58,183 bases of DNA from positions 1-58,183 of the forward strand of contig DYJA01000034.1 of NCBI GenBank assembly GCA_020723345.1. The letters are read 5' to 3'. Shown in pieces: positions 1 through 58,183 of the stretch; within the stretch, counting starts at the first letter, position 1, and the number at the start of each line of letters is the position of its first letter. Position numbers and translations under genes: made by a program. The stretch is from Candidatus Aquidulcis sp. (lineage in GTDB: Bacteria > Chloroflexota > Anaerolineae > UBA4142). The notes below the pieces were generated by a model that was not told the DNA's origin, searched no databases, and worked only from the letters and a program-made list of their open reading frames with translations.

Positions 1-46
1 ACCATTTGTCAACTTAATCCGAACAGGTGTGCTCACAGTTTCAGAG

Positions 47-1273
47 ATGCACCCAAGTCAAATGACGCATCCATTCATCAACCTCCCGCGGCGCATGTGG
101 ACCGACGTGCCGACAACCGTGCGCCGCAATGTGCTCCTCGATTTCAACACGGCGGTTTTTTACGGCGTGTTCCTCGCCGGAGTCAACAACTTTGCGCCGG
201 TCGTCGCGCGACGCTTGGGCGCGAGTCCGTATCTCCTTTCGCTGATCGTCGCCGCGCCAGCCATCGGCAATCTGATCGCGGTGCTCGGCGCGCATCATTT
301 GCAGCAGCGGCGCAAACTCCCGGTGATGGTGACCGCGTGGAGCATCGGGCGCGGCTTGTTCTTGCTGATGCCGTTCATCGCCGCGCCGGAGCCGTTCGTC
401 GCGATCGTCTTCGCGCACTGGCTGATCGTTTCGCTGCCGGTGACCGGCTATGTCGAGATCATGCGCGCGATTTATCCGGACGCGATCCGCGGTCGCGCGA
501 TGGCGTTCGTGCGCGTCGGCTTTACGGCGTGCGCGACGGTGATGACGCCGCTTTTCGGTCAATTGCTCGATCTGTGGAGTTATCAAGTTTTGTTTCCGCT
601 TGCCGCGGTTTTCGGCGTCTTGACCGGCGTGGCGTTCGGGCAGATCAAATGCGACGAAGTTGTCGCGACCCAGCGGCAGGATTGGCTCAAGCCCTGGCGG
701 ATTTTTCTTCAGGACGCGCGCTATCGCGCGTACAGTATCGCATTCATGATTTTCGGCGCGGGCAATCTGCTGTTCGCGCCGCTCATTCCGCTCTTGCTCG
801 TTGACGAATTGCAGTTGAGTTACGGCGAGGTCGGCTGGCTCAACATGATTGGCTCGATTGCGTGGACGGCGTCCTACATCGTGTGGGGCAGATTGTTGGA
901 TCGGCGCGGCGGTTTGTGGATCGTGAAGATCAATTTCATTTTGACGCTTGTCGTTCCGATTGCATTTTGGGCGACGCAAGATCTGTGGTTGGCTGCGCTC
1001 GCGTTCCTGTTCAACGGCGTCATTTTGGCGGGCGTCGATCTGGGTTGGATGAACGCGATTATCCAATTCGCGCGCCGCGAAGACATCGGGCATTACACCG
1101 CGCTGCACGCGCTTTTCGTCGGCGTGCGCGGCATCATCGCGCCGTTCCTGGGCACCGCGCTGATCGCGGTGCCGTTCCTGGGTTTGCGCGGCGTGTTTCT
1201 GCTTTCGGCGTTTATCATTTTGGTCGGCTGGTTGCTGATCCGGCGCGTGACGGTACCTGAAAAAGTAGTTTGA
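47..1273 (+). CDS. MFS transporter
   Basis: The protein is about 408 residues of alternating hydrophobic segments, consistent with 11-12 membrane spans of the major facilitator superfamily. Charged loops typical of the fold are present, for example RRGGLW after the middle of the protein. It would move a small solute across the cytoplasmic membrane; the substrate cannot be read from sequence. The start is uncertain: GTG at 29, ATG at 47 and ATG at 62 are in frame and none has a strong Shine-Dalgarno. It ends in TGA just before an inverted-repeat element that resembles a terminator. The next gene has its own promoter, so this looks monocistronic. Confidence 0.8.
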   Translation: MHPSQMTHPFINLPRRMWTDVPTTVRRNVLLDFNTAVFYGVFLAGVNNFAPVVARRLGASPYLLSLIVAAPAIGNLIAVLGAHHLQQRRKLPVMVTAWSIGRGLFLLMPFIAAPEPFVAIVFAHWLIVSLPVTGYVEIMRAIYPDAIRGRAMAFVRVGFTACATVMTPLFGQLLDLWSYQVLFPLAAVFGVLTGVAFGQIKCDEVVATQRQDWLKPWRIFLQDARYRAYSIAFMIFGAGNLLFAPLIPLLLVDELQLSYGEVGWLNMIGSIAWTASYIVWGRLLDRRGGLWIVKINFILTLVVPIAFWATQDLWLAALAFLFNGVILAGVDLGWMNAIIQFARREDIGHYTALHALFVGVRGIIAPFLGTALIAVPFLGLRGVFLLSAFIILVGWLLIRRVTVPEKVV

Positions 1274-1299
1274 AAATGCGCCCTTGCGCTTGTTGCCAG

Positions 1300-1405
1300 G
1301 CGATTGAAATCGCGGCAACCACATCCCAAAGCCCGCCTGCGCGGGCTAAAGCAGGGCGAGCCGACGAAGGTCGGCTTTGTTTTTGTTGCTGCAATTTTCA
1401 ATCGC
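1300..1405. repeat. Nested inverted-repeat element with terminator-like hairpin
   Basis: The outer arms are GCGATTGAAA (1300-1309) and TTTCAATCGC (1396-1405), with second inner arms GCGGCAAC and GTTGCTGC. Inside are two further hairpins: GCCCGC/GCGGGC (1331-1346) and GCCGAC/GTCGGC (1360-1375). The second is followed by TTTGTTTTTG and could end transcription of the upstream transporter gene. Confidence 0.6.
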
Positions 1406-1429
1406 CCGATCCGGCGGTTTGCGGTTGGC

Positions 1430-1458
1430 TTAGACATTTCGTCGTTTTGTGGTATAAT
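1430..1458 (+). promoter_or_regulatory. Sigma70-type promoter of the M50 protease gene
   Basis: A TTAGAC -35 box (1430-1435) is separated by 17 bp from a perfect TATAAT -10 box (1453-1458). It lies 32 bp before the GTG start of the protease gene. Confidence 0.75.
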
Positions 1459-1490
1459 GCCAACCGTTCGCGCGCTGGAGGGGATTCATC

Positions 1491-2165
1491 GTGCTTTATC
1501 AAATCTTGACGGGACAAATTAGCCCGACGGAACTCGTCGCGTTGTTGATTGCGCTCGTGTTTGGCATCAGCGTACACGAGTTCGCGCATGCCGCCGCGGC
1601 GACCTGGCTCGGCGATCCACTGCCAGGGCGACAAGGGCGCTTGACGCTCGCGCCCGCCGCGCACCTCGACGTGATGGGCTCGCTGATGTTTCTCATCGGC
1701 GGTTTTGGCTGGGGCAAGCCGGTGCAGTACAATCCGTACGCGCTGCGCGCCAGCCCGCGCACTGGTCCGGCGATCGTCGCCGCCGCCGGTCCGATTTCTA
1801 ACATTATTCTTGCCATGCTCGTTGCCGTCGTCGTTCGAGTGTTGATGCTGGGTCTCGGCATAGATTTGTTCGGCTGGGTGCTCACGCCCGAAATCGCCCG
1901 CGTGTTATTCGGGTTGCTGGTTGGCATCGTTTATTACAATTTGATTCTCAGTTTCTTCAACTTGATCCCGGTTTTTCCTCTGGACGGTTTTTCGATTTTG
2001 CAGGGTCTGCTGCCGCCCGCGTTAGCAGATGCGTTTGAATCGACCCGGCAGTACGGTTTCCTGATCTTGATCGTATTGCTTTTCGCGGGCAGTAGTATTC
2101 TCAGTCCGATTCTTTATCGCCCGGTCGAAGCGCTGTTGCGTTTGTTGATCTTTGCCGGTACCTAG
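1491..2165 (+). CDS. Site-2 protease family (M50) zinc metalloprotease
   Basis: The 224-residue membrane protein has the M50 zinc site HEFAH at residues 29-33 in the first membrane segment. A second motif, NLIPVFPLDG, has Asp165 as the expected third ligand. It belongs to the short cytoplasmic-loop group of intramembrane metalloproteases that lack a PDZ domain. Such enzymes cut membrane proteins or peptides within the bilayer; its target here is unknown. Translation probably starts at GTG 1491, which follows a GGAGGGG Shine-Dalgarno and a strong promoter. Confidence 0.9.
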   Translation: MLYQILTGQISPTELVALLIALVFGISVHEFAHAAAATWLGDPLPGRQGRLTLAPAAHLDVMGSLMFLIGGFGWGKPVQYNPYALRASPRTGPAIVAAAGPISNIILAMLVAVVVRVLMLGLGIDLFGWVLTPEIARVLFGLLVGIVYYNLILSFFNLIPVFPLDGFSILQGLLPPALADAFESTRQYGFLILIVLLFAGSSILSPILYRPVEALLRLLIFAGT

Positions 2166-2221
2166 CCATCGTCACTCGTCTTGGCACAACGGCGTGCCGA
2201 CTTTACTTTAGGAGGTCAAAA

Positions 2222-3604
2222 ATGAAATTGCGACGCATGTTTCTCCTAGTCGCGTTGTTGTTGGTTGTATTATTGGTGAGCGCGTGTGGTTCCGCGCCCA
2301 CGCCAACGCCCAAGCCAACTTTACCCCCCCCCACTCTTCCACCCACTCCGGTTCCGCCGACAGCGACTCCAATCCCGCCGACGCCAACGCCGTTACCGCC
2401 AACGCCCACTCCCGTTCCACCGCAAGCGACGACGAAACAGCAGGTGAATGTGCGGCAAGGTCCTGGCACGACGTTCGCGATTGCCGGCAAAATGCCGGCG
2501 AATACGGCGGCGGCGATTGTCGGCAAAAGCGAAGATGGCAAATGGTTTCAGGTGGCGTTTCCCGACGCGGCGCACCCGGCTTGGGTGCCCGGCGAATTTG
2601 TGACTGTCACCGGTAAGATCGATCAACTACCGGTCGTCGCGGTTGCGCCGCCGCCCACCGCGACGCGCGGCACGGTCGTCGCCGCTGCGACGAAAACGCC
2701 TGTCGCGACGCCAACGCAAGCGTTCCCACCCGCGCGCGGATCGCTGGGCTTTATCGTGTACGATAACGCGCAAAATTCGTACCTGCTCTACACCTTGGGC
2801 ATCGAACCGCGCAACTATTCGGCGAGCCGCTTGATGGGACCCGCGCCGTTCGATCTGGCGCGCAACACGAATGCCGCGCCCTTTACGATGGCGCCCAACA
2901 GCGCGCGCGTCGCGTTCGTTTTCAGCACCGGCGCGATCCGCGATACCCTGCGTGTGACCCATCCGAGCAATCCGGATATTTGGGTCGACGTGTACAGCCA
3001 CCAAGGTATTTCTAGTCCGACGTTTTCGCCGGATGGCAAGACGATTGCGTATGTTGGGTTGGATAAAGCCGGAGTCGATTTCGGGATGCAATTCATCTAC
3101 ACGATCCCGGCGGACGGCGGAACTTCGCAGCGACTTTTCCCGTCGAATCAACCGGAGCAGCAGCAGCGCGCGGGCGAGGTTTACCGCGGCGTCGCGTGGG
3201 GCAAGACGCATCTCTTGTTTGCGTCGAACTTGACCGGGCAGTTTGAAATTTGGCGGCTCAACTCCGACGGCAGCGGACCGATGCAACTCACCAAAGACAA
3301 ACGCGAAAATATTTCTCCGGCGTGGAGCCCGGATGGAAAAACCTACGCGTACACGTCGAAACAAGCAGACGGCACATATCAGATCATGGTCGCCAATGCC
3401 TTCGACGGCAGCGCGCCGCGCAAACTGACGAATGCCGGTCACAACTTTACGCCGACCTGGTCGCCGGATGGCAACTGGATTGCGTTCATGTCCAATCGCG
3501 GCGGCAAGATGGATGTTTGGGTAATGAACAAGAATGGTGGCAACGTGCAACAATTGACTGACAAGTTCGCCGGTCAAGGGCAAGCCCCCGGCGGCTGGCG
3601 GTAA
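2222..3604 (+). CDS. Lipoprotein with SH3b domain and PD40/TolB-like propeller
   Basis: An AGGAGG ribosome site precedes ATG 2222. The signal peptide ends in a lipobox (LLVSAC), so the protein should be anchored on the outer face of the membrane. A Pro/Thr linker of about 50 residues follows, then a bacterial SH3 domain (NVRQGPGTTFAIAG) that usually binds cell-wall peptide. The C-terminal half carries at least three PD40 blades (FSPDGKTIAYVG, WSPDGKTYAYTS, WSPDGNWIAFMS), typical of TolB-like beta-propellers. The likely role is wall-associated binding or sensing rather than catalysis. A similar linker style recurs in the other lipoproteins of this window. Confidence 0.85.
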   Translation: MKLRRMFLLVALLLVVLLVSACGSAPTPTPKPTLPPPTLPPTPVPPTATPIPPTPTPLPPTPTPVPPQATTKQQVNVRQGPGTTFAIAGKMPANTAAAIVGKSEDGKWFQVAFPDAAHPAWVPGEFVTVTGKIDQLPVVAVAPPPTATRGTVVAAATKTPVATPTQAFPPARGSLGFIVYDNAQNSYLLYTLGIEPRNYSASRLMGPAPFDLARNTNAAPFTMAPNSARVAFVFSTGAIRDTLRVTHPSNPDIWVDVYSHQGISSPTFSPDGKTIAYVGLDKAGVDFGMQFIYTIPADGGTSQRLFPSNQPEQQQRAGEVYRGVAWGKTHLLFASNLTGQFEIWRLNSDGSGPMQLTKDKRENISPAWSPDGKTYAYTSKQADGTYQIMVANAFDGSAPRKLTNAGHNFTPTWSPDGNWIAFMSNRGGKMDVWVMNKNGGNVQQLTDKFAGQGQAPGGWR

Positions 3605-3607
3605 ATT

Positions 3608-3697
3608 CAGTGAACGGTAAACAGTAAACAGTAAACAGTTGCTAGTCCACTGTTGACTGCCCACTGTTGACTGCTCACTGTTGACTGTTCACTGGAG
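3608..3697. repeat. Short-period repeat before tyrA
   Basis: About 90 bp is built from repeated GTAAACAGT units followed by reiterated ACTGTTGACTG-type units. The two halves are partly complementary, so the transcript could fold. It separates the lipoprotein gene from the prephenate dehydrogenase gene. No promoter is obvious. Confidence 0.6.
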
Positions 3698-3702
3698 TTT
3701 TC

Positions 3703-4680
3703 ATGGCAAAATCTCGCGTCGCAATCATCGGGCTGGGTCTCATCGGCGGTTCGATTGGACTCGCGCTCAAAAAAGCCAAACTAGAGATCGAGATCGTCGG
3801 ACACGACAAGGATCCCGGCGTTGCCGGACGCGCGCTTAAACGCGGCGCGGTCGACAAGACCGAATGGAATTTGCCCAACGCGTGCAACGGCGCGGGTTTG
3901 ATCGTTCTCGCGCTGCCGTTGAATGCGATTCGCGATACGTTGTCCGCGCTCACGCCGGCGCTCCAACCCGGCGTCATCGTCACCGATACTGCCACGTCCA
4001 AAGTGCCGGTGCTGGAATGGGCGAACGATTTGCCGCGCGGCGTCGAATTCGTCGGCGGCAATCCGATCATCGACGCGCAGCGCGTCATCGCCGGACGCGG
4101 GATCGACGCGGCGGACGCGGAGTTGCTGCAAGGCGCGACGTACTGTCTCGCGCCCGCGGTCAACGCGTCGTCGCAAGCGATTGACACGCTGACCGGTTTT
4201 GTGAACTTGCTCGGCGCGAAACCGTACTTTATCGAAGCCGCGGAACACGACGGCTTGATGACGGGCGTGCAGCACTTTCCCGCGCTGCTCGCGACCGCGT
4301 ACGCCGCCACCATCGTCCAGAGCCAGGGTTGGCGCGAGCGCGGCAAACTCGCCGGAGCAATTTTTCGCGCGGCGACCGATATCGCGCCGGAAGACAAGCA
4401 AACCGCGCGCGAACAATTCTTTTCGCATCGCGAGGATTTGACGCGCTGGATCGATCTCAGTATCGCGCAACTGCGCGACTTGCGCGACATGCTGATGCGC
4501 CAAGACGCGGCGGCGCTGGAAGCGCTCGTGCAGACGATTGCCGACGAACGCGCCAAATGGTTGAGCGGCAAACTCGACGACGCGGGAATGCCGCGACCGG
4601 AAATGGAGAGTATGCAAGACCAAACCGCGCGAATGTTCTTCGGCGGATTGGCGGGTCGCCAGAAAAAAACGAAACCGTAG
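3703..4680 (+). CDS. tyrA: Prephenate dehydrogenase
   Basis: The 325-residue protein begins with a Rossmann nucleotide-binding motif (GLGLIGGS, near residues 9-16). Family features follow: VDKTEW, the DTATSKVPV segment and the helical C-terminal dimerisation half with HFPALLATAY. It converts prephenate to 4-hydroxyphenylpyruvate with NAD(P)+ in tyrosine synthesis. No chorismate mutase or ACT domain is fused. GGAG lies just before ATG 3703. The TAG stop at 4678-4680 is part of the left arm of a 104-bp inverted-repeat element, so the final residues may have been altered by that element. Confidence 0.88.
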   Translation: MAKSRVAIIGLGLIGGSIGLALKKAKLEIEIVGHDKDPGVAGRALKRGAVDKTEWNLPNACNGAGLIVLALPLNAIRDTLSALTPALQPGVIVTDTATSKVPVLEWANDLPRGVEFVGGNPIIDAQRVIAGRGIDAADAELLQGATYCLAPAVNASSQAIDTLTGFVNLLGAKPYFIEAAEHDGLMTGVQHFPALLATAYAATIVQSQGWRERGKLAGAIFRAATDIAPEDKQTAREQFFSHREDLTRWIDLSIAQLRDLRDMLMRQDAAALEALVQTIADERAKWLSGKLDDAGMPRPEMESMQDQTARMFFGGLAGRQKKTKP

Positions 4681-4780
4681 GGGCGAAGCATTTGCCAATA
4701 TGACTGCCGAATGGAAGATGCGTGGTGTACTCAATCGGTTCGCCTGAGGCGCGTGGTTGTGGCAAATGCTTCGCCCTTAC
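4677..4780. repeat. MITE-like inverted-repeat element
   Basis: The 21-bp arms at 4677-4697 and 4760-4780 differ at one position; the core is GGGCGAAGCATTTGCCA. They enclose 62 bp with no coding signal. The left arm supplies the stop codon of tyrA. A relative with the same GGGCGAAGCAT core is at 27471-27536. Confidence 0.75.
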
Positions 4781-4800
4781 TCTTTGTCACTGAGGAAATC

Positions 4801-5991
4801 TTGCCGTACCGCGTGTTGATGATCGCCCCCACCTCTTTCTTCCTCGATTACGGCTGCCACGTTCGCATTTTGGAAGAGGCGCGCGTTCTGATAAAGTTAG
4901 GACATCGCGTCAAGATCGTCACATACCCGCTCGGACGCGACCTCCCGGATCTGGACATTGAACGCGCCTTGCCGATTCCGTTCCGCTCGCGGCACGAGGT
5001 TGGTCCCGCGCGTTCCAAACTTCTCCTCGACGCGCTCCTCGCGCTAAAATCGCTGCAAGTCGCGCGGCGATTCAAGCCCGACATCATCCACGCGCATCTG
5101 CACGAAGGCGGTCTGATCGGCGGCGCGTTGAGCCGCCTGCTGCGCGTCCCGCTCGTCTTCGATATGCAAGGCAGCATGACGAGCGAAATGGTCGATCATC
5201 GTTTCATCGCGGCAAACGGAATCTTGTTCAAATTGGCGTACTGGCTCGAAGCGCGTATCGTTCGGATGCCGCGTTTGATCTTGACGAGTTCGCAGAACGC
5301 GGCGCGCGTGCTGATTGACGAATTTCGCGTCGCCGTGAAAAAAATCACCGTGCTGTCCGATTGCGTGGACGCGGACACGTTCGTGCCAATCGAATCGGAG
5401 CAACTCGCGCGGCGCGTGGAAGAATTGCGCGCGCGCTTGCAGATTCCGCTGTCGCGCCGCGTGATCGTTTACATCGGCTTGCTCGACGAGTATCGCGGGA
5501 CGAGCGTGCTGCTGCGCGCCGCCGCGCAGTTGATCGCGCGCGGCATCGACGCGCACTTCATCGTCATCGGCTTTCCGAATGTGGCGCGTTATCAAACGCT
5601 GGCGCGCGAATTGGGCATCGCCGAGCGCGTCACGTTTCCCGGACGCATTCCGTACGAAGACGCGCCGCTCTGGCTTTCGCTCGGCGAGATCGCGCTGGAA
5701 CCCAAGATGAGCGCGACCGAAGCGGCGGGCAAGGTGTTGAATTACATGGCGCTCGGTTTGCCGGTCGTCGCGTTCGATATGCCGGTGATGCGCGAGTATC
5801 TCGGCGAGTACGGCGTGTACGCGCCGCTTGGCGATGCGACCGCGTTCGCGCAGCAAATTCAAACGCTGCTGGACGATCCGGAACGCGCGCGCGAAATCGG
5901 CTGCGCGGTGCGCGAGCGCGCGATCAAACTGTTTTCGTGGGAACGCGCCGGGCAGGAGATCGAGCGAGTGTACGCGCAAATCGCGCGTTGA
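4801..5991 (+). CDS. Glycosyltransferase family 4 (GT-B fold)
   Basis: The 396-residue enzyme has an N-terminal half like GT4 donors/acceptors (YGCHVRILEEARVLIKLGH, HAHLHEGG). The C-terminal nucleotide-sugar domain includes VYIGLLDEYRG, VTFPGRIPYED and the ExxxxK-like EPKMSATEAAGK stretch. It should transfer a sugar from an activated donor to a lipid or polysaccharide acceptor. I chose TTG 4801 because GAGGAA sits just before it and homology begins at once with YRVLMIAP. An upstream ATG at 4711 lies inside the inverted-repeat element and would add 30 residues without resemblance to the family. Confidence 0.85.
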   Translation: MPYRVLMIAPTSFFLDYGCHVRILEEARVLIKLGHRVKIVTYPLGRDLPDLDIERALPIPFRSRHEVGPARSKLLLDALLALKSLQVARRFKPDIIHAHLHEGGLIGGALSRLLRVPLVFDMQGSMTSEMVDHRFIAANGILFKLAYWLEARIVRMPRLILTSSQNAARVLIDEFRVAVKKITVLSDCVDADTFVPIESEQLARRVEELRARLQIPLSRRVIVYIGLLDEYRGTSVLLRAAAQLIARGIDAHFIVIGFPNVARYQTLARELGIAERVTFPGRIPYEDAPLWLSLGEIALEPKMSATEAAGKVLNYMALGLPVVAFDMPVMREYLGEYGVYAPLGDATAFAQQIQTLLDDPERAREIGCAVRERAIKLFSWERAGQEIERVYAQIAR

Positions 5992-6016
5992 CGGCGCGTG
6001 AGAGCAATGGTAGAAT
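5988..6016 (+). promoter_or_regulatory. Promoter of the toxin-antitoxin pair
   Basis: TTGACG (5988-5993), a 17-bp spacer and TAGAAT (6011-6016) match the sigma70 consensus well. The -35 box overlaps the end of the glycosyltransferase gene. Confidence 0.65.
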
Positions 6017-6034
6017 GTGGTTAGAAGGAGTCGG

Positions 6035-6358
6035 ATGATGGAGAAAAAAGCGCGTGCCAAACAAAAAACTAGAATAGAACCTGACATCTTAACTACCGAT
6101 TTGAAGCAACCACTCGTTTTGCGGCAGAATGGGCGACCTGCTGCGGTTATTCTGCCTTTTGAGAAATATTTGCGCTTGCGAGAGTTGGAAACCAGCGAAG
6201 CAGAGCGACGCAAAAGGGCATGGTCTCAATTGGACGAACTTGTGACGCGCGTTCATCGGCGTCCGTCTACATACACATCAGCACAGATCGAAGCCGAGAT
6301 TACGGCTGCCCGCGCTGAAGTGAAGGAGTTGCGCCATGCCCGTCGTAGCCGTCGTTGA
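6035..6358 (+). CDS. Phd/YefM-like antitoxin
   Basis: The 107-residue protein carries the short antitoxin-type segment QPLVLRQNGRPAAVILPFEKY, followed by a charged helical tail likely to wrap the toxin. It starts at tandem ATG codons 6035/6038 after AAGGAG. It overlaps the PIN-domain gene by 23 bp, the normal antitoxin-toxin order. The antitoxin would neutralise the ribonuclease and repress the shared promoter. Base composition is more AT-rich than in neighbouring genes, which fits recent acquisition. Confidence 0.75.
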   Translation: MMEKKARAKQKTRIEPDILTTDLKQPLVLRQNGRPAAVILPFEKYLRLRELETSEAERRKRAWSQLDELVTRVHRRPSTYTSAQIEAEITAARAEVKELRHARRSRR

Positions 6359-6773
6359 TACCAACGTGTGGGTTTCGGCGTTTCTCAATCCTGGCGGCTT
6401 TCCTGATCGGTTGCTCCAGCTGGCTCGGAGCAACCGATTTTCTTTGGTTACCTCGTCTGCGCTTTTAGAAGAGTTGCAAGAAGTACTTTGTCGCCCGCGC
6501 ATTATGAGGATTCGCCGGACAACGCAGACAGAAGCGGTGCGCTTTACGCGGCTTGTCGCGAGTGTTTCTGAAATTGTTGTTATTACTGGCGCGTTGCAAC
6601 TATGCCGCGACCCAGACGACGATGTATTACTGGGGACTGCCATTAACGGGCGCGCAACACATGTGGTGAGTCGTGATGAAGATGTTACGCGCGATCCGGA
6701 ACTTGCCCGGCAGTTGAAGGCGTACAAGATTGAGGCGATTACCGTGAGGCGTTTTCTGAAAGAGTTTGGATAA
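6336..6773 (+). CDS. PIN-domain toxin (VapC-like ribonuclease)
   Basis: The 145-residue protein opens with the PIN signature VVDTNVW (Asp near residue 8). It continues with SSALLEELQEVL (acidic Glu) and RDPDDDVLLGTA, giving the acidic cluster that binds Mg2+ in PIN nucleases. It matches the group of type II toxins annotated as PIN-family toxin components. It is expected to cut RNA when the antitoxin is lost. All catalytic acids appear present, so the toxin looks intact. Confidence 0.85.
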   Translation: MPVVAVVDTNVWVSAFLNPGGFPDRLLQLARSNRFSLVTSSALLEELQEVLCRPRIMRIRRTTQTEAVRFTRLVASVSEIVVITGALQLCRDPDDDVLLGTAINGRATHVVSRDEDVTRDPELARQLKAYKIEAITVRRFLKEFG

Positions 6774-6796
6774 ATCCTAGTTACGGAGTAGCCCTC

Positions 6797-8161
6797 ATGT
6801 CAAGCCATCGCGCCTCTGCCCTCACCATTTTTCGCGCCGCGCTCGCCGCGGCGGATCCGCGCCAAGCCGTTCAGCGCGCGATGCAGCGCGACGGCAGCCG
6901 CTTGCGCGTTCAGGAGCGCGAGTACGATCTCACGCGTGTCGAAAATGTGTACGTGATCGGGTTCGGCAAGGCGAGCGCGACGATGGCGCAAGCCGCCGAG
7001 GAAATTTTGAGCGACCAGATCACGCGCGGCTGGGTCACCGTCAAATACGCGCACACCGCGCCGCTCGCGACCGGCAAAATTCACCTGCACGAAGCGGGAC
7101 ATCCGCTGCTCGATCAAAACTCGCTCGACGGCACGCAGAAAATTTTGGAAATTCTCGACGCGGCGACCGGCGACGATTTGATCGTCTGCCTGATTTCCGG
7201 CGGCGGCTCCGCGCTCCTCGAATTGCCGATCCCCGGCGTCTCGCTCGACGATGTACGCGCGATGACGGACGCGCTCTTGCGCTGCGGCGCGACGATCAAC
7301 GAGATCAACACACTTCGCAAACACATCTCGCAAGTCAAAGGCGGACAACTCGCGCGCCGCGCCGGGCAGGCGCGCGTCATCGCGCTGATTTTGTCCGACG
7401 TGATCGGCTCGCCGCTCGACGCGATTGCGTCGGGACCGACCGCGCCGGACCCGACGACGTTCGCCGACGCGTTGGACGTGATCGAGCGGCGCGGCTTGCG
7501 CGGACAAATCCCGGCGCACATCGTCGCGCACATCGAGCGCGGCGCGCGTGGCGACCCTTCGTCCTTCGACTTCGCTCAGGATGGCTCAGGACTCGACACG
7601 CCGAAAACCGGCGATCCGATTTTCGCGCGCGTCCAAAACGTCGTCATCTCCGATCTCACAATCGCGTGCGACGCGGCGGTGCAGACCGCGCGGCAACTCG
7701 GCTACAACGCGCTGCTGCTGTCGTCGTTCGTGCAAGGCGAGGCGCGCGAGTTGGCGAAGTTCCTCGCGGCAATCGCGCGCGAGATCGACGCGTCGGGGCG
7801 TCCGGTCGCGAAACCGGCGTGCATCGTCTGCGGCGGCGAGACGACGGTGACGCTGCGCGGCAAGGGGAAAGGCGGACGCAATCAGGAAATCGCGCTCGCG
7901 GCGGCAATCGAGATCGCGGGCGCGCAAAATGTCGTCGTGTTGAGCGGCGGCACCGACGGCACGGATGGTCCCACCGACGCGGCGGGCGCACTCGCGGACG
8001 GCGAAACAATCGCGCGCGCGGCGGCAATCGGGATGGACGCGCGCGCGTATCTCGCGAACAACGATGCGTACCACTTTTTCCAACCGCTCGACGATCTGCT
8101 GATGACGGGACCGACGGGGACGAACGTGAATGATGTGATGGTGATGATTGTTGGACGATAA
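6797..8161 (+). CDS. Glycerate 2-kinase (DUF4147/MOFRL family)
   Basis: The 454-residue protein has both family domains. The N-terminal DUF4147 part includes VYVIGFGKAS and LISGGGSALLE. The C-terminal MOFRL part has CIVCGGETTVTLRGKGKGGR and the glycine-rich GGTDGTDGPTDAAGA. The reaction is ATP-dependent phosphorylation of D-glycerate to 2-phosphoglycerate. ACGGAG precedes ATG 6797. At about residues 252-268 (7552-7598) a stretch reading SSFDFAQDGSGLDT is encoded by a dispersed palindromic repeat inserted in frame between the domains. It does not interrupt a motif, so the enzyme is probably active. Confidence 0.88.
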   Translation: MSSHRASALTIFRAALAAADPRQAVQRAMQRDGSRLRVQEREYDLTRVENVYVIGFGKASATMAQAAEEILSDQITRGWVTVKYAHTAPLATGKIHLHEAGHPLLDQNSLDGTQKILEILDAATGDDLIVCLISGGGSALLELPIPGVSLDDVRAMTDALLRCGATINEINTLRKHISQVKGGQLARRAGQARVIALILSDVIGSPLDAIASGPTAPDPTTFADALDVIERRGLRGQIPAHIVAHIERGARGDPSSFDFAQDGSGLDTPKTGDPIFARVQNVVISDLTIACDAAVQTARQLGYNALLLSSFVQGEARELAKFLAAIAREIDASGRPVAKPACIVCGGETTVTLRGKGKGGRNQEIALAAAIEIAGAQNVVVLSGGTDGTDGPTDAAGALADGETIARAAAIGMDARAYLANNDAYHFFQPLDDLLMTGPTGTNVNDVMVMIVGR

Positions 8162-8162
8162 A

Positions 8163-8201
8163 GACTCGAAGGATTTTCGCGAAGCGAATCCTTCGAGTCT
8201 A
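8163..8201. repeat. Palindrome after glycerate kinase (possible terminator)
   Basis: AGACTCGAAGGATT pairs with AATCCTTCGAGTCT across an 11-bp loop. It begins two bases after the stop codon. It is related to the AGACCCGAAGGG palindromes at 8806 and 42698. Confidence 0.6.
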
Positions 8202-8209
8202 CTTTCGCG

Positions 8210-8238
8210 TTGCCAAAGTCGTTTGCTCGTGTTATAAT
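8210..8238 (+). promoter_or_regulatory. Sigma70-type promoter
   Basis: TTGCCA (8210-8215), 17 bp, then a perfect TATAAT (8233-8238). It drives the small gene at 8290. Confidence 0.75.
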
Positions 8239-8289
8239 CTTGGCGGATGAGAAAACGCGAGGGAAACGCACAAGGTACGGAGGTGGCGG

Positions 8290-8640
8290 ATGGTTGAAAT
8301 GACAATGCGTGTGCCCGATATTCTCGCGCCGAAATTGCAGCGGATGACGGCGTGGCTTCCAACTGTTTTGGAACTCAGTCTGACCGGATTCAAAACACCG
8401 ACCGCGCAAACTGTCGCCGAAGTTATTGGATTCTTATCGGAAGGTCCTGCGCCAGAACAGGTTGTTGAATATTCGGTGTCCGCACGCGCTCAGGAACGTT
8501 TGCGTCGGTTACTTGCGCTCAATCAAGCGGGTTTGCTTTCCATAGAAGAACAATCCGAATTGGAGGAAATTGAAGAATTGGATCACCTGCTTGTTTTGCT
8601 CAAAGCCCAAGCGCGCGAACAATTGTCAAGGAAAAATTGA
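8290..8640 (+). CDS. Conserved small helical protein linked to HNH gene
   Basis: The 116-residue protein is preceded by ACGGAGGTGG. The middle is mixed; the C-terminal third is strongly helical and acidic (SIEEQSELEEIEELDHLL). No enzymatic motif is visible. Its stop codon TGA overlaps by one base the ATG of the HNH remnant at 8640, so the two were translated together. Small proteins of this form commonly precede HNH nuclease genes; a role as partner or regulator is only inference. It is less GC-rich than its neighbours. Confidence 0.65.
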   Translation: MVEMTMRVPDILAPKLQRMTAWLPTVLELSLTGFKTPTAQTVAEVIGFLSEGPAPEQVVEYSVSARAQERLRRLLALNQAGLLSIEEQSELEEIEELDHLLVLLKAQAREQLSRKN

Positions 8641-8807
8641 TGTCGGTGGACATTCCAGCGGCGCTCCGGCGATTGGTGTTTGAGCGCGCAAGTGGACGGT
8701 GTGAGTACTGTTTGCTCCCACAAGCCGCTAGCGCGTTTCAACACGAGCCGGATCACATCCTGCCCCTGCAACACGATGGCAAGACCGAAGTGGATAACCT
8801 TGCATAG
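8640..8807 (+). pseudogene. Truncated HNH endonuclease
   Basis: Only 55 residues remain. They show the start of a small HNH nuclease: GRCEYCLLPQ (first Cys pair), then EPDHILPLQHDGKTEVDNLA, which contains the catalytic DH pair and the Asn of HNH. The protein then stops at TAG 8805-8807. The missing part should hold the second Cys pair and the last catalytic residue. The break coincides exactly with a palindromic repeat (8806-8839), whose first bases create the stop. A gene fragment without the metal-site half is unlikely to cut DNA. Confidence 0.75.
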
Positions 8808-8839
8808 ACCCGAAGGGTTTCTAAAACCCTTCGGGTCTG
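8806..8839. repeat. Palindrome truncating the HNH gene
   Basis: AGACCCGAAGGGTTT and its exact complement AAACCCTTCGGGTCT flank a 4-bp loop. It could also serve as a terminator between the convergent HNH remnant and HD-GYP gene. A relative lies at 42698-42736. Confidence 0.75.
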
Positions 8840-8846
8840 GTCTGTT

Positions 8847-11261
8847 TCAAACTTTCCCCAAATCCATCTTCAGAAACACCTCCACCATGTGCGGATCGAA
8901 ATGCGTTCCGGCTTCGGAGCGAATGTGTTGCCGCGCTTGAGTTTCACTCCACGCCTTGCGGTACGGACGGTCTGAGCGTACCGCATCCCACACATCCACG
9001 ACTGCGAAAATGCGCGCGACGAGTGGAATTTCCTCGCCTTGCAATCCGCGCGGGTAGCCCGTGCCGTCCCACTTTTCGTGATGGCAGTACGGAATGTCGA
9101 GCGCGGGACGCAGATACGTGATCGGCGCGAGCAGATTGAAGGCGTACTCGGGATGCTGCCGCATCACTTGCCACTCTTCGTCGGTGAGCGCGCCGGGCTT
9201 TAACAGAATCGCGTCGGGCACGCCCATTTTGCCAATATCGTGCAACAGCGCGCCGCGACGAACGTGCAAGAGTTCCTCCGCGTTCATTCCCAGCGCGCGC
9301 GCGAGCCGCAAAGTGATTTCAGTGACGCGCTGCGTGTGCCCTTCGGTTTCCTTGTCGCGCAGATCGAGCGCGCGCGACCAGCCCTCCAGCGTGGTGTTGT
9401 AGGAGAGGATCAATTCACTGTTCGTGCGCTGCAAGTTGTTGAACAGTTCGGCGTTGTCTATCGCGATAGCGGCTTGCCCGGCAAGCACATCGAAGAATTC
9501 CAGCCAGTCTGGGTCAGGATGAAACGCGGCGCGGTGGAAAACTTCCAAAACTCCTTTGACTTGGCCCTTGGCGATGAGCGGCGCGCCAAAGTAGGCGGTG
9601 AAATCTTCCCCAGCCGTGAGAGGGGCTTTGGTGAAAGGTCGCTCTGTCTTTTTAAGATTGGGGATGCTGACCAAACGGCGTTCCAGCGCGGCTTGACCGG
9701 CATAATCTTCGCCCAGCCGCAATCGCAACCGAGTGATGCCGCTGCTCCGAAAGCCCCGCCCCGTGGCAAACTCGAGTGTATTCGATTGCCGATTGAGCAA
9801 TAGCACTGCGGCGGCATCCACGCGCAGTTGAGTTGTGACATGCTCAAGGATGATGTCGAGCGTGAGTCGCAGATCAAAACTGCTGCTGATCGCCAGGTCG
9901 ATCGCGTGGAGGGTGGCGAGGCGGTTCACCTGCCGCTCCGTCTGTTCGTGCAACGTCGCGCGATGAAAGGCATTGGCGGCGATGTCGGCGACGGCAGTGA
10001 GCAGCCGCAGATCCCCCTCGGCGATCTCGCTTGTGCGGGCGACCCACAGCAAGCCGATGATTCGTTCTTGGGCGACCAGTGGCGCGCCAGCGACTGCCTT
10101 GCAATCGCCAATCAGGTCGGGACGAAAGAGGCGCGGGTCATTCCTTGCATCATTGTTGAGGTAAGATTCGCCCGTCGCGAGCACTTGCGCAGTCAAGCCC
10201 TTGCCCGGCGGAATGTGATCGCCGGTAACGGCAGCCCAAATCCCACATCCGAGTTCGATGACGACGTCGCCGGTGGCTGGGTCGAGCAGTTCAAAGGTTG
10301 CCCCGGCGGTGTTCAGCGAAACGGTGAGTTGATCGAGAATGATCGGCAGCATTTGCGTGCGCGTCTGGGCGACGCGTAGGGCAGTGCTCACGTTAGCAAT
10401 CGCTTGCAGTTCGCGTTCACGCTGTTTGCGCTCGGTGATGTCGGTGATGATTCCCTCAATCGCCGCGGGACGCCCGTCTGGGTCGCGGATAAGCAGATTG
10501 CGCTGATTCACCCAGCGCACCTCTCCTGATTTGTGAATGATCTGGAATTCATAAGTGGGCGGAACGTCGCTGGAAAGCAATTTAGCCCATTGTTCCTGAA
10601 AATAAGTATGCCAGTCCGGGTGAATGAGCGTGCGGACGAGGATTGGCTCAGCGTAAAACTCTTCCGGCGTATAGCCGAACATTTGCGTCGCGGCAGGACT
10701 GACGTACTCGTATTTGCCATCCGGCAGTGACATGCGATAGATGACGTCCCGCGCATTTTCGGTGAGTCGGCGGAAACGCGCTTCGCTCTGCCGCAATGCC
10801 TCGGTCACCCGCTCGCGTTCTTCTTCGGCGCGCCGCTTGTCCAGCGCGGCATGAATCACCAAGGGCAAGCGCCGAATGTGCTTGGGCGTTTTGATCACAT
10901 AGTCCGCCGCGCCGCGTTTCATCGCTTCCACCGCGATTTCTTCCGAGCCGGTGCCGGTCACGATGATCACCGGCACGCGCGGATTTTTCGCGCGCACCGC
11001 GTCGATCACTTGGAGACCCTCGAAACCGAGGATGTTGAAATCGCTCAGCACGACATCATAATCGCCTTCAGCGAGTCGCGCTTCAAACTCCGCGCGCGAC
11101 TTGGCTTCGATGACGTGAAAGCCGCCGTGTTCTTTTTCCAGCGCGTCGCGCACGAGTTCGCGGTCGAGTGGATAATCGTCTACGTAGAGAACGCGGACGG
11201 GTGACGCGTGGCGAGCGGCGGGTGGCGGGTTGTCGCTTTCAGTTTGTGCGGGCTTTTCCAT
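8847..11261 (-). CDS. REC-PAS-GAF-GAF-HD-GYP response regulator
   Basis: The 804-residue protein has five domains in order. A receiver domain spans about 21-145, with Asp28/Asp29 and phospho-acceptor Asp74. A PAS domain spans about 165-285, and two GAF domains about 300-620. An HD-GYP domain fills about 640-800, with LLHDIGKMGVPD and GTGYPRGLQG. HD-GYP domains hydrolyse cyclic di-GMP, so this is probably the output of the adjacent kinase. I start at ATG 11261, which follows AGGAG at ideal spacing; longer in-frame forms have no such site. Both the HD pair and the GYP motif are intact. Confidence 0.9.
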   Translation of the reverse strand: MEKPAQTESDNPPPAARHASPVRVLYVDDYPLDRELVRDALEKEHGGFHVIEAKSRAEFEARLAEGDYDVVLSDFNILGFEGLQVIDAVRAKNPRVPVIIVTGTGSEEIAVEAMKRGAADYVIKTPKHIRRLPLVIHAALDKRRAEEERERVTEALRQSEARFRRLTENARDVIYRMSLPDGKYEYVSPAATQMFGYTPEEFYAEPILVRTLIHPDWHTYFQEQWAKLLSSDVPPTYEFQIIHKSGEVRWVNQRNLLIRDPDGRPAAIEGIITDITERKQRERELQAIANVSTALRVAQTRTQMLPIILDQLTVSLNTAGATFELLDPATGDVVIELGCGIWAAVTGDHIPPGKGLTAQVLATGESYLNNDARNDPRLFRPDLIGDCKAVAGAPLVAQERIIGLLWVARTSEIAEGDLRLLTAVADIAANAFHRATLHEQTERQVNRLATLHAIDLAISSSFDLRLTLDIILEHVTTQLRVDAAAVLLLNRQSNTLEFATGRGFRSSGITRLRLRLGEDYAGQAALERRLVSIPNLKKTERPFTKAPLTAGEDFTAYFGAPLIAKGQVKGVLEVFHRAAFHPDPDWLEFFDVLAGQAAIAIDNAELFNNLQRTNSELILSYNTTLEGWSRALDLRDKETEGHTQRVTEITLRLARALGMNAEELLHVRRGALLHDIGKMGVPDAILLKPGALTDEEWQVMRQHPEYAFNLLAPITYLRPALDIPYCHHEKWDGTGYPRGLQGEEIPLVARIFAVVDVWDAVRSDRPYRKAWSETQARQHIRSEAGTHFDPHMVEVFLKMDLGKV

Positions 11262-11408
11262 CGCTTTGCTCCTGCTCTTGCTTCCTTTCAATCGGGTTGA
11301 TGGTATGTGTGAGTCCTCCGATGATGTGATCCAAGACTGCGGTTCTTTTCGCAATCAGATCGGAAGGAAGCAGATGCCTACAGCGTTCGCACCGTCACGC
11401 TTCACGTC

Positions 11409-11852
11409 CTACTCTTCTGGCGGCGCGACGTTCAACGAGATCCAGTATCCCTCGATCTTGCGAACGACCTCCAGAAATCCTTCAAACGAAACCGGCTTGA
11501 CCAGATAACTATTCGCTCCCGCGTCGTACGAAAGCGCGCGGTCGCCTTCCTCTTTTGATGAAGTCAGGATAACGACCGGCACACGCTTGAGAATCGGCGC
11601 GGCTTTGATCTGACGCAGCACTTCAAAGCCGTCAATGCCGGGCAGTTTCAAGTCGAGCAAGATCAGACTGGGCAGTGGATACGCGTTGCGGTCAGCGTAT
11701 TTGCTGCGCCCAAATAAATAGTCCAGCGCGGCTTGCCCGTTCGGCGCGACGTGAATCGCGTTGAGCAGTTTCGCTTCTTTGAACGCGTCGAGCGTCAACT
11801 CGACGTCCATGCGATTATCCTCGACGAGGAGGATGTGGGCAGGTTTTCCCAT
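11409..11852 (-). CDS. CheY-like response regulator (Rcp1 type)
   Basis: This 147-residue protein is a stand-alone receiver domain. It has acidic Glu11/Asp12, phospho-acceptor Asp67 (LILLDLKLPG), Thr97 and Lys119 (LVKP). The short insert after helix 2 (LFGRSKYADRNAYPL) is typical of Rcp1-like regulators paired with phytochrome or multi-PAS kinases. Its start is three bases after the kinase stop, and its GGAG Shine-Dalgarno overlaps the end of the kinase gene, so the two are translationally linked. Confidence 0.92.
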   Translation of the reverse strand: MGKPAHILLVEDNRMDVELTLDAFKEAKLLNAIHVAPNGQAALDYLFGRSKYADRNAYPLPSLILLDLKLPGIDGFEVLRQIKAAPILKRVPVVILTSSKEEGDRALSYDAGANSYLVKPVSFEGFLEVVRKIEGYWISLNVAPPEE

Positions 11853-11855
11853 CGT

Positions 11856-14822
11856 TTACTCCTTTGCAAGTTTTACGCAAAACGTACTGCCCTGTCCAAC
11901 AACCGATTCAACCCACACGCTGCCGCCCAGCAACTCGACCGATTTCTTCACCGTGGCGAGCCCAATGCCGGTGCCGGGGTAGGCGTCTTCGCTGTGCAAA
12001 CGCTGGAAGACGTTGAAGATTTTTTCGTGATGCTCTGGCGGAATGCCGATGCCGTTGTCGCGTACACAGATAATAACATCATTCGCTTCGACGTGGCAAG
12101 TAACTGCCACCTGTACGGGAACATTCGGTTTGCGATAGGTGATGGCATTTTCAAGCAAATTGGTAAAAACTTGGCTCAACAATGTCTTATCGCCGATCAC
12201 CGTCGGCAAGTTGTCCGCGACGTCCAATGTCCCGCCAATTTCTTTCAACCGTGTGGACAAATCGCTGGCGAGCGGCGCGAACACCTCGCGTAGCGGCACC
12301 AATTCGCGGCGCACGCCTTGACGTCCAAGACGGGAATAGGTCAACAAGTCGTCAATCAAACGGCCCATCCGCGCGCTGGCTTGAACGATGTTGTCGACAT
12401 AGTGCTGCCCTTCTTCGTTCAAACTGGCGCGGTGACGGCGCGCGACGATTTCGGCGAACCCGCTGACCGCGCGCAGCGGCGCGCGCAAATCGTGTGAGAC
12501 GGAGTACGAAAACGCTTCGAGTTCTTTGTTCGCGGCTTGGAGTTGCGCGGTGCGTGCCGCGACGCGCTGTTCGAGTTCCGCGTTCAGTTGGCGAATTTCT
12601 TCTTCCGCGCGCTTGCGCTCGGTGATCACTTCCGAGAACAAGATGATACCGCCGATGTCGCCGCTCGGCGCGTACCAGGGATGAATCTCCCAACGGATCC
12701 AATCCAGTTTTCCGCTGAGACGCGGAAAGGGATCTTCGTCGGCTTTTTCGATTGCACCCGCCAAGCAGCGCCGGTGAATTTCCTTCCAGCGTTCGGGAAT
12801 TTCGGGGAACACCTCATAGTGAGAACGACCGACGAGGTTCTGTTCGCCCAGGTCGTAATCGGCGAGGTAGCGGTTGCTCGCCGCGATGTATTTCATCGCG
12901 CGGTCGAACATCGCGATGGCGGCGGGCGAATGTTCCACGAACAATCGTAGGATTTGCTCGTTTCGCCGCAGCGTTTCTTCCGCGCGCTTGCGCTCGGTAA
13001 TGTCTTCGACGGTTGACCAGATGAATGGCTCGCCTTTGCGTTCGATGATCAATCCGTTCAATCGCACGTTGACCAGGTGACCGTCTTTGCGGAGGTATTC
13101 CTTTTCGTAGGGACCGTACCGTCCGGTGCGGCGCAGCGATTCGAGTTGTTGTTGTTCTTGTTCCGCATATTTTTGCGGGGTGATGTCCCAGTAGGTCTGC
13201 GCGAGCGTTTCCTCCACGCTTCTGCCAATGATCTTGGCGTACGCGGCGTTGACATCCACCAGCGCGCCGTCCATTCGGCAGAGCGCCAAGCCGATGGGGG
13301 ACGTTTCGAATAAAAAGCGCGTGAACCGTTCGCTTTCTCTGAGCGCTTCTTCCGCTTTTTTCCTTTCGGTTACGTCGCTAAAGAAAATCGAAAGACCATT
13401 GGGCGATGGATAGACGCGATTTTCAAACCAGCGTTCGAATGGCGCGTAGTAATCCTCAAAATGGATCGGCGTCTGCGTCTCCAATGCGCGCGCGTAGGCG
13501 TTCGCAAAGGGCGTGCCGCGCGCTTCGGGATACTCTTTCCAATAATTTCTGCCGATCAGGTCGGCGGGCTGGCGTCCCAGCATCTCCGCGCCGCGCGCGT
13601 TGACGTAAGTATAGTTCATTGCCGCGTCGAACGCGACGAAACCATCGCTGACGCGCTCGAGTACGGTCGCGAGCGTCGTGCGCGCCGCGCGCTCCGCCTC
13701 GAACAGGCGCGCGTTCTCGATGGCGAGGGCGACGGGACTGCACAGATCGCGCACCAGGTCGAGCGTGCGCTGAGTCGGCTTGGTTTCGTCGCGCGCGAAG
13801 AGGCACAGCACGCCGATGGATTTCCCTTTGACTTGAAGTGGGAACGCCGCGTGGAAACGGATGCCTTCTTTGCGCGTGGACTCGCGCGTCGCGTACGTGC
13901 TGCCGGAAGCATTGTCCCACAAGATGAGCGGCTCGCCGGTCTCCGCCACATTGCCGCAGAGACAATCGCCGATCGGGATGACGTTCGTCGTCAAGTCGGC
14001 GATGGTTTCCGGCGAGGTGTTGATGGCGGCGGCAAGACTGAGCGCGCGCTGTTCCGGCGTGACGAGGCAGAGGGTGCCGCCTTCGAGTCCGGTCAACTCC
14101 AGCGCGCCTTTGAGCGTGCGGTCCAGAATCGTTTGCACATTCAGGTTCGTTGTGGTTGCGGCGACGATGTCGCTGATCGCCGCGAGTTCGCGATTGCGCT
14201 GGCGGATTTCTTCTTCCGCGCGTTTGCGCGCGGTGATATTGCGGAAATATCCGATCAGTCCACTCGGCTTGCCGCTCGCATCAAATCTTGGAATGTATGC
14301 GCCTTCGAAAAACTCGGTCTCACCTTTCAAATTCTGAACCGGCACTTCGAGTTGGAATGGTTCGCCGGTCTCCAATACTCGCCGCTTGATCACGGTGAGG
14401 TTCTCGGCGTCCTCTTTTTCAAGAATATCCCAATCCGTTTTTCCGATCATATCCGCCTCGGTGAGCCCCAGTTGCGGATTGACGACAAAGACATAGCGCA
14501 GATCGCGGTCTTGCATGAGGATGTGATCGGGGGTGTTGGAGGCGACCGCTCGGAATCGCTCTTCGTTCTCGCGCAGTTTTGCCTCGGCAAGGTCGCGCAG
14601 GAACAAATAGCGCCGCGCCAGCACATAGATCAATAGCGCGCTAAACAGCACGAATGCCCAACCTTTGTAGGTCTGCGCGGCGAACAGTAGGGAAATGTCC
14701 ACGAGGAACGCGGCAAGGAGACGATCGGAAAGCAAGATCCACAATCCGCCAAAGAGCACGTACAAGAGTGCGACTTGTGCGTCAAACCGCCAAGATAAGT
14801 TGGGTTTACGGTTCACTTGCAT
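11856..14822 (-). CDS. Multi-PAS/GAF sensor histidine kinase
   Basis: The 988-residue protein begins with two membrane segments (about 17-37 and 52-72). It continues with PAS (88-200), GAF (225-375) and three more PAS domains (390-495, 500-620, 630-750). A coiled coil leads into the HisKA helix with SHDLRAPLRAVSG, and the HATPase domain includes DNGIGIPPEH and GTGIGLATVKK. It should autophosphorylate on the SHDL histidine and pass phosphate to the adjacent receiver proteins. The short loop between membrane segments argues against a large external sensor; cytoplasmic PAS/GAF domains probably sense the signal. GGAGG precedes ATG 14822. Confidence 0.92.
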   Translation of the reverse strand: MQVNRKPNLSWRFDAQVALLYVLFGGLWILLSDRLLAAFLVDISLLFAAQTYKGWAFVLFSALLIYVLARRYLFLRDLAEAKLRENEERFRAVASNTPDHILMQDRDLRYVFVVNPQLGLTEADMIGKTDWDILEKEDAENLTVIKRRVLETGEPFQLEVPVQNLKGETEFFEGAYIPRFDASGKPSGLIGYFRNITARKRAEEEIRQRNRELAAISDIVAATTTNLNVQTILDRTLKGALELTGLEGGTLCLVTPEQRALSLAAAINTSPETIADLTTNVIPIGDCLCGNVAETGEPLILWDNASGSTYATRESTRKEGIRFHAAFPLQVKGKSIGVLCLFARDETKPTQRTLDLVRDLCSPVALAIENARLFEAERAARTTLATVLERVSDGFVAFDAAMNYTYVNARGAEMLGRQPADLIGRNYWKEYPEARGTPFANAYARALETQTPIHFEDYYAPFERWFENRVYPSPNGLSIFFSDVTERKKAEEALRESERFTRFLFETSPIGLALCRMDGALVDVNAAYAKIIGRSVEETLAQTYWDITPQKYAEQEQQQLESLRRTGRYGPYEKEYLRKDGHLVNVRLNGLIIERKGEPFIWSTVEDITERKRAEETLRRNEQILRLFVEHSPAAIAMFDRAMKYIAASNRYLADYDLGEQNLVGRSHYEVFPEIPERWKEIHRRCLAGAIEKADEDPFPRLSGKLDWIRWEIHPWYAPSGDIGGIILFSEVITERKRAEEEIRQLNAELEQRVAARTAQLQAANKELEAFSYSVSHDLRAPLRAVSGFAEIVARRHRASLNEEGQHYVDNIVQASARMGRLIDDLLTYSRLGRQGVRRELVPLREVFAPLASDLSTRLKEIGGTLDVADNLPTVIGDKTLLSQVFTNLLENAITYRKPNVPVQVAVTCHVEANDVIICVRDNGIGIPPEHHEKIFNVFQRLHSEDAYPGTGIGLATVKKSVELLGGSVWVESVVGQGSTFCVKLAKE

Positions 14823-14881
14823 TTTTTCGCCTCCTTCATCCGTGGAGTAGAGTAGGATGCTTACAATCTTCGAGGCAAAAG

Positions 14882-15346
14882 CTATCGCCGCAACAAAAAA
14901 TAGAATCCGAACAAAAGTGGCAACGCGATCAACATCACGCCGATGCCGATCAGCACGGCTGAACCACTCGTGCCATCCGTGATCAGCACGGCGTCTTTTG
15001 GATTCTTGGGATTGTAGTACACCTTCGTCGGGTTTCTCTGCACGCGTCGTTCGATGTCTGATTTCGCTTCGTCTTCAGAGTCGTACGCGAGGTAGCCGAA
15101 TGAGATCCGGTTGGAGGTGTAACGCGCGCCGTTCACGGTGTACTCGTATTCCAAATGCGGATAGTAGTGGGTTTGGCGCTTGTACGTACCTTTGGTGATT
15201 TCAAATGCCAGGAGATTGCCGGGCACGCTGTGCCACTCGGTACTCGCGCGCGCGCGTTGCCGATTGCGTACCCCGAGGAACAGACACACCGCGCCGACGA
15301 GCGCGAGCGGCGCGAAAAAGATGAGGAAGACTTGAAACTCGACCAT
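14882..15346 (-). CDS. DUF3592 membrane protein
   Basis: The 154-residue protein has one membrane segment at each end (about 5-25 and 130-150). The central beta-rich domain (PHLEYEYTVNGARYTSNRISFG, YYNPKNPKDAVL) matches DUF3592. Such proteins are of unknown function. CGGAG lies before ATG 15346. A palindrome separates it from the upstream TldE-like gene, so cotranscription is possible but not certain. Confidence 0.8.
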   Translation of the reverse strand: MVEFQVFLIFFAPLALVGAVCLFLGVRNRQRARASTEWHSVPGNLLAFEITKGTYKRQTHYYPHLEYEYTVNGARYTSNRISFGYLAYDSEDEAKSDIERRVQRNPTKVYYNPKNPKDAVLITDGTSGSAVLIGIGVMLIALPLLFGFYFLLRR

Positions 15347-15369
15347 GAGTTTTTTTCTCCGTTGAAAAG

Positions 15370-15398
15370 GTAGGACAAATTTTCAAAATTTGTCCTAC
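15370..15398. repeat. GTAGGACAA-type palindrome at the 3' end of tldE
   Basis: Two perfect 14-bp arms, GTAGGACAAATTTT and its complement, meet around one base. The stop codon TAG of the upstream gene (complement 15395-15397) lies inside the arm. Close relatives are at 18277, 18307, 18391, 20101, 33406, 46196 and 48162. Confidence 0.8.
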
Positions 15399-16735
15399 GC
15401 CGTCACTCCGGTAAACCGAAATCCATCCACGACGAGCGCGGGCGCAACGCGCGACGCGCTGCCCCACTCGTTGTAAAACAATTTCGTCTCGCGGCTGATC
15501 GCGCGTACGTTGTTCAGCGCGTCGAGGTAACTCGTCGTGAAACGAAAATTTTTCAGCGGCTTGGTCACTTGCCCGTTCTCGATCAAGAACGTGCCGTCGC
15601 GCGTCATGCCGGTCACCAGCACGCGCATCCGATGAACGGGGCGGGTGTACCAAAAACGCGTGACCCAGATGCCGCGCTCGATGGATTTGAGCATCTCGTT
15701 TTTCGGCGTATCGCCCGGCGCCATAAAGACGTGCATCGGGTACGGTCCCATCGAGTTGGGCGCGGGCAGCGAATGTCCGGTCGACGGTCTGCCCTCGCGC
15801 TGCGCGGTTGCCGTGTCGTACACCACATCGCGCGCGATCCCATTTTCGATGAACGTCACTTTTTGCTTCGGCACGCCTTCAAAATCGAATGGCAGCGGAA
15901 TCGCGTTCGGCGCGCAGCCGTCGTCCCAAATCGTCACGCGTTCGTCCATCACCTTTTCGCCGAGTTTGCCTTTCAGGAACGAGCGATCCTCTTGCATCGC
16001 CTGCGCGGTAAAACCAAGCATCCCAAAAAAATTGAGCATGTCGAGCACCGCGTACTCTTCGAGAAAAACAGTGTACTCGCCCGGCTCGAGCGCGATCGGA
16101 TTGCTCGCGCGGACGGCTTTATCAATCGCTTCGTTCGCGAGCGCTTCCGCGTTCACCTGCCGCGCGTCCTGGTGCGTGAACGACGCGTAGCCCGAACCGG
16201 TATCGGTCATCATCACCGTGCTGACGTCGGCAAACGTGCCGGGGTGATACGCAAAAACGCCGAGCGAGTTTGCGACCGCAGTTTCCGTCGCGGTTGTGGA
16301 GAACGCGCCTGCCGCGACGACGTTCTGCGCTTTGGCTTTTTTGCACAGCACGCCGACGACGTGCGCGCGTTGTTCCGGCGTGAAACTCGCGGTCTGATCC
16401 ACAAACGCCTCGACGCGCTGAATCGTCTGCGGCGCGGGCAGCGATTGAAACTCCGGGTCCTCGCGCTGCAACTGCGCGATCGCGCGCGCGGTCTCGACGG
16501 TGCGCCGGAGCGCGTCCGGCGAAACATCGTTCGACGACGCGACGCCGATCTTTTTGCCGTAGACGACGCGCACGCGCACCTGGACGTCGTTCTCGGCGAC
16601 GTTTTGATGGATGTACGAATTGGCAAACCGCGTCAACGCGGATTCGGTCGCGTTCACGATCACTTCGGTTTGATCGGCTTTGGAAAGCGCGAGCACCTGA
16701 TCAGTTATTTCGCGGATTTTGTTTTCGCCAAGCAT
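15395..16735 (-). CDS. TldD/PmbA family protein, TldE-like subunit
   Basis: The 446-residue protein has the TldD/PmbA fold, with family segments MLGFTAQAMQEDRSFLKGKLGEKV and DDGCAPNAIPLPFDFEGVPKQK. It lacks an HExxxH motif, as expected for the non-catalytic TldE (PmbA) partner. With the TldD-like protein encoded just upstream it should form a heterodimeric metalloprotease that trims small peptides. ATG 16735 follows AAGGAGC and begins at a natural family N-terminus. The final codon runs into a palindrome that supplies the TAG. Confidence 0.88.
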   Translation of the reverse strand: MLGENKIREITDQVLALSKADQTEVIVNATESALTRFANSYIHQNVAENDVQVRVRVVYGKKIGVASSNDVSPDALRRTVETARAIAQLQREDPEFQSLPAPQTIQRVEAFVDQTASFTPEQRAHVVGVLCKKAKAQNVVAAGAFSTTATETAVANSLGVFAYHPGTFADVSTVMMTDTGSGYASFTHQDARQVNAEALANEAIDKAVRASNPIALEPGEYTVFLEEYAVLDMLNFFGMLGFTAQAMQEDRSFLKGKLGEKVMDERVTIWDDGCAPNAIPLPFDFEGVPKQKVTFIENGIARDVVYDTATAQREGRPSTGHSLPAPNSMGPYPMHVFMAPGDTPKNEMLKSIERGIWVTRFWYTRPVHRMRVLVTGMTRDGTFLIENGQVTKPLKNFRFTTSYLDALNNVRAISRETKLFYNEWGSASRVAPALVVDGFRFTGVTA

Positions 16736-16741
16736 GGTTGT

Positions 16742-16812
16742 ATGCTCCTTGTCGGATTCACGCAACACACAACACGCAATACGATTCACGTGCTACGTGT
16801 TGCGTGTTCCGT
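16742..16812. repeat. Inverted repeat between tldD and tldE
   Basis: AACACGCAATACG and CGTGTTGCGTGTT form imperfect arms within the 70-bp gap. The same ACGTG/GCGTG-rich style recurs at 24155-24229. Confidence 0.5.
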
Positions 16813-18267
16813 TTATTTGATTACTCCCACGCGCACATTCCGAAACCGCGCGGGCGCGGCGCCGTGTCCCGTGTGCGCGACTTGCGGCGGTTGTCCCTTG
16901 CCGCAATTCGGCGTGCCCCAGACGATCCACGCTTTTTCGTTGCCGACCGCGTCGCACGATTGCCAAAACTGCGGCGTGATGCCGGTGTACGTCGCGTTTT
17001 TCAACAGGCGCGTCTTTTTGCCGCCCTTGATCTCCCACGCCATTTCCGTGCCGAATTGGAAATTCAATCGTTTGTCGTCGATGCTCCACGAACGATTCGT
17101 CTCCATCCAAATTCCATCGTCCGTGTCCGCGATCAACGCGTCGACTTCCCAGGCGCCCGGCAGCAAATTGACGTTCGTCATTCGAATGATCGGCGGACGC
17201 GCCCAGCCATCCGCGCGCATCGTGCCGTTCGACTTGCCGAGTCCAAGTTGCTGCGCGCTTTCGCGGCTGGTCAAATACCCGACGAAAATTCCGTTGCGAA
17301 TAATTTCGGTGCGCTGCGCCGGTACGCCTTCGTCGTCGAAGCCGAACGTGCCCAGTCCGCCGCTCACCGTCGCGTCGGCGACGATGTTGACGAACTCCGA
17401 GCCGTACCGAAAGCGTCCCAGTTTTTCCGGCGTGAGGAACGACGTGCCGGCGTACGCGGCTTCGCTGCCCAACACGCGATCCAACTCAATTGGATGTCCG
17501 CACGATTCGTGAATTTGCAGCGCGAGTTGCGAACTGTCGAGAATGATCGTCGCCGCGTCGTAACTGGGACATTGATCCGCGCTCAGCAGCGCGACCGCTT
17601 CCTCCGCGACGCGCGGCGCGTTCTCGACCAACTTTTGCTCCAGGATAAATTCGTACCCGCGCGTCTGCTGGTGCCGTCCGACCGAATTGGGGTACGACCG
17701 CACTTGCTCTTCGCGCGTCTGCAAATCGCTCGCCTGCGCGACGATGCCGCAGCCGCTCTCGACAATTTCCTGGTTGATCAAACTGCCTTCGGTCGAAGCA
17801 AAGAGTTTGTTTTCGCGCACGAACGCCATTTCGGCGCGCGTGACCTTGACGCCTTTGACGCGCCGCATTTCCTCGTCGGCTTTGAGCAGCAGCGTGATCT
17901 TGTCGTTCATCGGAACGGTGAACGGATTGATCTTGATCGGCGTTTCGTACGACTCGGTGATGTCGACCGGCGGTCCGAGGTGCGCGTCGCGCGCTTTGAC
18001 GAGCGCGCTCGCTTTGGCGATGGCAAGCGCCTGTGTCACCACGTGTTCGACGTGCTGCAATTCCAAACGCGAACTTGCCGCAAAACCCCACGCGCCGTTC
18101 ACGAGCACGCGCACGCCAAATCCTTGCGTCTCGTCCTGTTGCAGCGCTTCGACCTTGCCGTTCTTGACCGCGATGCGCTGCGTGTCGCGCGAGACGACGC
18201 GAATATCCGCGTACGCCGCGCCGCGCACTTGCGCGATGTTCAGCGCACGCGCTGTAATGTCTTTCAT
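16813..18267 (-). CDS. tldD: TldD family zinc metalloprotease
   Basis: The 484-residue protein contains the TldD metal motif in LQIHESCGHPIELDR (HExxxH). Other family features are AYAGTSFLTPEKLGRFRYGS and the C-terminal GTPNCGKGQPPQVAHTGHGA. It is the catalytic partner of the TldE-like protein that follows. TldD/TldE complexes digest unfolded or small peptides and in some bacteria mature modified peptides; no such precursor is seen nearby. The start is ATG 18267, six bases after GGAGG. Confidence 0.9.
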   Translation of the reverse strand: MKDITARALNIAQVRGAAYADIRVVSRDTQRIAVKNGKVEALQQDETQGFGVRVLVNGAWGFAASSRLELQHVEHVVTQALAIAKASALVKARDAHLGPPVDITESYETPIKINPFTVPMNDKITLLLKADEEMRRVKGVKVTRAEMAFVRENKLFASTEGSLINQEIVESGCGIVAQASDLQTREEQVRSYPNSVGRHQQTRGYEFILEQKLVENAPRVAEEAVALLSADQCPSYDAATIILDSSQLALQIHESCGHPIELDRVLGSEAAYAGTSFLTPEKLGRFRYGSEFVNIVADATVSGGLGTFGFDDEGVPAQRTEIIRNGIFVGYLTSRESAQQLGLGKSNGTMRADGWARPPIIRMTNVNLLPGAWEVDALIADTDDGIWMETNRSWSIDDKRLNFQFGTEMAWEIKGGKKTRLLKNATYTGITPQFWQSCDAVGNEKAWIVWGTPNCGKGQPPQVAHTGHGAAPARFRNVRVGVIK

Positions 18268-18276
18268 TTTTCCTCC

Positions 18277-18305
18277 GTTGGACAAATTTTCAGAATTTGT
18301 CCTAC
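18277..18305. repeat. GTTGGACAA-type palindrome before tldD
   Basis: GTTGGACAAATTTT and AGAATTTGTCCTAC surround a single base. It lies directly upstream of the ribosome site of tldD and so within its leader. Confidence 0.7.
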
Positions 18306-18306
18306 C

Positions 18307-18475
18307 GTCGGACAATTTGAAAAATTGTCCGACGCTCGCAATTTCTGTTCGATTTTGTCCTTAAAACGCGCGGCATCCACGACGACGCCTGTCGGACAAT
18401 TTGAAAAATTGTCCTACGCTCGCAATTTCTGTTCGATCTTGTCCTTGAAACGCGCGGCATCCACGATGACGCGCG
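18307..18475. repeat. Tandem duplication of the thioesterase gene end with palindrome
   Basis: Two 84-bp units start at 18307 and 18391 and agree at all but about four of the first 81 positions. Each begins with a 27-bp palindrome (GTCGGACAATTTGAAAAATT...), followed by about 55 bp of the thioesterase 3' end. Only the second unit is part of the intact gene; the first is a detached copy. Sequence directly shows the duplication; the mechanism is inference. Confidence 0.85.
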
Positions 18476-18809
18476 TGTGCGTCCCTTCGCCGATTTTTTC
18501 GTGGGGGTCCCACGCTTCGACATTGAACGTGACGCGGCGCCCGTCGAGCGCGATCACTTGCGCGCGCGCGCGGACGCGCACGCCGACCGGCGTCGCCGCG
18601 AGATGGTTGACATTCACTTGTACGCCGACGGAGGTTTGCCCTTTGCTCAAACTTTTTTGAATCGCCGTCACGCTCGCATTTTCCATCAACGCCAGCATCG
18701 ACGGCGTGGCATACGCGGAGACCAAGCCGCTACGTACCGATACCGCCGTCAATTGTTCGGTCACGAATTCGCTCACTTCGGCGGACAGACCTACTCGTAA
18801 TTCTTCCAT
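18414..18809 (-). CDS. Hotdog-fold thioesterase (FlK-like)
   Basis: The 131-residue single-domain protein resembles the FlK thioesterase group. Residues expected for that family appear in ATPSMLALMENAS (Thr, Glu) and GEGTHTRVIVD (His). It would hydrolyse a small acyl-CoA or remove a toxic acyl thioester; the substrate is not known. GGGAGGGAG lies before ATG 18809. The stop TAG falls in a palindrome. The last 18 or so codons are duplicated downstream. Confidence 0.8.
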   Translation of the reverse strand: MEELRVGLSAEVSEFVTEQLTAVSVRSGLVSAYATPSMLALMENASVTAIQKSLSKGQTSVGVQVNVNHLAATPVGVRVRARAQVIALDGRRVTFNVEAWDPHEKIGEGTHTRVIVDAARFKDKIEQKLRA

Positions 18810-18829
18810 GCTTCTCCCTCCCAAAACAA

Positions 18830-18857
18830 AACGATCAGGCAATGATGCCTGATCGTT
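18830..18857 (-). terminator. Rho-independent terminator of the lipoprotein gene
   Basis: AACGATCAGGCA and TGCCTGATCGTT form a perfect 12-bp stem with a 4-base loop. On the minus strand TTTTGTTTTGG follows. It lies 38 bases after the lipoprotein stop and just before the thioesterase ribosome site. Confidence 0.8.
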
Positions 18858-18894
18858 ATTTTACGCCAAAACGTGGAAAAAGGAAATGGCGTGA

Positions 18895-20001
18895 TTATTT
18901 GCGCGGCGGTTGCGGCACGTTTGGCACGCTGGGCAACGAACGCGCCGATTGTTCCAACGCGCCCAGCCCATTTTTCGCTTTCGGCGCTTCGCCGCGCGCG
19001 AGTTGCTTGGTCATCGTGTTGATCGAGTTGGCGAGCGTCTGTCCTTGCGCGCCGCCGAATTGGTTCAACCCGGCGACGGCATTCGCGCCCGCGATGCTGA
19101 TCGATTGCAGTTCCGTCTTGTTGATCTTGCTGTCGCCGAGCGCGGTTTTCACCGTGTCGATGTACGTCGTGACGCTTTGCGTGGTGCCGCGCAGATCGGT
19201 CGGGACGTTCGTCGGTTTCGTGCCGAGCGCAGCCGTCGCGCGTTTGTTGAGATCGGACTGCACGGTCGTGTTCCACGTCTTCTCTTTACTCTGCGCGCTG
19301 GCGGCGGCTTGACTCGCTTTGGTCGCGGTCGTTTGCAGTTGCGTGATCGCGCTTTGCGTGACGGCTTGTCCTTGCGCCAGCGTCGTGCTGATCTGCGCGA
19401 GCGATTGCGCCATCGAGTTCATGCTCGTCGCCATCGAATTCAAATCTTGCTCGATCGCTTTGAGGACGTTCAAGGTTTCCGTGGCGAGATCGTAATACAT
19501 GTCGTAGTATGCTTGTGTCAGCGCGAGCGCCTGATTGATTTCAGTTTGCGACGCGTACACGGCGGCTTGCATCGCCGCGACTTCCTGGGTCGTCAGCGTA
19601 CCGTCGGCGGCGTACGTCGCGGTTTGCGTCGTCGCAGTGTTCGTCGCGGCAATCGCTTCGTTGACCGCTTGATCGATCAGCGCGTCGAGTTCTTCCTCCG
19701 TCATCGTCACCGCGTTGACGGTTGGTACCGGCGTCGTGGCGGGCGCTTTGGTCGCGGTTGCTGCCGCGCTGGTTGCGCCGGACGCCGGTTTGGTTTGCGT
19801 CACGGTGGGCTGCGCGGCAGCCGTCGCTTTGACCGCCGCGTCTATCGTCGCTTGGACGTTCGCTTGCGCGACGCTGGTCGCTTGCACCGCCGCGTTGATC
19901 GTCGCTTGCGCGTCCGGCGTGGGCTTGGTGTTCGCACAGCCGAGCAGCGCGGCGAGAATGATCAAAGCAGGCAAAGTGAATACGATTCGTGGTGTTTTCA
20001 T
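18895..20001 (-). CDS. Ala/Thr-rich coiled-coil lipoprotein
   Basis: The 368-residue protein has a signal peptide ending in the lipobox LLGC. Two related segments follow (DAQATINAAVQATSVAQAN and QATIDAAVKATAAAQ), then a Pro/Thr/Ala linker and a long helical region (EINQALALTQAYYDMYYDL to SAITQLQTTATKASQAAAS) likely to form coiled coils. It should be anchored outside the membrane. No enzymatic domain is recognised. AAGGAG precedes ATG 20001 and a perfect terminator follows, so it appears to be a single-gene unit. Confidence 0.75.
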   Translation of the reverse strand: MKTPRIVFTLPALIILAALLGCANTKPTPDAQATINAAVQATSVAQANVQATIDAAVKATAAAQPTVTQTKPASGATSAAATATKAPATTPVPTVNAVTMTEEELDALIDQAVNEAIAATNTATTQTATYAADGTLTTQEVAAMQAAVYASQTEINQALALTQAYYDMYYDLATETLNVLKAIEQDLNSMATSMNSMAQSLAQISTTLAQGQAVTQSAITQLQTTATKASQAAASAQSKEKTWNTTVQSDLNKRATAALGTKPTNVPTDLRGTTQSVTTYIDTVKTALGDSKINKTELQSISIAGANAVAGLNQFGGAQGQTLANSINTMTKQLARGEAPKAKNGLGALEQSARSLPSVPNVPQPPRK

Positions 20002-20100
20002 AGCAAAATCTCCTTCGACTCGATTGCCATGATCTTAACACCAAACCGCGCTTTGCCAATAGTACCGCCGGTCATTTGGAGATATGACCGGAGTCATCAC

Positions 20101-20127
20101 GTTGGACAATTTTGAAAATTGTCCAAC
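20101..20127. repeat. GTTGGACAA-type palindrome
   Basis: GTTGGACAATTTT and AAAATTGTCCAAC are perfectly complementary around one base. It adjoins the ftsH terminator. Confidence 0.75.
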
Positions 20128-20163
20128 AAAAAAACCTTCCAGGTTTTCAAAAACCTGGAAGGT
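20127..20163 (-). terminator. Rho-independent terminator of ftsH
   Basis: A perfect 14-bp stem (ACCTTCCAGGTTTT with its complement, 2-base loop) is followed on the minus strand by a run of eight T. It begins ten bases after the ftsH stop codon. Confidence 0.8.
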
Positions 20164-20172
20164 CGTTTTCAT

Positions 20173-22107
20173 TCATGCAGGACTCGGCGCAGGCATCGGC
20201 GCGAGACGAGGCGCATCCGGCTCGTCGCGCCCACGCGACGGTTGCTCCGGCTTGGGCAGCGGTTTCGTCGGACGCTGCGGCGCAGGCACGTCGGAGAACA
20301 TCGCTTCGAATTCCGCGCCCTCGATGGTTTCGTCGCGAATCAAGCGCGCGGCAAGCGCGTCGAGTTTCGCGCGATATTTCGTCAAGACTTCTTTCGCGGT
20401 TTCATGCGCGGTGTTGATGATCCGCTTGACCTCGTTATCGATGTCCTCGGCGACTTGCTCGCTGTAATTGCGCTGTTCCGAAATTTCGCGACCCAGGAAC
20501 ACCAATTCTTCGCGGTTGCCGAAGGTGCGCGGTCCAAGTTTCTCGCTCATCCCATAGCGCGTCACCATCGCGCGCGCGGTATCGGTCACGCGTTCCAGAT
20601 CGTTCGCCGCGCCGGTCGTCACGTCGCCAAAGACGATTTCTTCCGCGACGCGTCCGCCGAGCAAACCGGCGAGATCGTCCATAAATTTCACGCGGCGACC
20701 CAGGTAGCGGTCGTCGTCCGGCAGTGAGAGCGTATAGCCGCCGAACATGCCGCGCGAAATGATCGAGACTTTATGCACCGGATCGCAATTCGGCAACATG
20801 CGCAAGACGACGGCGTGACCGGCTTCGTGATACGCGACGATTTTCTTTTCGTCTTCGCTGATCAATCGACTCTTGCGTTCGGGTCCCGCGATCACTTTTT
20901 CGATAGACTCGGTCAGTTCGGTCGTGTTGATCTCTTTTTTGTTGCGGCGCGCCGCGAGAATCGCCGCTTCGTTCACCAGGTTTTCGATGTCCGCGCCGGA
21001 AAAGCCGGGCGTCTGTTTGGCGATCACGTCAAAGTTCACGTCCTTCGCCATCGGCTTGCCCTTGACGTGAACCTGCAAAATTTGTTTGCGCCCGTTCATA
21101 TCCGGGCGATCCAAAATCACGCGCCGATCGAAACGTCCGGGGCGCATCAACGCGGGATCGAGAATGTCCGGGCGGTTCGTCGCCGCGACGATGATGACTT
21201 TGGTGTCGGTGTCAAAGCCGTCCATCTCGACGAGAATTTGGTTGAGCGTTTGTTCGCGCTCGTCGTGCGAACCGCCCAAGCCCGCGCCGCGATGCCGCCC
21301 GACCGCGTCGATTTCGTCGACGAAGACGATGCACGGCGAATTGCGCTTTGCCTGATCGAAGAGATCGCGCACGCGCGACGCGCCGACGCCGACGAACATT
21401 TCGACGAACTCGGAGCCGCTGATCGAAAAGAACGGCACGTTCGCTTCGCCGGCGACCGCGCGCGCGAGCAGCGTTTTGCCGGTGCCCGGCGGTCCGACGA
21501 GCAGCACGCCTTTCGGAATCCGCGCGCCAAGCGAAGTGAATTTGTCCGGCTCTTTCAAGAACTCGACGACTTCGGCCAATTCGGCTTTGGCTTCGTCCAC
21601 GCCCGCCACGTCGGCGAACGTCACCGTCGGTTTGTCGCCGGAGAACATGCGCGCGCGCGACTTGCCGAACGACAGCGCTTGATTGTTGCCGCTCTGCGCT
21701 TGGCGCATGATGAAGAAAAAGAAAACCGCGATGAGGATGATCGGCAGAAACGTGCCGACCAAAGCGAGGATGTTGTCCCATTGCGGGGGTTGCTCGTACA
21801 CGATGTCTACGCCCGCGATTTTTTCGGCGGGCACACCCAGATTCTTGAGCGTCTCTTCAACGCCGATGTCGCGATTGGATTTGAGCGCAGTCTCTTGCGG
21901 TCCGCCTTCTTTGTATGTAATCGTCAGCGCGTTGCCGTTGACGGAAATCTTTTTGACCGTTCCGGCTTGCACGCTCTGCGCGAGTTTGCTGATCGGAATC
22001 GCGTTGGGCTGTTTCGGTTGTTGGGCAACTTGAAAAAACAGCGCCGACACTGCTACCAGAATCAGTAGGTAGATCAACCCATTTCGCAACCACTGATTGG
22101 AATTCAT
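20173..22107 (-). CDS. ftsH: ATP-dependent zinc metalloprotease FtsH
   Basis: The 644-residue membrane protease has two N-terminal membrane segments flanking a small external domain. The AAA module contains Walker A GPPGTGKT, Walker [16 protein letters not shown] and the second region of homology. The M41 protease domain has the zinc site HEAGH. It degrades unneeded membrane and regulatory proteins. The C-terminus is Pro-rich ([20 protein letters not shown]). ATG 22107 follows AGGTG; a GTG four codons earlier is less likely. A TATAAT box lies 56 bases upstream. Confidence 0.95.
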
Positions 22108-22162
22108 TTTGTCTTTCACCTAAACCTTCCACGCGCCCACTTGCAACGTGCGGCGCAACTCT

Positions 22163-22168
22163 ATTATA
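22163..22168 (-). promoter_or_regulatory. Probable -10 box of the ftsH promoter
   Basis: Perfect TATAAT on the minus strand. No good -35 box is seen at 16-18 bp, so it may use an extended -10 (GTGTATAAT) or a regulator. Confidence 0.5.
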
Positions 22169-22214
22169 CACGAATTTAGTCGAAACGAAAAGTCGAACTT
22201 GCAATTCTTACGTT

Positions 22215-23180
22215 TTATTTATTCAGAAACTCTAGCATCAAATTATTGACGATCTCCGGATACTCGAATTGCGGAATGTGTCCCGCGTTTTCGATGATCG
22301 CGAATTGCGCGTTGGGCAGCGCGCGCGCGTGATGCTTACCGTGCCGCAACGGCACGGCGCGATCACGCGCGCCCCAGAGGATCAGCGTTGGTGCGGTGAT
22401 TTTTTCCAGATCGCGCGGTAGATCGCTGCCGTGCGGCGAGCCGAGCATCGCGACGAGCGCGTCGGCGGTGCCTTTCACGCGCGTGGCGCGCAATCGCCGC
22501 GCCAACTCTTCCGGATCGAAATGCGCCGGATCGCCGAGCGCGTCGCGCAGCGCGCGCTCGCGCGCGCGCCGATTCGTCATCGTCCAGCCGATCAGCGCGC
22601 GCGGTACTGCCGGCAGGCGGCGCGCTAATTTGAGTTCCGGGCGAAATTGCAGCAAGTACGTCGCGGGCGCGATCAAAACGAGTTTGTCGACGCGCTCCGG
22701 AAAATCGTGCGCGAATTCCAACGCAACCGCGCCGCCGAGCGAATGTCCGACGATGCTCGCGCGCGCGATCGCTTGCGCGTCCATAAATTCGCGGATCGAC
22801 CGCGCGAACATTTTCATCGAGTACGTCGGCGTCTTGACGCGCGACGAAAAGCCAAAGCCGATCAGATCAATCGCCCAGACGCGCTGCGTTTGCGCGAGCG
22901 CGTCGATGTTTTTGCGCCACTGCTCCGCCGAATCCATCAAGCCGTGGATCAGAATCACATCGTCCTGAGCGGAGCGAAGCGTAGTCGCAGGACGGCGCGC
23001 GACAAAATGCATCCGCGTTCCATCGGAGAGTGAGACGAAATCACCATTACCCGCGTCGTCCTGGGTCAGCGTTTCCCATTTGTCCAAGCGTCGGTTGCCG
23101 AGCAAAACGAGCGCGGCGGTCGTTGCCGCGATGCCCGCCGCCGCGCCCAGCGTCAACCCAAGAAGGTTTTTTGCCTGCAC
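22215..23180 (-). CDS. Alpha/beta hydrolase, membrane-anchored
   Basis: The 321-residue protein begins with a membrane segment (about 5-27). The alpha/beta hydrolase fold follows, with oxyanion motif ILIHGLMDSAEQW, nucleophile Ser147 in GHSLGG, and the C-terminal ILWGARDRAVP (Asp) and ENAGHIPQ (His). The substrate is unknown. GTG 23180 is preceded by GAGG inside the end of the upstream gene. At residues about 63-73 the sequence TTLRSAQDD is encoded by a dispersed palindrome inserted just before the first core strand. The catalytic triad is intact. Confidence 0.85.
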   Translation of the reverse strand: MQAKNLLGLTLGAAAGIAATTAALVLLGNRRLDKWETLTQDDAGNGDFVSLSDGTRMHFVARRPATTLRSAQDDVILIHGLMDSAEQWRKNIDALAQTQRVWAIDLIGFGFSSRVKTPTYSMKMFARSIREFMDAQAIARASIVGHSLGGAVALEFAHDFPERVDKLVLIAPATYLLQFRPELKLARRLPAVPRALIGWTMTNRRARERALRDALGDPAHFDPEELARRLRATRVKGTADALVAMLGSPHGSDLPRDLEKITAPTLILWGARDRAVPLRHGKHHARALPNAQFAIIENAGHIPQFEYPEIVNNLMLEFLNK

Positions 23181-23183
23181 AGG

Positions 23184-23453
23184 TTATCCTCGACTCTCGC
23201 TCGTTTTCTTGATTGCGTTGAACGTTTCCACTTCGGATTCGGGTGTTTTCAAAATCGCTACACGTGCGTAATCAGAGTCAATCGAAATATTTCCGCATAA
23301 ACATTCATCGTATCCCTCGCCCTTGAGAACGTAATAACCGCAAATTGGACATTTCAAGTAATGGCAACGCCACATGCCACCCTTTGGACCTTTGGAGACG
23401 AATTCCAGAGTGAAATCGCAAAGTAACTGTTCTTGATTCGTTATGTTCGGCAT
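23184..23453 (-). CDS. Small zinc-ribbon-like protein
   Basis: The 89-residue protein has two Cys pairs, CPICGYY and CLCGN, spaced as in a zinc ribbon. The conserved-looking tail KTPESEVETFNAI follows. It starts four bases after the stop of the MBL hydrolase gene and ends three bases before the GTG of the alpha/beta hydrolase, so it is in an operon. It is distinctly more AT-rich than its neighbours, which suggests later insertion. No function can be assigned. Confidence 0.7.
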   Translation of the reverse strand: MPNITNQEQLLCDFTLEFVSKGPKGGMWRCHYLKCPICGYYVLKGEGYDECLCGNISIDSDYARVAILKTPESEVETFNAIKKTSESRG

Positions 23454-23457
23454 CGCT

Positions 23458-24153
23458 TTACGGCACCATCCCCAACTTGTCCGCCAGTTCGCGCACGCGC
23501 TCCACCGCGCCAAAGACGTGTGGCGGATTGTGCGCCGACAGGATGACGTGAAAATTCATTTTCGAAATCATCCGAACGCTCGCGCGCGACGTGGGTACGT
23601 CCGCCGTGAAAATGTGCGGCGTCTCGCGAAATTCGCCTACCGTCGCCTGCAGCAAATCGCCGCTGAATAAATAACCATCGCGCAAAAGACATATATGCCC
23701 CGGCGTGTGGCCCGGCGTGTGAATGACGGTGAAACTGCCGATGCAATCGCCGTCGTTGACGCGCTGATCCACTTCGACGCCTTGCGGATGCCGCGCGAAT
23801 CCAGAATTCATCAAGGCGTGCATCACGCGTCCTGAAAAATGGCGCGGCGGGCGGCGCTGTCGTTTGCCGGAAATGTAATCCGCGTCGCGATGGTGCGCGT
23901 ACACCTGCGCGCCGGTGCGCCGCTTCAATTCCCACAAACTGCCGACGTGATCGAAATGATGGTGCGTGACGATGATGCGCTTGACGTGCAGCGATTGCAC
24001 GCCAATATTCGCGAGCGCGCTGATGATCTTGTCCGCTTTGCCGGGCAAGCCGGCATCGACCAGCGTGGCTTCGGGCGCGACGTAGTAGACGCGCGCGTTG
24101 CCCGCGTTCTCGATGCAGTAGACTCCGGTCTTGTCGCCAACTTGAAAGATCAT
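23458..24153 (-). CDS. MBL-fold metallo-hydrolase
   Basis: The 231-residue protein has the metallo-beta-lactamase metal motif THHHFDHVG (HxHxDH). It continues with IHTPGHTPGHICL and a final ILSAHNPPH histidine. It belongs to the glyoxalase II-like branch that hydrolyses thioesters or related bonds; the substrate is unknown. ATG 24153 has no clear ribosome site because a repeat lies directly upstream. It is followed closely by two genes on the same strand. Confidence 0.85.
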   Translation of the reverse strand: MIFQVGDKTGVYCIENAGNARVYYVAPEATLVDAGLPGKADKIISALANIGVQSLHVKRIIVTHHHFDHVGSLWELKRRTGAQVYAHHRDADYISGKRQRRPPRHFSGRVMHALMNSGFARHPQGVEVDQRVNDGDCIGSFTVIHTPGHTPGHICLLRDGYLFSGDLLQATVGEFRETPHIFTADVPTSRASVRMISKMNFHVILSAHNPPHVFGAVERVRELADKLGMVP

Positions 24154-24154
24154 G

Positions 24155-24229
24155 TTGCGTGATGCGTGATACGTGATGCGTGATTCACCCTGAGCGGAGT
24201 CGAAGGGTCACGCATCACGTATCACGGAG
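24155..24229. repeat. Composite inverted repeat with CCTGAGCGGAGTCGAAGG core
   Basis: GCGTGATACGTGATGCGTGA on the left and CACGCATCACGTATCACG on the right flank a copy of the dispersed CCCTGAGCGGAGTCGAAGGG palindrome. It fills the gap between the PIG-L and MBL genes. Confidence 0.65.
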
Positions 24230-25084
24230 TTACTCGATCCCTGTGAACAAATCTGTCTCTATGCCCGGCGGCGCGACAATGCGCGATTCCGCGCGAATGA
24301 GCGTTTCGACCTTCAGCCCTGCGCGGCGAATGTCTTGCGGAATTTTGCCCCAGATGCTGTTGGGATTTTGCTGCGACGCGTGACAGTACAGCGCGCTCAG
24401 TTTCAAATCCACAAAATCCGCCACGTCGATCTTCGTCGTGATCACTTCGTCTGGCATCGCGCGTTTCAAGAATTCCTGCATTGGAACATTCAATTCGATT
24501 CCGGCTTGTTGGGCAAGTTGCGCGTAGCGTTCAAAGCGGCTGCGCGGAAACGCGCCCCAGTACAACTTGGAAACTGTCCAGGGTTGCAAATCTTCACGCG
24601 CGATTTGTTCCGGGTACGCGCGCGCATCGCCGGAGACAAAGTACGCGATCAGCGCGGCTTGGTGAATCCGAATGTGATCGGGATGTCCGTAACCACCGTT
24701 CGGATCGAAGGTGAGCATCACCTGCGGCTTGTGTCGGCGAATGAGCCGCGTCAACTTTTCGGCGACCTCGAACAGATGCGCGCGCAGCAGACAGCGCGGA
24801 TCGTTATTCTCCGGCGCGCCGTCCATCCCCGAATCGCGATAGTCGAGAAAACATACATTCTGCACGCCGATCTTGTCTGCCGCGCAGCGGAGTTCTTCTT
24901 CGCGCACTTGACCCAGGTTCTCCGGTGTCGCGTTCACGCCGGGCGCGATTTCACCGGCTTCGCCGCGCGTCGCGCAGACGAGCGTCACCTCGACGCCTTC
25001 GCTCGCGTACTTGCGCATCAATCCGCTGACGCCTTGTTCGTCGTCGGGGTGCGCGTATGCGCCTAACAATCGTTTATGTGCCAT
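24230..25084 (-). CDS. PIG-L family deacetylase (LmbE-like)
   Basis: The 284-residue protein starts MAHKRLLGAYAHPDDE, where His12, Asp14 and Asp15 match the zinc/catalytic AHPDDE motif. It also has CATRGEAGEI and the second metal motif GYGHPDHIRIH. The family removes acetyl groups from N-acetylglucosamine-type substrates, as in thiol cofactor synthesis or conjugate breakdown. AGGA precedes ATG 25084. It lies five bases after the membrane protein gene, so they form an operon. A long in-frame extension upstream is the other gene's antiparallel frame, not part of this protein. Confidence 0.88.
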   Translation of the reverse strand: MAHKRLLGAYAHPDDEQGVSGLMRKYASEGVEVTLVCATRGEAGEIAPGVNATPENLGQVREEELRCAADKIGVQNVCFLDYRDSGMDGAPENNDPRCLLRAHLFEVAEKLTRLIRRHKPQVMLTFDPNGGYGHPDHIRIHQAALIAYFVSGDARAYPEQIAREDLQPWTVSKLYWGAFPRSRFERYAQLAQQAGIELNVPMQEFLKRAMPDEVITTKIDVADFVDLKLSALYCHASQQNPNSIWGKIPQDIRRAGLKVETLIRAESRIVAPPGIETDLFTGIE

Positions 25085-25089
25085 TGTAC

Positions 25090-25578
25090 TTATCCTGTTT
25101 TCGTCGCTTGACGACCGACGAGAAAAATCCAAACTGCCATCGCGATAATCGCCGCGCCGAGCAATCCGGACACGAACACTTCGACGACCGCGCCGATGAA
25201 TCGCACCGCGAGATAGACGCCGATGAGCGCGAACACGACCGGCAAGCCGAACGTCCGGATCGCACGAATTGTCGCGAGCAGCGCGGAACCGCGCGCACGC
25301 GGCGCGCTCGTCTCGCGCGAACCGAGCGCGATCCAGAGAAACGCGCTGAGCACCAGACCCAGCACGATCCCGATCAGCCACACTTCGATCACGACGCGGC
25401 GCAGCGCTTCGGCGAACGACAGCGCGAGCAGCAGAATGCCGAAAAAGCCGATGACCGGCGCAATGTCCCAGCGCGCGCTCGTGCGCCGCGCGCCGCCGCG
25501 TGTGCGCGGCAAGACAAGTTGAATGACGTACGTCGCGACCACGAGCACGACGAGTGTGCCGACGATTTGTGACCACAT
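25090..25578 (-). CDS. Membrane protein of unknown function
   Basis: The 162-residue protein has about five membrane spans separated by basic loops (RTRGGARRTSARW, RETSAPRARGS). No family motif is recognised. The ATG at 25578 touches a copy of the CCTGAGCGGAGTCGAAGG repeat, which separates it from the MFS gene upstream and supplies a GGA-rich leader. It is cotranscribed with the PIG-L gene. Confidence 0.65.
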   Translation of the reverse strand: MWSQIVGTLVVLVVATYVIQLVLPRTRGGARRTSARWDIAPVIGFFGILLLALSFAEALRRVVIEVWLIGIVLGLVLSAFLWIALGSRETSAPRARGSALLATIRAIRTFGLPVVFALIGVYLAVRFIGAVVEVFVSGLLGAAIIAMAVWIFLVGRQATKTG

Positions 25579-25598
25579 CCTTCGACTCCGCTCAGGAC

Positions 25599-26837
25599 TT
25601 ATGCCAACCTGCGGACGTACGGCGCGCGCCACAGCCAGGTCAAGCCAGCCAGCAGCGCGATCGCCGCGCCCAACGATGCGCCAATCGGCACGCCAAAACG
25701 TTCGGCAATCGAACCTGCCATCAATGAACCAATCGGAAAAAATCCTTGAAACACGAGCATGTAGACGCTCATCACGCGACCGCGCAAACGATCCGGCACC
25801 GCCGCTTGAATGAGTGTGTTCGTCATCGCGTTCTGAATCATAAAACAAAGCCCGACACAAACGAGCATCAGCATCGACAACGGAAACACGGTAGACCATG
25901 CAAACAACAACACCGCCGCCGGAAACAAGACGTTGCCGAAAGTGAGCAACACGCCTTTGTGCTGAAAAGTTCCCAGCGAAGCGACAACCAACGCGCCGAT
26001 CAGCGCGCCCGCGCCGACCGCCGCGCTCAAAAGTCCCAGTCCTTCGGGACCTTGCTGGAGCACGTCGCGCGCGAACGCCGGCATCAGCGCGGAATATCCA
26101 AACGCAAAAATATTCGCGACGGCGACCATCGCCAAAAGCGTCAGCATAACTTGGTCGCGGCGAATGAACCGCAATCCTTCGCCCATTTGCGCCAACGGAT
26201 TCGCATTACTTTGCGCCGCGATAATCGGCTGGACATTCATCAACCCCAATCCGGCGATCACCGCGAGTTTGCTGATTCCATTCAAAGAGAAACACCACGC
26301 GGGACCGACCACCGCCAGCAGAATACCGGCAATCGTCGGACCGATGATGCGCGAGAATTGGAAGATTGCCGAGTTCAGTCCGATCGCGTTCTGCAAATCC
26401 GCGCGCCCCACCATTTCGATCACGAATGCTTGCCGCGTCGGCGCGTCGAACGCGTTGATCGTGCCGAGAAGAAAAGCAAAGATCACGATGTGCCACGGTT
26501 GAACCCAGCCCAAAAACACGTCGAGCGCGAGCAAAACCGCCTGACCCGACGCGAGGGTCTGCGTGATGAGGAGCACCTTGCGCTTGGGCATCCGGTCGAT
26601 GAAGACGCCTGCCCACAGCGAGAGCAAAAGAACGGGAACGGCAGTCGCAAAACTGACGATCCCCAGGTACAGCGGCGAACCGGTCATTTGATACACGAGC
26701 CACGGCTGCGCCACATTTTGCATCCACGTGCCGATCAACGAAGTCAGTTGTCCGAAAAAAAATAGACGATAGTTACGATGTTTCAGCGCGGCAAATGTTT
26801 GGGCGAGCGACAAACCGCGCGGTTTGGCTGTTTTCAT
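25599..26837 (-). CDS. MFS exporter (EntS/MFS_3-like)
   Basis: The 412-residue protein has 12 predicted spans and the N-terminal features of the EntS/multidrug branch: LKHRNYRLFFFGQLTSLIG, then FIDRMPKRKVL as motif A. It probably exports a hydrophobic metabolite or drug. The stop TAA directly adjoins a CCTGAGCGGAGTCGAAGG palindrome. The ribosome site is weak (AGAAGCGG). Confidence 0.85.
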   Translation of the reverse strand: MKTAKPRGLSLAQTFAALKHRNYRLFFFGQLTSLIGTWMQNVAQPWLVYQMTGSPLYLGIVSFATAVPVLLLSLWAGVFIDRMPKRKVLLITQTLASGQAVLLALDVFLGWVQPWHIVIFAFLLGTINAFDAPTRQAFVIEMVGRADLQNAIGLNSAIFQFSRIIGPTIAGILLAVVGPAWCFSLNGISKLAVIAGLGLMNVQPIIAAQSNANPLAQMGEGLRFIRRDQVMLTLLAMVAVANIFAFGYSALMPAFARDVLQQGPEGLGLLSAAVGAGALIGALVVASLGTFQHKGVLLTFGNVLFPAAVLLFAWSTVFPLSMLMLVCVGLCFMIQNAMTNTLIQAAVPDRLRGRVMSVYMLVFQGFFPIGSLMAGSIAERFGVPIGASLGAAIALLAGLTWLWRAPYVRRLA

Positions 26838-26891
26838 TCCGCTTCTATTTTACGCGGAGATGGGGTCGGCGTCAAAACCATTCCGCCTGAA

Positions 26892-27443
26892 TCACGCCGC
26901 TTTTTGATCACGCTGCTGCAATTTCAACGCCTGTTCCAATTCGGGATGCAACCGCCACGCGCCGTCGAGGTAGACGTGCTTGTCCCAGGGGAAAATGATC
27001 AGCGCGTCGGAGACCAAGCCGGTGACGTCCGGCGTCGGCTTTGCCCAACTGTGGCTCACCAGACTGACGGTGACGACGCGCGCCGCGCCGTTTTGCTTGA
27101 TGCGCTCCGCCGCCAGCACGAGCGTCTCGCCGGTGTCCGCGATTTCGTCGATCACGGCGACCACTTTGTCCGCAACTTGCGCGGAGACATCCACCTGCCA
27201 GATCGGTCGCGCAAAAGTCGGTTGGTCTTTCACGCGGCGCGTGAGCCGCACCGGAAAGAATTCGCAGCGCAAGCCGCACGCGACCGCCGTCGCCGGGAAC
27301 AAGCCGCCGCGCGCAATGCCGATCACCACTTCGATTCCCGCGCTCGCCAGTTGTTCGGTGAGCGCGCGCGTCAATTCGGCAAAGCGTTCCCAGGTGATTT
27401 CTTCGACGCCGGTGCGGCGCGCGTAATCGTAACTTGTCGTCAT
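26892..27443 (-). CDS. Phosphoribosyltransferase
   Basis: The 183-residue protein has the PRPP-binding loop VVAVIDEIADTGETL (acidic pair, then DTGET). The N-terminal IGIARGGLFPA PP-loop is also present. This resembles xanthine/hypoxanthine-type phosphoribosyltransferases that salvage purine bases. The C-terminal FPWDKHVYLDGAW resembles archaeal-type members. ATG 27443 follows GAGGTG; earlier in-frame starts are weak. Confidence 0.85.
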   Translation of the reverse strand: MTTSYDYARRTGVEEITWERFAELTRALTEQLASAGIEVVIGIARGGLFPATAVACGLRCEFFPVRLTRRVKDQPTFARPIWQVDVSAQVADKVVAVIDEIADTGETLVLAAERIKQNGAARVVTVSLVSHSWAKPTPDVTGLVSDALIIFPWDKHVYLDGAWRLHPELEQALKLQQRDQKAA

Positions 27444-27470
27444 AGTCACCTCAACAGCCAACGAGGATTC

Positions 27471-27536
27471 AGCAAGGGCGAAGCATTGCGCGTCCTTCGA
27501 CTTGGCTCAGGACGCGCCGGATGCTTCGCCCTTGCT
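27471..27536. repeat. Nested inverted repeats of two families
   Basis: The outer arms AGCAAGGGCGAAGCAT (27471-27486) and complement (27521-27536) are perfect and match the arms of the element at 4677. The interior (27490-27515) is a copy of the CCTGAGC...TCGAAGG palindrome family. One repeat therefore sits inside another. Confidence 0.75.
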
Positions 27537-27566
27537 CCGGCGTGGTAGTCAATCCTCCGCACACTA

Positions 27567-28034
27567 TCAGCCGATTTGCTCCGTCAAGTAATTCTGAATG
27601 CCCATCTGCTTGATCTGATCGAGTTGCGCTTCGAGCCAGTCGAGGTGCTCCTCTTCTTCTTTGAGAATCGCTTCGAGCATTTCGCGCGTGCCGTTGTCGC
27701 CCAATTCGACGGCGAGCCGGATGCTGTCGTTGTACAATTTGACCGCGCTTTGTTCCGCCGCCGCGTCGTTATGGAATTGAGTTTCGACGTCCGCCCCAAT
27801 CGAAATTTTGTTGAGGGTGGAAACGATGGGTTGACCTTCCAGAAAGAGAATGCGCGCGATGTGGTGCTCGGCGTGTTTCATCTCCTGGATCGCGCGCTTT
27901 TCGATGGCTTGATGCAGGCGCTGATAGTTCCAGTTCGCGCACATCTCGGAATGAACCATGTACTGATTGATCGCGGTCAGTTCCTCGGCGAGCAAAACGT
28001 TCAAGCGTTCGACGACCTTGTCATTGCCTTTCAT
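27567..28034 (-). CDS. bfr: Bacterioferritin
   Basis: The 155-residue protein aligns without gaps to the classical length. All ferroxidase ligands are present at the usual numbers: Glu18, Glu51, His54, Glu94, Glu127 and His130. Met52, the haem ligand, is also present. It stores iron as a mineral core and oxidises Fe2+. GGAGG precedes ATG 28034, where the family N-terminus MKGNDKVVERLN begins. A TATAAT box is at complement 28106-28111, about 70 bases upstream. Confidence 0.95.
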   Translation of the reverse strand: MKGNDKVVERLNVLLAEELTAINQYMVHSEMCANWNYQRLHQAIEKRAIQEMKHAEHHIARILFLEGQPIVSTLNKISIGADVETQFHNDAAAEQSAVKLYNDSIRLAVELGDNGTREMLEAILKEEEEHLDWLEAQLDQIKQMGIQNYLTEQIG

Positions 28035-28105
28035 AGGTGATCCTCCTTTGGGAATGTTTACGTAGACAACCAGTTCTGGGCGCAAACTGGCTTATGCGTA
28101 TCCTC

Positions 28106-28111
28106 ATTATA
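28106..28111 (-). promoter_or_regulatory. Probable -10 box of bfr
   Basis: Perfect TATAAT preceded by GTG (extended -10 like). The -35 region is poor. Confidence 0.5.
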
Positions 28112-28150
28112 CACCGGATTTCATTTCGCGTGTAGCCGCAAAGAACCACT

Positions 28151-28179
28151 TTGCCAAATCGCCGCAATTCTGGTAAAAT
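28151..28179 (+). promoter_or_regulatory. Promoter of tRNA-Leu
   Basis: TTGCCA (28151-28156), 17 bp, TAAAAT (28174-28179). The tRNA begins 14 bases downstream. Confidence 0.75.
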
Positions 28180-28192
28180 GCGTCTGTGGTTT

Positions 28193-28279
28193 GGGGGCGT
28201 GTCGGAACTGGCAGACGAGCATGGCTTAGGACCATGTGGGCGCAAGCTCGTGAGAGTTCGAGTCTCTCCGTCCCCACCA
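28193..28279 (+). tRNA. tRNA-Leu(UAG)
   Basis: The acceptor stem GGGGGCG pairs with CGTCCCC, with discriminator A and an encoded CCA end. The anticodon arm is CATGG-CTTAGGA-CCATG with anticodon TAG at 28227-28229, reading CUN leucine codons. A long variable arm (GGGCGCAAGCTC) and the T arm GAGAGTTCGAGTCTCTC fit a class II tRNA. Confidence 0.95.
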
Positions 28280-28462
28280 AGTGAAGGCAGAAGGCGGAAG
28301 GATGAAGGATGAAAAATCGACGCTTCATTGCGCGGAGCGCATTCTGCGACGAAGCAATCTTCGTTTTCTTATTTGGGGATTGCTTCGCAAAAAACGCTCG
28401 CAATGACATTCATCCTTCATCCTTCATCCTTTACGCAAATTCAGTCGAGGAAAATAAATCAC

Positions 28463-29920
28463 GTGAAAGTCACCACCGAACGCACACCGAACTGTGAAGC
28501 CATCGTCACCGTCGAGGTGGACGAAGAACAAATCGCGAGCGCGATGAAACGCGCCGCGCAAAAAATTTCGCGGATTCGCCCGATCCCCGGCTTTCGCCCC
28601 GGCAAAGCCCCCTACGAGCGCATCGAGCGCGCGGTTGGCAAAGAGATGCTGCGCGATGAAGCGATTGACGATCTCGCGCAATCGCTCTACAAGCAAGTTC
28701 TCAAAGACGAACAGATCGAGCCGTACGACGCGGGCAAACTCGACGTGCCGCAAAAAGAGCCGCTGATTTTGAAATTCACCGTGCCGACGCGCCCCGTCGT
28801 TACGCTCGGCGATTACCATTCGATTCGCCTGCAACCCAAGCCGGTCGAGGTGACCGACGACGAAGTCACGCGCGTGATCGAACAACTCCGCAGTGATCAG
28901 GCGACGCTCACGCCGGTCACCCGCGCGGTGCAGTTGAACGATCTCGTTACCGCAGACATCAAAGGCGGCGTCGAAGGACAAACGCAAATCGATCGCCAGG
29001 GCTTGCAACTGCGCGTCGAACCGAAGGAAGGCGCGTTCCCCTGGATCGAGCAATTGATCGGCGCGAACGCGAACGAACCGCGCCCGATCACGTACACCTA
29101 CCCCGAAAATACAACCAACGCCGGTAAAACCGCGACGTACACCGTCACGATCACCGACGTCAAAGAGCAGCAGTTGCCGAACATCGACGACGAATTTGCA
29201 AAGTCAATCAGTTCGTTCGAGACGCTCGAACAACTCAAGGGACGCATCCGCGCGAACTTGCAGGAACAAAAACAGCGCGAGGAAGACGGTCGCTTTGAAG
29301 AAGAGGTGATCGACGCGGTGATCGCGCAAGCGCAGATTGCGATGCCGGCGACGATGGTCGAAGACGAAACCGATCTCGAAATGAGCCGGATGAAAGAGAC
29401 CGCGCAGCGCATCGGTTTGACGTGGGAAAAATATTTGCAATTGGGCGGCAAGGACGAAAACGCGGTGCGCGAGCAAGCGCGCCCACAGGCGGAAAAGCGC
29501 GTCAAGCGTCTGCTGACGCTGATGGAACTTGCCGAAGCCGAAAAGATGGAAGTGACCGGCAAAGACGTCGACGTCGAAATCGACCGGCGCGCGATGATCG
29601 CCGAAGCGCGAGGCGGGCGCGCCGCGCAAGCGCGCCGCGAACTGTCCACGCCCGACGCGCGCCACAACATCGAGTTCAGCATCAAACTCGGCATGACGAT
29701 CGAGCGTATGGTCGCCATCGCAAAAGGCGATCCGACGAGCGGCAAGATTCTCACGCCGGAAATGGTGCAGCGCGCCGAACAACTCGCGCGCGAGCAAGCC
29801 GCCGCCGCGCAGGCAGCCGCCGTCTCGCCTTCCGGCTTGATCACCGATCCGTCTCAGGTGCGCGCGCAAGACTGGCCCCGCGGTTTGGACAAGCCGGTGA
29901 TTCCCGGACAGAATCAGTAA
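28463..29920 (+). CDS. tig: Trigger factor
   Basis: The 485-residue ribosome-associated chaperone has its ribosome-binding loop GFRPGKAP at residues 43-50. The PPIase-like central domain (NDLVTADIKGGVEGQ) and the long helical arms follow. GTG 28463 is the natural family start and follows GAGG at slightly long spacing; an in-frame ATG at 28328 lies in a repeat-rich leader. The C-terminal extension after about residue 440 is Ala/Gln-rich and longer than usual. It leads a proteostasis cluster with clpP and clpX. Confidence 0.93.
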   Translation: MKVTTERTPNCEAIVTVEVDEEQIASAMKRAAQKISRIRPIPGFRPGKAPYERIERAVGKEMLRDEAIDDLAQSLYKQVLKDEQIEPYDAGKLDVPQKEPLILKFTVPTRPVVTLGDYHSIRLQPKPVEVTDDEVTRVIEQLRSDQATLTPVTRAVQLNDLVTADIKGGVEGQTQIDRQGLQLRVEPKEGAFPWIEQLIGANANEPRPITYTYPENTTNAGKTATYTVTITDVKEQQLPNIDDEFAKSISSFETLEQLKGRIRANLQEQKQREEDGRFEEEVIDAVIAQAQIAMPATMVEDETDLEMSRMKETAQRIGLTWEKYLQLGGKDENAVREQARPQAEKRVKRLLTLMELAEAEKMEVTGKDVDVEIDRRAMIAEARGGRAAQARRELSTPDARHNIEFSIKLGMTIERMVAIAKGDPTSGKILTPEMVQRAEQLAREQAAAAQAAAVSPSGLITDPSQVRAQDWPRGLDKPVIPGQNQ

Positions 29921-29999
29921 TCAGGCAATTGGGCAATCGGGTAATCAGTGCCTAGTCCCTGATTGCCTGGTTGACTGATTGACTAATCAAGGAGTTTCA

Positions 30000-30626
30000 A
30001 TGAATATCTCGACCCCCCGCAACGTCATTCCGATGGTTGTGGAAAATACCGGGCGCGGCGAACGCGCCTACGACATCTTTTCGCTGCTGTTGAAAGAACG
30101 CATCATCTTTCTCGGCACGCCGATTGACGATCACGTCGCGAATCTGATCGTCGCGCAGATGCTGTTCCTGGATCGCGAAGACCCGGAAAAAGACATTCGC
30201 TTGTTCGTCAATTGCCCCGGCGGATCGATCACGGCGGGTCTCGCGATTTACGATACGATGCAAATGGTGAGCGCGACCGTTTCGACGACGTGCGTTGGAC
30301 TCGCGGCGAGCATGGGCACGGTTTTGCTTTCGGCAGGCGCGAAAGGGCGGCGCTACGCGCTCCCCAACTCGACGATTCACATTCACCAACCCTGGGGCGG
30401 CGCGCAAGGTCAAGCCGTCGACATCGAGATCGAAGCGCGGCGGATTATGCGCGAACGCGAACGGCTCAACCAGTTGCTGGCAAAACATACCGGGCAGACG
30501 CTCGACCGGATCGTTCACGACACCGACCGCAATTATTACATGGACGCGGCGGAAGCGGTGGGATACGGTTTGATTGACGAAGTATTGATCAGCACCAAGC
30601 CGGAAAAGAAAGAAACGAAAAAGTAA
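30000..30626 (+). CDS. clpP: ATP-dependent Clp protease proteolytic subunit
   Basis: The 208-residue serine protease has its catalytic Ser104 in GLAASMG, His129 in STIHIHQP and probable Asp174 in HDTDRN. It forms the tetradecameric chamber fed by ClpX, which is encoded next. AAGGAG precedes ATG 30000. A short repeat-rich gap (reiterated ATTGCCTGG/ATTGACT) separates it from trigger factor. Confidence 0.95.
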
Positions 30627-30634
30627 TTGAAGCC

Positions 30635-30695
30635 AACCTTGCGAAGGTCGTCCTGAGCGGAGCGTAGCGGAGTCGAAGGAAACCTTCGCAAGGTT
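30635..30695. repeat. Inverted repeat with CCTGAGCGGAGCG core before clpX
   Basis: Perfect arms AACCTTGCGAAGGT (30635-30648) and complement (30682-30695) enclose a copy of the TCCTGAGCGGAG...GTCGAAGGA palindrome. It lies between clpP and clpX and could act as a processing or attenuation hairpin. Confidence 0.7.
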
Positions 30696-30719
30696 GATTC
30701 GGTGCGCCGGAGAAACGTA

Positions 30720-32006
<1,287 letters not shown>

Positions 32007-32019
32007 TAGTTTCCCAGTG

Positions 32020-32078
32020 CCTCCGAGTTGCTCCGAGTTCCAGCAGTGTTTGCAAAGGAACTCGGAGGAATTCGGAGG
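32020..32078. repeat. CTCCGAGTT-type inverted repeat after clpX
   Basis: The 22-bp arms at 32020-32041 and 32057-32078 match at 20 positions. The same sequence family recurs at 41406-41447. It may terminate or stabilise the clpX transcript. Confidence 0.7.
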
Positions 32079-32098
32079 AACTTGACTTTGGAGTCATT

Positions 32099-33394
32099 AT
32101 GGATTTATCAGCACGCAATCTGCCTGCCGAACCGCGCTCGGTCGAAGAGACCGGTTTGAACATGGCGTTTTTAGCGGACTTGTCGCTCAAGACGATGTAC
32201 ACGCGCGGCTTTTTGATGGGGCACGAAATCGCCGAGGCGATGCGACTGCCCTTCACCGGCATTTTGGACAAGGTGCTCGATTATTTGCGCCGTGAGCATC
32301 TGTGCGAAGTGAAGGGCTCCGGCGGATTCGGCGAATCGTCGTATCAGTACGTTATTTCCGACGAAGGACGCGCGCGCGCGCGCGAGTTGATGGAGCAGAA
32401 TCAGTACGTCGGACCCACGCCGGTGCGGCTCGAGCCGTACATCAAAATGGTGCAGTCGCAATCGCTCACCGGTCAAGTGGTTACGCAGGACATGCTCAAG
32501 CGCGCGTTCTCGCATCTGGTGCTGAGCACGATGGTGTTGGATCAACTCGGTCCCGCGATCAATTCCGGCAAGTCGATCTTTTTGTTCGGGCCAGCCGGCA
32601 ACGGCAAGACCGCCATCGCCGAAGGCGTCGGCACGTTATTGCCCGGCACGATTCTGATTCCGTACGCAGTGACGGTGGATGGACACATCATCAAGATTTT
32701 CGATGCGCTGCATCACGAGACCGTCCCGGAAAAAACAAGCGACGACGATACCGGTCCCGGTATCCGCAAAGGCGAGCGGTACGACCGGCGCTGGATGCTC
32801 ATTCGGCGACCGCTGATCGCCGTCGGCGGCGAATTGATGCTGGAAAACCTCGATTTGATTTTCGATCCGACGACGAAATTTTACGAAGCGCCTTATCAAA
32901 TGAAAGCGAACGGCGGCGTGTTCCTCGTCGACGATTTTGGGCGTCAGCAAGTTCGCCCGCGCGAATTGTTGAACCGCTGGATTGTGCCGCTCGAAAAACG
33001 CGTCGATTATCTGACGCTGGCGACCGGACACAAAATCGACGTGCCGTTCGACGCGCTGATCATTTTTTCGACGAATCTCAATCCTGAAGAATTGGTGGAC
33101 GAAGCGTTCTTGCGCCGCATCCGGTACAAAATCCACATCGCGGATCCAACCTGGGAAGAGTATCGCGAGATTTTCATGCGCGAAGCGGCGAGGAAAGGCA
33201 TTCCTTATTCCGAAGACGGTTTGCGGCACATCGTGATGGAGTACTATGTGAAGGCGAAACGCAAACCGCGCGCGGTGCATCCGCGCGATATTCTCGACGA
33301 ACTGGTGGACATTGCGCGGTTTCGCGGTTTGCCGCCGACGCTCTCCAAAGAATTGATCGACCTGGCTTGTCAAACGTACTTTCTGAAAGGATAA
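32099..33394 (+). CDS. AAA+ family ATPase with N-terminal winged-helix-like region
   Basis: The 431-residue protein has a helical, winged-helix-like N-terminal part (about 20-110, including LDKVLDYLRREHLCEV). An ATPase domain follows with Walker A FGPAGNGKTAIAE, Walker B-like GVFLVDDFGRQQ and sensor-like IIFSTNLNPEELVDEAFLRRIRYK. It is not ClpX, Lon or FtsH. Its position right after clpX and before a membrane protein gene suggests a role with either, but no target is known. GGAG precedes ATG 32099. Confidence 0.8.
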   Translation: MDLSARNLPAEPRSVEETGLNMAFLADLSLKTMYTRGFLMGHEIAEAMRLPFTGILDKVLDYLRREHLCEVKGSGGFGESSYQYVISDEGRARARELMEQNQYVGPTPVRLEPYIKMVQSQSLTGQVVTQDMLKRAFSHLVLSTMVLDQLGPAINSGKSIFLFGPAGNGKTAIAEGVGTLLPGTILIPYAVTVDGHIIKIFDALHHETVPEKTSDDDTGPGIRKGERYDRRWMLIRRPLIAVGGELMLENLDLIFDPTTKFYEAPYQMKANGGVFLVDDFGRQQVRPRELLNRWIVPLEKRVDYLTLATGHKIDVPFDALIIFSTNLNPEELVDEAFLRRIRYKIHIADPTWEEYREIFMREAARKGIPYSEDGLRHIVMEYYVKAKRKPRAVHPRDILDELVDIARFRGLPPTLSKELIDLACQTYFLKG

Positions 33395-33405
33395 CGTTCA
33401 ACGCC

Positions 33406-33451
33406 GTAGGGCAAGTTTCCAACTTGCGGGCAAATTGGAAATTTGCCCTAC
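33406..33451. repeat. GTAGGGCAA-type palindrome
   Basis: The 17-bp arms GTAGGGCAAGTTTCCAA (33406-33422) and TTGGAAATTTGCCCTAC (33435-33451) differ at one pair. It lies between the ATPase and the membrane protein genes. Confidence 0.75.
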
Positions 33452-33469
33452 CATTCCAAAGGAGGAGCA

Positions 33470-34438
33470 ATGTCGTTCTCGTTCTCGACGGCTTTTGACG
33501 TAGTGATCGGTTTGTTTTTTGTTTTTCTGTTGACGAGTCTGATCTGCTCGCAGATCAATGACAAGATCACCGCGGCGCTAAAGATGCGCGCCAAGGGGCT
33601 CGAGGAGGGACTCGAAAAGTTCATCACCGGCGACAGCCAGCTCAAAGCGGATCTGTACGCCAATCCCTTGATCAAGACCCTGGAACGCGAGGATGGGTGG
33701 GTGACCCAGTGGCTGAACAAAATTCCTGGGGTGCAGCGATTGCTGCGTTCCGACCAAAAACTTTTGGGCATACCCAAGGATACGTTTGCGCTGGCGCTGT
33801 TCAACATTTTGATTCCCAACCCTGCTTCCGGGTTAACCACGGTCGGTCAATTGCAGAACGCGGTGAATGGGTTGCCCAACGATCTGCCGATCAAAGCCCC
33901 CTTGCTCTCCATCGTCGCGACCGCGAACAACGATATTAACGCGGCGCGCCAAAACATCGAAACCTGGTTCGACGTGACGATGAAGAAGACGACCGAGTTG
34001 TATCAGGCGCACATGTGGCGCATGGCACTTGCGATCGCATTTGCCGTCGCGGTTATCTTGAATGTGGACACGGTTTCGGTTGGTTATTCGCTGTGGAACG
34101 ATCCCGCGCTGCGCTCGGCGCTCTCCGCCGAAGCCGCGTCGTACGCGCAAAACACGCCGCAAAAAGAAGCCGCGCTGGATAAACTCAATTCGCTGAGTCT
34201 CCCGATTGGTTGGAGCGCCGTCTTGCGTCCCAATGCGTGTTTGTTTCCAAACGATTGGTTTGCCAAGCCGCTGCCGGGCGCGGAAAACCCGGTGCCCCAA
34301 AACAATCCGTGCGCGCCGCCAGCCGTCCCCGCCCGCGCGTATCTATTCAAAGTGACGGGCTGGCTGCTCACCGCGCTCGCCGGAGCGCAAGGCGCACCGT
34401 TCTGGTTCGACTTGCTGAGGAAACTGACTGGCAAGTAA
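33470..34438 (+). CDS. Conserved membrane protein
   Basis: The 322-residue protein has an N-terminal membrane segment (about 10-28), a soluble helical region and a central membrane segment (MALAIAFAVAVILN). A final hydrophobic segment ends in GAQGAPFWFDLLRKLTG. That last motif looks conserved, but I cannot name the family. AGGAGGAG precedes ATG 33470. It may be cotranscribed with the preceding AAA+ ATPase and is followed by a strong bidirectional terminator. Confidence 0.7.
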   Translation: MSFSFSTAFDVVIGLFFVFLLTSLICSQINDKITAALKMRAKGLEEGLEKFITGDSQLKADLYANPLIKTLEREDGWVTQWLNKIPGVQRLLRSDQKLLGIPKDTFALALFNILIPNPASGLTTVGQLQNAVNGLPNDLPIKAPLLSIVATANNDINAARQNIETWFDVTMKKTTELYQAHMWRMALAIAFAVAVILNVDTVSVGYSLWNDPALRSALSAEAASYAQNTPQKEAALDKLNSLSLPIGWSAVLRPNACLFPNDWFAKPLPGAENPVPQNNPCAPPAVPARAYLFKVTGWLLTALAGAQGAPFWFDLLRKLTGK

Positions 34439-34461
34439 TGATGCGGCAACGCGAAAAAACG

Positions 34462-34498
34462 AAAACGCGCGCCTCCGTTGATCGGAGGCGCGCGTTTT
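34462..34498. terminator. Bidirectional terminator
   Basis: A perfect 16-bp stem (AAAACGCGCGCCTCCG and complement, 5-base loop) has T-runs on both strands. It separates the convergent membrane protein and valS genes. Confidence 0.85.
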
Positions 34499-34521
34499 TG
34501 TGTATCCGATGAGGCGAATCT

Positions 34522-37293
34522 CTATTTGCGCGTTTTCTTTTTCGCGCCCTTTCGCGTCTCTTTCGCGCGCCCTGAGCGGAGCCGAAGGGTCGCCGCTTTC
34601 GTGATCGCGCGTCCCTCCAAACCCGCGAGTTGCGCGTCGAGGCGCGCCGCGCGTTCGCGATTCGCCGCGAGCGCGTCGCGCTGCTTTTCCACGACTTGTT
34701 TCGGCGCTTTTTTGGCGAACTCGCCCGCGAGCAATTTCTCCACGCGTTCGATGTCGGCGCGCGCTTGCGCGATTTCTTTCGCCAGCCGCGCTTTTTCTTT
34801 TTCGATCTCGATCATCCCGGCGAGCGGCAGGTAGATTTCGATCTTGCCGACGACGAGCGCGAGCGACTGCGCCGGTTTCGCCGCGCGCTTTGCGATTTGG
34901 AACGCGCCCGGCTCGAGCCGCGCGAGCGACGCGATGATCGCGCGCTGCGATTCAAGCAGCGCGCTCGCCGCGCCCGCCGAGATGAGCGCCGGGATGCGCT
35001 TGCCCGGCTCGACGTTGAACTCTGTCCGCGCATTTCGTATGGTGCGAATGATGTCCATCACAATGGCAAAATCTTTTTCCGCGCGCGCGTCGAAGAACAT
35101 TTTGTTCGGTTGGGGCCAGTCGGCGACCATCAGTGCGTCGTACTGGCTCGGCATACCAAACGCGCGCAACTGCTGCCACGTCTCTTCGGTGACGAACGGC
35201 ATCGTCGGGTGCAAGAGCCGGAGCCCTTGATCGAGCGCGTAGAGCAGGATCGCGCGCGTCCGTTTTTGCGCGTTCGCGTCATTCCCGTACAGCGCGATCT
35301 TGGCGGCTTCGATGTACCAATCGGCGAATTCGCTCCAGAGAAAATCGTGAATCTGCCGCGTCCCTTCGCCGAAATCCCAGCGCGCAAAATAATCGTTTAC
35401 GTTTGCGATGACGTGATGCAAGCGCGACAAAATCCAGCGGTCTGCGAGTGGCAAGGTTTGGGGATTGGGAATTGGCGTAATTGGCTCGTTCGCTTTCAAA
35501 TTGCTCGTGATAAAGCGCGCCATATTCCAAATCTTGTTGCCAAAGTTGCGCGCGTGCTCCACCTTCTCCAAATCGAGTTTCGTGTCGTTGCCCGGCGCGG
35601 ACGACGTGATGATCGTGTACCGCAGCGCGTCCGCGCTGTAATCCGCGATCACTTCGAGCGGATTGTCGCCGGGATAAGGATTCGATTTGCTCATGCGACT
35701 GCCGTCTTTGTGCATCATCAAGCCGTGCAGATACACGGTGTAGAACGGCACCTTGCCGGTGAATTCGAGCCCATCCATGATCATGCGCGCGACCCAGAAG
35801 AACAAAATGTCGTACCCGGTTTCCAACACGGAGGTCGGATAAAAGTACTTGAGGTCGTCCGTTTCATCGGGCCAGCCGAGCGTGGAAAAGGGCCACAAGC
35901 CGGACGAAAACCAGGTATCGAGCACGTCTTCGTCTTGCTGGATATTTTTCGAACCGCACGTCGCGCACTCGGTCGGATCAGTGCGCGCGCACGTCTGGTG
36001 TCCGTTCTCGCAGTACCACACCGGAATGCGATGTCCCCACCAGAGTTGGCGGCTGATGCACCAATCGCGAATGTTGGTCATCCAGTCATAGTACACTTTG
36101 TTGAAACGCGCCGGCACGATTTGGATGTCGCCGCTTTTCACCGCCTTGATCGCTTTTTTCGCGAGCGGCGCGATTTTGACGAACCACTGCGTCGAGATCA
36201 GCGGCTCGACAATCGTATCGCAGCGCTGGCAGTGTCCGAGCGCGTGCGCGTGGTCTTCGATGTGATCGAGCAAGCCCTCGCGTTCCAAATCGGCGACGAG
36301 TTTTTTGCGCGCGTCCAGGCGATCCATTCCGGCGTAGGGCCCGCCTTCGGAGTTGATCGTGCCGTTCGGATTCATCACATTGATCATCGGCAAGTTGTGG
36401 CGCTGACCCAGGTCGTAGTCGGTGGCATCGTGCGCGGGCGTCACCTTCACCGCGCCCGTGCCGAATTCAATGTCCACCACCTCGTCTGCAACAATCGGAA
36501 TCTTGCGCCCGAGCGCGGGCAGAATCGCGATTCGCCCGACGAGTTTTTTGTACCGTTTGTCGCGTGGATGCACCGCGACCGCGGTATCGCCCAAGATCGT
36601 TTCCGGGCGCGTCGTCGCGACCATGATGAATTCCGAATTTTGAATTTTGAATTTTGAATTCGGCTCCAGCCGATACTTTACGTAGTACAACTTTCCCGTC
36701 GTGTCCTCACGCTCGACTTCGAGATCGCTGATGGCGGTTTCGCAGCGCGGGCACCAGTTGATCAAGCGGGGACCCCGATAGATCAATCCTTTTTCGTACA
36801 ATCGCACGAACGCTTCGCGCACCGCGCGCGACAAGCCCTCGTCGAGCGTAAAGCGTTCGCGCGTCCAATCGCACGACGCGCCCATGCTGCGAATCTGGTG
36901 CGTGATGATGTCGCCGTACTCGGCTTTCCAATCCCACACGCGCTTTATAAATTCTTCGCGTCCGAGTTGTTGCCGCGTCGTGCCTTGCTTTGCCAGCGCT
37001 TTCTCGACGACGTTCTGCGTCGCGATGCCGGCGTGATCGCTGCCCGGCACCCAGAGCGTCGGCTCGCCCAGCATGCGGTGCCAGCGAATCATCAGGTCTT
37101 CAAATGACAGAAACATCGCGTGACCGTGATGTAGTTCGCCGGTGATGTTCGGCGGCGGAATCGAAATGACGAATGGTTTTTTGCCGGGCTCGATGCGCGG
37201 TCGAAAATAGCCGCGCGACTCCCACCAATCGTACAGGCGTTTTTCCACCTGTTTGGGATCGTACGCTTTGGGCATTTCGGTTGGATTAGACAT
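34522..37293 (-). CDS. valS: Valyl-tRNA synthetase
   Basis: The 923-residue class I enzyme has the HIGH-type motif HHGH at residues 55-58 and a KMSKS-type motif GSRMSKSNP. A zinc-ribbon insert (CENGHQTC...CATCGSKN), the WWGHRIPVWYC segment and the C-terminal coiled-coil arm (KEKARLAKEIAQARADIERVE) are also present. It charges tRNA-Val. The last 23 residues are unusual: a copy of the CCCTGAGCGGAGCCGAAGGG palindrome encodes LRLRSGRA, and a Lys-rich tail follows. It is the third gene downstream of a valine T-box. Confidence 0.95.
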   Translation of the reverse strand: MSNPTEMPKAYDPKQVEKRLYDWWESRGYFRPRIEPGKKPFVISIPPPNITGELHHGHAMFLSFEDLMIRWHRMLGEPTLWVPGSDHAGIATQNVVEKALAKQGTTRQQLGREEFIKRVWDWKAEYGDIITHQIRSMGASCDWTRERFTLDEGLSRAVREAFVRLYEKGLIYRGPRLINWCPRCETAISDLEVEREDTTGKLYYVKYRLEPNSKFKIQNSEFIMVATTRPETILGDTAVAVHPRDKRYKKLVGRIAILPALGRKIPIVADEVVDIEFGTGAVKVTPAHDATDYDLGQRHNLPMINVMNPNGTINSEGGPYAGMDRLDARKKLVADLEREGLLDHIEDHAHALGHCQRCDTIVEPLISTQWFVKIAPLAKKAIKAVKSGDIQIVPARFNKVYYDWMTNIRDWCISRQLWWGHRIPVWYCENGHQTCARTDPTECATCGSKNIQQDEDVLDTWFSSGLWPFSTLGWPDETDDLKYFYPTSVLETGYDILFFWVARMIMDGLEFTGKVPFYTVYLHGLMMHKDGSRMSKSNPYPGDNPLEVIADYSADALRYTIITSSAPGNDTKLDLEKVEHARNFGNKIWNMARFITSNLKANEPITPIPNPQTLPLADRWILSRLHHVIANVNDYFARWDFGEGTRQIHDFLWSEFADWYIEAAKIALYGNDANAQKRTRAILLYALDQGLRLLHPTMPFVTEETWQQLRAFGMPSQYDALMVADWPQPNKMFFDARAEKDFAIVMDIIRTIRNARTEFNVEPGKRIPALISAGAASALLESQRAIIASLARLEPGAFQIAKRAAKPAQSLALVVGKIEIYLPLAGMIEIEKEKARLAKEIAQARADIERVEKLLAGEFAKKAPKQVVEKQRDALAANRERAARLDAQLAGLEGRAITKAATLRLRSGRAKETRKGAKKKTRK

Positions 37294-37299
37294 TTTGTA

Positions 37300-37842
37300 T
37301 TACTCCTTTCCGAATTCGGTTTCGTACCATTTGATAATTCGTTGGCTGACAAACCCCGCGCACGCGCCGGCAATGAGTGCCGGAATGAGAACTTGCAAAA
37401 CCACGCTCGAAGTTGACGGCGGGGTATACCCCGATCCTGCGCCAGCCAGCGTCTGGCCTGCATCGAGGAAAAAGTAAAAAATCTGCCAACTTGACGCTGC
37501 GGCAAAGAGCGCGCTTGTCAGTCCAATGAACATTCTATATCTCGATTCATTCCCACATAACGCCCCGTAGATTTTTGTTGCGAATGGAATGAAAAATCCG
37601 GTTGCAATACCGGATAGCAATCCGGCGATCCCTCCAAGGAATGCACCAGCGAAAATTCCCACAAGAGGCATCGTTACTAATGCCGAACCACCTCCTAGTC
37701 CATTCCAATCCATACTTTCGAATAGAATTGCTGGTATTCCGTACACTCCACCAAACGCCGTACCAAGTATTGTGCCCCAGAGACTCGTTCGCCAGACCGA
37801 GCCCCAAATCAATTCGCCCGAAGAGATCACTGGTTTGCTCAC
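37300..37842 (-). CDS. Gly-rich membrane protein, paralogue B
   Basis: The 180-residue protein has about five membrane spans with many Gly and Ala (GGIAGLLSGIATGF, ILGTAFGGVYG). It resembles the adjacent upstream gene in span order and C-terminal motif (VLIPALIAG...F.SQRI.KWYE), so the two are tandem paralogues. GTG 37842 overlaps the upstream stop as GTGA, giving translational coupling. It ends seven bases before the ATG of valS. It is more AT-rich than its partner. Confidence 0.75.
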   Translation of the reverse strand: MSKPVISSGELIWGSVWRTSLWGTILGTAFGGVYGIPAILFESMDWNGLGGGSALVTMPLVGIFAGAFLGGIAGLLSGIATGFFIPFATKIYGALCGNESRYRMFIGLTSALFAAASSWQIFYFFLDAGQTLAGAGSGYTPPSTSSVVLQVLIPALIAGACAGFVSQRIIKWYETEFGKE

Positions 37843-38375
37843 GAAAAACTCTCCGCATACCACCGCGCGATCTCGCGGCTGATGAACGCGGCAGCAACAC
37901 CGGCAATCAGCGCGGGGATGAGAACGCCAACAGCAAGGATCGGCACATTTGCTTTGTCGCGATTCGCGTAAAAGAGCATGATTGCAAAGAAGCCAAGCCA
38001 CGACGCGATGCCGGTGAACAACGCGCTCGTCGTCGCAATCACGCGGCGATACGTGCGCGCGTCGCGCGGCGGAAAAAAGAACGCGCGCGTGATCATTCCA
38101 ATCAGCAAGCCATTCAACGCGCCCACCACGAATCCGGTCGGCACGCCGAAGAGCGCGCCCATAATCGCGCCGATGAGCGCGAGAAATGGAATGACGACGC
38201 CGACGCGCAACGCGTCGGACGATTCAAACGCCGTCGGCATTTGCGCGAACAAACCGGAAAGGAGCAGTACGTTCGCGAAAACCGCGCCATACGCCGTGCC
38301 CAGCATCGTCCCCGCGAGCAAGCCCCACGCGCCGCCGCGCCAAGTGGTGTTCCAAAACAGTTTGGCCGTTGACAT
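37839..38375 (-). CDS. Gly-rich membrane protein, paralogue A
   Basis: The 178-residue protein has about five spans with small-residue packing motifs (GGAWGLLAGTMLGTAYGA, GFVVGALNGLLIG). It ends with VLIPALIAGVAAAFISREIARWYAE, shared with the next gene. No transporter signature is evident. ATG 38375 is the better-placed start, with AAGAG upstream; ATG 38390 is also possible. It is the first coding region after the valine T-box leader. Confidence 0.75.
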   Translation of the reverse strand: MSTAKLFWNTTWRGGAWGLLAGTMLGTAYGAVFANVLLLSGLFAQMPTAFESSDALRVGVVIPFLALIGAIMGALFGVPTGFVVGALNGLLIGMITRAFFFPPRDARTYRRVIATTSALFTGIASWLGFFAIMLFYANRDKANVPILAVGVLIPALIAGVAAAFISREIARWYAESFS

Positions 38376-38465
38376 CGTTTCGCTCTTCATTTCAAAGGAT
38401 GAAGTCAGAAGGATGAGGGATGAAATCTATCGCTTCATCCTTCCGACTTTTGCCTTCATCCTTGA

Positions 38466-38770
38466 AAATAAAAATCCCCTTCGCCTCAAGGGCGAAAGGG
38501 ATTTCGCGGTACCACCTTGGTCAACGAATCGAAAACGAATTAACGAATGGATGATTCGCTTGTGCGTTCAGATTCGCGCTCATAATGCTATAACGGGCAA
38601 ACCCGAGATCAATTCAACCGCGGCACATTCGTTTATTCGTTGTCGCGATTCGTTGACCCGACTCCCCGGCGACATTCAATTCTCGTTGCGGCGAAGGGCT
38701 TGCACCCGATGACCCTTCTTCTCTATCCGCGCGGCAGAATCTACTCCTCCGGCTCAACGTCTTTGCTTTG
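38466..38770 (-). ncRNA. T-box riboswitch, valine-specific
   Basis: The minus strand carries the T-box sequence AAGGTGGTACCGCG (complement 38505-38518). An intrinsic terminator follows at once: a 14-bp stem AAATCCCTTTCGCC with complement, 5-base loop, then TTTTTATTTT (complement 38466-38503). Upstream, stem I features are visible: AGTA in the specifier loop (complement 38742-38745), an apical GGGTGCAAGCCC segment and GAA-T-GTC-G with specifier GTC (valine) at complement 38671-38673. The TGGT bulge fits the ACCA end of tRNA-Val. Uncharged tRNA-Val should promote read-through into the two membrane protein genes and valS. Confidence 0.9.
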
Positions 38771-38779
38771 TAACCCAGG

Positions 38780-38860
38780 TTGTCATTTCGAGGAGCGGTT
38801 TTGCGACGAGAAATCTCGCCATGACGGAGCCGAGATTTCTCGCTCCGCTCGAAATGACAA
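38780..38860. repeat. GTCATTTCGAG-type inverted repeat upstream of the T-box
   Basis: TTGTCATTTCGAG (38780-38792) and CTCGAAATGACAA (38848-38860) are perfect arms; inner arms are CGAGAAATCTCG-like. The same family is at 43095-43172. A direct repeat AAGCAAAG flanks it on the minus strand, which might be a target duplication. Confidence 0.7.
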
Positions 38861-38898
38861 GGAACCGAGTCACTTTGCTTTTCGATTGCGGCAAGATT

Positions 38899-39555
38899 CT
38901 ACCACGATTGGCGCGCGGTGTCAAACGCGTATTTCAACTCGTCGCGCACGTACTCCACCCACCGATTTTGCGGCGGCACGATTTCCGGCAATGCCGCGAT
39001 TGATGCCCAGAATAACCGAAACGCGTGATTGTCTGCGAACTGCGTCCACGCGTCGCGCGTTTCGTCGTCGGCGGTCAGGTGGAAAAAGTGACGGCGCTGC
39101 TGGCGCGCGAGCGCGTCGTTCGGCACCCAGCCGGTGATGCGGTACGTCGTGTAGGTTGCGTCGGGATACTGATCCGGTTCCTCGTACGTGATCTGCGTCC
39201 AGTCGCCGTGCGCGCGTTCAACGCGCACCCAGTTGCCGCGTAACATGCGCGCCCAATCGAAACTCGTCGCGTCGGGACGCGCGTAGACAATCGTATTTTT
39301 CACGACGGCGAGCGTGTCGCGCGGCATTTCTTCGTCGAGGTAGCCGATGTACGCGATGAGGCGCGCGTTCAGTCCGGTCTCCTCGCGCGCTTCGCGCCGC
39401 GCGGCATCGCGCACGTCCTCGTTTTCTTCGACGGTACCGGCGGGGAGTTGATTTCCGGCGTACGGATGCGCGAGCACCAGCAGTTCGATGCCGGACGCGG
39501 TGGCGCGCGTGATGAACGCGGCGACTTTACTGAGGATCGGATTGGGCGAGGACAT
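38899..39555 (-). CDS. NUDIX hydrolase
   Basis: The 218-residue protein has a complete Nudix box: GTVEENE, seven residues, then REAREETGL, which coordinates the catalytic metal. The protein is longer than the minimal family. Its C-terminal half includes WTQFADNHAFRLFWASIAALP and may help select the substrate. It likely hydrolyses a nucleoside diphosphate derivative. ATG 39555 is the chosen start; a TTG at 39570 abuts the upstream stop. Confidence 0.88.
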   Translation of the reverse strand: MSSPNPILSKVAAFITRATASGIELLVLAHPYAGNQLPAGTVEENEDVRDAARREAREETGLNARLIAYIGYLDEEMPRDTLAVVKNTIVYARPDATSFDWARMLRGNWVRVERAHGDWTQITYEEPDQYPDATYTTYRITGWVPNDALARQQRRHFFHLTADDETRDAWTQFADNHAFRLFWASIAALPEIVPPQNRWVEYVRDELKYAFDTARQSW

Positions 39556-39570
39556 GGCGCGGCTCTGCAA

Positions 39571-40686
39571 TCAGCGGATCAGTTCGGCTTTGTAAAAACC
39601 GCGCCCCGGGGCGTCGGACTTGTCCAGCGGCGTTCGCAATTTCAGTTGCCACACGATTTTGCCTTGCCGCGTGACTTGGACAATCGCGCTCGAGCCGGTG
39701 ATCAACGTGTTGCCGTTCGGCAAGCGATTCGCGTCGCGGACGAGTTGCCCCGGCATCACGAATTGCCACACCACTTGTCCGGTCTGCGGATCGATTTCAA
39801 TCGCGCGCTGCGGCTCGACGTGGTTGGCGAGCAAAATATTTCCGTTCGCCAGGACTTGCGGATCGTGCGGATATCGAAATAATCCTTCGCCGTACGTTTT
39901 CACGACCGCGCCTTTCGGATCGACTTGGACCACGACGTGAAAATTGCGGAGACTGATCAGCGTGTCGCCGTTTTCCAAACGCGACGCCGCGTTCGTGTGC
40001 GTCCAGCCCTCTTCGGAAATTTCTTTGTACGGCGCGCGATTGAACTGATCGCGCGCGTACCACGCCCACACGATTTCGCCGCGCGGATTGATCTCCTTTA
40101 CTTGCGCGTCGTTCATCCGATCCATCGCGCCGAACACGACGAGCGTATTCCCATTCGGCAACCGGTCGGCGTCGTGCGAAATTTGCTCCGTCAAGTACGA
40201 CCACACCACCTTTCCCGCGCGATCGATTTCGAACGCGCCTTTGCGCGGCAGGACGAACAGGACGTTGCCGTTCGCCAGCGGTTCGATGTCGAATCCTGGG
40301 TTGGTGTACTGTCGCCAGTTTTCGGGCAGCCGATACTCCCACACGATTTCGCCGAGCATATTCGCTTCGACAATGCGCGGCGCGGCAAGATTGTGATTGT
40401 CCGCAAACAAGGTCGTGCCGCTCACTGCCAATTCGGGATCGTACACGTCAACCGACCAATCGGGATCAACTTTGCCGCGCGGAAAGGCAGGCGTCGGCGT
40501 CACTCGCGTTGGACTGGGCGCGGGGGTGTACGTCGGGGCAAGCGTCGGAGTCAACGATGGAGGCGGGTTGGTGGGCGCGGCAATCGTCGCGCTTGGCGAA
40601 GCCGGAATCGGCGTTGGGGTGGACGCGGGCGCGCATGCGCTCAAGATCAAACCCAGGATCGCGAAGGTGGCTAAAGTGCATCTCAT
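39571..40686 (-). CDS. Arylsulfotransferase-like beta-propeller lipoprotein
   Basis: The 371-residue protein has a lipobox (LILSAC) and a Pro/Thr linker to about residue 68. A propeller follows, built from repeats such as HDADRLPNGNTLV, HTNAASRLENGDTLI, PHDPQVLANGNILLA and RDANRLPNGNTLI. These match the ASST/PQQ-like propeller superfamily, where His residues in such repeats line the active site. It would act outside the membrane; sulfate transfer is unproven. ATG 40686 overlaps the stop of the upstream gene as ATGA. Confidence 0.8.
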   Translation of the reverse strand: MRCTLATFAILGLILSACAPASTPTPIPASPSATIAAPTNPPPSLTPTLAPTYTPAPSPTRVTPTPAFPRGKVDPDWSVDVYDPELAVSGTTLFADNHNLAAPRIVEANMLGEIVWEYRLPENWRQYTNPGFDIEPLANGNVLFVLPRKGAFEIDRAGKVVWSYLTEQISHDADRLPNGNTLVVFGAMDRMNDAQVKEINPRGEIVWAWYARDQFNRAPYKEISEEGWTHTNAASRLENGDTLISLRNFHVVVQVDPKGAVVKTYGEGLFRYPHDPQVLANGNILLANHVEPQRAIEIDPQTGQVVWQFVMPGQLVRDANRLPNGNTLITGSSAIVQVTRQGKIVWQLKLRTPLDKSDAPGRGFYKAELIR

Positions 40687-41381
40687 ACCGATCCTCTTTT
40701 CGGATCGTGGATCATTTGACGCGCGCCGACGGCTTGAATCAGCACGCTGATGATGGAGGCGTAGACGATGATCTTTTGCCCGGTCGCTTGAATCAGCACG
40801 CCTTGCGGTGTTTGGATCGAGGGTCCGCCAAAAAGTAGTCCCAGGTAAAGTAAGAGCAAAAATGCAAACACGCCGAAGATCACGGCGAACCGTTTGGGGT
40901 ATCGGCGTTCGCGCTCCAGGACGACGGAATACAAGATCGACGCGGCGGTAAACGTTTCAAACGCGAGGTAGACGAGTTGCGTGTGCAGCGCGCTGTTCAG
41001 ATTCATCGGGGTGAACGCGATGCCGATGAAACACGCGCCCGCGACGATGCCCGCCAGCGCGCCGAGCCACGCCAGCGCGCGATCCAACCACGTCCGCGTA
41101 AAAAATGGCGCAAACGCGAGGAAGAACACGATGAGCGACGCGCCCGCGAGCGACAGCGCGAGAAAGAACAAGGGCGCGGCAATCGCGTTCATTTGTCCAT
41201 TGCGCGCTTGCGTGCGTCCCAGGTCGCTGAAAAAATTTGTCAAGAACGAATAGCCGATGGTTGCGGGATCGCTCGCCGTGCCGCCGGGGTAGAAGAGCAT
41301 CGCGCCGGCGGTGAGCAGAACGAAGAGCGCGCAACCGATCGCGACGAAACCGAAAATCTGTTTGCGCCAGAAGGACAACAT
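40683..41381 (-). CDS. Six-span membrane protein (possible DUF998-like)
   Basis: The 232-residue protein has about six membrane spans and a characteristic early stretch GYSFLTNFFSDLGRTQARNG. That SDLG stretch resembles DUF998 proteins, but I am not sure. GGAGGA precedes ATG 41381. Its stop overlaps the lipoprotein start by four bases, so the two are coupled. Confidence 0.7.
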   Translation of the reverse strand: MLSFWRKQIFGFVAIGCALFVLLTAGAMLFYPGGTASDPATIGYSFLTNFFSDLGRTQARNGQMNAIAAPLFFLALSLAGASLIVFFLAFAPFFTRTWLDRALAWLGALAGIVAGACFIGIAFTPMNLNSALHTQLVYLAFETFTAASILYSVVLERERRYPKRFAVIFGVFAFLLLLYLGLLFGGPSIQTPQGVLIQATGQKIIVYASIISVLIQAVGARQMIHDPKRGSV

Positions 41382-41405
41382 CGATTCCTCCTCTGAGTTC
41401 TTCCG

Positions 41406-41447
41406 AGTTCCTCCGAGTTCCTCCGAACACAGGAACTCGGAGGAACT
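41406..41447. repeat. CTCCGAGTT-type inverted repeat
   Basis: Perfect 17-bp arms AGTTCCTCCGAGTTCCT and complement surround 8 bases. It ends five bases before the stop of the SnoaL-GNAT gene on the minus strand. It is related to 32020-32078. Confidence 0.75.
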
Positions 41448-41451
41448 TGCA

Positions 41452-42684
41452 TTAGTCATCCGGCACGAGTGATTTGACGACTGCCAGATCGATCACCGGC
41501 ATCCACGCGTACACGTACACTTTGCCGTACTCGACAAAACCGTATTTGCTGACGACGCGGCGCGACATCGGTCCGGCGTGAATCGCGGCGACGTGATAGC
41601 CCCGCGCGCGCGCTTCTTCCAGGCGGCGTTTGAGTAACGTCGAGTAGATGCGCTGCCCGCGATACTCCGGCAGCGTCGACGCGCCGCCGAGGTACGCGAT
41701 GCCGACGTTCAAGATCAAGCGCGCATCGGCGACCGGCGCGCCGTCGAGTCGCGCGAGGAATCGGATTTCGCGCTCGCGGAACCTGGGATCGCGGATACGC
41801 TCGTAGAAATTCGGACGCCGCGCGTCGACTTGTTCTTGCGTCCAGTTGAAACAAGTCGCGACGATCTGCAATTCCGCTTCAATCGTTTCGTCGTTCGATC
41901 CGTCGACGCGTTCGATTTCGATTTGCGGATTCGTCGGAATGTCGAGCTGAGCGAGATCGACGCGCGCCATCATCGCTTCGTCGCCAGCGAGCGCGAATCC
42001 GTGGCGCTCCAGTCGTTCGCGCAAATCGGCAGGCGTGTCGAACGGCGCGACGTGCCACGCAAAGCCGATGTCGCGCGCGCGATGATATTCGATCAGTTCC
42101 GCGATTTTCGCATCCGCTTCCGCCGCGCTCCATTTTGATCCGAAAACGGTGTTGCCGCCCGGGTGCGCGATGCCCGCGCCGCCGCGCCAAATGTCCATTC
42201 CGCCCACACCGCTGTAGTTGATCGGAATCGATTCGCGCACGTCGTAACTGCTGCCCCACGATTCGAACAACGACAAGACCTGCGCCGCGCTCGCGTTCGC
42301 GGGCGCGATCCAGCCCTTGCGCCGCGCGCTCGGCAGCGGCGCGGGGCAGTAGAGGTCAATCGTCTGCGCGCGATTTTCTGTGACGACGAGAAACGCCGCG
42401 CGGTTGTGTTCGACATAGCGCGCGTTTTCGGTCGCCTGAATCCGAAATTCGATCGCGACGCGTTCGTCGTTTGCGACGACGCTGAGCGTTTCGATTGTCG
42501 CGTCGTGCCACGCCGCCCACTCGTCCATCAGGCGTTTGACGACGCGTTCGCGCGGGCGATGAATTTCGCTCTGCGGCGCGCCCCAGACACGCAGACCGAC
42601 ATCGTCGCGCAGCACGCGCGCGTACTGTGCCGCGTCGTTGGACGCGAGCGCGGCGAGAAATTGTTCGGCAATCGAGTTGGACAC
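41452..42684 (-). CDS. SnoaL-like/GNAT acetyltransferase fusion
   Basis: The 410-residue protein joins an N-terminal SnoaL-like NTF2 domain (about 1-125, with AEQFLAALASNDAAQYARVL) to C-terminal GNAT folds. The last GNAT has the acetyl-CoA loop region PEYRGQRIYSTLL followed by KYGFVEYGKVYVY. It probably acetylates a small molecule or amine; the N-terminal domain could bind ligand. GTG 42684 follows GGAG at six bases. A palindrome lies just upstream and would add meaningless residues if an earlier start were used. Confidence 0.8.
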   Translation of the reverse strand: MSNSIAEQFLAALASNDAAQYARVLRDDVGLRVWGAPQSEIHRPRERVVKRLMDEWAAWHDATIETLSVVANDERVAIEFRIQATENARYVEHNRAAFLVVTENRAQTIDLYCPAPLPSARRKGWIAPANASAAQVLSLFESWGSSYDVRESIPINYSGVGGMDIWRGGAGIAHPGGNTVFGSKWSAAEADAKIAELIEYHRARDIGFAWHVAPFDTPADLRERLERHGFALAGDEAMMARVDLAQLDIPTNPQIEIERVDGSNDETIEAELQIVATCFNWTQEQVDARRPNFYERIRDPRFREREIRFLARLDGAPVADARLILNVGIAYLGGASTLPEYRGQRIYSTLLKRRLEEARARGYHVAAIHAGPMSRRVVSKYGFVEYGKVYVYAWMPVIDLAVVKSLVPDD

Positions 42685-42697
42685 GATGATCTCCAAA

Positions 42698-42736
42698 AGA
42701 CCCGAAGAGTCGCTTGCGCGAAAACCCTTCGGGTCT
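42698..42736. repeat. AGACCCGAAG palindrome upstream of the GNAT gene
   Basis: AGACCCGAAGAGT... and ...AACCCTTCGGGTCT form imperfect arms. Same family as 8806-8839. Confidence 0.7.
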
Positions 42737-42740
42737 GTCA

Positions 42741-42977
42741 TTAACATCCTAGCCCTAATTCGCGCTTGACTTGCGCCCAGGGCTTGCCACGCTTGCCCGC
42801 CGCGTATTCTTTCTCTTGACGCAGGAGATCGTCCGCAAAAGATTTCTTCAACGGACGACCGGCGTCGGAATCGCGTCGCCCGATGGTCGCCACAAGTTTA
42901 CGGTACGCCGCAATCGGTAAAATCACCTCGACGGGTTTGCCTTCCGCGTCCACAATGTAACGCGCTTTGGTGTTCAT
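42741..42977 (-). CDS. Antitoxin-like small protein
   Basis: The 78-residue protein begins RYIVDAEGKPVEVILPIAAYRKLV, which has the strand-helix start of Phd-like antitoxins. It ends in a charged tail with GKPWAQVKRELGL. AAGGA precedes ATG 42977. No toxin gene follows: the next gene on the strand is the GNAT fusion. It may be an orphan antitoxin or an unrelated regulator. Confidence 0.65.
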   Translation of the reverse strand: MNTKARYIVDAEGKPVEVILPIAAYRKLVATIGRRDSDAGRPLKKSFADDLLRQEKEYAAGKRGKPWAQVKRELGLGC

Positions 42978-43500
42978 CGGTTCCTTCTTTCTAGATCGCA
43001 AAGAGCGCGTTCCCTCTTCATACGCTCGACGCTCCTCTGCGTCCAAATTCTATCACAGGCATCCAAGCCCGTCAAACTGTTCGCTGGAAGTACTGTCATT
43101 TCGAGGCGCGATTTTCGCGCCGAGAAATCTCGTTGCCGCTACGACGAGATTTCTCGCTCTGCTCGAAATGACAATTATCATTCCCCCAATTCCGCCAGCA
43201 ATTTGCGCGCCCACTCCGCTTCTGGCGCGTGCAGCAACGCGCTGCCCGCCGTCGTTTCAAAACGACGGCTCAACGAGGTGGAAACATGTTGAAACGTGTT
43301 GCGCGCGAACCGCCAACCCGATTCATCGGGTTTCCACCTACGGTTGCCGCCGAATTCATTCGGCGGTCAATTCCCCCAGCAATTTGCGCGTCGCCGTCGT
43401 TTCAAAACGACGGCTCAACGAGGTGGAAACACGTTGAAACGTGTTGCGCGCGAATCGCTAACCCGATTTATCGGGTTTCCACCTGCGGTTGCCGCCGAAT
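42978..43500. repeat. Non-coding block of palindromes and duplicated gene ends
   Basis: No protein gene is seen in these 520 bases. They hold a GTCATTTCGAG-type element (43095-43172), a detached copy of the STAND ATPase 3' end (43187-43238), and a 118-bp structured element (43249-43366). A short further copy of the gene end (43368-43391) and most of a second 118-bp element (43394-43511) follow. Confidence 0.85.
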
Positions 43501-43511
43501 TCATTCGGCGG
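43249..43511. repeat. Two tandem 118-bp structured elements, 145-bp period
   Basis: Copies at 43249-43366 and 43394-43511 are nearly identical. Each contains hairpins CCGTCGTTT/AAACGACGG, AACCCGAT/ATCGGGTT and CCGCCGAA/TTCGGCGG, within outer arms AGGTGGAAAC/GTTTCCACCT. Between them lie 27 bases copied from the ATPase gene end. The second copy supplies the last codons and the TGA stop of that gene. Confidence 0.85.
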
Positions 43512-46185
43512 TCAATTCCTCCAGCAATTTGCGTGCCCACTCCGCTTCTGGCGCGCGCAGTTCTTCCCACAACGCGAGCGCGGCGCGCGCCAACTCCACC
43601 GCGGACGCGCGATTCCCTTTGCGCGCTTCGACGCATGCGAGCGAGTATTGGTGAAAAGCAATCCAATGCTTGTCGCCGATTTGTTGGGCGATTGCCAGTC
43701 CTTCCCGAAAATCCCTTTCCGCTTGTTCTGGGTTTTCCTCCTTCAATTCAAGCATACCTAATGTCTGGAGCATCATGACAGTCATTTGTTTGTCCCCCAA
43801 TTCCTTCTCAAGTGCTAGCGACTGTCCAAAAAACGTCCGCGTCGCCGCATAGTTGCCTTGGCGCGCTTCAATGTTGCCGAGTGCGAGCAACGTCTCTGCC
43901 ATTGCTTGCTTGTCTTCCAATTTCGCCACGAGAGCTAGCACTTGTTCATAAAACTTCTGCGCTGCCGCATAGTTGCCTTGATATGATTCGATGTGTCCGA
44001 GTGCGAGCAACGTCACCGCCATCCCGCGCTTGTCTCCCAATTCTTTTTCGAGTGCCAGTGACTGCTCGAAAAACGTCCGTGCCTCCACATAGTTCCCTTG
44101 ATTTGATTCAATATGCCCGAGTGCGTATAATGCCCTCGCCGCCCCGTGCTTGTCCTCCAATTCCTTGTTCATTGCCAGCGATCTCTCGAAAAACGTCCGC
44201 GCCCCCGCATAGTTGCCTTGCAGCGATTCAATGTTGCCGAGTTCGTACGAAACCCTTGCTTCGCCCGAACGATTTTCTTTCTCTACGCAAAGCGTCTGAC
44301 TTTGTTGGAGGAACTTGCACGCCTGGGCATAATCGCCACGAAGAATCAAAATCATTGCCAGATGGAGTAACGCATCCGCCTGAACAAGTTTATCACCCAA
44401 CTGCTTGCCTGCTTCGTATTCGCACTTGAGCCAAACGATAGCATCCCCCCAATAACCCCGCGTCCGCATAAACTCGAACAGCAATGCAACCACATCAATC
44501 AGCATGCGGTCTTGCTGGTGCGAATGACACCATTCCAACGCGCCAAAGATATTCTCGCGTTCCAATTCCAACTCGTCCCAGCCATCGGGTTCGGAATGGC
44601 TTTGCGTGAATTGCAAATACGCGCTTGCTGCCTGTTCGCGCACGCGCGTTTCCTCGCCTGCCTCGCTCAATAAATTCTGGGCATAGGAGTGGAGAAGTGG
44701 ATGCAGACGGAATCGTCCGCGCTCCGCGCGCTCAATCAGAGCGTACTGCGCCAGGTTGTCCAAGCCGTCGCGCACGTCGTCCGCCTTGTCATCCTGAGCG
44801 AGCGAAGGATCTCGCGAAGGACTTGACGCAGATGAGTTGCTCGCGAGATTCTTCGCTTCGCTCAGAATGACAGAGGCGGGGCTCAGGATGACGGCGAGCA
44901 TCTCCGCACTGAAATCGGGACCGTCAAACACGCCGAGCGCGCGAAAGAGTTTTTGGTCCCACTCGCCCAACGCGGCGTAACTCAAATCAAACGACGCGCG
45001 CACGTTCAGGTTCGGGTCGTCGGACTTGCTCACTTCTTTGATCGCGCGCTTGCGGTCGGCAACGCGCTGCGTCAATTCCTCAATGCTCAGCGCTTTGTCG
45101 GTGAACAATCGCCGCAGCAAAATGTTCAACGCCAGCGGCAAATAGCCCGCGGCGCGGCAGAGCGCGATGAAACTATCGCGCGTGTCGTCCACACGATTTC
45201 CAAGTACCTCGCGGCACAACGCCAGCGCATCGTCTTCGGACAGAATTTCGAGTGAGAACATCGCGCGCGGCGAAACGATGACGAGCGTTTCGAGCCGCGT
45301 CGTGATGAGCGTGGGGCAGCGCATCTGCAAGTGCGTTATGTGCGGCAAATCCTCTTTGCGCGCGTCGTCGAGGATGAGGAGCGCGCGCTTGCCGTCGAGG
45401 AGCGCGCGCACGCGCGCCGCGCGTCCAGCCACATCGGCGTAGCGGGACACGTCTTCGCCGAACACGTTCGCAAGGTCGGAGAGCAGGAGCATCGGGTCGC
45501 GCCCCGCGAGCGTGACCCACAGCAAGCCGTCGGGATACTCGGCGATGTGCGCGTACGCAAAGACCGTCGCCAGCGCGCTCTTGCCGATGCCGCCCAAGCC
45601 GCGCACGCCTGCGATGCCGACCGCGCCATTCGCGCGCAAACGCGCGGCGATGTCACGCAGTTCGTCTTGCCGTCCGACGAAAATTTCGGGCGGCGGAGGC
45701 GGCATCAGTCCGCGCGATGCGGCGCCGCGTATGCTGATTTCGCGCGCGAGCGTGAGCGCGACTTGCTTCGCGAGTTCATCGGGAGTTTTGAAGAACGCGA
45801 CAGTGTGCCGCGCCATCAAGTCGGCGCGGAATCGTTTGATGCTTGCGCGTTGCGCGGGTTCGTCGTCGCGCGGCGCGTCCGTCACCGCGTCGTCTTGCAG
45901 GAAGACGAAACGCGGAATGTTCAGTTCGCCTGCGCGCAAATACTCGCGCTCGGTGTACGAAATGCCATTCGCGTCCGTCGCGCCGTAGCGCTGTCCGACG
46001 ACGAGGACGAGCCAGTGCGACCGCGCGACTTCGGCAAGGCACGTCTCCAGCGGCGTCTCTTCGCGCGCGAAGAAATGCTCCATCCCCTTGAAGTGCTGAC
46101 CGAGCGCGACGATGACTTGCTCGACCGCCTGACGTTCGGCGACGAGATCGCGGTAAGTTGAGGAGAGGAAAATTTGGTAGGGCAT
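43501..46185 (-). CDS. DUF4062-STAND (NB-ARC) ATPase with TPR repeats
   Basis: The 894-residue protein has three parts. DUF4062 covers about 1-95 (YQIFLSSTYRDLVAERQAVE). An NB-ARC/STAND ATPase covers about 165-480, with Walker A GLGGIGKS (Lys202), Walker B RALLILDD and CPTLITTRLE. About seven TPR units then recur every 40 residues (GNYAGARTFFERSLAMNKEL). STAND proteins act as signal-triggered switches, many in antiphage defence or programmed death. At about 453-490 a dispersed palindrome adds SVILSEAKNLA...DPSLAQDD in frame. ATG 46185 has no clear ribosome site; a palindrome lies upstream. The TPR half is AT-richer than the ATPase half. Confidence 0.85.
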   Translation of the reverse strand: MPYQIFLSSTYRDLVAERQAVEQVIVALGQHFKGMEHFFAREETPLETCLAEVARSHWLVLVVGQRYGATDANGISYTEREYLRAGELNIPRFVFLQDDAVTDAPRDDEPAQRASIKRFRADLMARHTVAFFKTPDELAKQVALTLAREISIRGAASRGLMPPPPPEIFVGRQDELRDIAARLRANGAVGIAGVRGLGGIGKSALATVFAYAHIAEYPDGLLWVTLAGRDPMLLLSDLANVFGEDVSRYADVAGRAARVRALLDGKRALLILDDARKEDLPHITHLQMRCPTLITTRLETLVIVSPRAMFSLEILSEDDALALCREVLGNRVDDTRDSFIALCRAAGYLPLALNILLRRLFTDKALSIEELTQRVADRKRAIKEVSKSDDPNLNVRASFDLSYAALGEWDQKLFRALGVFDGPDFSAEMLAVILSPASVILSEAKNLASNSSASSPSRDPSLAQDDKADDVRDGLDNLAQYALIERAERGRFRLHPLLHSYAQNLLSEAGEETRVREQAASAYLQFTQSHSEPDGWDELELERENIFGALEWCHSHQQDRMLIDVVALLFEFMRTRGYWGDAIVWLKCEYEAGKQLGDKLVQADALLHLAMILILRGDYAQACKFLQQSQTLCVEKENRSGEARVSYELGNIESLQGNYAGARTFFERSLAMNKELEDKHGAARALYALGHIESNQGNYVEARTFFEQSLALEKELGDKRGMAVTLLALGHIESYQGNYAAAQKFYEQVLALVAKLEDKQAMAETLLALGNIEARQGNYAATRTFFGQSLALEKELGDKQMTVMMLQTLGMLELKEENPEQAERDFREGLAIAQQIGDKHWIAFHQYSLACVEARKGNRASAVELARAALALWEELRAPEAEWARKLLEELTAE

Positions 46186-46195
46186 CGTTGCCGCC

Positions 46196-46222
46196 GTAGG
46201 ACAATTTTTCAAATTGTCCTAC
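46196..46222. repeat. GTAGGACAA-type palindrome upstream of the STAND gene
   Basis: GTAGGACAATTT and AAATTGTCCTAC are perfect arms with a 3-base loop, in the leader of the STAND gene. Confidence 0.75.
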
Positions 46223-46261
46223 GCCAAGTATAGCGGCAAAAGCAAAGCGCGTCAAAAAAAT

Positions 46262-46345
46262 GAGGGGGGAAAAGAAGGCAGAGAAGGCGCGCGCCCTCTC
46301 TGCCTTCTCCGCCCTCTCATGCCCTCTACGTCCTCTTATCCCCCT
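46262..46345. repeat. Purine/pyrimidine-rich inverted repeat
   Basis: GAAGGCAGAGAAGGCGCGC and GCGCGCCCTCTCTGCCTTC form arms, followed by CCTCT-rich DNA. It lies between the STAND leader and the end of the first amidohydrolase gene and may terminate the latter. Confidence 0.55.
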
Positions 46346-46352
46346 CTTCCCC

Positions 46353-48149
46353 TTACGTCTTTTGATACACGATCTTCCCCCCCACCATCGTCAACTCGAT
46401 CGTCGTCTGGTAGAGTTGCTGCCACGATAACGCGTACGGGTCTTCTGTCCACACGATCACGTCCGCCATCTTGCCAGGTTCGAGCGAGCCCTTGACTTGT
46501 TCCTGGAAGAGCGCGTACGCGCTTGTGACGGTGTGCGCGCGGATCGCTTCTTTGAACGTGAGCGCCTGATCCGGCGCGATCACTTGATTGCTCGCGGTGA
46601 CGCGCGCCAGCGCGCCCGCGAGTGTGACTTGCGGCGAGTACCACGGCAGCGTCGGCGAATCGGAACTGAGGCAGAGCGGCACGCCGAGATCGAGCCAGGT
46701 GCGCGTGGGAATCATGCGCTTGGCGCGTTCTTCGCCCAGCGATTCGCGCAGATAATCGCCGAGCAAGCGAATCGCCTGCGGCTGCGTCGAGACGATCACG
46801 CCCAGATCTTTCGTGCGCTTGAGCGCCTTGTCCGTGTTCAAGACTGCGTGTTCAATGCGATGGCGCGCGTCGGCGCGCGGATTCGCTTTTTGCGCGAATT
46901 CAATCGCGTCGAGCGCGAGATCCACCGCCGCGTCACCGATGACGTGGAACGAGCATTGAAAGCCGAGCGCGTGCAGCGTCTTCACCGCGTCGTTCAACGC
47001 GCGTCCGTCCCAGGTCGCGATGTCCCACGCCATCCCTTTGTGCGGTTCGTGCGTGTGCATCGCGGCGACTGCACCGTCCACCAAAAATTTATAGCCGCGC
47101 AAACGCATGTAATCGTCTTCGTACTGCAATTGCTTGACCGCTTCGGGACGTCCCGCGAGTTCGGGATAGTACTCGATCGTGTTCATGATCGCGCCGCGAA
47201 TCGTCATTTTGCGCGCGCGCCCCGCGTCGAAGTACGCTTTCATCCGATCCAAGCCGCGCGCGTTGTTGTCGCAAAACGTCGTCACGCCGACGGCGGCGAA
47301 TTTCGGTTGCGGCGACGTGACTGCCGCGTCCCAGATCTGCGGCGTCATCAAGTTCGCCCACAACTTGCGGAAAATGTCCATCGCCGAGTGATTGATCAGC
47401 ACGCCGTTCGGCTCGCCTTTCGCGTCGCGCCCGAACATTCCGTACTTTGGATTCGGCGTGCTCGCGGTGACGTTCGCGAGTTTGAGCGCGTACGAGTTGA
47501 CCGTGCCGACGTGTCCGCCCTGATTGATCAGCATGACCGGATGATTCGGCGAGACCGGATCGAGATCGCGCTTTTCCGGATTGCGCCCTTCGAACGAAAT
47601 GAATCCTTGTGCGATCACCCAATCGCCTTTTTGTTTCTTGGCGACGGCTTCCGCGATCTTCGCTTGCAGTTCCGCGAGCGTTTTGACGGCGGGCGGATTG
47701 ATGTCAATGTACAGCGGTCCCACCAAGCCGAGCGCGCTCAAGTGATTGTGCGTGTCAATGATCCCCGGCGTCAACGTCTTGCCGCGCAAGTCAATCACTT
47801 TGGTGTTCGTACCCGCGAGCGCGCGCATCGCGTCGGTCGTGCCGGTTCGCAGAATCAAACCGTCTTTGATCGCGAGCGCTTGCGCGACACTATCGCTCGC
47901 GTCCAGCGTGACGACTCTGCCGTTGACGAAAATCGTGTCGGCGACGATGCCGGGCGGGAGCGTTGGCGCGGCTTGCGCGCCACGAGTCGGGATCGGCAAA
48001 GTATTCGCTGCCGGCGCGCCGCTCGTGGGCGCGGGCGTTGCCGTCAGTTTGACGACTTGGTCGCCGCGACAACCGGCGAGCGCGATCCCGCCGACGGTCA
48101 GCGCGCCGAGCCGCAGAAAATCGCGCCGCGAGAGATGTTGGTCACACAT
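46353..48149 (-). CDS. Amidohydrolase (YtcJ-like), Tat lipoprotein
   Basis: The 598-residue protein begins with a twin-arginine signal SRRDFLRLGALT ending in a lipobox (LAGC). It should therefore be exported folded and anchored outside. After a short linker comes the amidohydrolase fold, with metal motif DTHNHLSALG, HEPHKGMAWD and late SSDSPTLPWYSP. This is the amidohydrolase-3 family; the substrate is unknown. GAGGAGG precedes ATG 48149. It forms a tandem pair with a close paralogue upstream. Confidence 0.88.
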   Translation of the reverse strand: MCDQHLSRRDFLRLGALTVGGIALAGCRGDQVVKLTATPAPTSGAPAANTLPIPTRGAQAAPTLPPGIVADTIFVNGRVVTLDASDSVAQALAIKDGLILRTGTTDAMRALAGTNTKVIDLRGKTLTPGIIDTHNHLSALGLVGPLYIDINPPAVKTLAELQAKIAEAVAKKQKGDWVIAQGFISFEGRNPEKRDLDPVSPNHPVMLINQGGHVGTVNSYALKLANVTASTPNPKYGMFGRDAKGEPNGVLINHSAMDIFRKLWANLMTPQIWDAAVTSPQPKFAAVGVTTFCDNNARGLDRMKAYFDAGRARKMTIRGAIMNTIEYYPELAGRPEAVKQLQYEDDYMRLRGYKFLVDGAVAAMHTHEPHKGMAWDIATWDGRALNDAVKTLHALGFQCSFHVIGDAAVDLALDAIEFAQKANPRADARHRIEHAVLNTDKALKRTKDLGVIVSTQPQAIRLLGDYLRESLGEERAKRMIPTRTWLDLGVPLCLSSDSPTLPWYSPQVTLAGALARVTASNQVIAPDQALTFKEAIRAHTVTSAYALFQEQVKGSLEPGKMADVIVWTEDPYALSWQQLYQTTIELTMVGGKIVYQKT

Positions 48150-48161
48150 TTTTCCTCCTCG

Positions 48162-48189
48162 GTTGGGCAAATTTGCAAATTTGCCCTAC
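48162..48189. repeat. GTAGGGCAA-type palindrome between the amidohydrolases
   Basis: GGGCAAATTTG and CAAATTTGCCC form the core. The TAG stop of the upstream gene (complement 48186-48188) lies in the arm. Confidence 0.75.
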
Positions 48190-49934
48190 GTTTTCTGATA
48201 TACGATTTTTCCGCCAATCATCGTCAATTCGATTTTGGCTTGCAAGATTTCTTCAGGTTTGATGGTGTAGAGATTCGCATTCCACACCGCGAGGTCGGCG
48301 AATTTGCCGGGTTCGAGCGAGCCCTTGGAATTTTCTTCAAAGCACGCGTACGCCGAACCCATCGTGTGCATACGCAATGCCTCTTGGATGGTGAGCGCTT
48401 GTTCGGGATTGAGGGGCTTGTTGAATTGATCGAAGCGCAGAACGCTTTCCGTCAGCGTGACCTGGGGCGTATACCACGGCGAGGTGGGCGTGTCGGAGCC
48501 GAGCGCGAGATGGATGCCGGCGTTCATCCAGTCGCGCGTCACGATGAGGCGTTTGGCGCGCTCCGCCCCGAGTTTGTCGGGTAGATTGCCCATCCCGCGC
48601 ACGAATTGCGGCTGACAGGAAATCACCACGCCCAGATCAGCGGCGCGTTTCACCGCGTCTTTGGAACAGAGGATCGCGTGTTCGATGCGATGGCGCGGGT
48701 CTTTGCGCGGGTTTGCTTTCATCGCGGCTTCATAGGCGTCGAGCGTCAAGTCAATCGCCGCGTCGCCGCAAGCATGCACCGAAATCTGGAGTCCAGTATC
48801 GTGCAGCGCCTTGATCGTTTGCTTGTACTGATTGGGATTCCAGGTGGGCATATTCCAACTGATGCCGGGATGCGGCTCGTGCGTGTACCACGTTGGAAAT
48901 TGTCCGTCGATCAGGAATTTGTAACCGGCAAAGCGCATGTACTCGTCGTTGATGCGTTCGATCTGGTTGAGCGCGCGGTCGAGATCGGCGGGCCATTCGA
49001 GCGTGTAGTAAACCTGCGAGCGCAGCATCATGCTTTTCGCATGCGCGACTTGGAGGTAACCCTGAACGGCGTTGAAGCGGGCATTATTGTCGTGATAGGT
49101 CGTCACGCCCACTTCCGCCATTTTCATTTCCGCCGCGCGCAAACTGTCCGCGATTTGCTGCGGCGTCGGCTGCGGGATGTGCGCGCGCACCAGGTCCATC
49201 GCGCGATGATTGTAGAATACGCCGGTCGGATTGCCCTGCTTGTCGCGCTCGATGACGCCGCCTTCGGGATTGCGCGTCTGCGCGGTGATGTTCGCGATTT
49301 TGAGCGCGGCGCTGTTGACCGAGGCAAAGTGTCCGCCTTGCTGCATCAGCCAGACCGGATTGTCCGGCGAGATCGGATCGAGTTGGGCGCGCGTCGGCGG
49401 ATCAATGTCCCAGTAATAGCCCTGCACCCATTCGCCCGGTTTGGCTTTGGCGATGGCGGGCTTTAGTTTCGCCAGCAAATCGTTGAGCGTTTTCACGTCG
49501 GGCGGGATGAGCGCCACATAGTTGGCGAGCAAGTTGCCCCACACCTGCAGGTGATTGTGCGCGTCGATCAAGCCCGGCGTCACCGTTTTCCCGCCGAGAT
49601 CGATTGTCTTGGTGTTCGCCCCGGCGAGCGCGCGGATCGCGCCATTCGCGCCGGCGCGCAGGATCTTGCTGTCTTTGATCGCGACGGCTTGCGCGAGCGT
49701 GTCGCGCGCGTCCATCGTGATGACATTGCCGTTCACCAAGATCGCGTCCGCGACTTGTCCCGCGACCGGTGGGGCGGTAGTCGGCGTGAGCGCCGGTTTC
49801 GCGCCGATGGTCGGCGCGGGCGTCGCGGTCATGTGCACGCTTGGTTCGCCGCGACAACCGGCGAGCAAAGTCGCGCCCAGCGCGCCCGCGCCGAGTTTGA
49901 TGAAATCGCGGCGAGTCAAATGTCGGTCACACAT
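48186..49934 (-). CDS. Amidohydrolase (YtcJ-like), Tat lipoprotein, paralogue
   Basis: The 582-residue protein has twin-arginine signal [12 protein letters not shown] and lipobox LAGC, then metal motif [20 protein letters not shown] and [12 protein letters not shown]. Both it and the next gene end IVYQKT, pointing to a tandem duplication followed by divergence. GGAAGGAGG precedes ATG 49934. It acts on the outer face of the membrane. The stop codon is supplied by a palindrome. Confidence 0.88.
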
Positions 49935-49959
49935 TTTTCCTCCTTCCATACTACTCAGT

Positions 49960-50119
49960 CTGTCATTTCGAGAGACCATATCGCGAGGTGGCGATATGTT
50001 TGCAGTCAGAAACTCGCGTAGTTTGTAGTGAGCGACGAAGCGAAGTTTGCGGAGTCGCGTTATCCGCGAGCAAGAACGACGGCACTCCGCAAAAACCGCT
50101 GCGTGCCTGACTACAAACG
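49960..50119. repeat. Long dispersed repeat, copy 1
   Basis: The block starts CTGTCATTTCGAGA and includes AAACTCGCGTAGTTTGTAGT, GCGGAGTCGCG and CTACAAACG. Most of these segments recur in the same order at 57862-58008. It fills the gap between the amidohydrolase and beta-lactamase-fold genes together with AGCGGATA repeats to 50176. Confidence 0.75.
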
Positions 50120-50173
50120 ATTACCTTTTCCACTCGTAGTCAGCGGATACGCACGCCTCCATCCGCTTATCCG

Positions 50174-51769
50174 CTACCTATCCGCTGAAACTCTGCCGCG
50201 CGCTTGTTCCGAGTTCCCGTCAATGAACCCGGTCAAGCGCAGATCAACCGTATCCTTGTCGAAAGTGAGCGCGTACTCCAAACGATCCGCCTCGTTCAGG
50301 AATTGTTGTTGGACGACGAAGGTCTTGTCGTTTTGCCAGAATCCGCGCATCGCGACCTCGCCGCGCGCTTCGATGCGCGTCACGCGAAACACATTGTCCA
50401 AGCCGACGGGTACGTCCACGCGTTTGTCGCCGACGATCATTCGGAAGAGCGCGTCTTTGTCTTGAAACGTCAACGCGAATCCGCGCAGATTCAGCGAATT
50501 GTTTTCCAGTGTGTACGTTTTGCCGGAGATCGTTTGCGCGATGGCGGGCAACGATGGTACGGGTTTTGGCTCCGATTGTCCAAGCGTCTTCGCGCGCGCG
50601 GCAAGCGCGGTGGCAGCGGTCGCGTTCTCCGGCAGTGCTTGTGGTTTTGCGGCAGGGATAACGAACTTTTCGACGAGCGACGCGGGCAGATCGAACATCG
50701 CCGTTTTGAGTCCGCTGGTGAAAACGACGACCATGTCCAAATCGTTCAGCACGAAGATGTACTGGCTGCCGCGTCCCGCCGCGTTGTAGACGCCGAACGG
50801 CTGCACCCACCATTGATAGCCGTAATCTTTGGCGTCCGGCGTGTCAATGTGTTTTTGCGACGACTGCTTGACCCAATCGGCGGAAACGATTTGTTGTCCG
50901 TCCCAGGTTCCGTTTTTCAAGAACAGATAGCCGATCTTCGCCATGTCGCGCGGCGTCAATTCCAAACCATCTTCGCCGCGATAAATGCCATTCGGGTCTG
51001 CCGTCCAGGACACGTCCGCGATGCCAAGCGGCTTGAAGAGATATTCTTGCGCGAACGCCAACTCGTTCAGCCCCGTCGTCTTTTGCAAAATCGCGCTGAT
51101 GAGATGCGCGCCGCCGGAGTTGTAGTTAAAGCGCGCGCCCGGCTCTTCTTTCATCGGACGATCAAGAACGAATTGCGCCCAGTCCTTGCTCTGAATCATC
51201 TGCCGATTGGAATTGTTCGGCGCGCTGATCGAGACGCCGGTTTCGTTCCACTCCATCCCCGACGACATCGTGAGCAAATGTTCCAGCGTCATCGCTTGTT
51301 TGCGCGCGTCCTTATTCGCAATCGTCCGCTCCGGGAAAAAGTCTACGACGCGATGATTGACGTTATCAATCTTGCCTTGCTTGATCGCGACGCCGACGAG
51401 CGCAGAGTTGACGCTTTTGGTGCACGAGTACAGCACGTGCTTGTAGCTCGACAGGAACGGATACCAGTACGCTTCGGCGACGATGTAGCCGTGCCGCGCG
51501 ATGACGATGCTGTGAATGTTGAGTTGCTTTTGCTGGATTTCGTCGAACAATTTCAGCAACGCCGCAGAGTCAATCCCTTGTTGTTCGGGTGTGGAGGTTT
51601 TCCAAGTTTGCGTGGGATAGTCCGCGGTCGCGTCCGATTTCGTCGCGGTCGTCGGACTCGCCACACGCGCAGTTTCCGGGGTGGGACTCGCGGATGGCGG
51701 CGCGGCGCGCGCGCAACTTGTGATCGCGATGAGCAACGCGCAGAGAATCAAAAGCAAATTGCGATTCAT
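50174..51769 (-). CDS. Beta-lactamase-fold serine hydrolase lipoprotein
   Basis: The 531-residue protein has a signal peptide with lipobox (AITSC) and a Pro/Thr linker. A class C beta-lactamase/penicillin-binding-like domain follows, with SxxK as SCTKS and YxN as YNSGG. The C-terminal 150 residues form an additional beta-rich domain (GKTYTLENNSLNLRGFAL). Such proteins are usually esterases or peptidases, not true lactamases. GAGGTG precedes ATG 51769. The TAG stop lies in repeated AGCGGATA sequence. Confidence 0.87.
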   Translation of the reverse strand: MNRNLLLILCALLIAITSCARAAPPSASPTPETARVASPTTATKSDATADYPTQTWKTSTPEQQGIDSAALLKLFDEIQQKQLNIHSIVIARHGYIVAEAYWYPFLSSYKHVLYSCTKSVNSALVGVAIKQGKIDNVNHRVVDFFPERTIANKDARKQAMTLEHLLTMSSGMEWNETGVSISAPNNSNRQMIQSKDWAQFVLDRPMKEEPGARFNYNSGGAHLISAILQKTTGLNELAFAQEYLFKPLGIADVSWTADPNGIYRGEDGLELTPRDMAKIGYLFLKNGTWDGQQIVSADWVKQSSQKHIDTPDAKDYGYQWWVQPFGVYNAAGRGSQYIFVLNDLDMVVVFTSGLKTAMFDLPASLVEKFVIPAAKPQALPENATAATALAARAKTLGQSEPKPVPSLPAIAQTISGKTYTLENNSLNLRGFALTFQDKDALFRMIVGDKRVDVPVGLDNVFRVTRIEARGEVAMRGFWQNDKTFVVQQQFLNEADRLEYALTFDKDTVDLRLTGFIDGNSEQARGRVSADR

Positions 51770-51790
51770 CCAACACCTCTCATCTCCAAA

Positions 51791-54163
51791 TCACTTGCAC
51801 GTCAACGTGAACGTCGCCTGATTCGATACTTTGTCGTTCGGCGTGAGAACGTGCAGACGCGCCCAGAAGGTACCGCTACTGCCTGATTTGAAATCGCCGC
51901 TTTCAATCGTTTGACTGCTTGCCGCCGAAAAATTCATCGTGCGCGTGTCGCTGTTCCCGTCGCTGCGTTCCCAACGATACGTGACTGTGCCGGGCGCGTT
52001 CGTGGCCATCGTGCCGTTGAAGTGAAAGGTGTGTGGGCAAGCGCCGGTAAACGCCGTCGGATTCGCGTTCACGCTGACGAGTGTGACAATCGCCGGGCTG
52101 GCGCAGTTGAGCGTGAACTTGGCTTGATCCGAAATCATCGCGTTCGGCGCGAGCACTTGGAGTTTTGCCCAGTGTGTGCCGTCTTGATCGTACGTGACGT
52201 TGCCGCTCGTCACCGTTTGCGATCCTGCCGCCGTAAAGTTGATCGTGCGCGCCTCACTTTCGCCGTTGCTGCGAACCCACTTGTACGTCACCGTGCCGGG
52301 GCCGTTGGTCGTGATGACGCCGGAATAATTGATCGTTTTGGGACAAGCGCCGGTGAAGATTTCCGGGGCAACGTCCGCCGTAACTTTGGTGACTTGGGAT
52401 GTCGAACCGGCAAGTGTCTTGACTTCGACCGCGCAGGCATTGGCAGGCGATTCGCCAAAGGCGTTGTACGCACGGATGTCGAGATTGTACGTCGTGTTGG
52501 GCATCAAGTTTTCCACCGCGCCCGCAATCACAGTGGCGTTGTCGAAGATTTTGAGCGGTTGATTGTTCCCGCGCTGATACACGCGAAAACCATTCCAGTT
52601 TCTCTGTCCGGGTGTTGGAGACACCGGCTCTTCCCACGAAAGATAAATTCCCGCGCCCGAAGCATTGCCACGACAATTCCGCGGCGCAGACGGGGCTTGG
52701 CTAGCCGAGCCGCCTGAGCACGTCCACGTCGTTTCGCCGCGATTCGACGCGAGATCGTTCGGTTCGAGCACGCGCAGGCGAACCCAGTAATTGCCGGAAC
52801 TGGGAATCGACCAATCGTAATTCGTCACCGTTTTTTCGCCCGCCGCGTCGAATTGCAACGTGCGCGTTTCGCTGTTCGTGCCGTCGCTCCGCTCCCAGCG
52901 ATATTTCACCGTGCCCGCGCCGTTCGCGGTGATTTTCGATCCGGCGGTGAACGTGTTCGGGCAGGGACCGCTGTACGACGAACGATTGACGCTGATCGTC
53001 GCGTTCGTCGCAGCAAACGCCGAGGGCGCGCCGCCCGATTTTACCGTGAGCGTCAAACTCACTTTGTTGTTGCCTTCGCCTGCCGCGCCTTCGTCCACGC
53101 GTTTGGTGTAATCCACTTCGACCCAGGAAGGCGACGTGCCTGCCGGAGAATTCGTCACGAGGTTGGCGAACGTGCCGCCGCCCCACCCCTTTGCCGCAAT
53201 GCCATTCGGAAATTCGCGCGAACAACAATTCTTCAGCCCGGTGACCTCGTGGAATTGCCAGAAAACGGTGAAGGGTCCCGACGGAACATCGCCTTGATTG
53301 GCGACGGTGAAGACCGCGTTGAACGGTTGTCCCGCCGTCACTTCGCTCGGCTCGATGCGCGCATCCACGATCACCAAGTCGGGTTTGCCGGGGATGACGA
53401 CTGCCGCCGTCACGCTGACTTGCGCGGTGTAATTGCGCGCGCTGCCGTCTTGGAACACAACGGTCAACGTATAATTCGTCGTCTGCGTCGGACATTCTTG
53501 TTGCTGTTCGTGTCCGGTCACGCCGACGCCTTCAAAGTACACTTCGCGCGCGCCTTCCACATCCCAGCGTAACGTACTGCATTGCCCCTGCGCGATGCTT
53601 GTCGGGTTCGCGGCAAAGTTGACGGTCGCGCCGGAGGGCGCGGCTTGATTGCCGCTCGACGAGACCGGATCGGTTGGCACGTCCGGCACCGGCGCGGGCA
53701 GATCGCCGGGATTCGTCGGATCGTTGAGACTTGATAGCGCGAGGACGCGGATCGCGGCGGGCTGGCTTTTCGTGCCCGACACACCGTGCGCCTGCACCAC
53801 GATCGTGTGAACGCCTTTGCTTTGAATGGTCAACGGGATCGCGGAGGCAAAGGTGGTCTGCCCGGAAGGCGCGGCAATCGGACTCCCAAGTTGCCCGTCT
53901 ACCGCGGACGCGATCGCCTTGACACCGCCCGGATCGTTCGCGACGACGTGAACCTGGAACGGCTGACCGACGCGCACGCGCGCGCCGTTTGCCGGCGAAG
54001 CAATACGAATCACCGGCTGCGTCGGCGCGCCAGACGATGGTTGTTGCGCCGCCGATTGCGCGGGTTGCGCCGCCTGTTCCATGCGACCACGTACCAGCGC
54101 GAAAAGTAAAAGCGCGATGATGATCAAGATGATCAATGCGAGACAGCCGAATAGTCTTTTCAT
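51791..54163 (-). CDS. Membrane-anchored CARDB/Ig/Fn3 multidomain protein
   Basis: The 790-residue protein has one N-terminal membrane anchor (about 5-25) and a long exterior made of beta domains. In order these are an Ig-like domain (SPANGARVRVGQPFQV), an Ig-like segment, a CARDB domain (PDLVIVDARIEPSEVTAGQPF), an Ig-like repeat, an Fn3 domain and two further Ig-like repeats. The Ig-like repeats share CPNTF/CPKTI/CPHTF and YRWERSDG-type motifs. No catalytic domain is present; adhesion or surface display is the likely role. It resembles the next gene in its CARDB-Fn3 part. Confidence 0.8.
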   Translation of the reverse strand: MKRLFGCLALIILIIIALLLFALVRGRMEQAAQPAQSAAQQPSSGAPTQPVIRIASPANGARVRVGQPFQVHVVANDPGGVKAIASAVDGQLGSPIAAPSGQTTFASAIPLTIQSKGVHTIVVQAHGVSGTKSQPAAIRVLALSSLNDPTNPGDLPAPVPDVPTDPVSSSGNQAAPSGATVNFAANPTSIAQGQCSTLRWDVEGAREVYFEGVGVTGHEQQQECPTQTTNYTLTVVFQDGSARNYTAQVSVTAAVVIPGKPDLVIVDARIEPSEVTAGQPFNAVFTVANQGDVPSGPFTVFWQFHEVTGLKNCCSREFPNGIAAKGWGGGTFANLVTNSPAGTSPSWVEVDYTKRVDEGAAGEGNNKVSLTLTVKSGGAPSAFAATNATISVNRSSYSGPCPNTFTAGSKITANGAGTVKYRWERSDGTNSETRTLQFDAAGEKTVTNYDWSIPSSGNYWVRLRVLEPNDLASNRGETTWTCSGGSASQAPSAPRNCRGNASGAGIYLSWEEPVSPTPGQRNWNGFRVYQRGNNQPLKIFDNATVIAGAVENLMPNTTYNLDIRAYNAFGESPANACAVEVKTLAGSTSQVTKVTADVAPEIFTGACPKTINYSGVITTNGPGTVTYKWVRSNGESEARTINFTAAGSQTVTSGNVTYDQDGTHWAKLQVLAPNAMISDQAKFTLNCASPAIVTLVSVNANPTAFTGACPHTFHFNGTMATNAPGTVTYRWERSDGNSDTRTMNFSAASSQTIESGDFKSGSSGTFWARLHVLTPNDKVSNQATFTLTCK

Positions 54164-54243
54164 CGTTACCTCTGTTTGGGAGTTGGAGGTTGGAGGTTGG
54201 AAGTTGGAAAATGGAATCCAACTTCCAATCTCTAATCTTCAAA

Positions 54244-55110
54244 TTATCGGCGTGCCGCATCCACGCTGCACGCGTCGGCGCGCGATTCGCCGGAGGCGTT
54301 GTAGGCGCGCACGTCAAAGTGGTGTTGCACGCCGCCGGGCAAATCGGCAATCGTCCAACTCCGCGCGCTCGCGCCAACCGTCGCTTCGAGACTCGTTTTG
54401 CCTTGATAGATGCGGAACCCGTCGGCTTGACCGGTGAACTGCCATTCGACGCGGAGCGTGCGCGTGTCAATTTGCGTCGCTCGACAATTCGTCGGCGCGG
54501 CGGGCGCTTGCCCGGCGGGCGGCTGGGTTGTTCCGCCGCCGCTTCCAATCGCAACCGTGCCGGTCTTTTCGTTGTTATTCTCGTTCGCTTCGCCCTTCAC
54601 GTCGTTCTCCGCGTCGACGACCGTGACCCAGTGCATTTCGCCGCGCTCTCCCGCCGGATAGGTGTAGGCGCAATCCACGACCCATTCGCGCTGGTTGAGG
54701 TTGTAGAAATCCTGACTGCACCCGACGAGTCCTTTGTCTTTCTGATGCGGATGCCAGCGAATCGTGAATGCCGCGCTGATCGGTCCACCCTGATTGCGCG
54801 CGACGATGTGAATGCGGACTTGACTAGAATTTGCTGCCACTGGCGTTACCGTCGTTTCTGCGACGATGAGATCGGGTCGCGCGGGCGGCGTCGGTGAAGG
54901 TGCGCCAACCGATTGGGGGTGAGCCGGCGCTGGGCTGAACGCCGTCGCAGAAGGGCGCGCCGCCGGTGGTTGCCCGGCGGGCGGCGGAACGTACGCCGTC
55001 GCGGTTGGAATCGGCGCGGCAGGTTGTTCGCGTCCGCGACACGCCGCGGGAGTTAGCATAGCGACCAGCAGGATCAAAAGCAGCGAGTTCTTTTTCAGGT
55101 TACTCATCAT
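54244..55110 (-). CDS. CARDB-Fn3 lipoprotein
   Basis: The 288-residue protein has a lipobox (TPAAC), a Pro-rich linker and a CARDB-like domain (PDLIVAETTVTPVAANSSQV). An Fn3-like domain ends YNASGESRADACSVD. It shares this pair of domains with the larger neighbour, so one probably arose from the other. GGAG precedes tandem ATG codons 55110/55107. It should be lipid-anchored outside the membrane. Confidence 0.8.
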   Translation of the reverse strand: MMSNLKKNSLLLILLVAMLTPAACRGREQPAAPIPTATAYVPPPAGQPPAARPSATAFSPAPAHPQSVGAPSPTPPARPDLIVAETTVTPVAANSSQVRIHIVARNQGGPISAAFTIRWHPHQKDKGLVGCSQDFYNLNQREWVVDCAYTYPAGERGEMHWVTVVDAENDVKGEANENNNEKTGTVAIGSGGGTTQPPAGQAPAAPTNCRATQIDTRTLRVEWQFTGQADGFRIYQGKTSLEATVGASARSWTIADLPGGVQHHFDVRAYNASGESRADACSVDAARR

Positions 55111-55148
55111 GTTCTCCTTCACGAGTTCCAAATTCAAGGTTGAACTTG

Positions 55149-55274
55149 CTAACGAAAGAACGGCATAGCGCGGCAAAGGAAAAACAACATGCACATCAAC
55201 AACAAGAGAAAGAAAATCCCGCCGCCGCCAAACCACATTGCCCGTCGTCCGAAACGTCGTCGTCGCAAAAACAT
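55149..55274 (-). CDS. 41-residue basic membrane protein
   Basis: The reading MFLRRRRFGRR-AMWFGGGG, then a hydrophobic stretch IFFLLLLMCMLFFLC and a short tail RAMPFFR, has the plan of a single-span small membrane protein with a positive cytoplasmic N-terminus. A perfect GGAGG lies six bases before the ATG, the best ribosome site in the area. It ends in TAG 38 bases before the CARDB-Fn3 lipoprotein start, on the same strand. No family is recognised, and its function is unknown. Confidence 0.6.
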   Translation of the reverse strand: MFLRRRRFGRRAMWFGGGGIFFLLLLMCMLFFLCRAMPFFR

Positions 55275-55456
55275 CGCACACCTCCAGAAATTCGACCGCC
55301 GACCGATGACCGCCGACTGTCGTAAATTTTCATCCGCAGTCTACACCATTGCGCGGGAAATTTCTCAGACTAGAGCAAACAGTCAGCCAACAATTTGCCA
55401 ACAATTCGTCGGTTGGTCGAATAGTCAATCGGTCAACTAGTCAAATCGTCACGCAC

Positions 55457-55495
55457 AAAAAAATCGCGCAGTCGAAATTGAGTTCGACTACGCGA
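55457..55495 (-). terminator. Rho-independent terminator of the kinase-FHA operon
   Basis: A 13-bp stem (TCGCGTAGTCGAA with a G-T pair, 6-base loop) is followed on the minus strand by seven T. It starts 16 bases after the FHA gene stop. Confidence 0.8.
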
Positions 55496-55511
55496 CTAGT
55501 TGACCAAGTGA

Positions 55512-56114
55512 CTAGCTGACTATCTTGTACCCGCGCCCGTGCACCGTCACAATCAACACCGGCTCTGCCGGATCGGGTTCGATCTTTTCGCGCAGACGCT
55601 TGACCAGACTTTCGATCTGATAGTCGTACACCGCGGCTTCGTATTCGGGCCACACGGCTTGCGCGATTTGTTGTTTGCCGATCGGCGCGCCGGCGTTTTG
55701 GTAGAGGAGATCGAAGAGGGCTTGTTCTTTCGGGGAAAGCGAAACGGGTTTGCGATTGACCCAGATTTCGCCGGTCTTGGCGTCGACGATGAGCCGCGGA
55801 AAATTCGCCGCGCGCAGTGTGGACTCTGGATCATGAAACGTCAAGACCGCGCTCGCGACGGTGATTTCGTCGCCATCGCGCAGCGGCTCCGGCGCGGCGA
55901 TGCGCCGACCGTTGAGAAATGTTCCATTCGCGCTGCCGAGATCGGAGAGCGTGGACGTTTCGCCGTCCCACGCGATTTGCGCGTGTCGTCGCGACGCGCG
56001 CGCGTCGGCGATGTAGACCGCGCATTTTTCGGAACGACCCAGCACAATCGGTTGATCGGCGAGTGGGAATTGGCGACCCGCCGCGTCTTGCAGGTACGGC
56101 GCGCGCGGGGTCAT
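55512..56114 (-). CDS. FHA domain-winged helix (OmpR-type) regulator
   Basis: The 200-residue protein has an FHA domain at about 5-95, with the phosphothreonine-binding residues GRS (26-28), SRRH (41-44) and NGTFLNG (63-69). A C-terminal OmpR/PhoB winged helix follows (KEQALFDLLYQNAG...VKRLREKIEPDP...VTVHGRGYKI). There is no receiver domain. The ATG at 56114 overlaps the kinase stop as ATGA. The natural reading is that the kinase's phosphothreonine binds the FHA domain and alters DNA binding. Confidence 0.9.
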   Translation of the reverse strand: MTPRAPYLQDAAGRQFPLADQPIVLGRSEKCAVYIADARASRRHAQIAWDGETSTLSDLGSANGTFLNGRRIAAPEPLRDGDEITVASAVLTFHDPESTLRAANFPRLIVDAKTGEIWVNRKPVSLSPKEQALFDLLYQNAGAPIGKQQIAQAVWPEYEAAVYDYQIESLVKRLREKIEPDPAEPVLIVTVHGRGYKIVS

Positions 56115-57763
56115 GGTTGATCCTTGTATGAAATGCGGAGCGCTGGGCGATTCGCCGGATCGGCTTGCTCGGTGAGGTAAACCCAGGACTGACACTCGCG
56201 TGGGCTGTCGTCGGAAAACATCAGCAACAAGCCGCCGCCGGCGCGCCCGCGTTTTTGCCATCCGACGATGGTTTGCGTCAGGTTCAGCGCGACGGATCCC
56301 GCATCGGGCAAAGTAACTCGATCAATCGGCGTCGAGTCGTAATCTACGCCAGTCGCCAAGCCCGGCGCGCTCCACGGCGAATTATAGGTCGCGGACGCGG
56401 GACGCCACGGCGTCGCCATCCGGAACGCGACGAGGCGACACGGCGCGGCAGTTTTCGCTTGCGTTTCGATCCGCAAGGTCAACGTCGCTGAAATGACATT
56501 TGCCTCCGGTGGCAGTTGCGCCGCGTTGATTCCGATCAAGACGCGGTCAGCGGGGCTTGCCCCGCGCAACTGCGCGCGCGCGACGGCTTGCCCCACTTCA
56601 TCCGGCTTGTCGGGATCGAGCCAGGTGTCCACGATGGCGTCCGCGCCTTCGAGGACGAGCGTGGTTGTTCCGGCTTCCAGCGTCGGCGTCAAGCGCGCGA
56701 GATAGCGTTGCGTGCGCCACGACGCGCTGAAGATGAACAGCACGAAACAGATGAGAATCGTCAGCACGATCAAGGCGATGCTTTGCCAGACAATCGCGCG
56801 GCGCGATAAATTCGACAGACGCGCGCGCAGACCGGCGAACACGGGATTGCGCGGCACAGGCGGCAGCGCGCGTTTTCCGCGTGACGAAGGATCGCTTGCC
56901 GCGCGGATCGCGGCGCCCATTTCTCCGGCAGTTTGGTAGCGCGCGTTTGGATCTTTGACGAGCGATTTGAGGATGACGCGTTCGATTGCGTCCGGCAAAT
57001 CGGGGCGCAGCGCACGCGGCGGCGGCAGCGGCGACGTGAGATGCTTGAGAATGATCGCGTACGGCGTGTCGGCGTCGAACGGCAAATGATTCGTGCAGAG
57101 TTGGTACAGCATCACGCCGAGCGCGTAAATGTCCGAGCGCGCGTCGCCGGGTTCGCCCTTGCCTTGCTCCGGCGACATGTACGCCGGAGTGCCAAGCGTG
57201 CCGCTGCCGCCGGTGATGATCGTCGCGTCGATCATTTTCGCGATGCCGAAATCGGTGAGCACCGGACGTCCGTCGTTCGTGATCAGCACGTTCGACGGTT
57301 TGATGTCGCGATGGACGACGCCGCGCGCGTGCGCGTAATCCAACGCGTCGGCGAGCGAACCGATGACGTGCGCCACTTCGTCGAGCGGCATGTACTCGTC
57401 GCGGGAACTCAGGTCGCGCAAGCGCGCTTTGAGCCCCACGCCGCTCAGGTACTCCATCACGATAAACGCGAGACCATTGTCGGCGTCGAAATCGTAAACG
57501 CGCACGCTGTGGGGATGTTCGAGCGCGGCGATGGCGCGCGCTTCGCGCCGGAAGCGCGCGGCGAATTCTTCGTCGCCGGTCAAATGGGGGTGCAAAATTT
57601 TGACCGCGACGTAGCGGTCGAGGTCGGGTTGGTACGCCTTGTACACTTGCGCCATCCCGCCCTGTCCGAGTTTTTCGATCAGGCGATATTTGCCGAGGGT
57701 CGCGCCGGTGAGGTCAGTCGGACTGCGGCTTAATCGTGACGCGTCGTCTTGCTGCTCAGCCAT
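56111..57763 (-). CDS. PknB-type Ser/Thr kinase with external DNRLRE-like domain
   Basis: The 550-residue protein has a kinase domain at about 26-290, with glycine loop KLGQGGMAQVY, Lys55 (VAVKIL), catalytic HRDIKPSN (151-158) and DFG at 171-173. A membrane span (IALIVLTILICFVLFIFSAS) follows. The exterior domain resembles DNRLRE proteins (ADAIVDTWLDPDKPDE, TYNSPWSAPG, VALNLTQTIVGWQ). It lacks PASTA repeats. It may sense a surface signal and phosphorylate its overlapping neighbour. CGGAG precedes ATG 57763. Confidence 0.93.
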   Translation of the reverse strand: MAEQQDDASRLSRSPTDLTGATLGKYRLIEKLGQGGMAQVYKAYQPDLDRYVAVKILHPHLTGDEEFAARFRREARAIAALEHPHSVRVYDFDADNGLAFIVMEYLSGVGLKARLRDLSSRDEYMPLDEVAHVIGSLADALDYAHARGVVHRDIKPSNVLITNDGRPVLTDFGIAKMIDATIITGGSGTLGTPAYMSPEQGKGEPGDARSDIYALGVMLYQLCTNHLPFDADTPYAIILKHLTSPLPPPRALRPDLPDAIERVILKSLVKDPNARYQTAGEMGAAIRAASDPSSRGKRALPPVPRNPVFAGLRARLSNLSRRAIVWQSIALIVLTILICFVLFIFSASWRTQRYLARLTPTLEAGTTTLVLEGADAIVDTWLDPDKPDEVGQAVARAQLRGASPADRVLIGINAAQLPPEANVISATLTLRIETQAKTAAPCRLVAFRMATPWRPASATYNSPWSAPGLATGVDYDSTPIDRVTLPDAGSVALNLTQTIVGWQKRGRAGGGLLLMFSDDSPRECQSWVYLTEQADPANRPALRISYKDQP

Positions 57764-57861
57764 CCGTTATCTCCGCACCGAGTCTGGCTAGAGTATACAC
57801 AAAGGCGCGGAAAATCGCAAGAAGAAAGAAAGCGTAGATAGGGTTTTGTGCAAGTCGCGGA

Positions 57862-58008
57862 CTGCCATTTCGAGACTACATACCGCCGCGCGGTATGTTC
57901 GCACTCAGAAACGCGCGTAGTTTGTAGTAAGCGACGCAGCGAAGTTCGCGGAGTCGCGTCTGCCAGCGGCAACGGCACTCCGCTCCGCTACGTGCCGGAC
58001 TACAAACG
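57862..58008. repeat. Long dispersed repeat, copy 2
   Basis: This block has CTGCCATTTCGAGACTACAT, AAACGCGCGTAGTTTGTAGT, GCGGAGTCGCG and CGGACTACAAACG in the same order as 49960-50119. The internal arms GTAGTTTGTAGT and ACTACAAAC can pair. Confidence 0.75.
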
Positions 58009-58057
58009 CAAGTTTCTGGGTAATTTTTCATGAACTTGCGTTCACCAGCGTTCCGAT

Positions 58058-58183
58058 GAAAATGTTGCGCGGGCGGTTCGCCCGTCGCAGCGCGAGCCAG
58101 CGGCTCGCGCAACCGTCCATTTTCAGGAGAAAATGTTGCGCGGGCGGTTCGCCCGTCGCAGCGCGAGCCAGCGGCTCGCGCAA
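58058..58183. repeat. Tandem repeat, 71-bp period, cut by window end
   Basis: The first unit is 58058-58128 and the second begins at 58129. Each carries two hairpins: GCGGGCG/CGCCCGT and GCGCGAGCC/GGCTCGCGC. The array may continue beyond the window. Confidence 0.8.

Follow-up and report, generated by a model that had tools for sequence, protein, structure and literature searches.

The window analysed here, a stretch of 58,183 nucleotides, carries on its minus strand two overlapping genes. The first encodes a membrane Ser/Thr kinase of 550 aa (56111–57763; ATG at 57763, stop codon TGA at 56113–56111), and the second a 200-aa regulator with an FHA domain and a winged-helix DNA-binding domain (FHA-wHTH; 55512–56114, ATG at 56114–56112). 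The kinase stop and the regulator start overlap in an ATGA at 56114–56111, as an earlier note on this DNA had reported, and an AAGGA run is visible by eye 6 nt 5' of the regulator ATG. That note had also called the two genes translationally fused. This wording is wrong, as the genes overlap but are separately terminated by stop codons; a single fused kinase-regulator protein is ruled out for the window, and the two genes are at most translationally coupled. A promoter-like site of the pair, TTGCGA-17-TATACT, is located at 57792–57820 (minus strand). Inspection by eye found the same boxes 5' of the kinase gene at the related loci L130, L131 and L133, and equivalent boxes, also 17 nt apart and with the variant TTGCGG, at L134. 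At the contig end (58050–58183), a G+C-rich sequence of about 50 bp is present twice (by eye) and is perhaps a repeat that broke the assembly.

The kinase domain (56933–57688, minus strand; PF00069, residues 26–277, 156.5 bits) has HRD and DFG motifs, so that the protein fulfils the criteria of a Hanks-type Ser/Thr kinase (domain, HRD and DFG). Hydropathy analysis revealed one hydrophobic segment only, predicted to be transmembrane (residues about 329–347; 56723–56779, minus strand). The region that follows it (56114–56728, minus strand) was identified from NCBIfam and from its fold as a DNRLRE/CBM-like beta-sandwich. The NCBIfam DNRLRE family NF033679 matches residues 400–544 (56132–56566) with 43 bits against a cut-off of 34. 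In one Foldseek search with a structure model of this sensor (pLDDT 66, pTM 0.70), the nearest PDB folds were two CBMs, one that binds chondroitin sulphate (8wab) and one that binds alginate (7vbo); TGF-beta-family prodomains predominated among the weaker matches, taken up to E 0.001, so the fold match alone is unspecific. Pfam CBM96 gave no match to the window kinase at E ≤ 1 and was matched by two of the four members tested (best E 0.056). No PASTA domain was listed for the kinase by NCBIfam or by Pfam at E ≤ 0.001, and the PASTA kinase model NF033483 scored 342.4 bits over residues 24–299, under its cut-off of 450. The proposal that an outer DNRLRE-like sensor takes the place of PASTA repeats is thus supported by the NCBIfam match and the fold, but not by Pfam CBM96.

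In the regulator, the FHA domain (55857–56048, minus strand; PF00498, residues 23–86, 70.8 bits, cut-off 20.7) precedes the OmpR-type winged-helix DNA-binding domain (55524–55751, minus strand; Trans_reg_C PF00486, residues 122–197, 67.8 bits, cut-off 26.2). A Yop-YscD_cpl match overlaps the FHA domain, and neither a receiver nor a BTAD domain was listed by Pfam at E ≤ 0.001. The FHA domain therefore occupies the place of a receiver before an OmpR-type domain, as had been suggested. The phosphothreonine-binding motifs of FHA domains are GR, SxxH and NG according to the available text of one source (PMC1262709), and all are present in the window regulator, as GR at residues 26–27, SRRH at 41–44, and NG at both 63–64 and 68–69. 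Among 100 aligned regulators, G26 is conserved in 98, R27 and S41 in 99 each, and H44 and N63 in all 100. The earlier description of the domain as one that binds phosphothreonine accordingly holds at the level of sequence, though not of structure. A structure model of the regulator, built from an alignment of four sequences (mean pLDDT 54), was set aside as too poor for structural comparison.

At E 1e-15, a limit beyond the reach of single-domain matches in the own genome (best 6.3e-13), 251 of the 298 genomes searched within the class Anaerolineae had a regulator match. So did 113 of 400 genomes sampled from the phylum, class members among them. Most of the listed matches span both domains; as some of those from the phylum sample cover only the FHA part, both figures should be taken as upper bounds where the two-domain protein is concerned. 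In a contig scan from which 80 loci were kept, the regulators of L050–L052, which are 87, 84 and 75% identical to the window regulator, were aligned over almost their full length, and the others were listed over part of it. A tblastn search of plasmids gave two records, each matching the wHTH part only. For the analysis of gene neighbourhoods, 100 loci were fetched in addition to the window, and L227, where no full-length regulator was recognised, was left out, which gave 100 regulators. The loci were hand-picked and are not a random sample: 60 were taken from the better-scoring class matches, and a further 40 from the listed phylum-sample matches (20 outside the class and 20 weaker-scoring ones inside it). 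The E limit for kinase detection was 1e-12 in the window and the initial 60 loci and 1e-8 in the other 40, and the near-copies L148/L149, L151/L156 and L155/L159 were retained in the counts.

A Ser/Thr kinase is encoded within 1.1 kb of the regulator in 73 of the 100 Chloroflexota loci. The gene order is kinase-then-regulator in 16 of these pairs, including the window, regulator-then-kinase in 10, and divergent in 47. For the remaining 27 regulators no kinase was found inside 1.1 kb, and since only three of them (L137, L143 and L144) have less than 450 bp of upstream sequence, most seem to be without an adjacent kinase. Outside the class, 11 loci (L198–L208) have divergent pairs and nine (L190–L197 and L209) have no kinase. 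HRD and DFG are both present in all 73 partner kinases, and at least one hydrophobic segment in 71. The sensors vary: in the window's clade about 200 aa follow the membrane segment, kinases of the regulator-then-kinase group have two to five hydrophobic segments, and 28 of the 36 divergent kinases of the class have at most 40 residues after the last such segment.

With 17 kinases in the 6.34 Mb of the own genome, we estimate by hand a chance adjacency of about 1%. The arrangement labels cluster on the regulator tree, requiring 13 changes compared with a shuffled mean of 46.3; none of 200 shuffles was as low, and the near-copies contribute to the clustering. Kinase and regulator distances are correlated with r = 0.896 over 72 pairs (L162, with a 204-aa kinase piece, was omitted). 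Kinases were also re-paired within genomes, so that relatedness of the species could not account for the result, and in the six genomes with several pairs the true pairing was the best of 192. Conserved kinase-FHA-wHTH pairs with co-varying partners, for which the earlier note had proposed a search, are thus found, and together with the retained FHA residues they support its view of a two-gene system parallel to two-component signalling. Neither of the two outcomes that the note had named as refuting it was observed, the FHA residues being judged at the level of sequence.

The junction seen in the window recurs at some kinase-then-regulator loci. With start codons picked by script, the genes overlap by 4 nt in six of the 16, the window among them, by 1 nt in one and by 14 nt in four; at four of the other five loci they are 7, 8, 78 and 537 nt apart, and in L154 the two are continuous in frame. 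There the kinase frame runs on into a regulator that lacks its first ~29 residues, FHA Arg27 included, possibly through a fusion, a deletion or an assembly error. A PP2C partner was not found on the window's contig; all five PF13672 matches of the genome belong to two other contigs, C66 and C70. On these, matches to Ser/Thr kinases, PP2C phosphatases and FHA domains cluster at about 194–224 kb (C66) and about 249–258 kb (C70).

The linker between the two regulator domains contains a threonine, Thr99 (codon at 55818–55820, minus strand), that all 100 aligned regulators share without exception, always exactly six residues past the last FHA strand position. At the other linker positions from 94 to 107, conservation is at most 74%, and Thr99 is kept also in clades in which the flanking residues differ. 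Acidic residues often precede it, with Asp at −4 in 74 of the 100 regulators and Asp or Glu at −2 in 62. Of eight other FHA stretches of the genome that are long enough, two have a threonine at the matching position (by eye). From these sequence features we infer that Thr99 is most likely the phosphoacceptor and hence the counterpart of the receiver aspartate; its phosphorylation is an inference.

The FHA domain could also serve for docking alone, as in EmbR. It would then bind the autophosphorylated kinase, other threonines of the regulator, for instance in the winged helix, would be phosphorylated, Thr99 would be a structural residue, and the FHA domain would not bind pThr99. We regard this as unlikely but by no means negligible, given that it equals the scheme reported for PknH and EmbR in the available text of PMC4601284. 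The conserved FHA residues are compatible with it. So is a threonine in the wing, Thr190, which is present in 95 of 100 regulators, although a threonine at this position is usual in this DNA-binding family. Docking alone is disfavoured by Thr99 as the sole invariant residue of a variable linker, kept at a fixed spacing and retained where its neighbours change.

Alternatively, the FHA domain may read pThr99 of its own chain, whereupon the regulator would close and DNA binding would be turned off, as in a repressor or an anti-activator switch. Intramolecular inhibition of FHA proteins by a phosphothreonine of the same protein is described in PMC4601284, and binding of a phosphopeptide from its own tail by the FHA domain of DgcB in PMC6733907, as far as the available text of each goes. 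GarA and OdhI are, in addition, among the solved relatives of the regulator. In FHA folds, however, the chain ends point away from the phosphopeptide loops, and for a threonine only six residues past the FHA sandwich the site on the same molecule looks hard to reach. Because the regulator model is poor, this placement of Thr99 with respect to the pocket rests on the general geometry of FHA folds. We consider binding within one chain improbable and prefer a reading in which the FHA domain of one regulator binds pThr99 of another.

The region downstream of the regulator gene contains a candidate operator and promoter. A terminator-like hairpin of 15 pairs with a T-run lies directly 3' of the gene (55462–55497, minus strand); four such sites are present in the region, with 4.3 expected from shuffles, and this one has the longest stem. 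The candidate operator, TGTTGGC-AAAT-TGTTGGC-TGAC-TGTTTGC (55375–55403, minus strand), consists of 11-bp direct repeats (7 bp + N4) in three clear copies, with a weaker fourth discerned by eye. Its layout is that of the 7-bp/4-bp direct repeats of OmpR/PhoB operators; a member of this family, PhoP of M. tuberculosis, occupies as a tandem dimer 7-bp direct repeats that are separated by 4 bp, according to the available text of PMC4832192. A −10-like box, TAGACT (55338–55343, minus strand), is found 31 nt past the operator, and the hexamer 17 nt 5' of the box, GAGAAA, is a poor −35, which would suit an activated promoter. A TAnnnT box at 31 nt is present in six of nine operator loci (TAGACT in the window and L130, TAAACT in L131, TATACT in L133 and L134, TAGAAT in L135) and was not seen at this distance in the operator loci L138, L139 and L142.

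A two-copy pattern with up to three mismatches has three matches in the window against 0.58 expected; three of 100 shuffles also reach three matches, and two copies by themselves therefore offer little support. The case for a putative operator is carried by the third copy and by conservation. At ≤3 mismatches, the whole pattern has a single site in the 6.34-Mb own genome, with one match for the reversed control. When ten genomes were searched in the same way, nine had a match, and 11 of the 13 matches (overlapping matches in two genomes are included) adjoin the regulator, with two elsewhere; the reversed control had two matches in all ten genomes together. Among the 16 post-regulator regions of the kinase-then-regulator group, 11 have a period of 11 above the 95% level of the shuffles, compared with 0–4 for the remaining periods between 8 and 14. 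In the regulator-then-kinase group, period 11 is above this level in six of ten intergenic regions (other periods, 0–2), where the repeat unit, judged by eye, has changed to variants like GTTAGC.

A repeat model scores at least 25 bits at nine loci, on eight of which it was trained, in all of them 19–153 bp past the regulator stop and on the same strand. Its best score elsewhere in the 100 loci (984,216 bases) is 17.5 bits, and the shuffled maximum is 11.8. A model built from five loci placed L138, L139, L142 and L135 (31.7–24.4 bits) at the top of 95 held-out loci, the next score being 17.3. No operator was found by the repeat model in the kinase-then-regulator loci L141, L145, L162 and L229; L132 and L136 have weaker, shorter repeats that are visible by eye and lie below the model. 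In a repeat screen of 13 loci, no repeat above the null was detected in L141, L145 and L132, and the top-ranked repeat had another period in L130, L133, L135 and L136. The divergent pairs show 11-bp repeats no more often than expected (two of 47 upstream and four of 47 downstream regions), which restricts support for the operator to the window's group and, with a changed sequence, to six of the ten regulator-then-kinase loci. The upstream regions of the divergent group contain triple repeats of period 14 above the null in nine of 47 cases. Between the divergent genes of L199–L208, an inverted pair, TGGTATAATC ... GATTGTACCA, was noted by eye, most clearly in L199, L200, L203–L205, L207 and L208; it perhaps represents two face-to-face extended −10 promoters and possibly also an operator.

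The genes that follow are probable targets. A conserved, Arg-rich 41-aa ORF with a hydrophobic stretch (55149–55274), of the same length in L130, L131 and L133, precedes a gene for a CARDB and fn3 protein (54244–55107), and next to this is a gene for an Ig-like (Big_7)/fn3 protein (51791–54163), all on the minus strand. Relatives of both larger proteins are encoded after the regulator in L130, L131 and L133, and of the Big_7 protein also in L136. At other loci, the gene behind the pair encodes CBM96 (53–62 bits, cut-off 26) and DUF11 (L138, L139 and L142), Kelch repeats and a CARDB match (L135), or LysM (L145); the large proteins behind the pair in L134 and L141 had no Pfam match. These domains suggest that the downstream products are cell-surface proteins. 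Since CBM96 resembles the outer domain of the kinase, the sensor and some of the outputs may, by inference, handle the same kind of extracellular carbohydrate. Farther along the minus strand, two adjacent related amidohydrolase-like proteins with Tat-like N-termini (SRRDFL and TRRDFI, by eye) are encoded at 46353–49979, and one L136 gene matches both. A 903-aa DUF4062, NB-ARC and TPR protein of the kind found in STAND-type signalling or conflict systems is encoded at 43501–46212 (minus strand).

It remains conceivable that the repeats belong to another regulator and that the adjacency of kinase and regulator reflects only a shared neighbourhood history. There are no binding data, and the divergent pairs lack the repeats; even so, we find this quite improbable, as the repeats keep their place next to the regulator even where a different gene follows (CARDB/fn3 versus CBM96-DUF11 loci), the DNA-binding family to which the regulator belongs is known to use this layout, and a genome-wide search at ≤3 mismatches finds the pattern a single time. 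We propose that the regulator itself probably uses 55375–55403 as its DNA site, its binding being inferred. The DNA sites near surface-protein genes for which the earlier note had called have so far been found as candidate repeats only. The presence of just one such site in the genome points to a dedicated switch that acts locally, and not to a global regulator.

Thus, the conserved and co-varying pair, its domains, the invariance of Thr99 in our sample, and the repeats with their location, all read from sequence, lead us to an explanation in terms of a dedicated two-gene Ser/Thr-phosphorylation switch, which as a whole we consider likely though not certain. The outer CBM-like domain of the membrane kinase would sense a carbohydrate or envelope polymer, a ligand that is inferred. 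The kinase would autophosphorylate and then phosphorylate its cognate regulator, most likely on linker Thr99. By inference, the FHA domain would first bind a phosphothreonine on the kinase, for docking, and then pThr99 of a second regulator molecule. The winged helices of the resulting oligomer, also inferred, would be brought together on the 11-bp direct repeats 3' of the regulator gene. Presumed activation of the promoter with the poor −35 would then drive the neighbouring surface-protein operon; whether the regulator is an activator or a repressor is undetermined. A further extension is speculative, and we would rather expect it to fail than to hold: each FHA domain might hold pThr99 of the next regulator, head-to-tail, forming a phosphothreonine-linked chain whose repeat matches the tandem 11-bp DNA repeats. 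If it did hold, the chain would be a third route from membrane kinase activity to transcription, in addition to receiver dimers and docking of the EmbR type, and one that Chloroflexota employ throughout the phylum with sensors that can be exchanged.

We found no report of FHA-wHTH kinase pairs in Chloroflexota in the open-licence full-text literature. Ser/Thr kinase-phosphatase systems are without dedicated transcription factors in the account of one review, as far as its available text goes (PMC6213207), and within the accessible open-licence literature PknH-EmbR is the FHA-bearing exception found. The family described here consists of co-varying kinase-regulator pairs from several Chloroflexota families, with changing sensors and one invariant candidate phosphosite, to which the window's group adds a precise candidate operator beside likely target genes. 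How a Ser/Thr kinase acts on a specific promoter could therefore be tested directly, since two small proteins and a single DNA of 29 bp would be enough.

We compared the pair with systems already known. The window kinase shares its kinase domain and single-pass layout with the PASTA kinases (PknB/Stk1/PrkC) but differs in having a DNRLRE-like ectodomain and no listed PASTA repeats (342 against 450 bits). GarA/OdhI and DgcB resemble the regulator in combining an FHA domain with a threonine in a flexible stretch beside it. The eukaryotic Chk2 and TIFA are likewise FHA proteins that bind their own phosphothreonine. In DgcB, the tail bound by the FHA domain is N-terminal (PMC6733907, available text), whereas the threonine of the window regulator, whose phosphorylation is unproven, is C-terminal of the FHA domain and precedes the DNA-binding domain. 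With OmpR/PhoB response regulators, the pair has in common the C-terminal Trans_reg_C domain, the neighbouring membrane sensor kinase and 7-bp/4-bp repeats, here a candidate operator; in place of their receiver, histidine kinase and phosphoaspartate there are an FHA domain, a Ser/Thr kinase and a presumed phosphothreonine.

The nearest known system is PknH-EmbR of M. tuberculosis, in which a Ser/Thr kinase is likewise matched by a regulator that combines an OmpR-type wHTH with an FHA domain, the latter being needed for phosphorylation of EmbR by PknH in the available text of PMC4601284. EmbR (2fez) was also the best solved-structure match of the regulator (3.9e-13), with both domains aligned. 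The domain order is, however, different: EmbR is a wHTH-BTAD-FHA protein of 388 aa, whereas the 200-aa window regulator has the order FHA-linker-wHTH, with no BTAD listed. The Chloroflexota systems are further distinguished from PknH-EmbR by the invariant linker threonine, by overlapping, divergent or reversed gene pairs and, in the window's clade, by the DNRLRE-like sensor.
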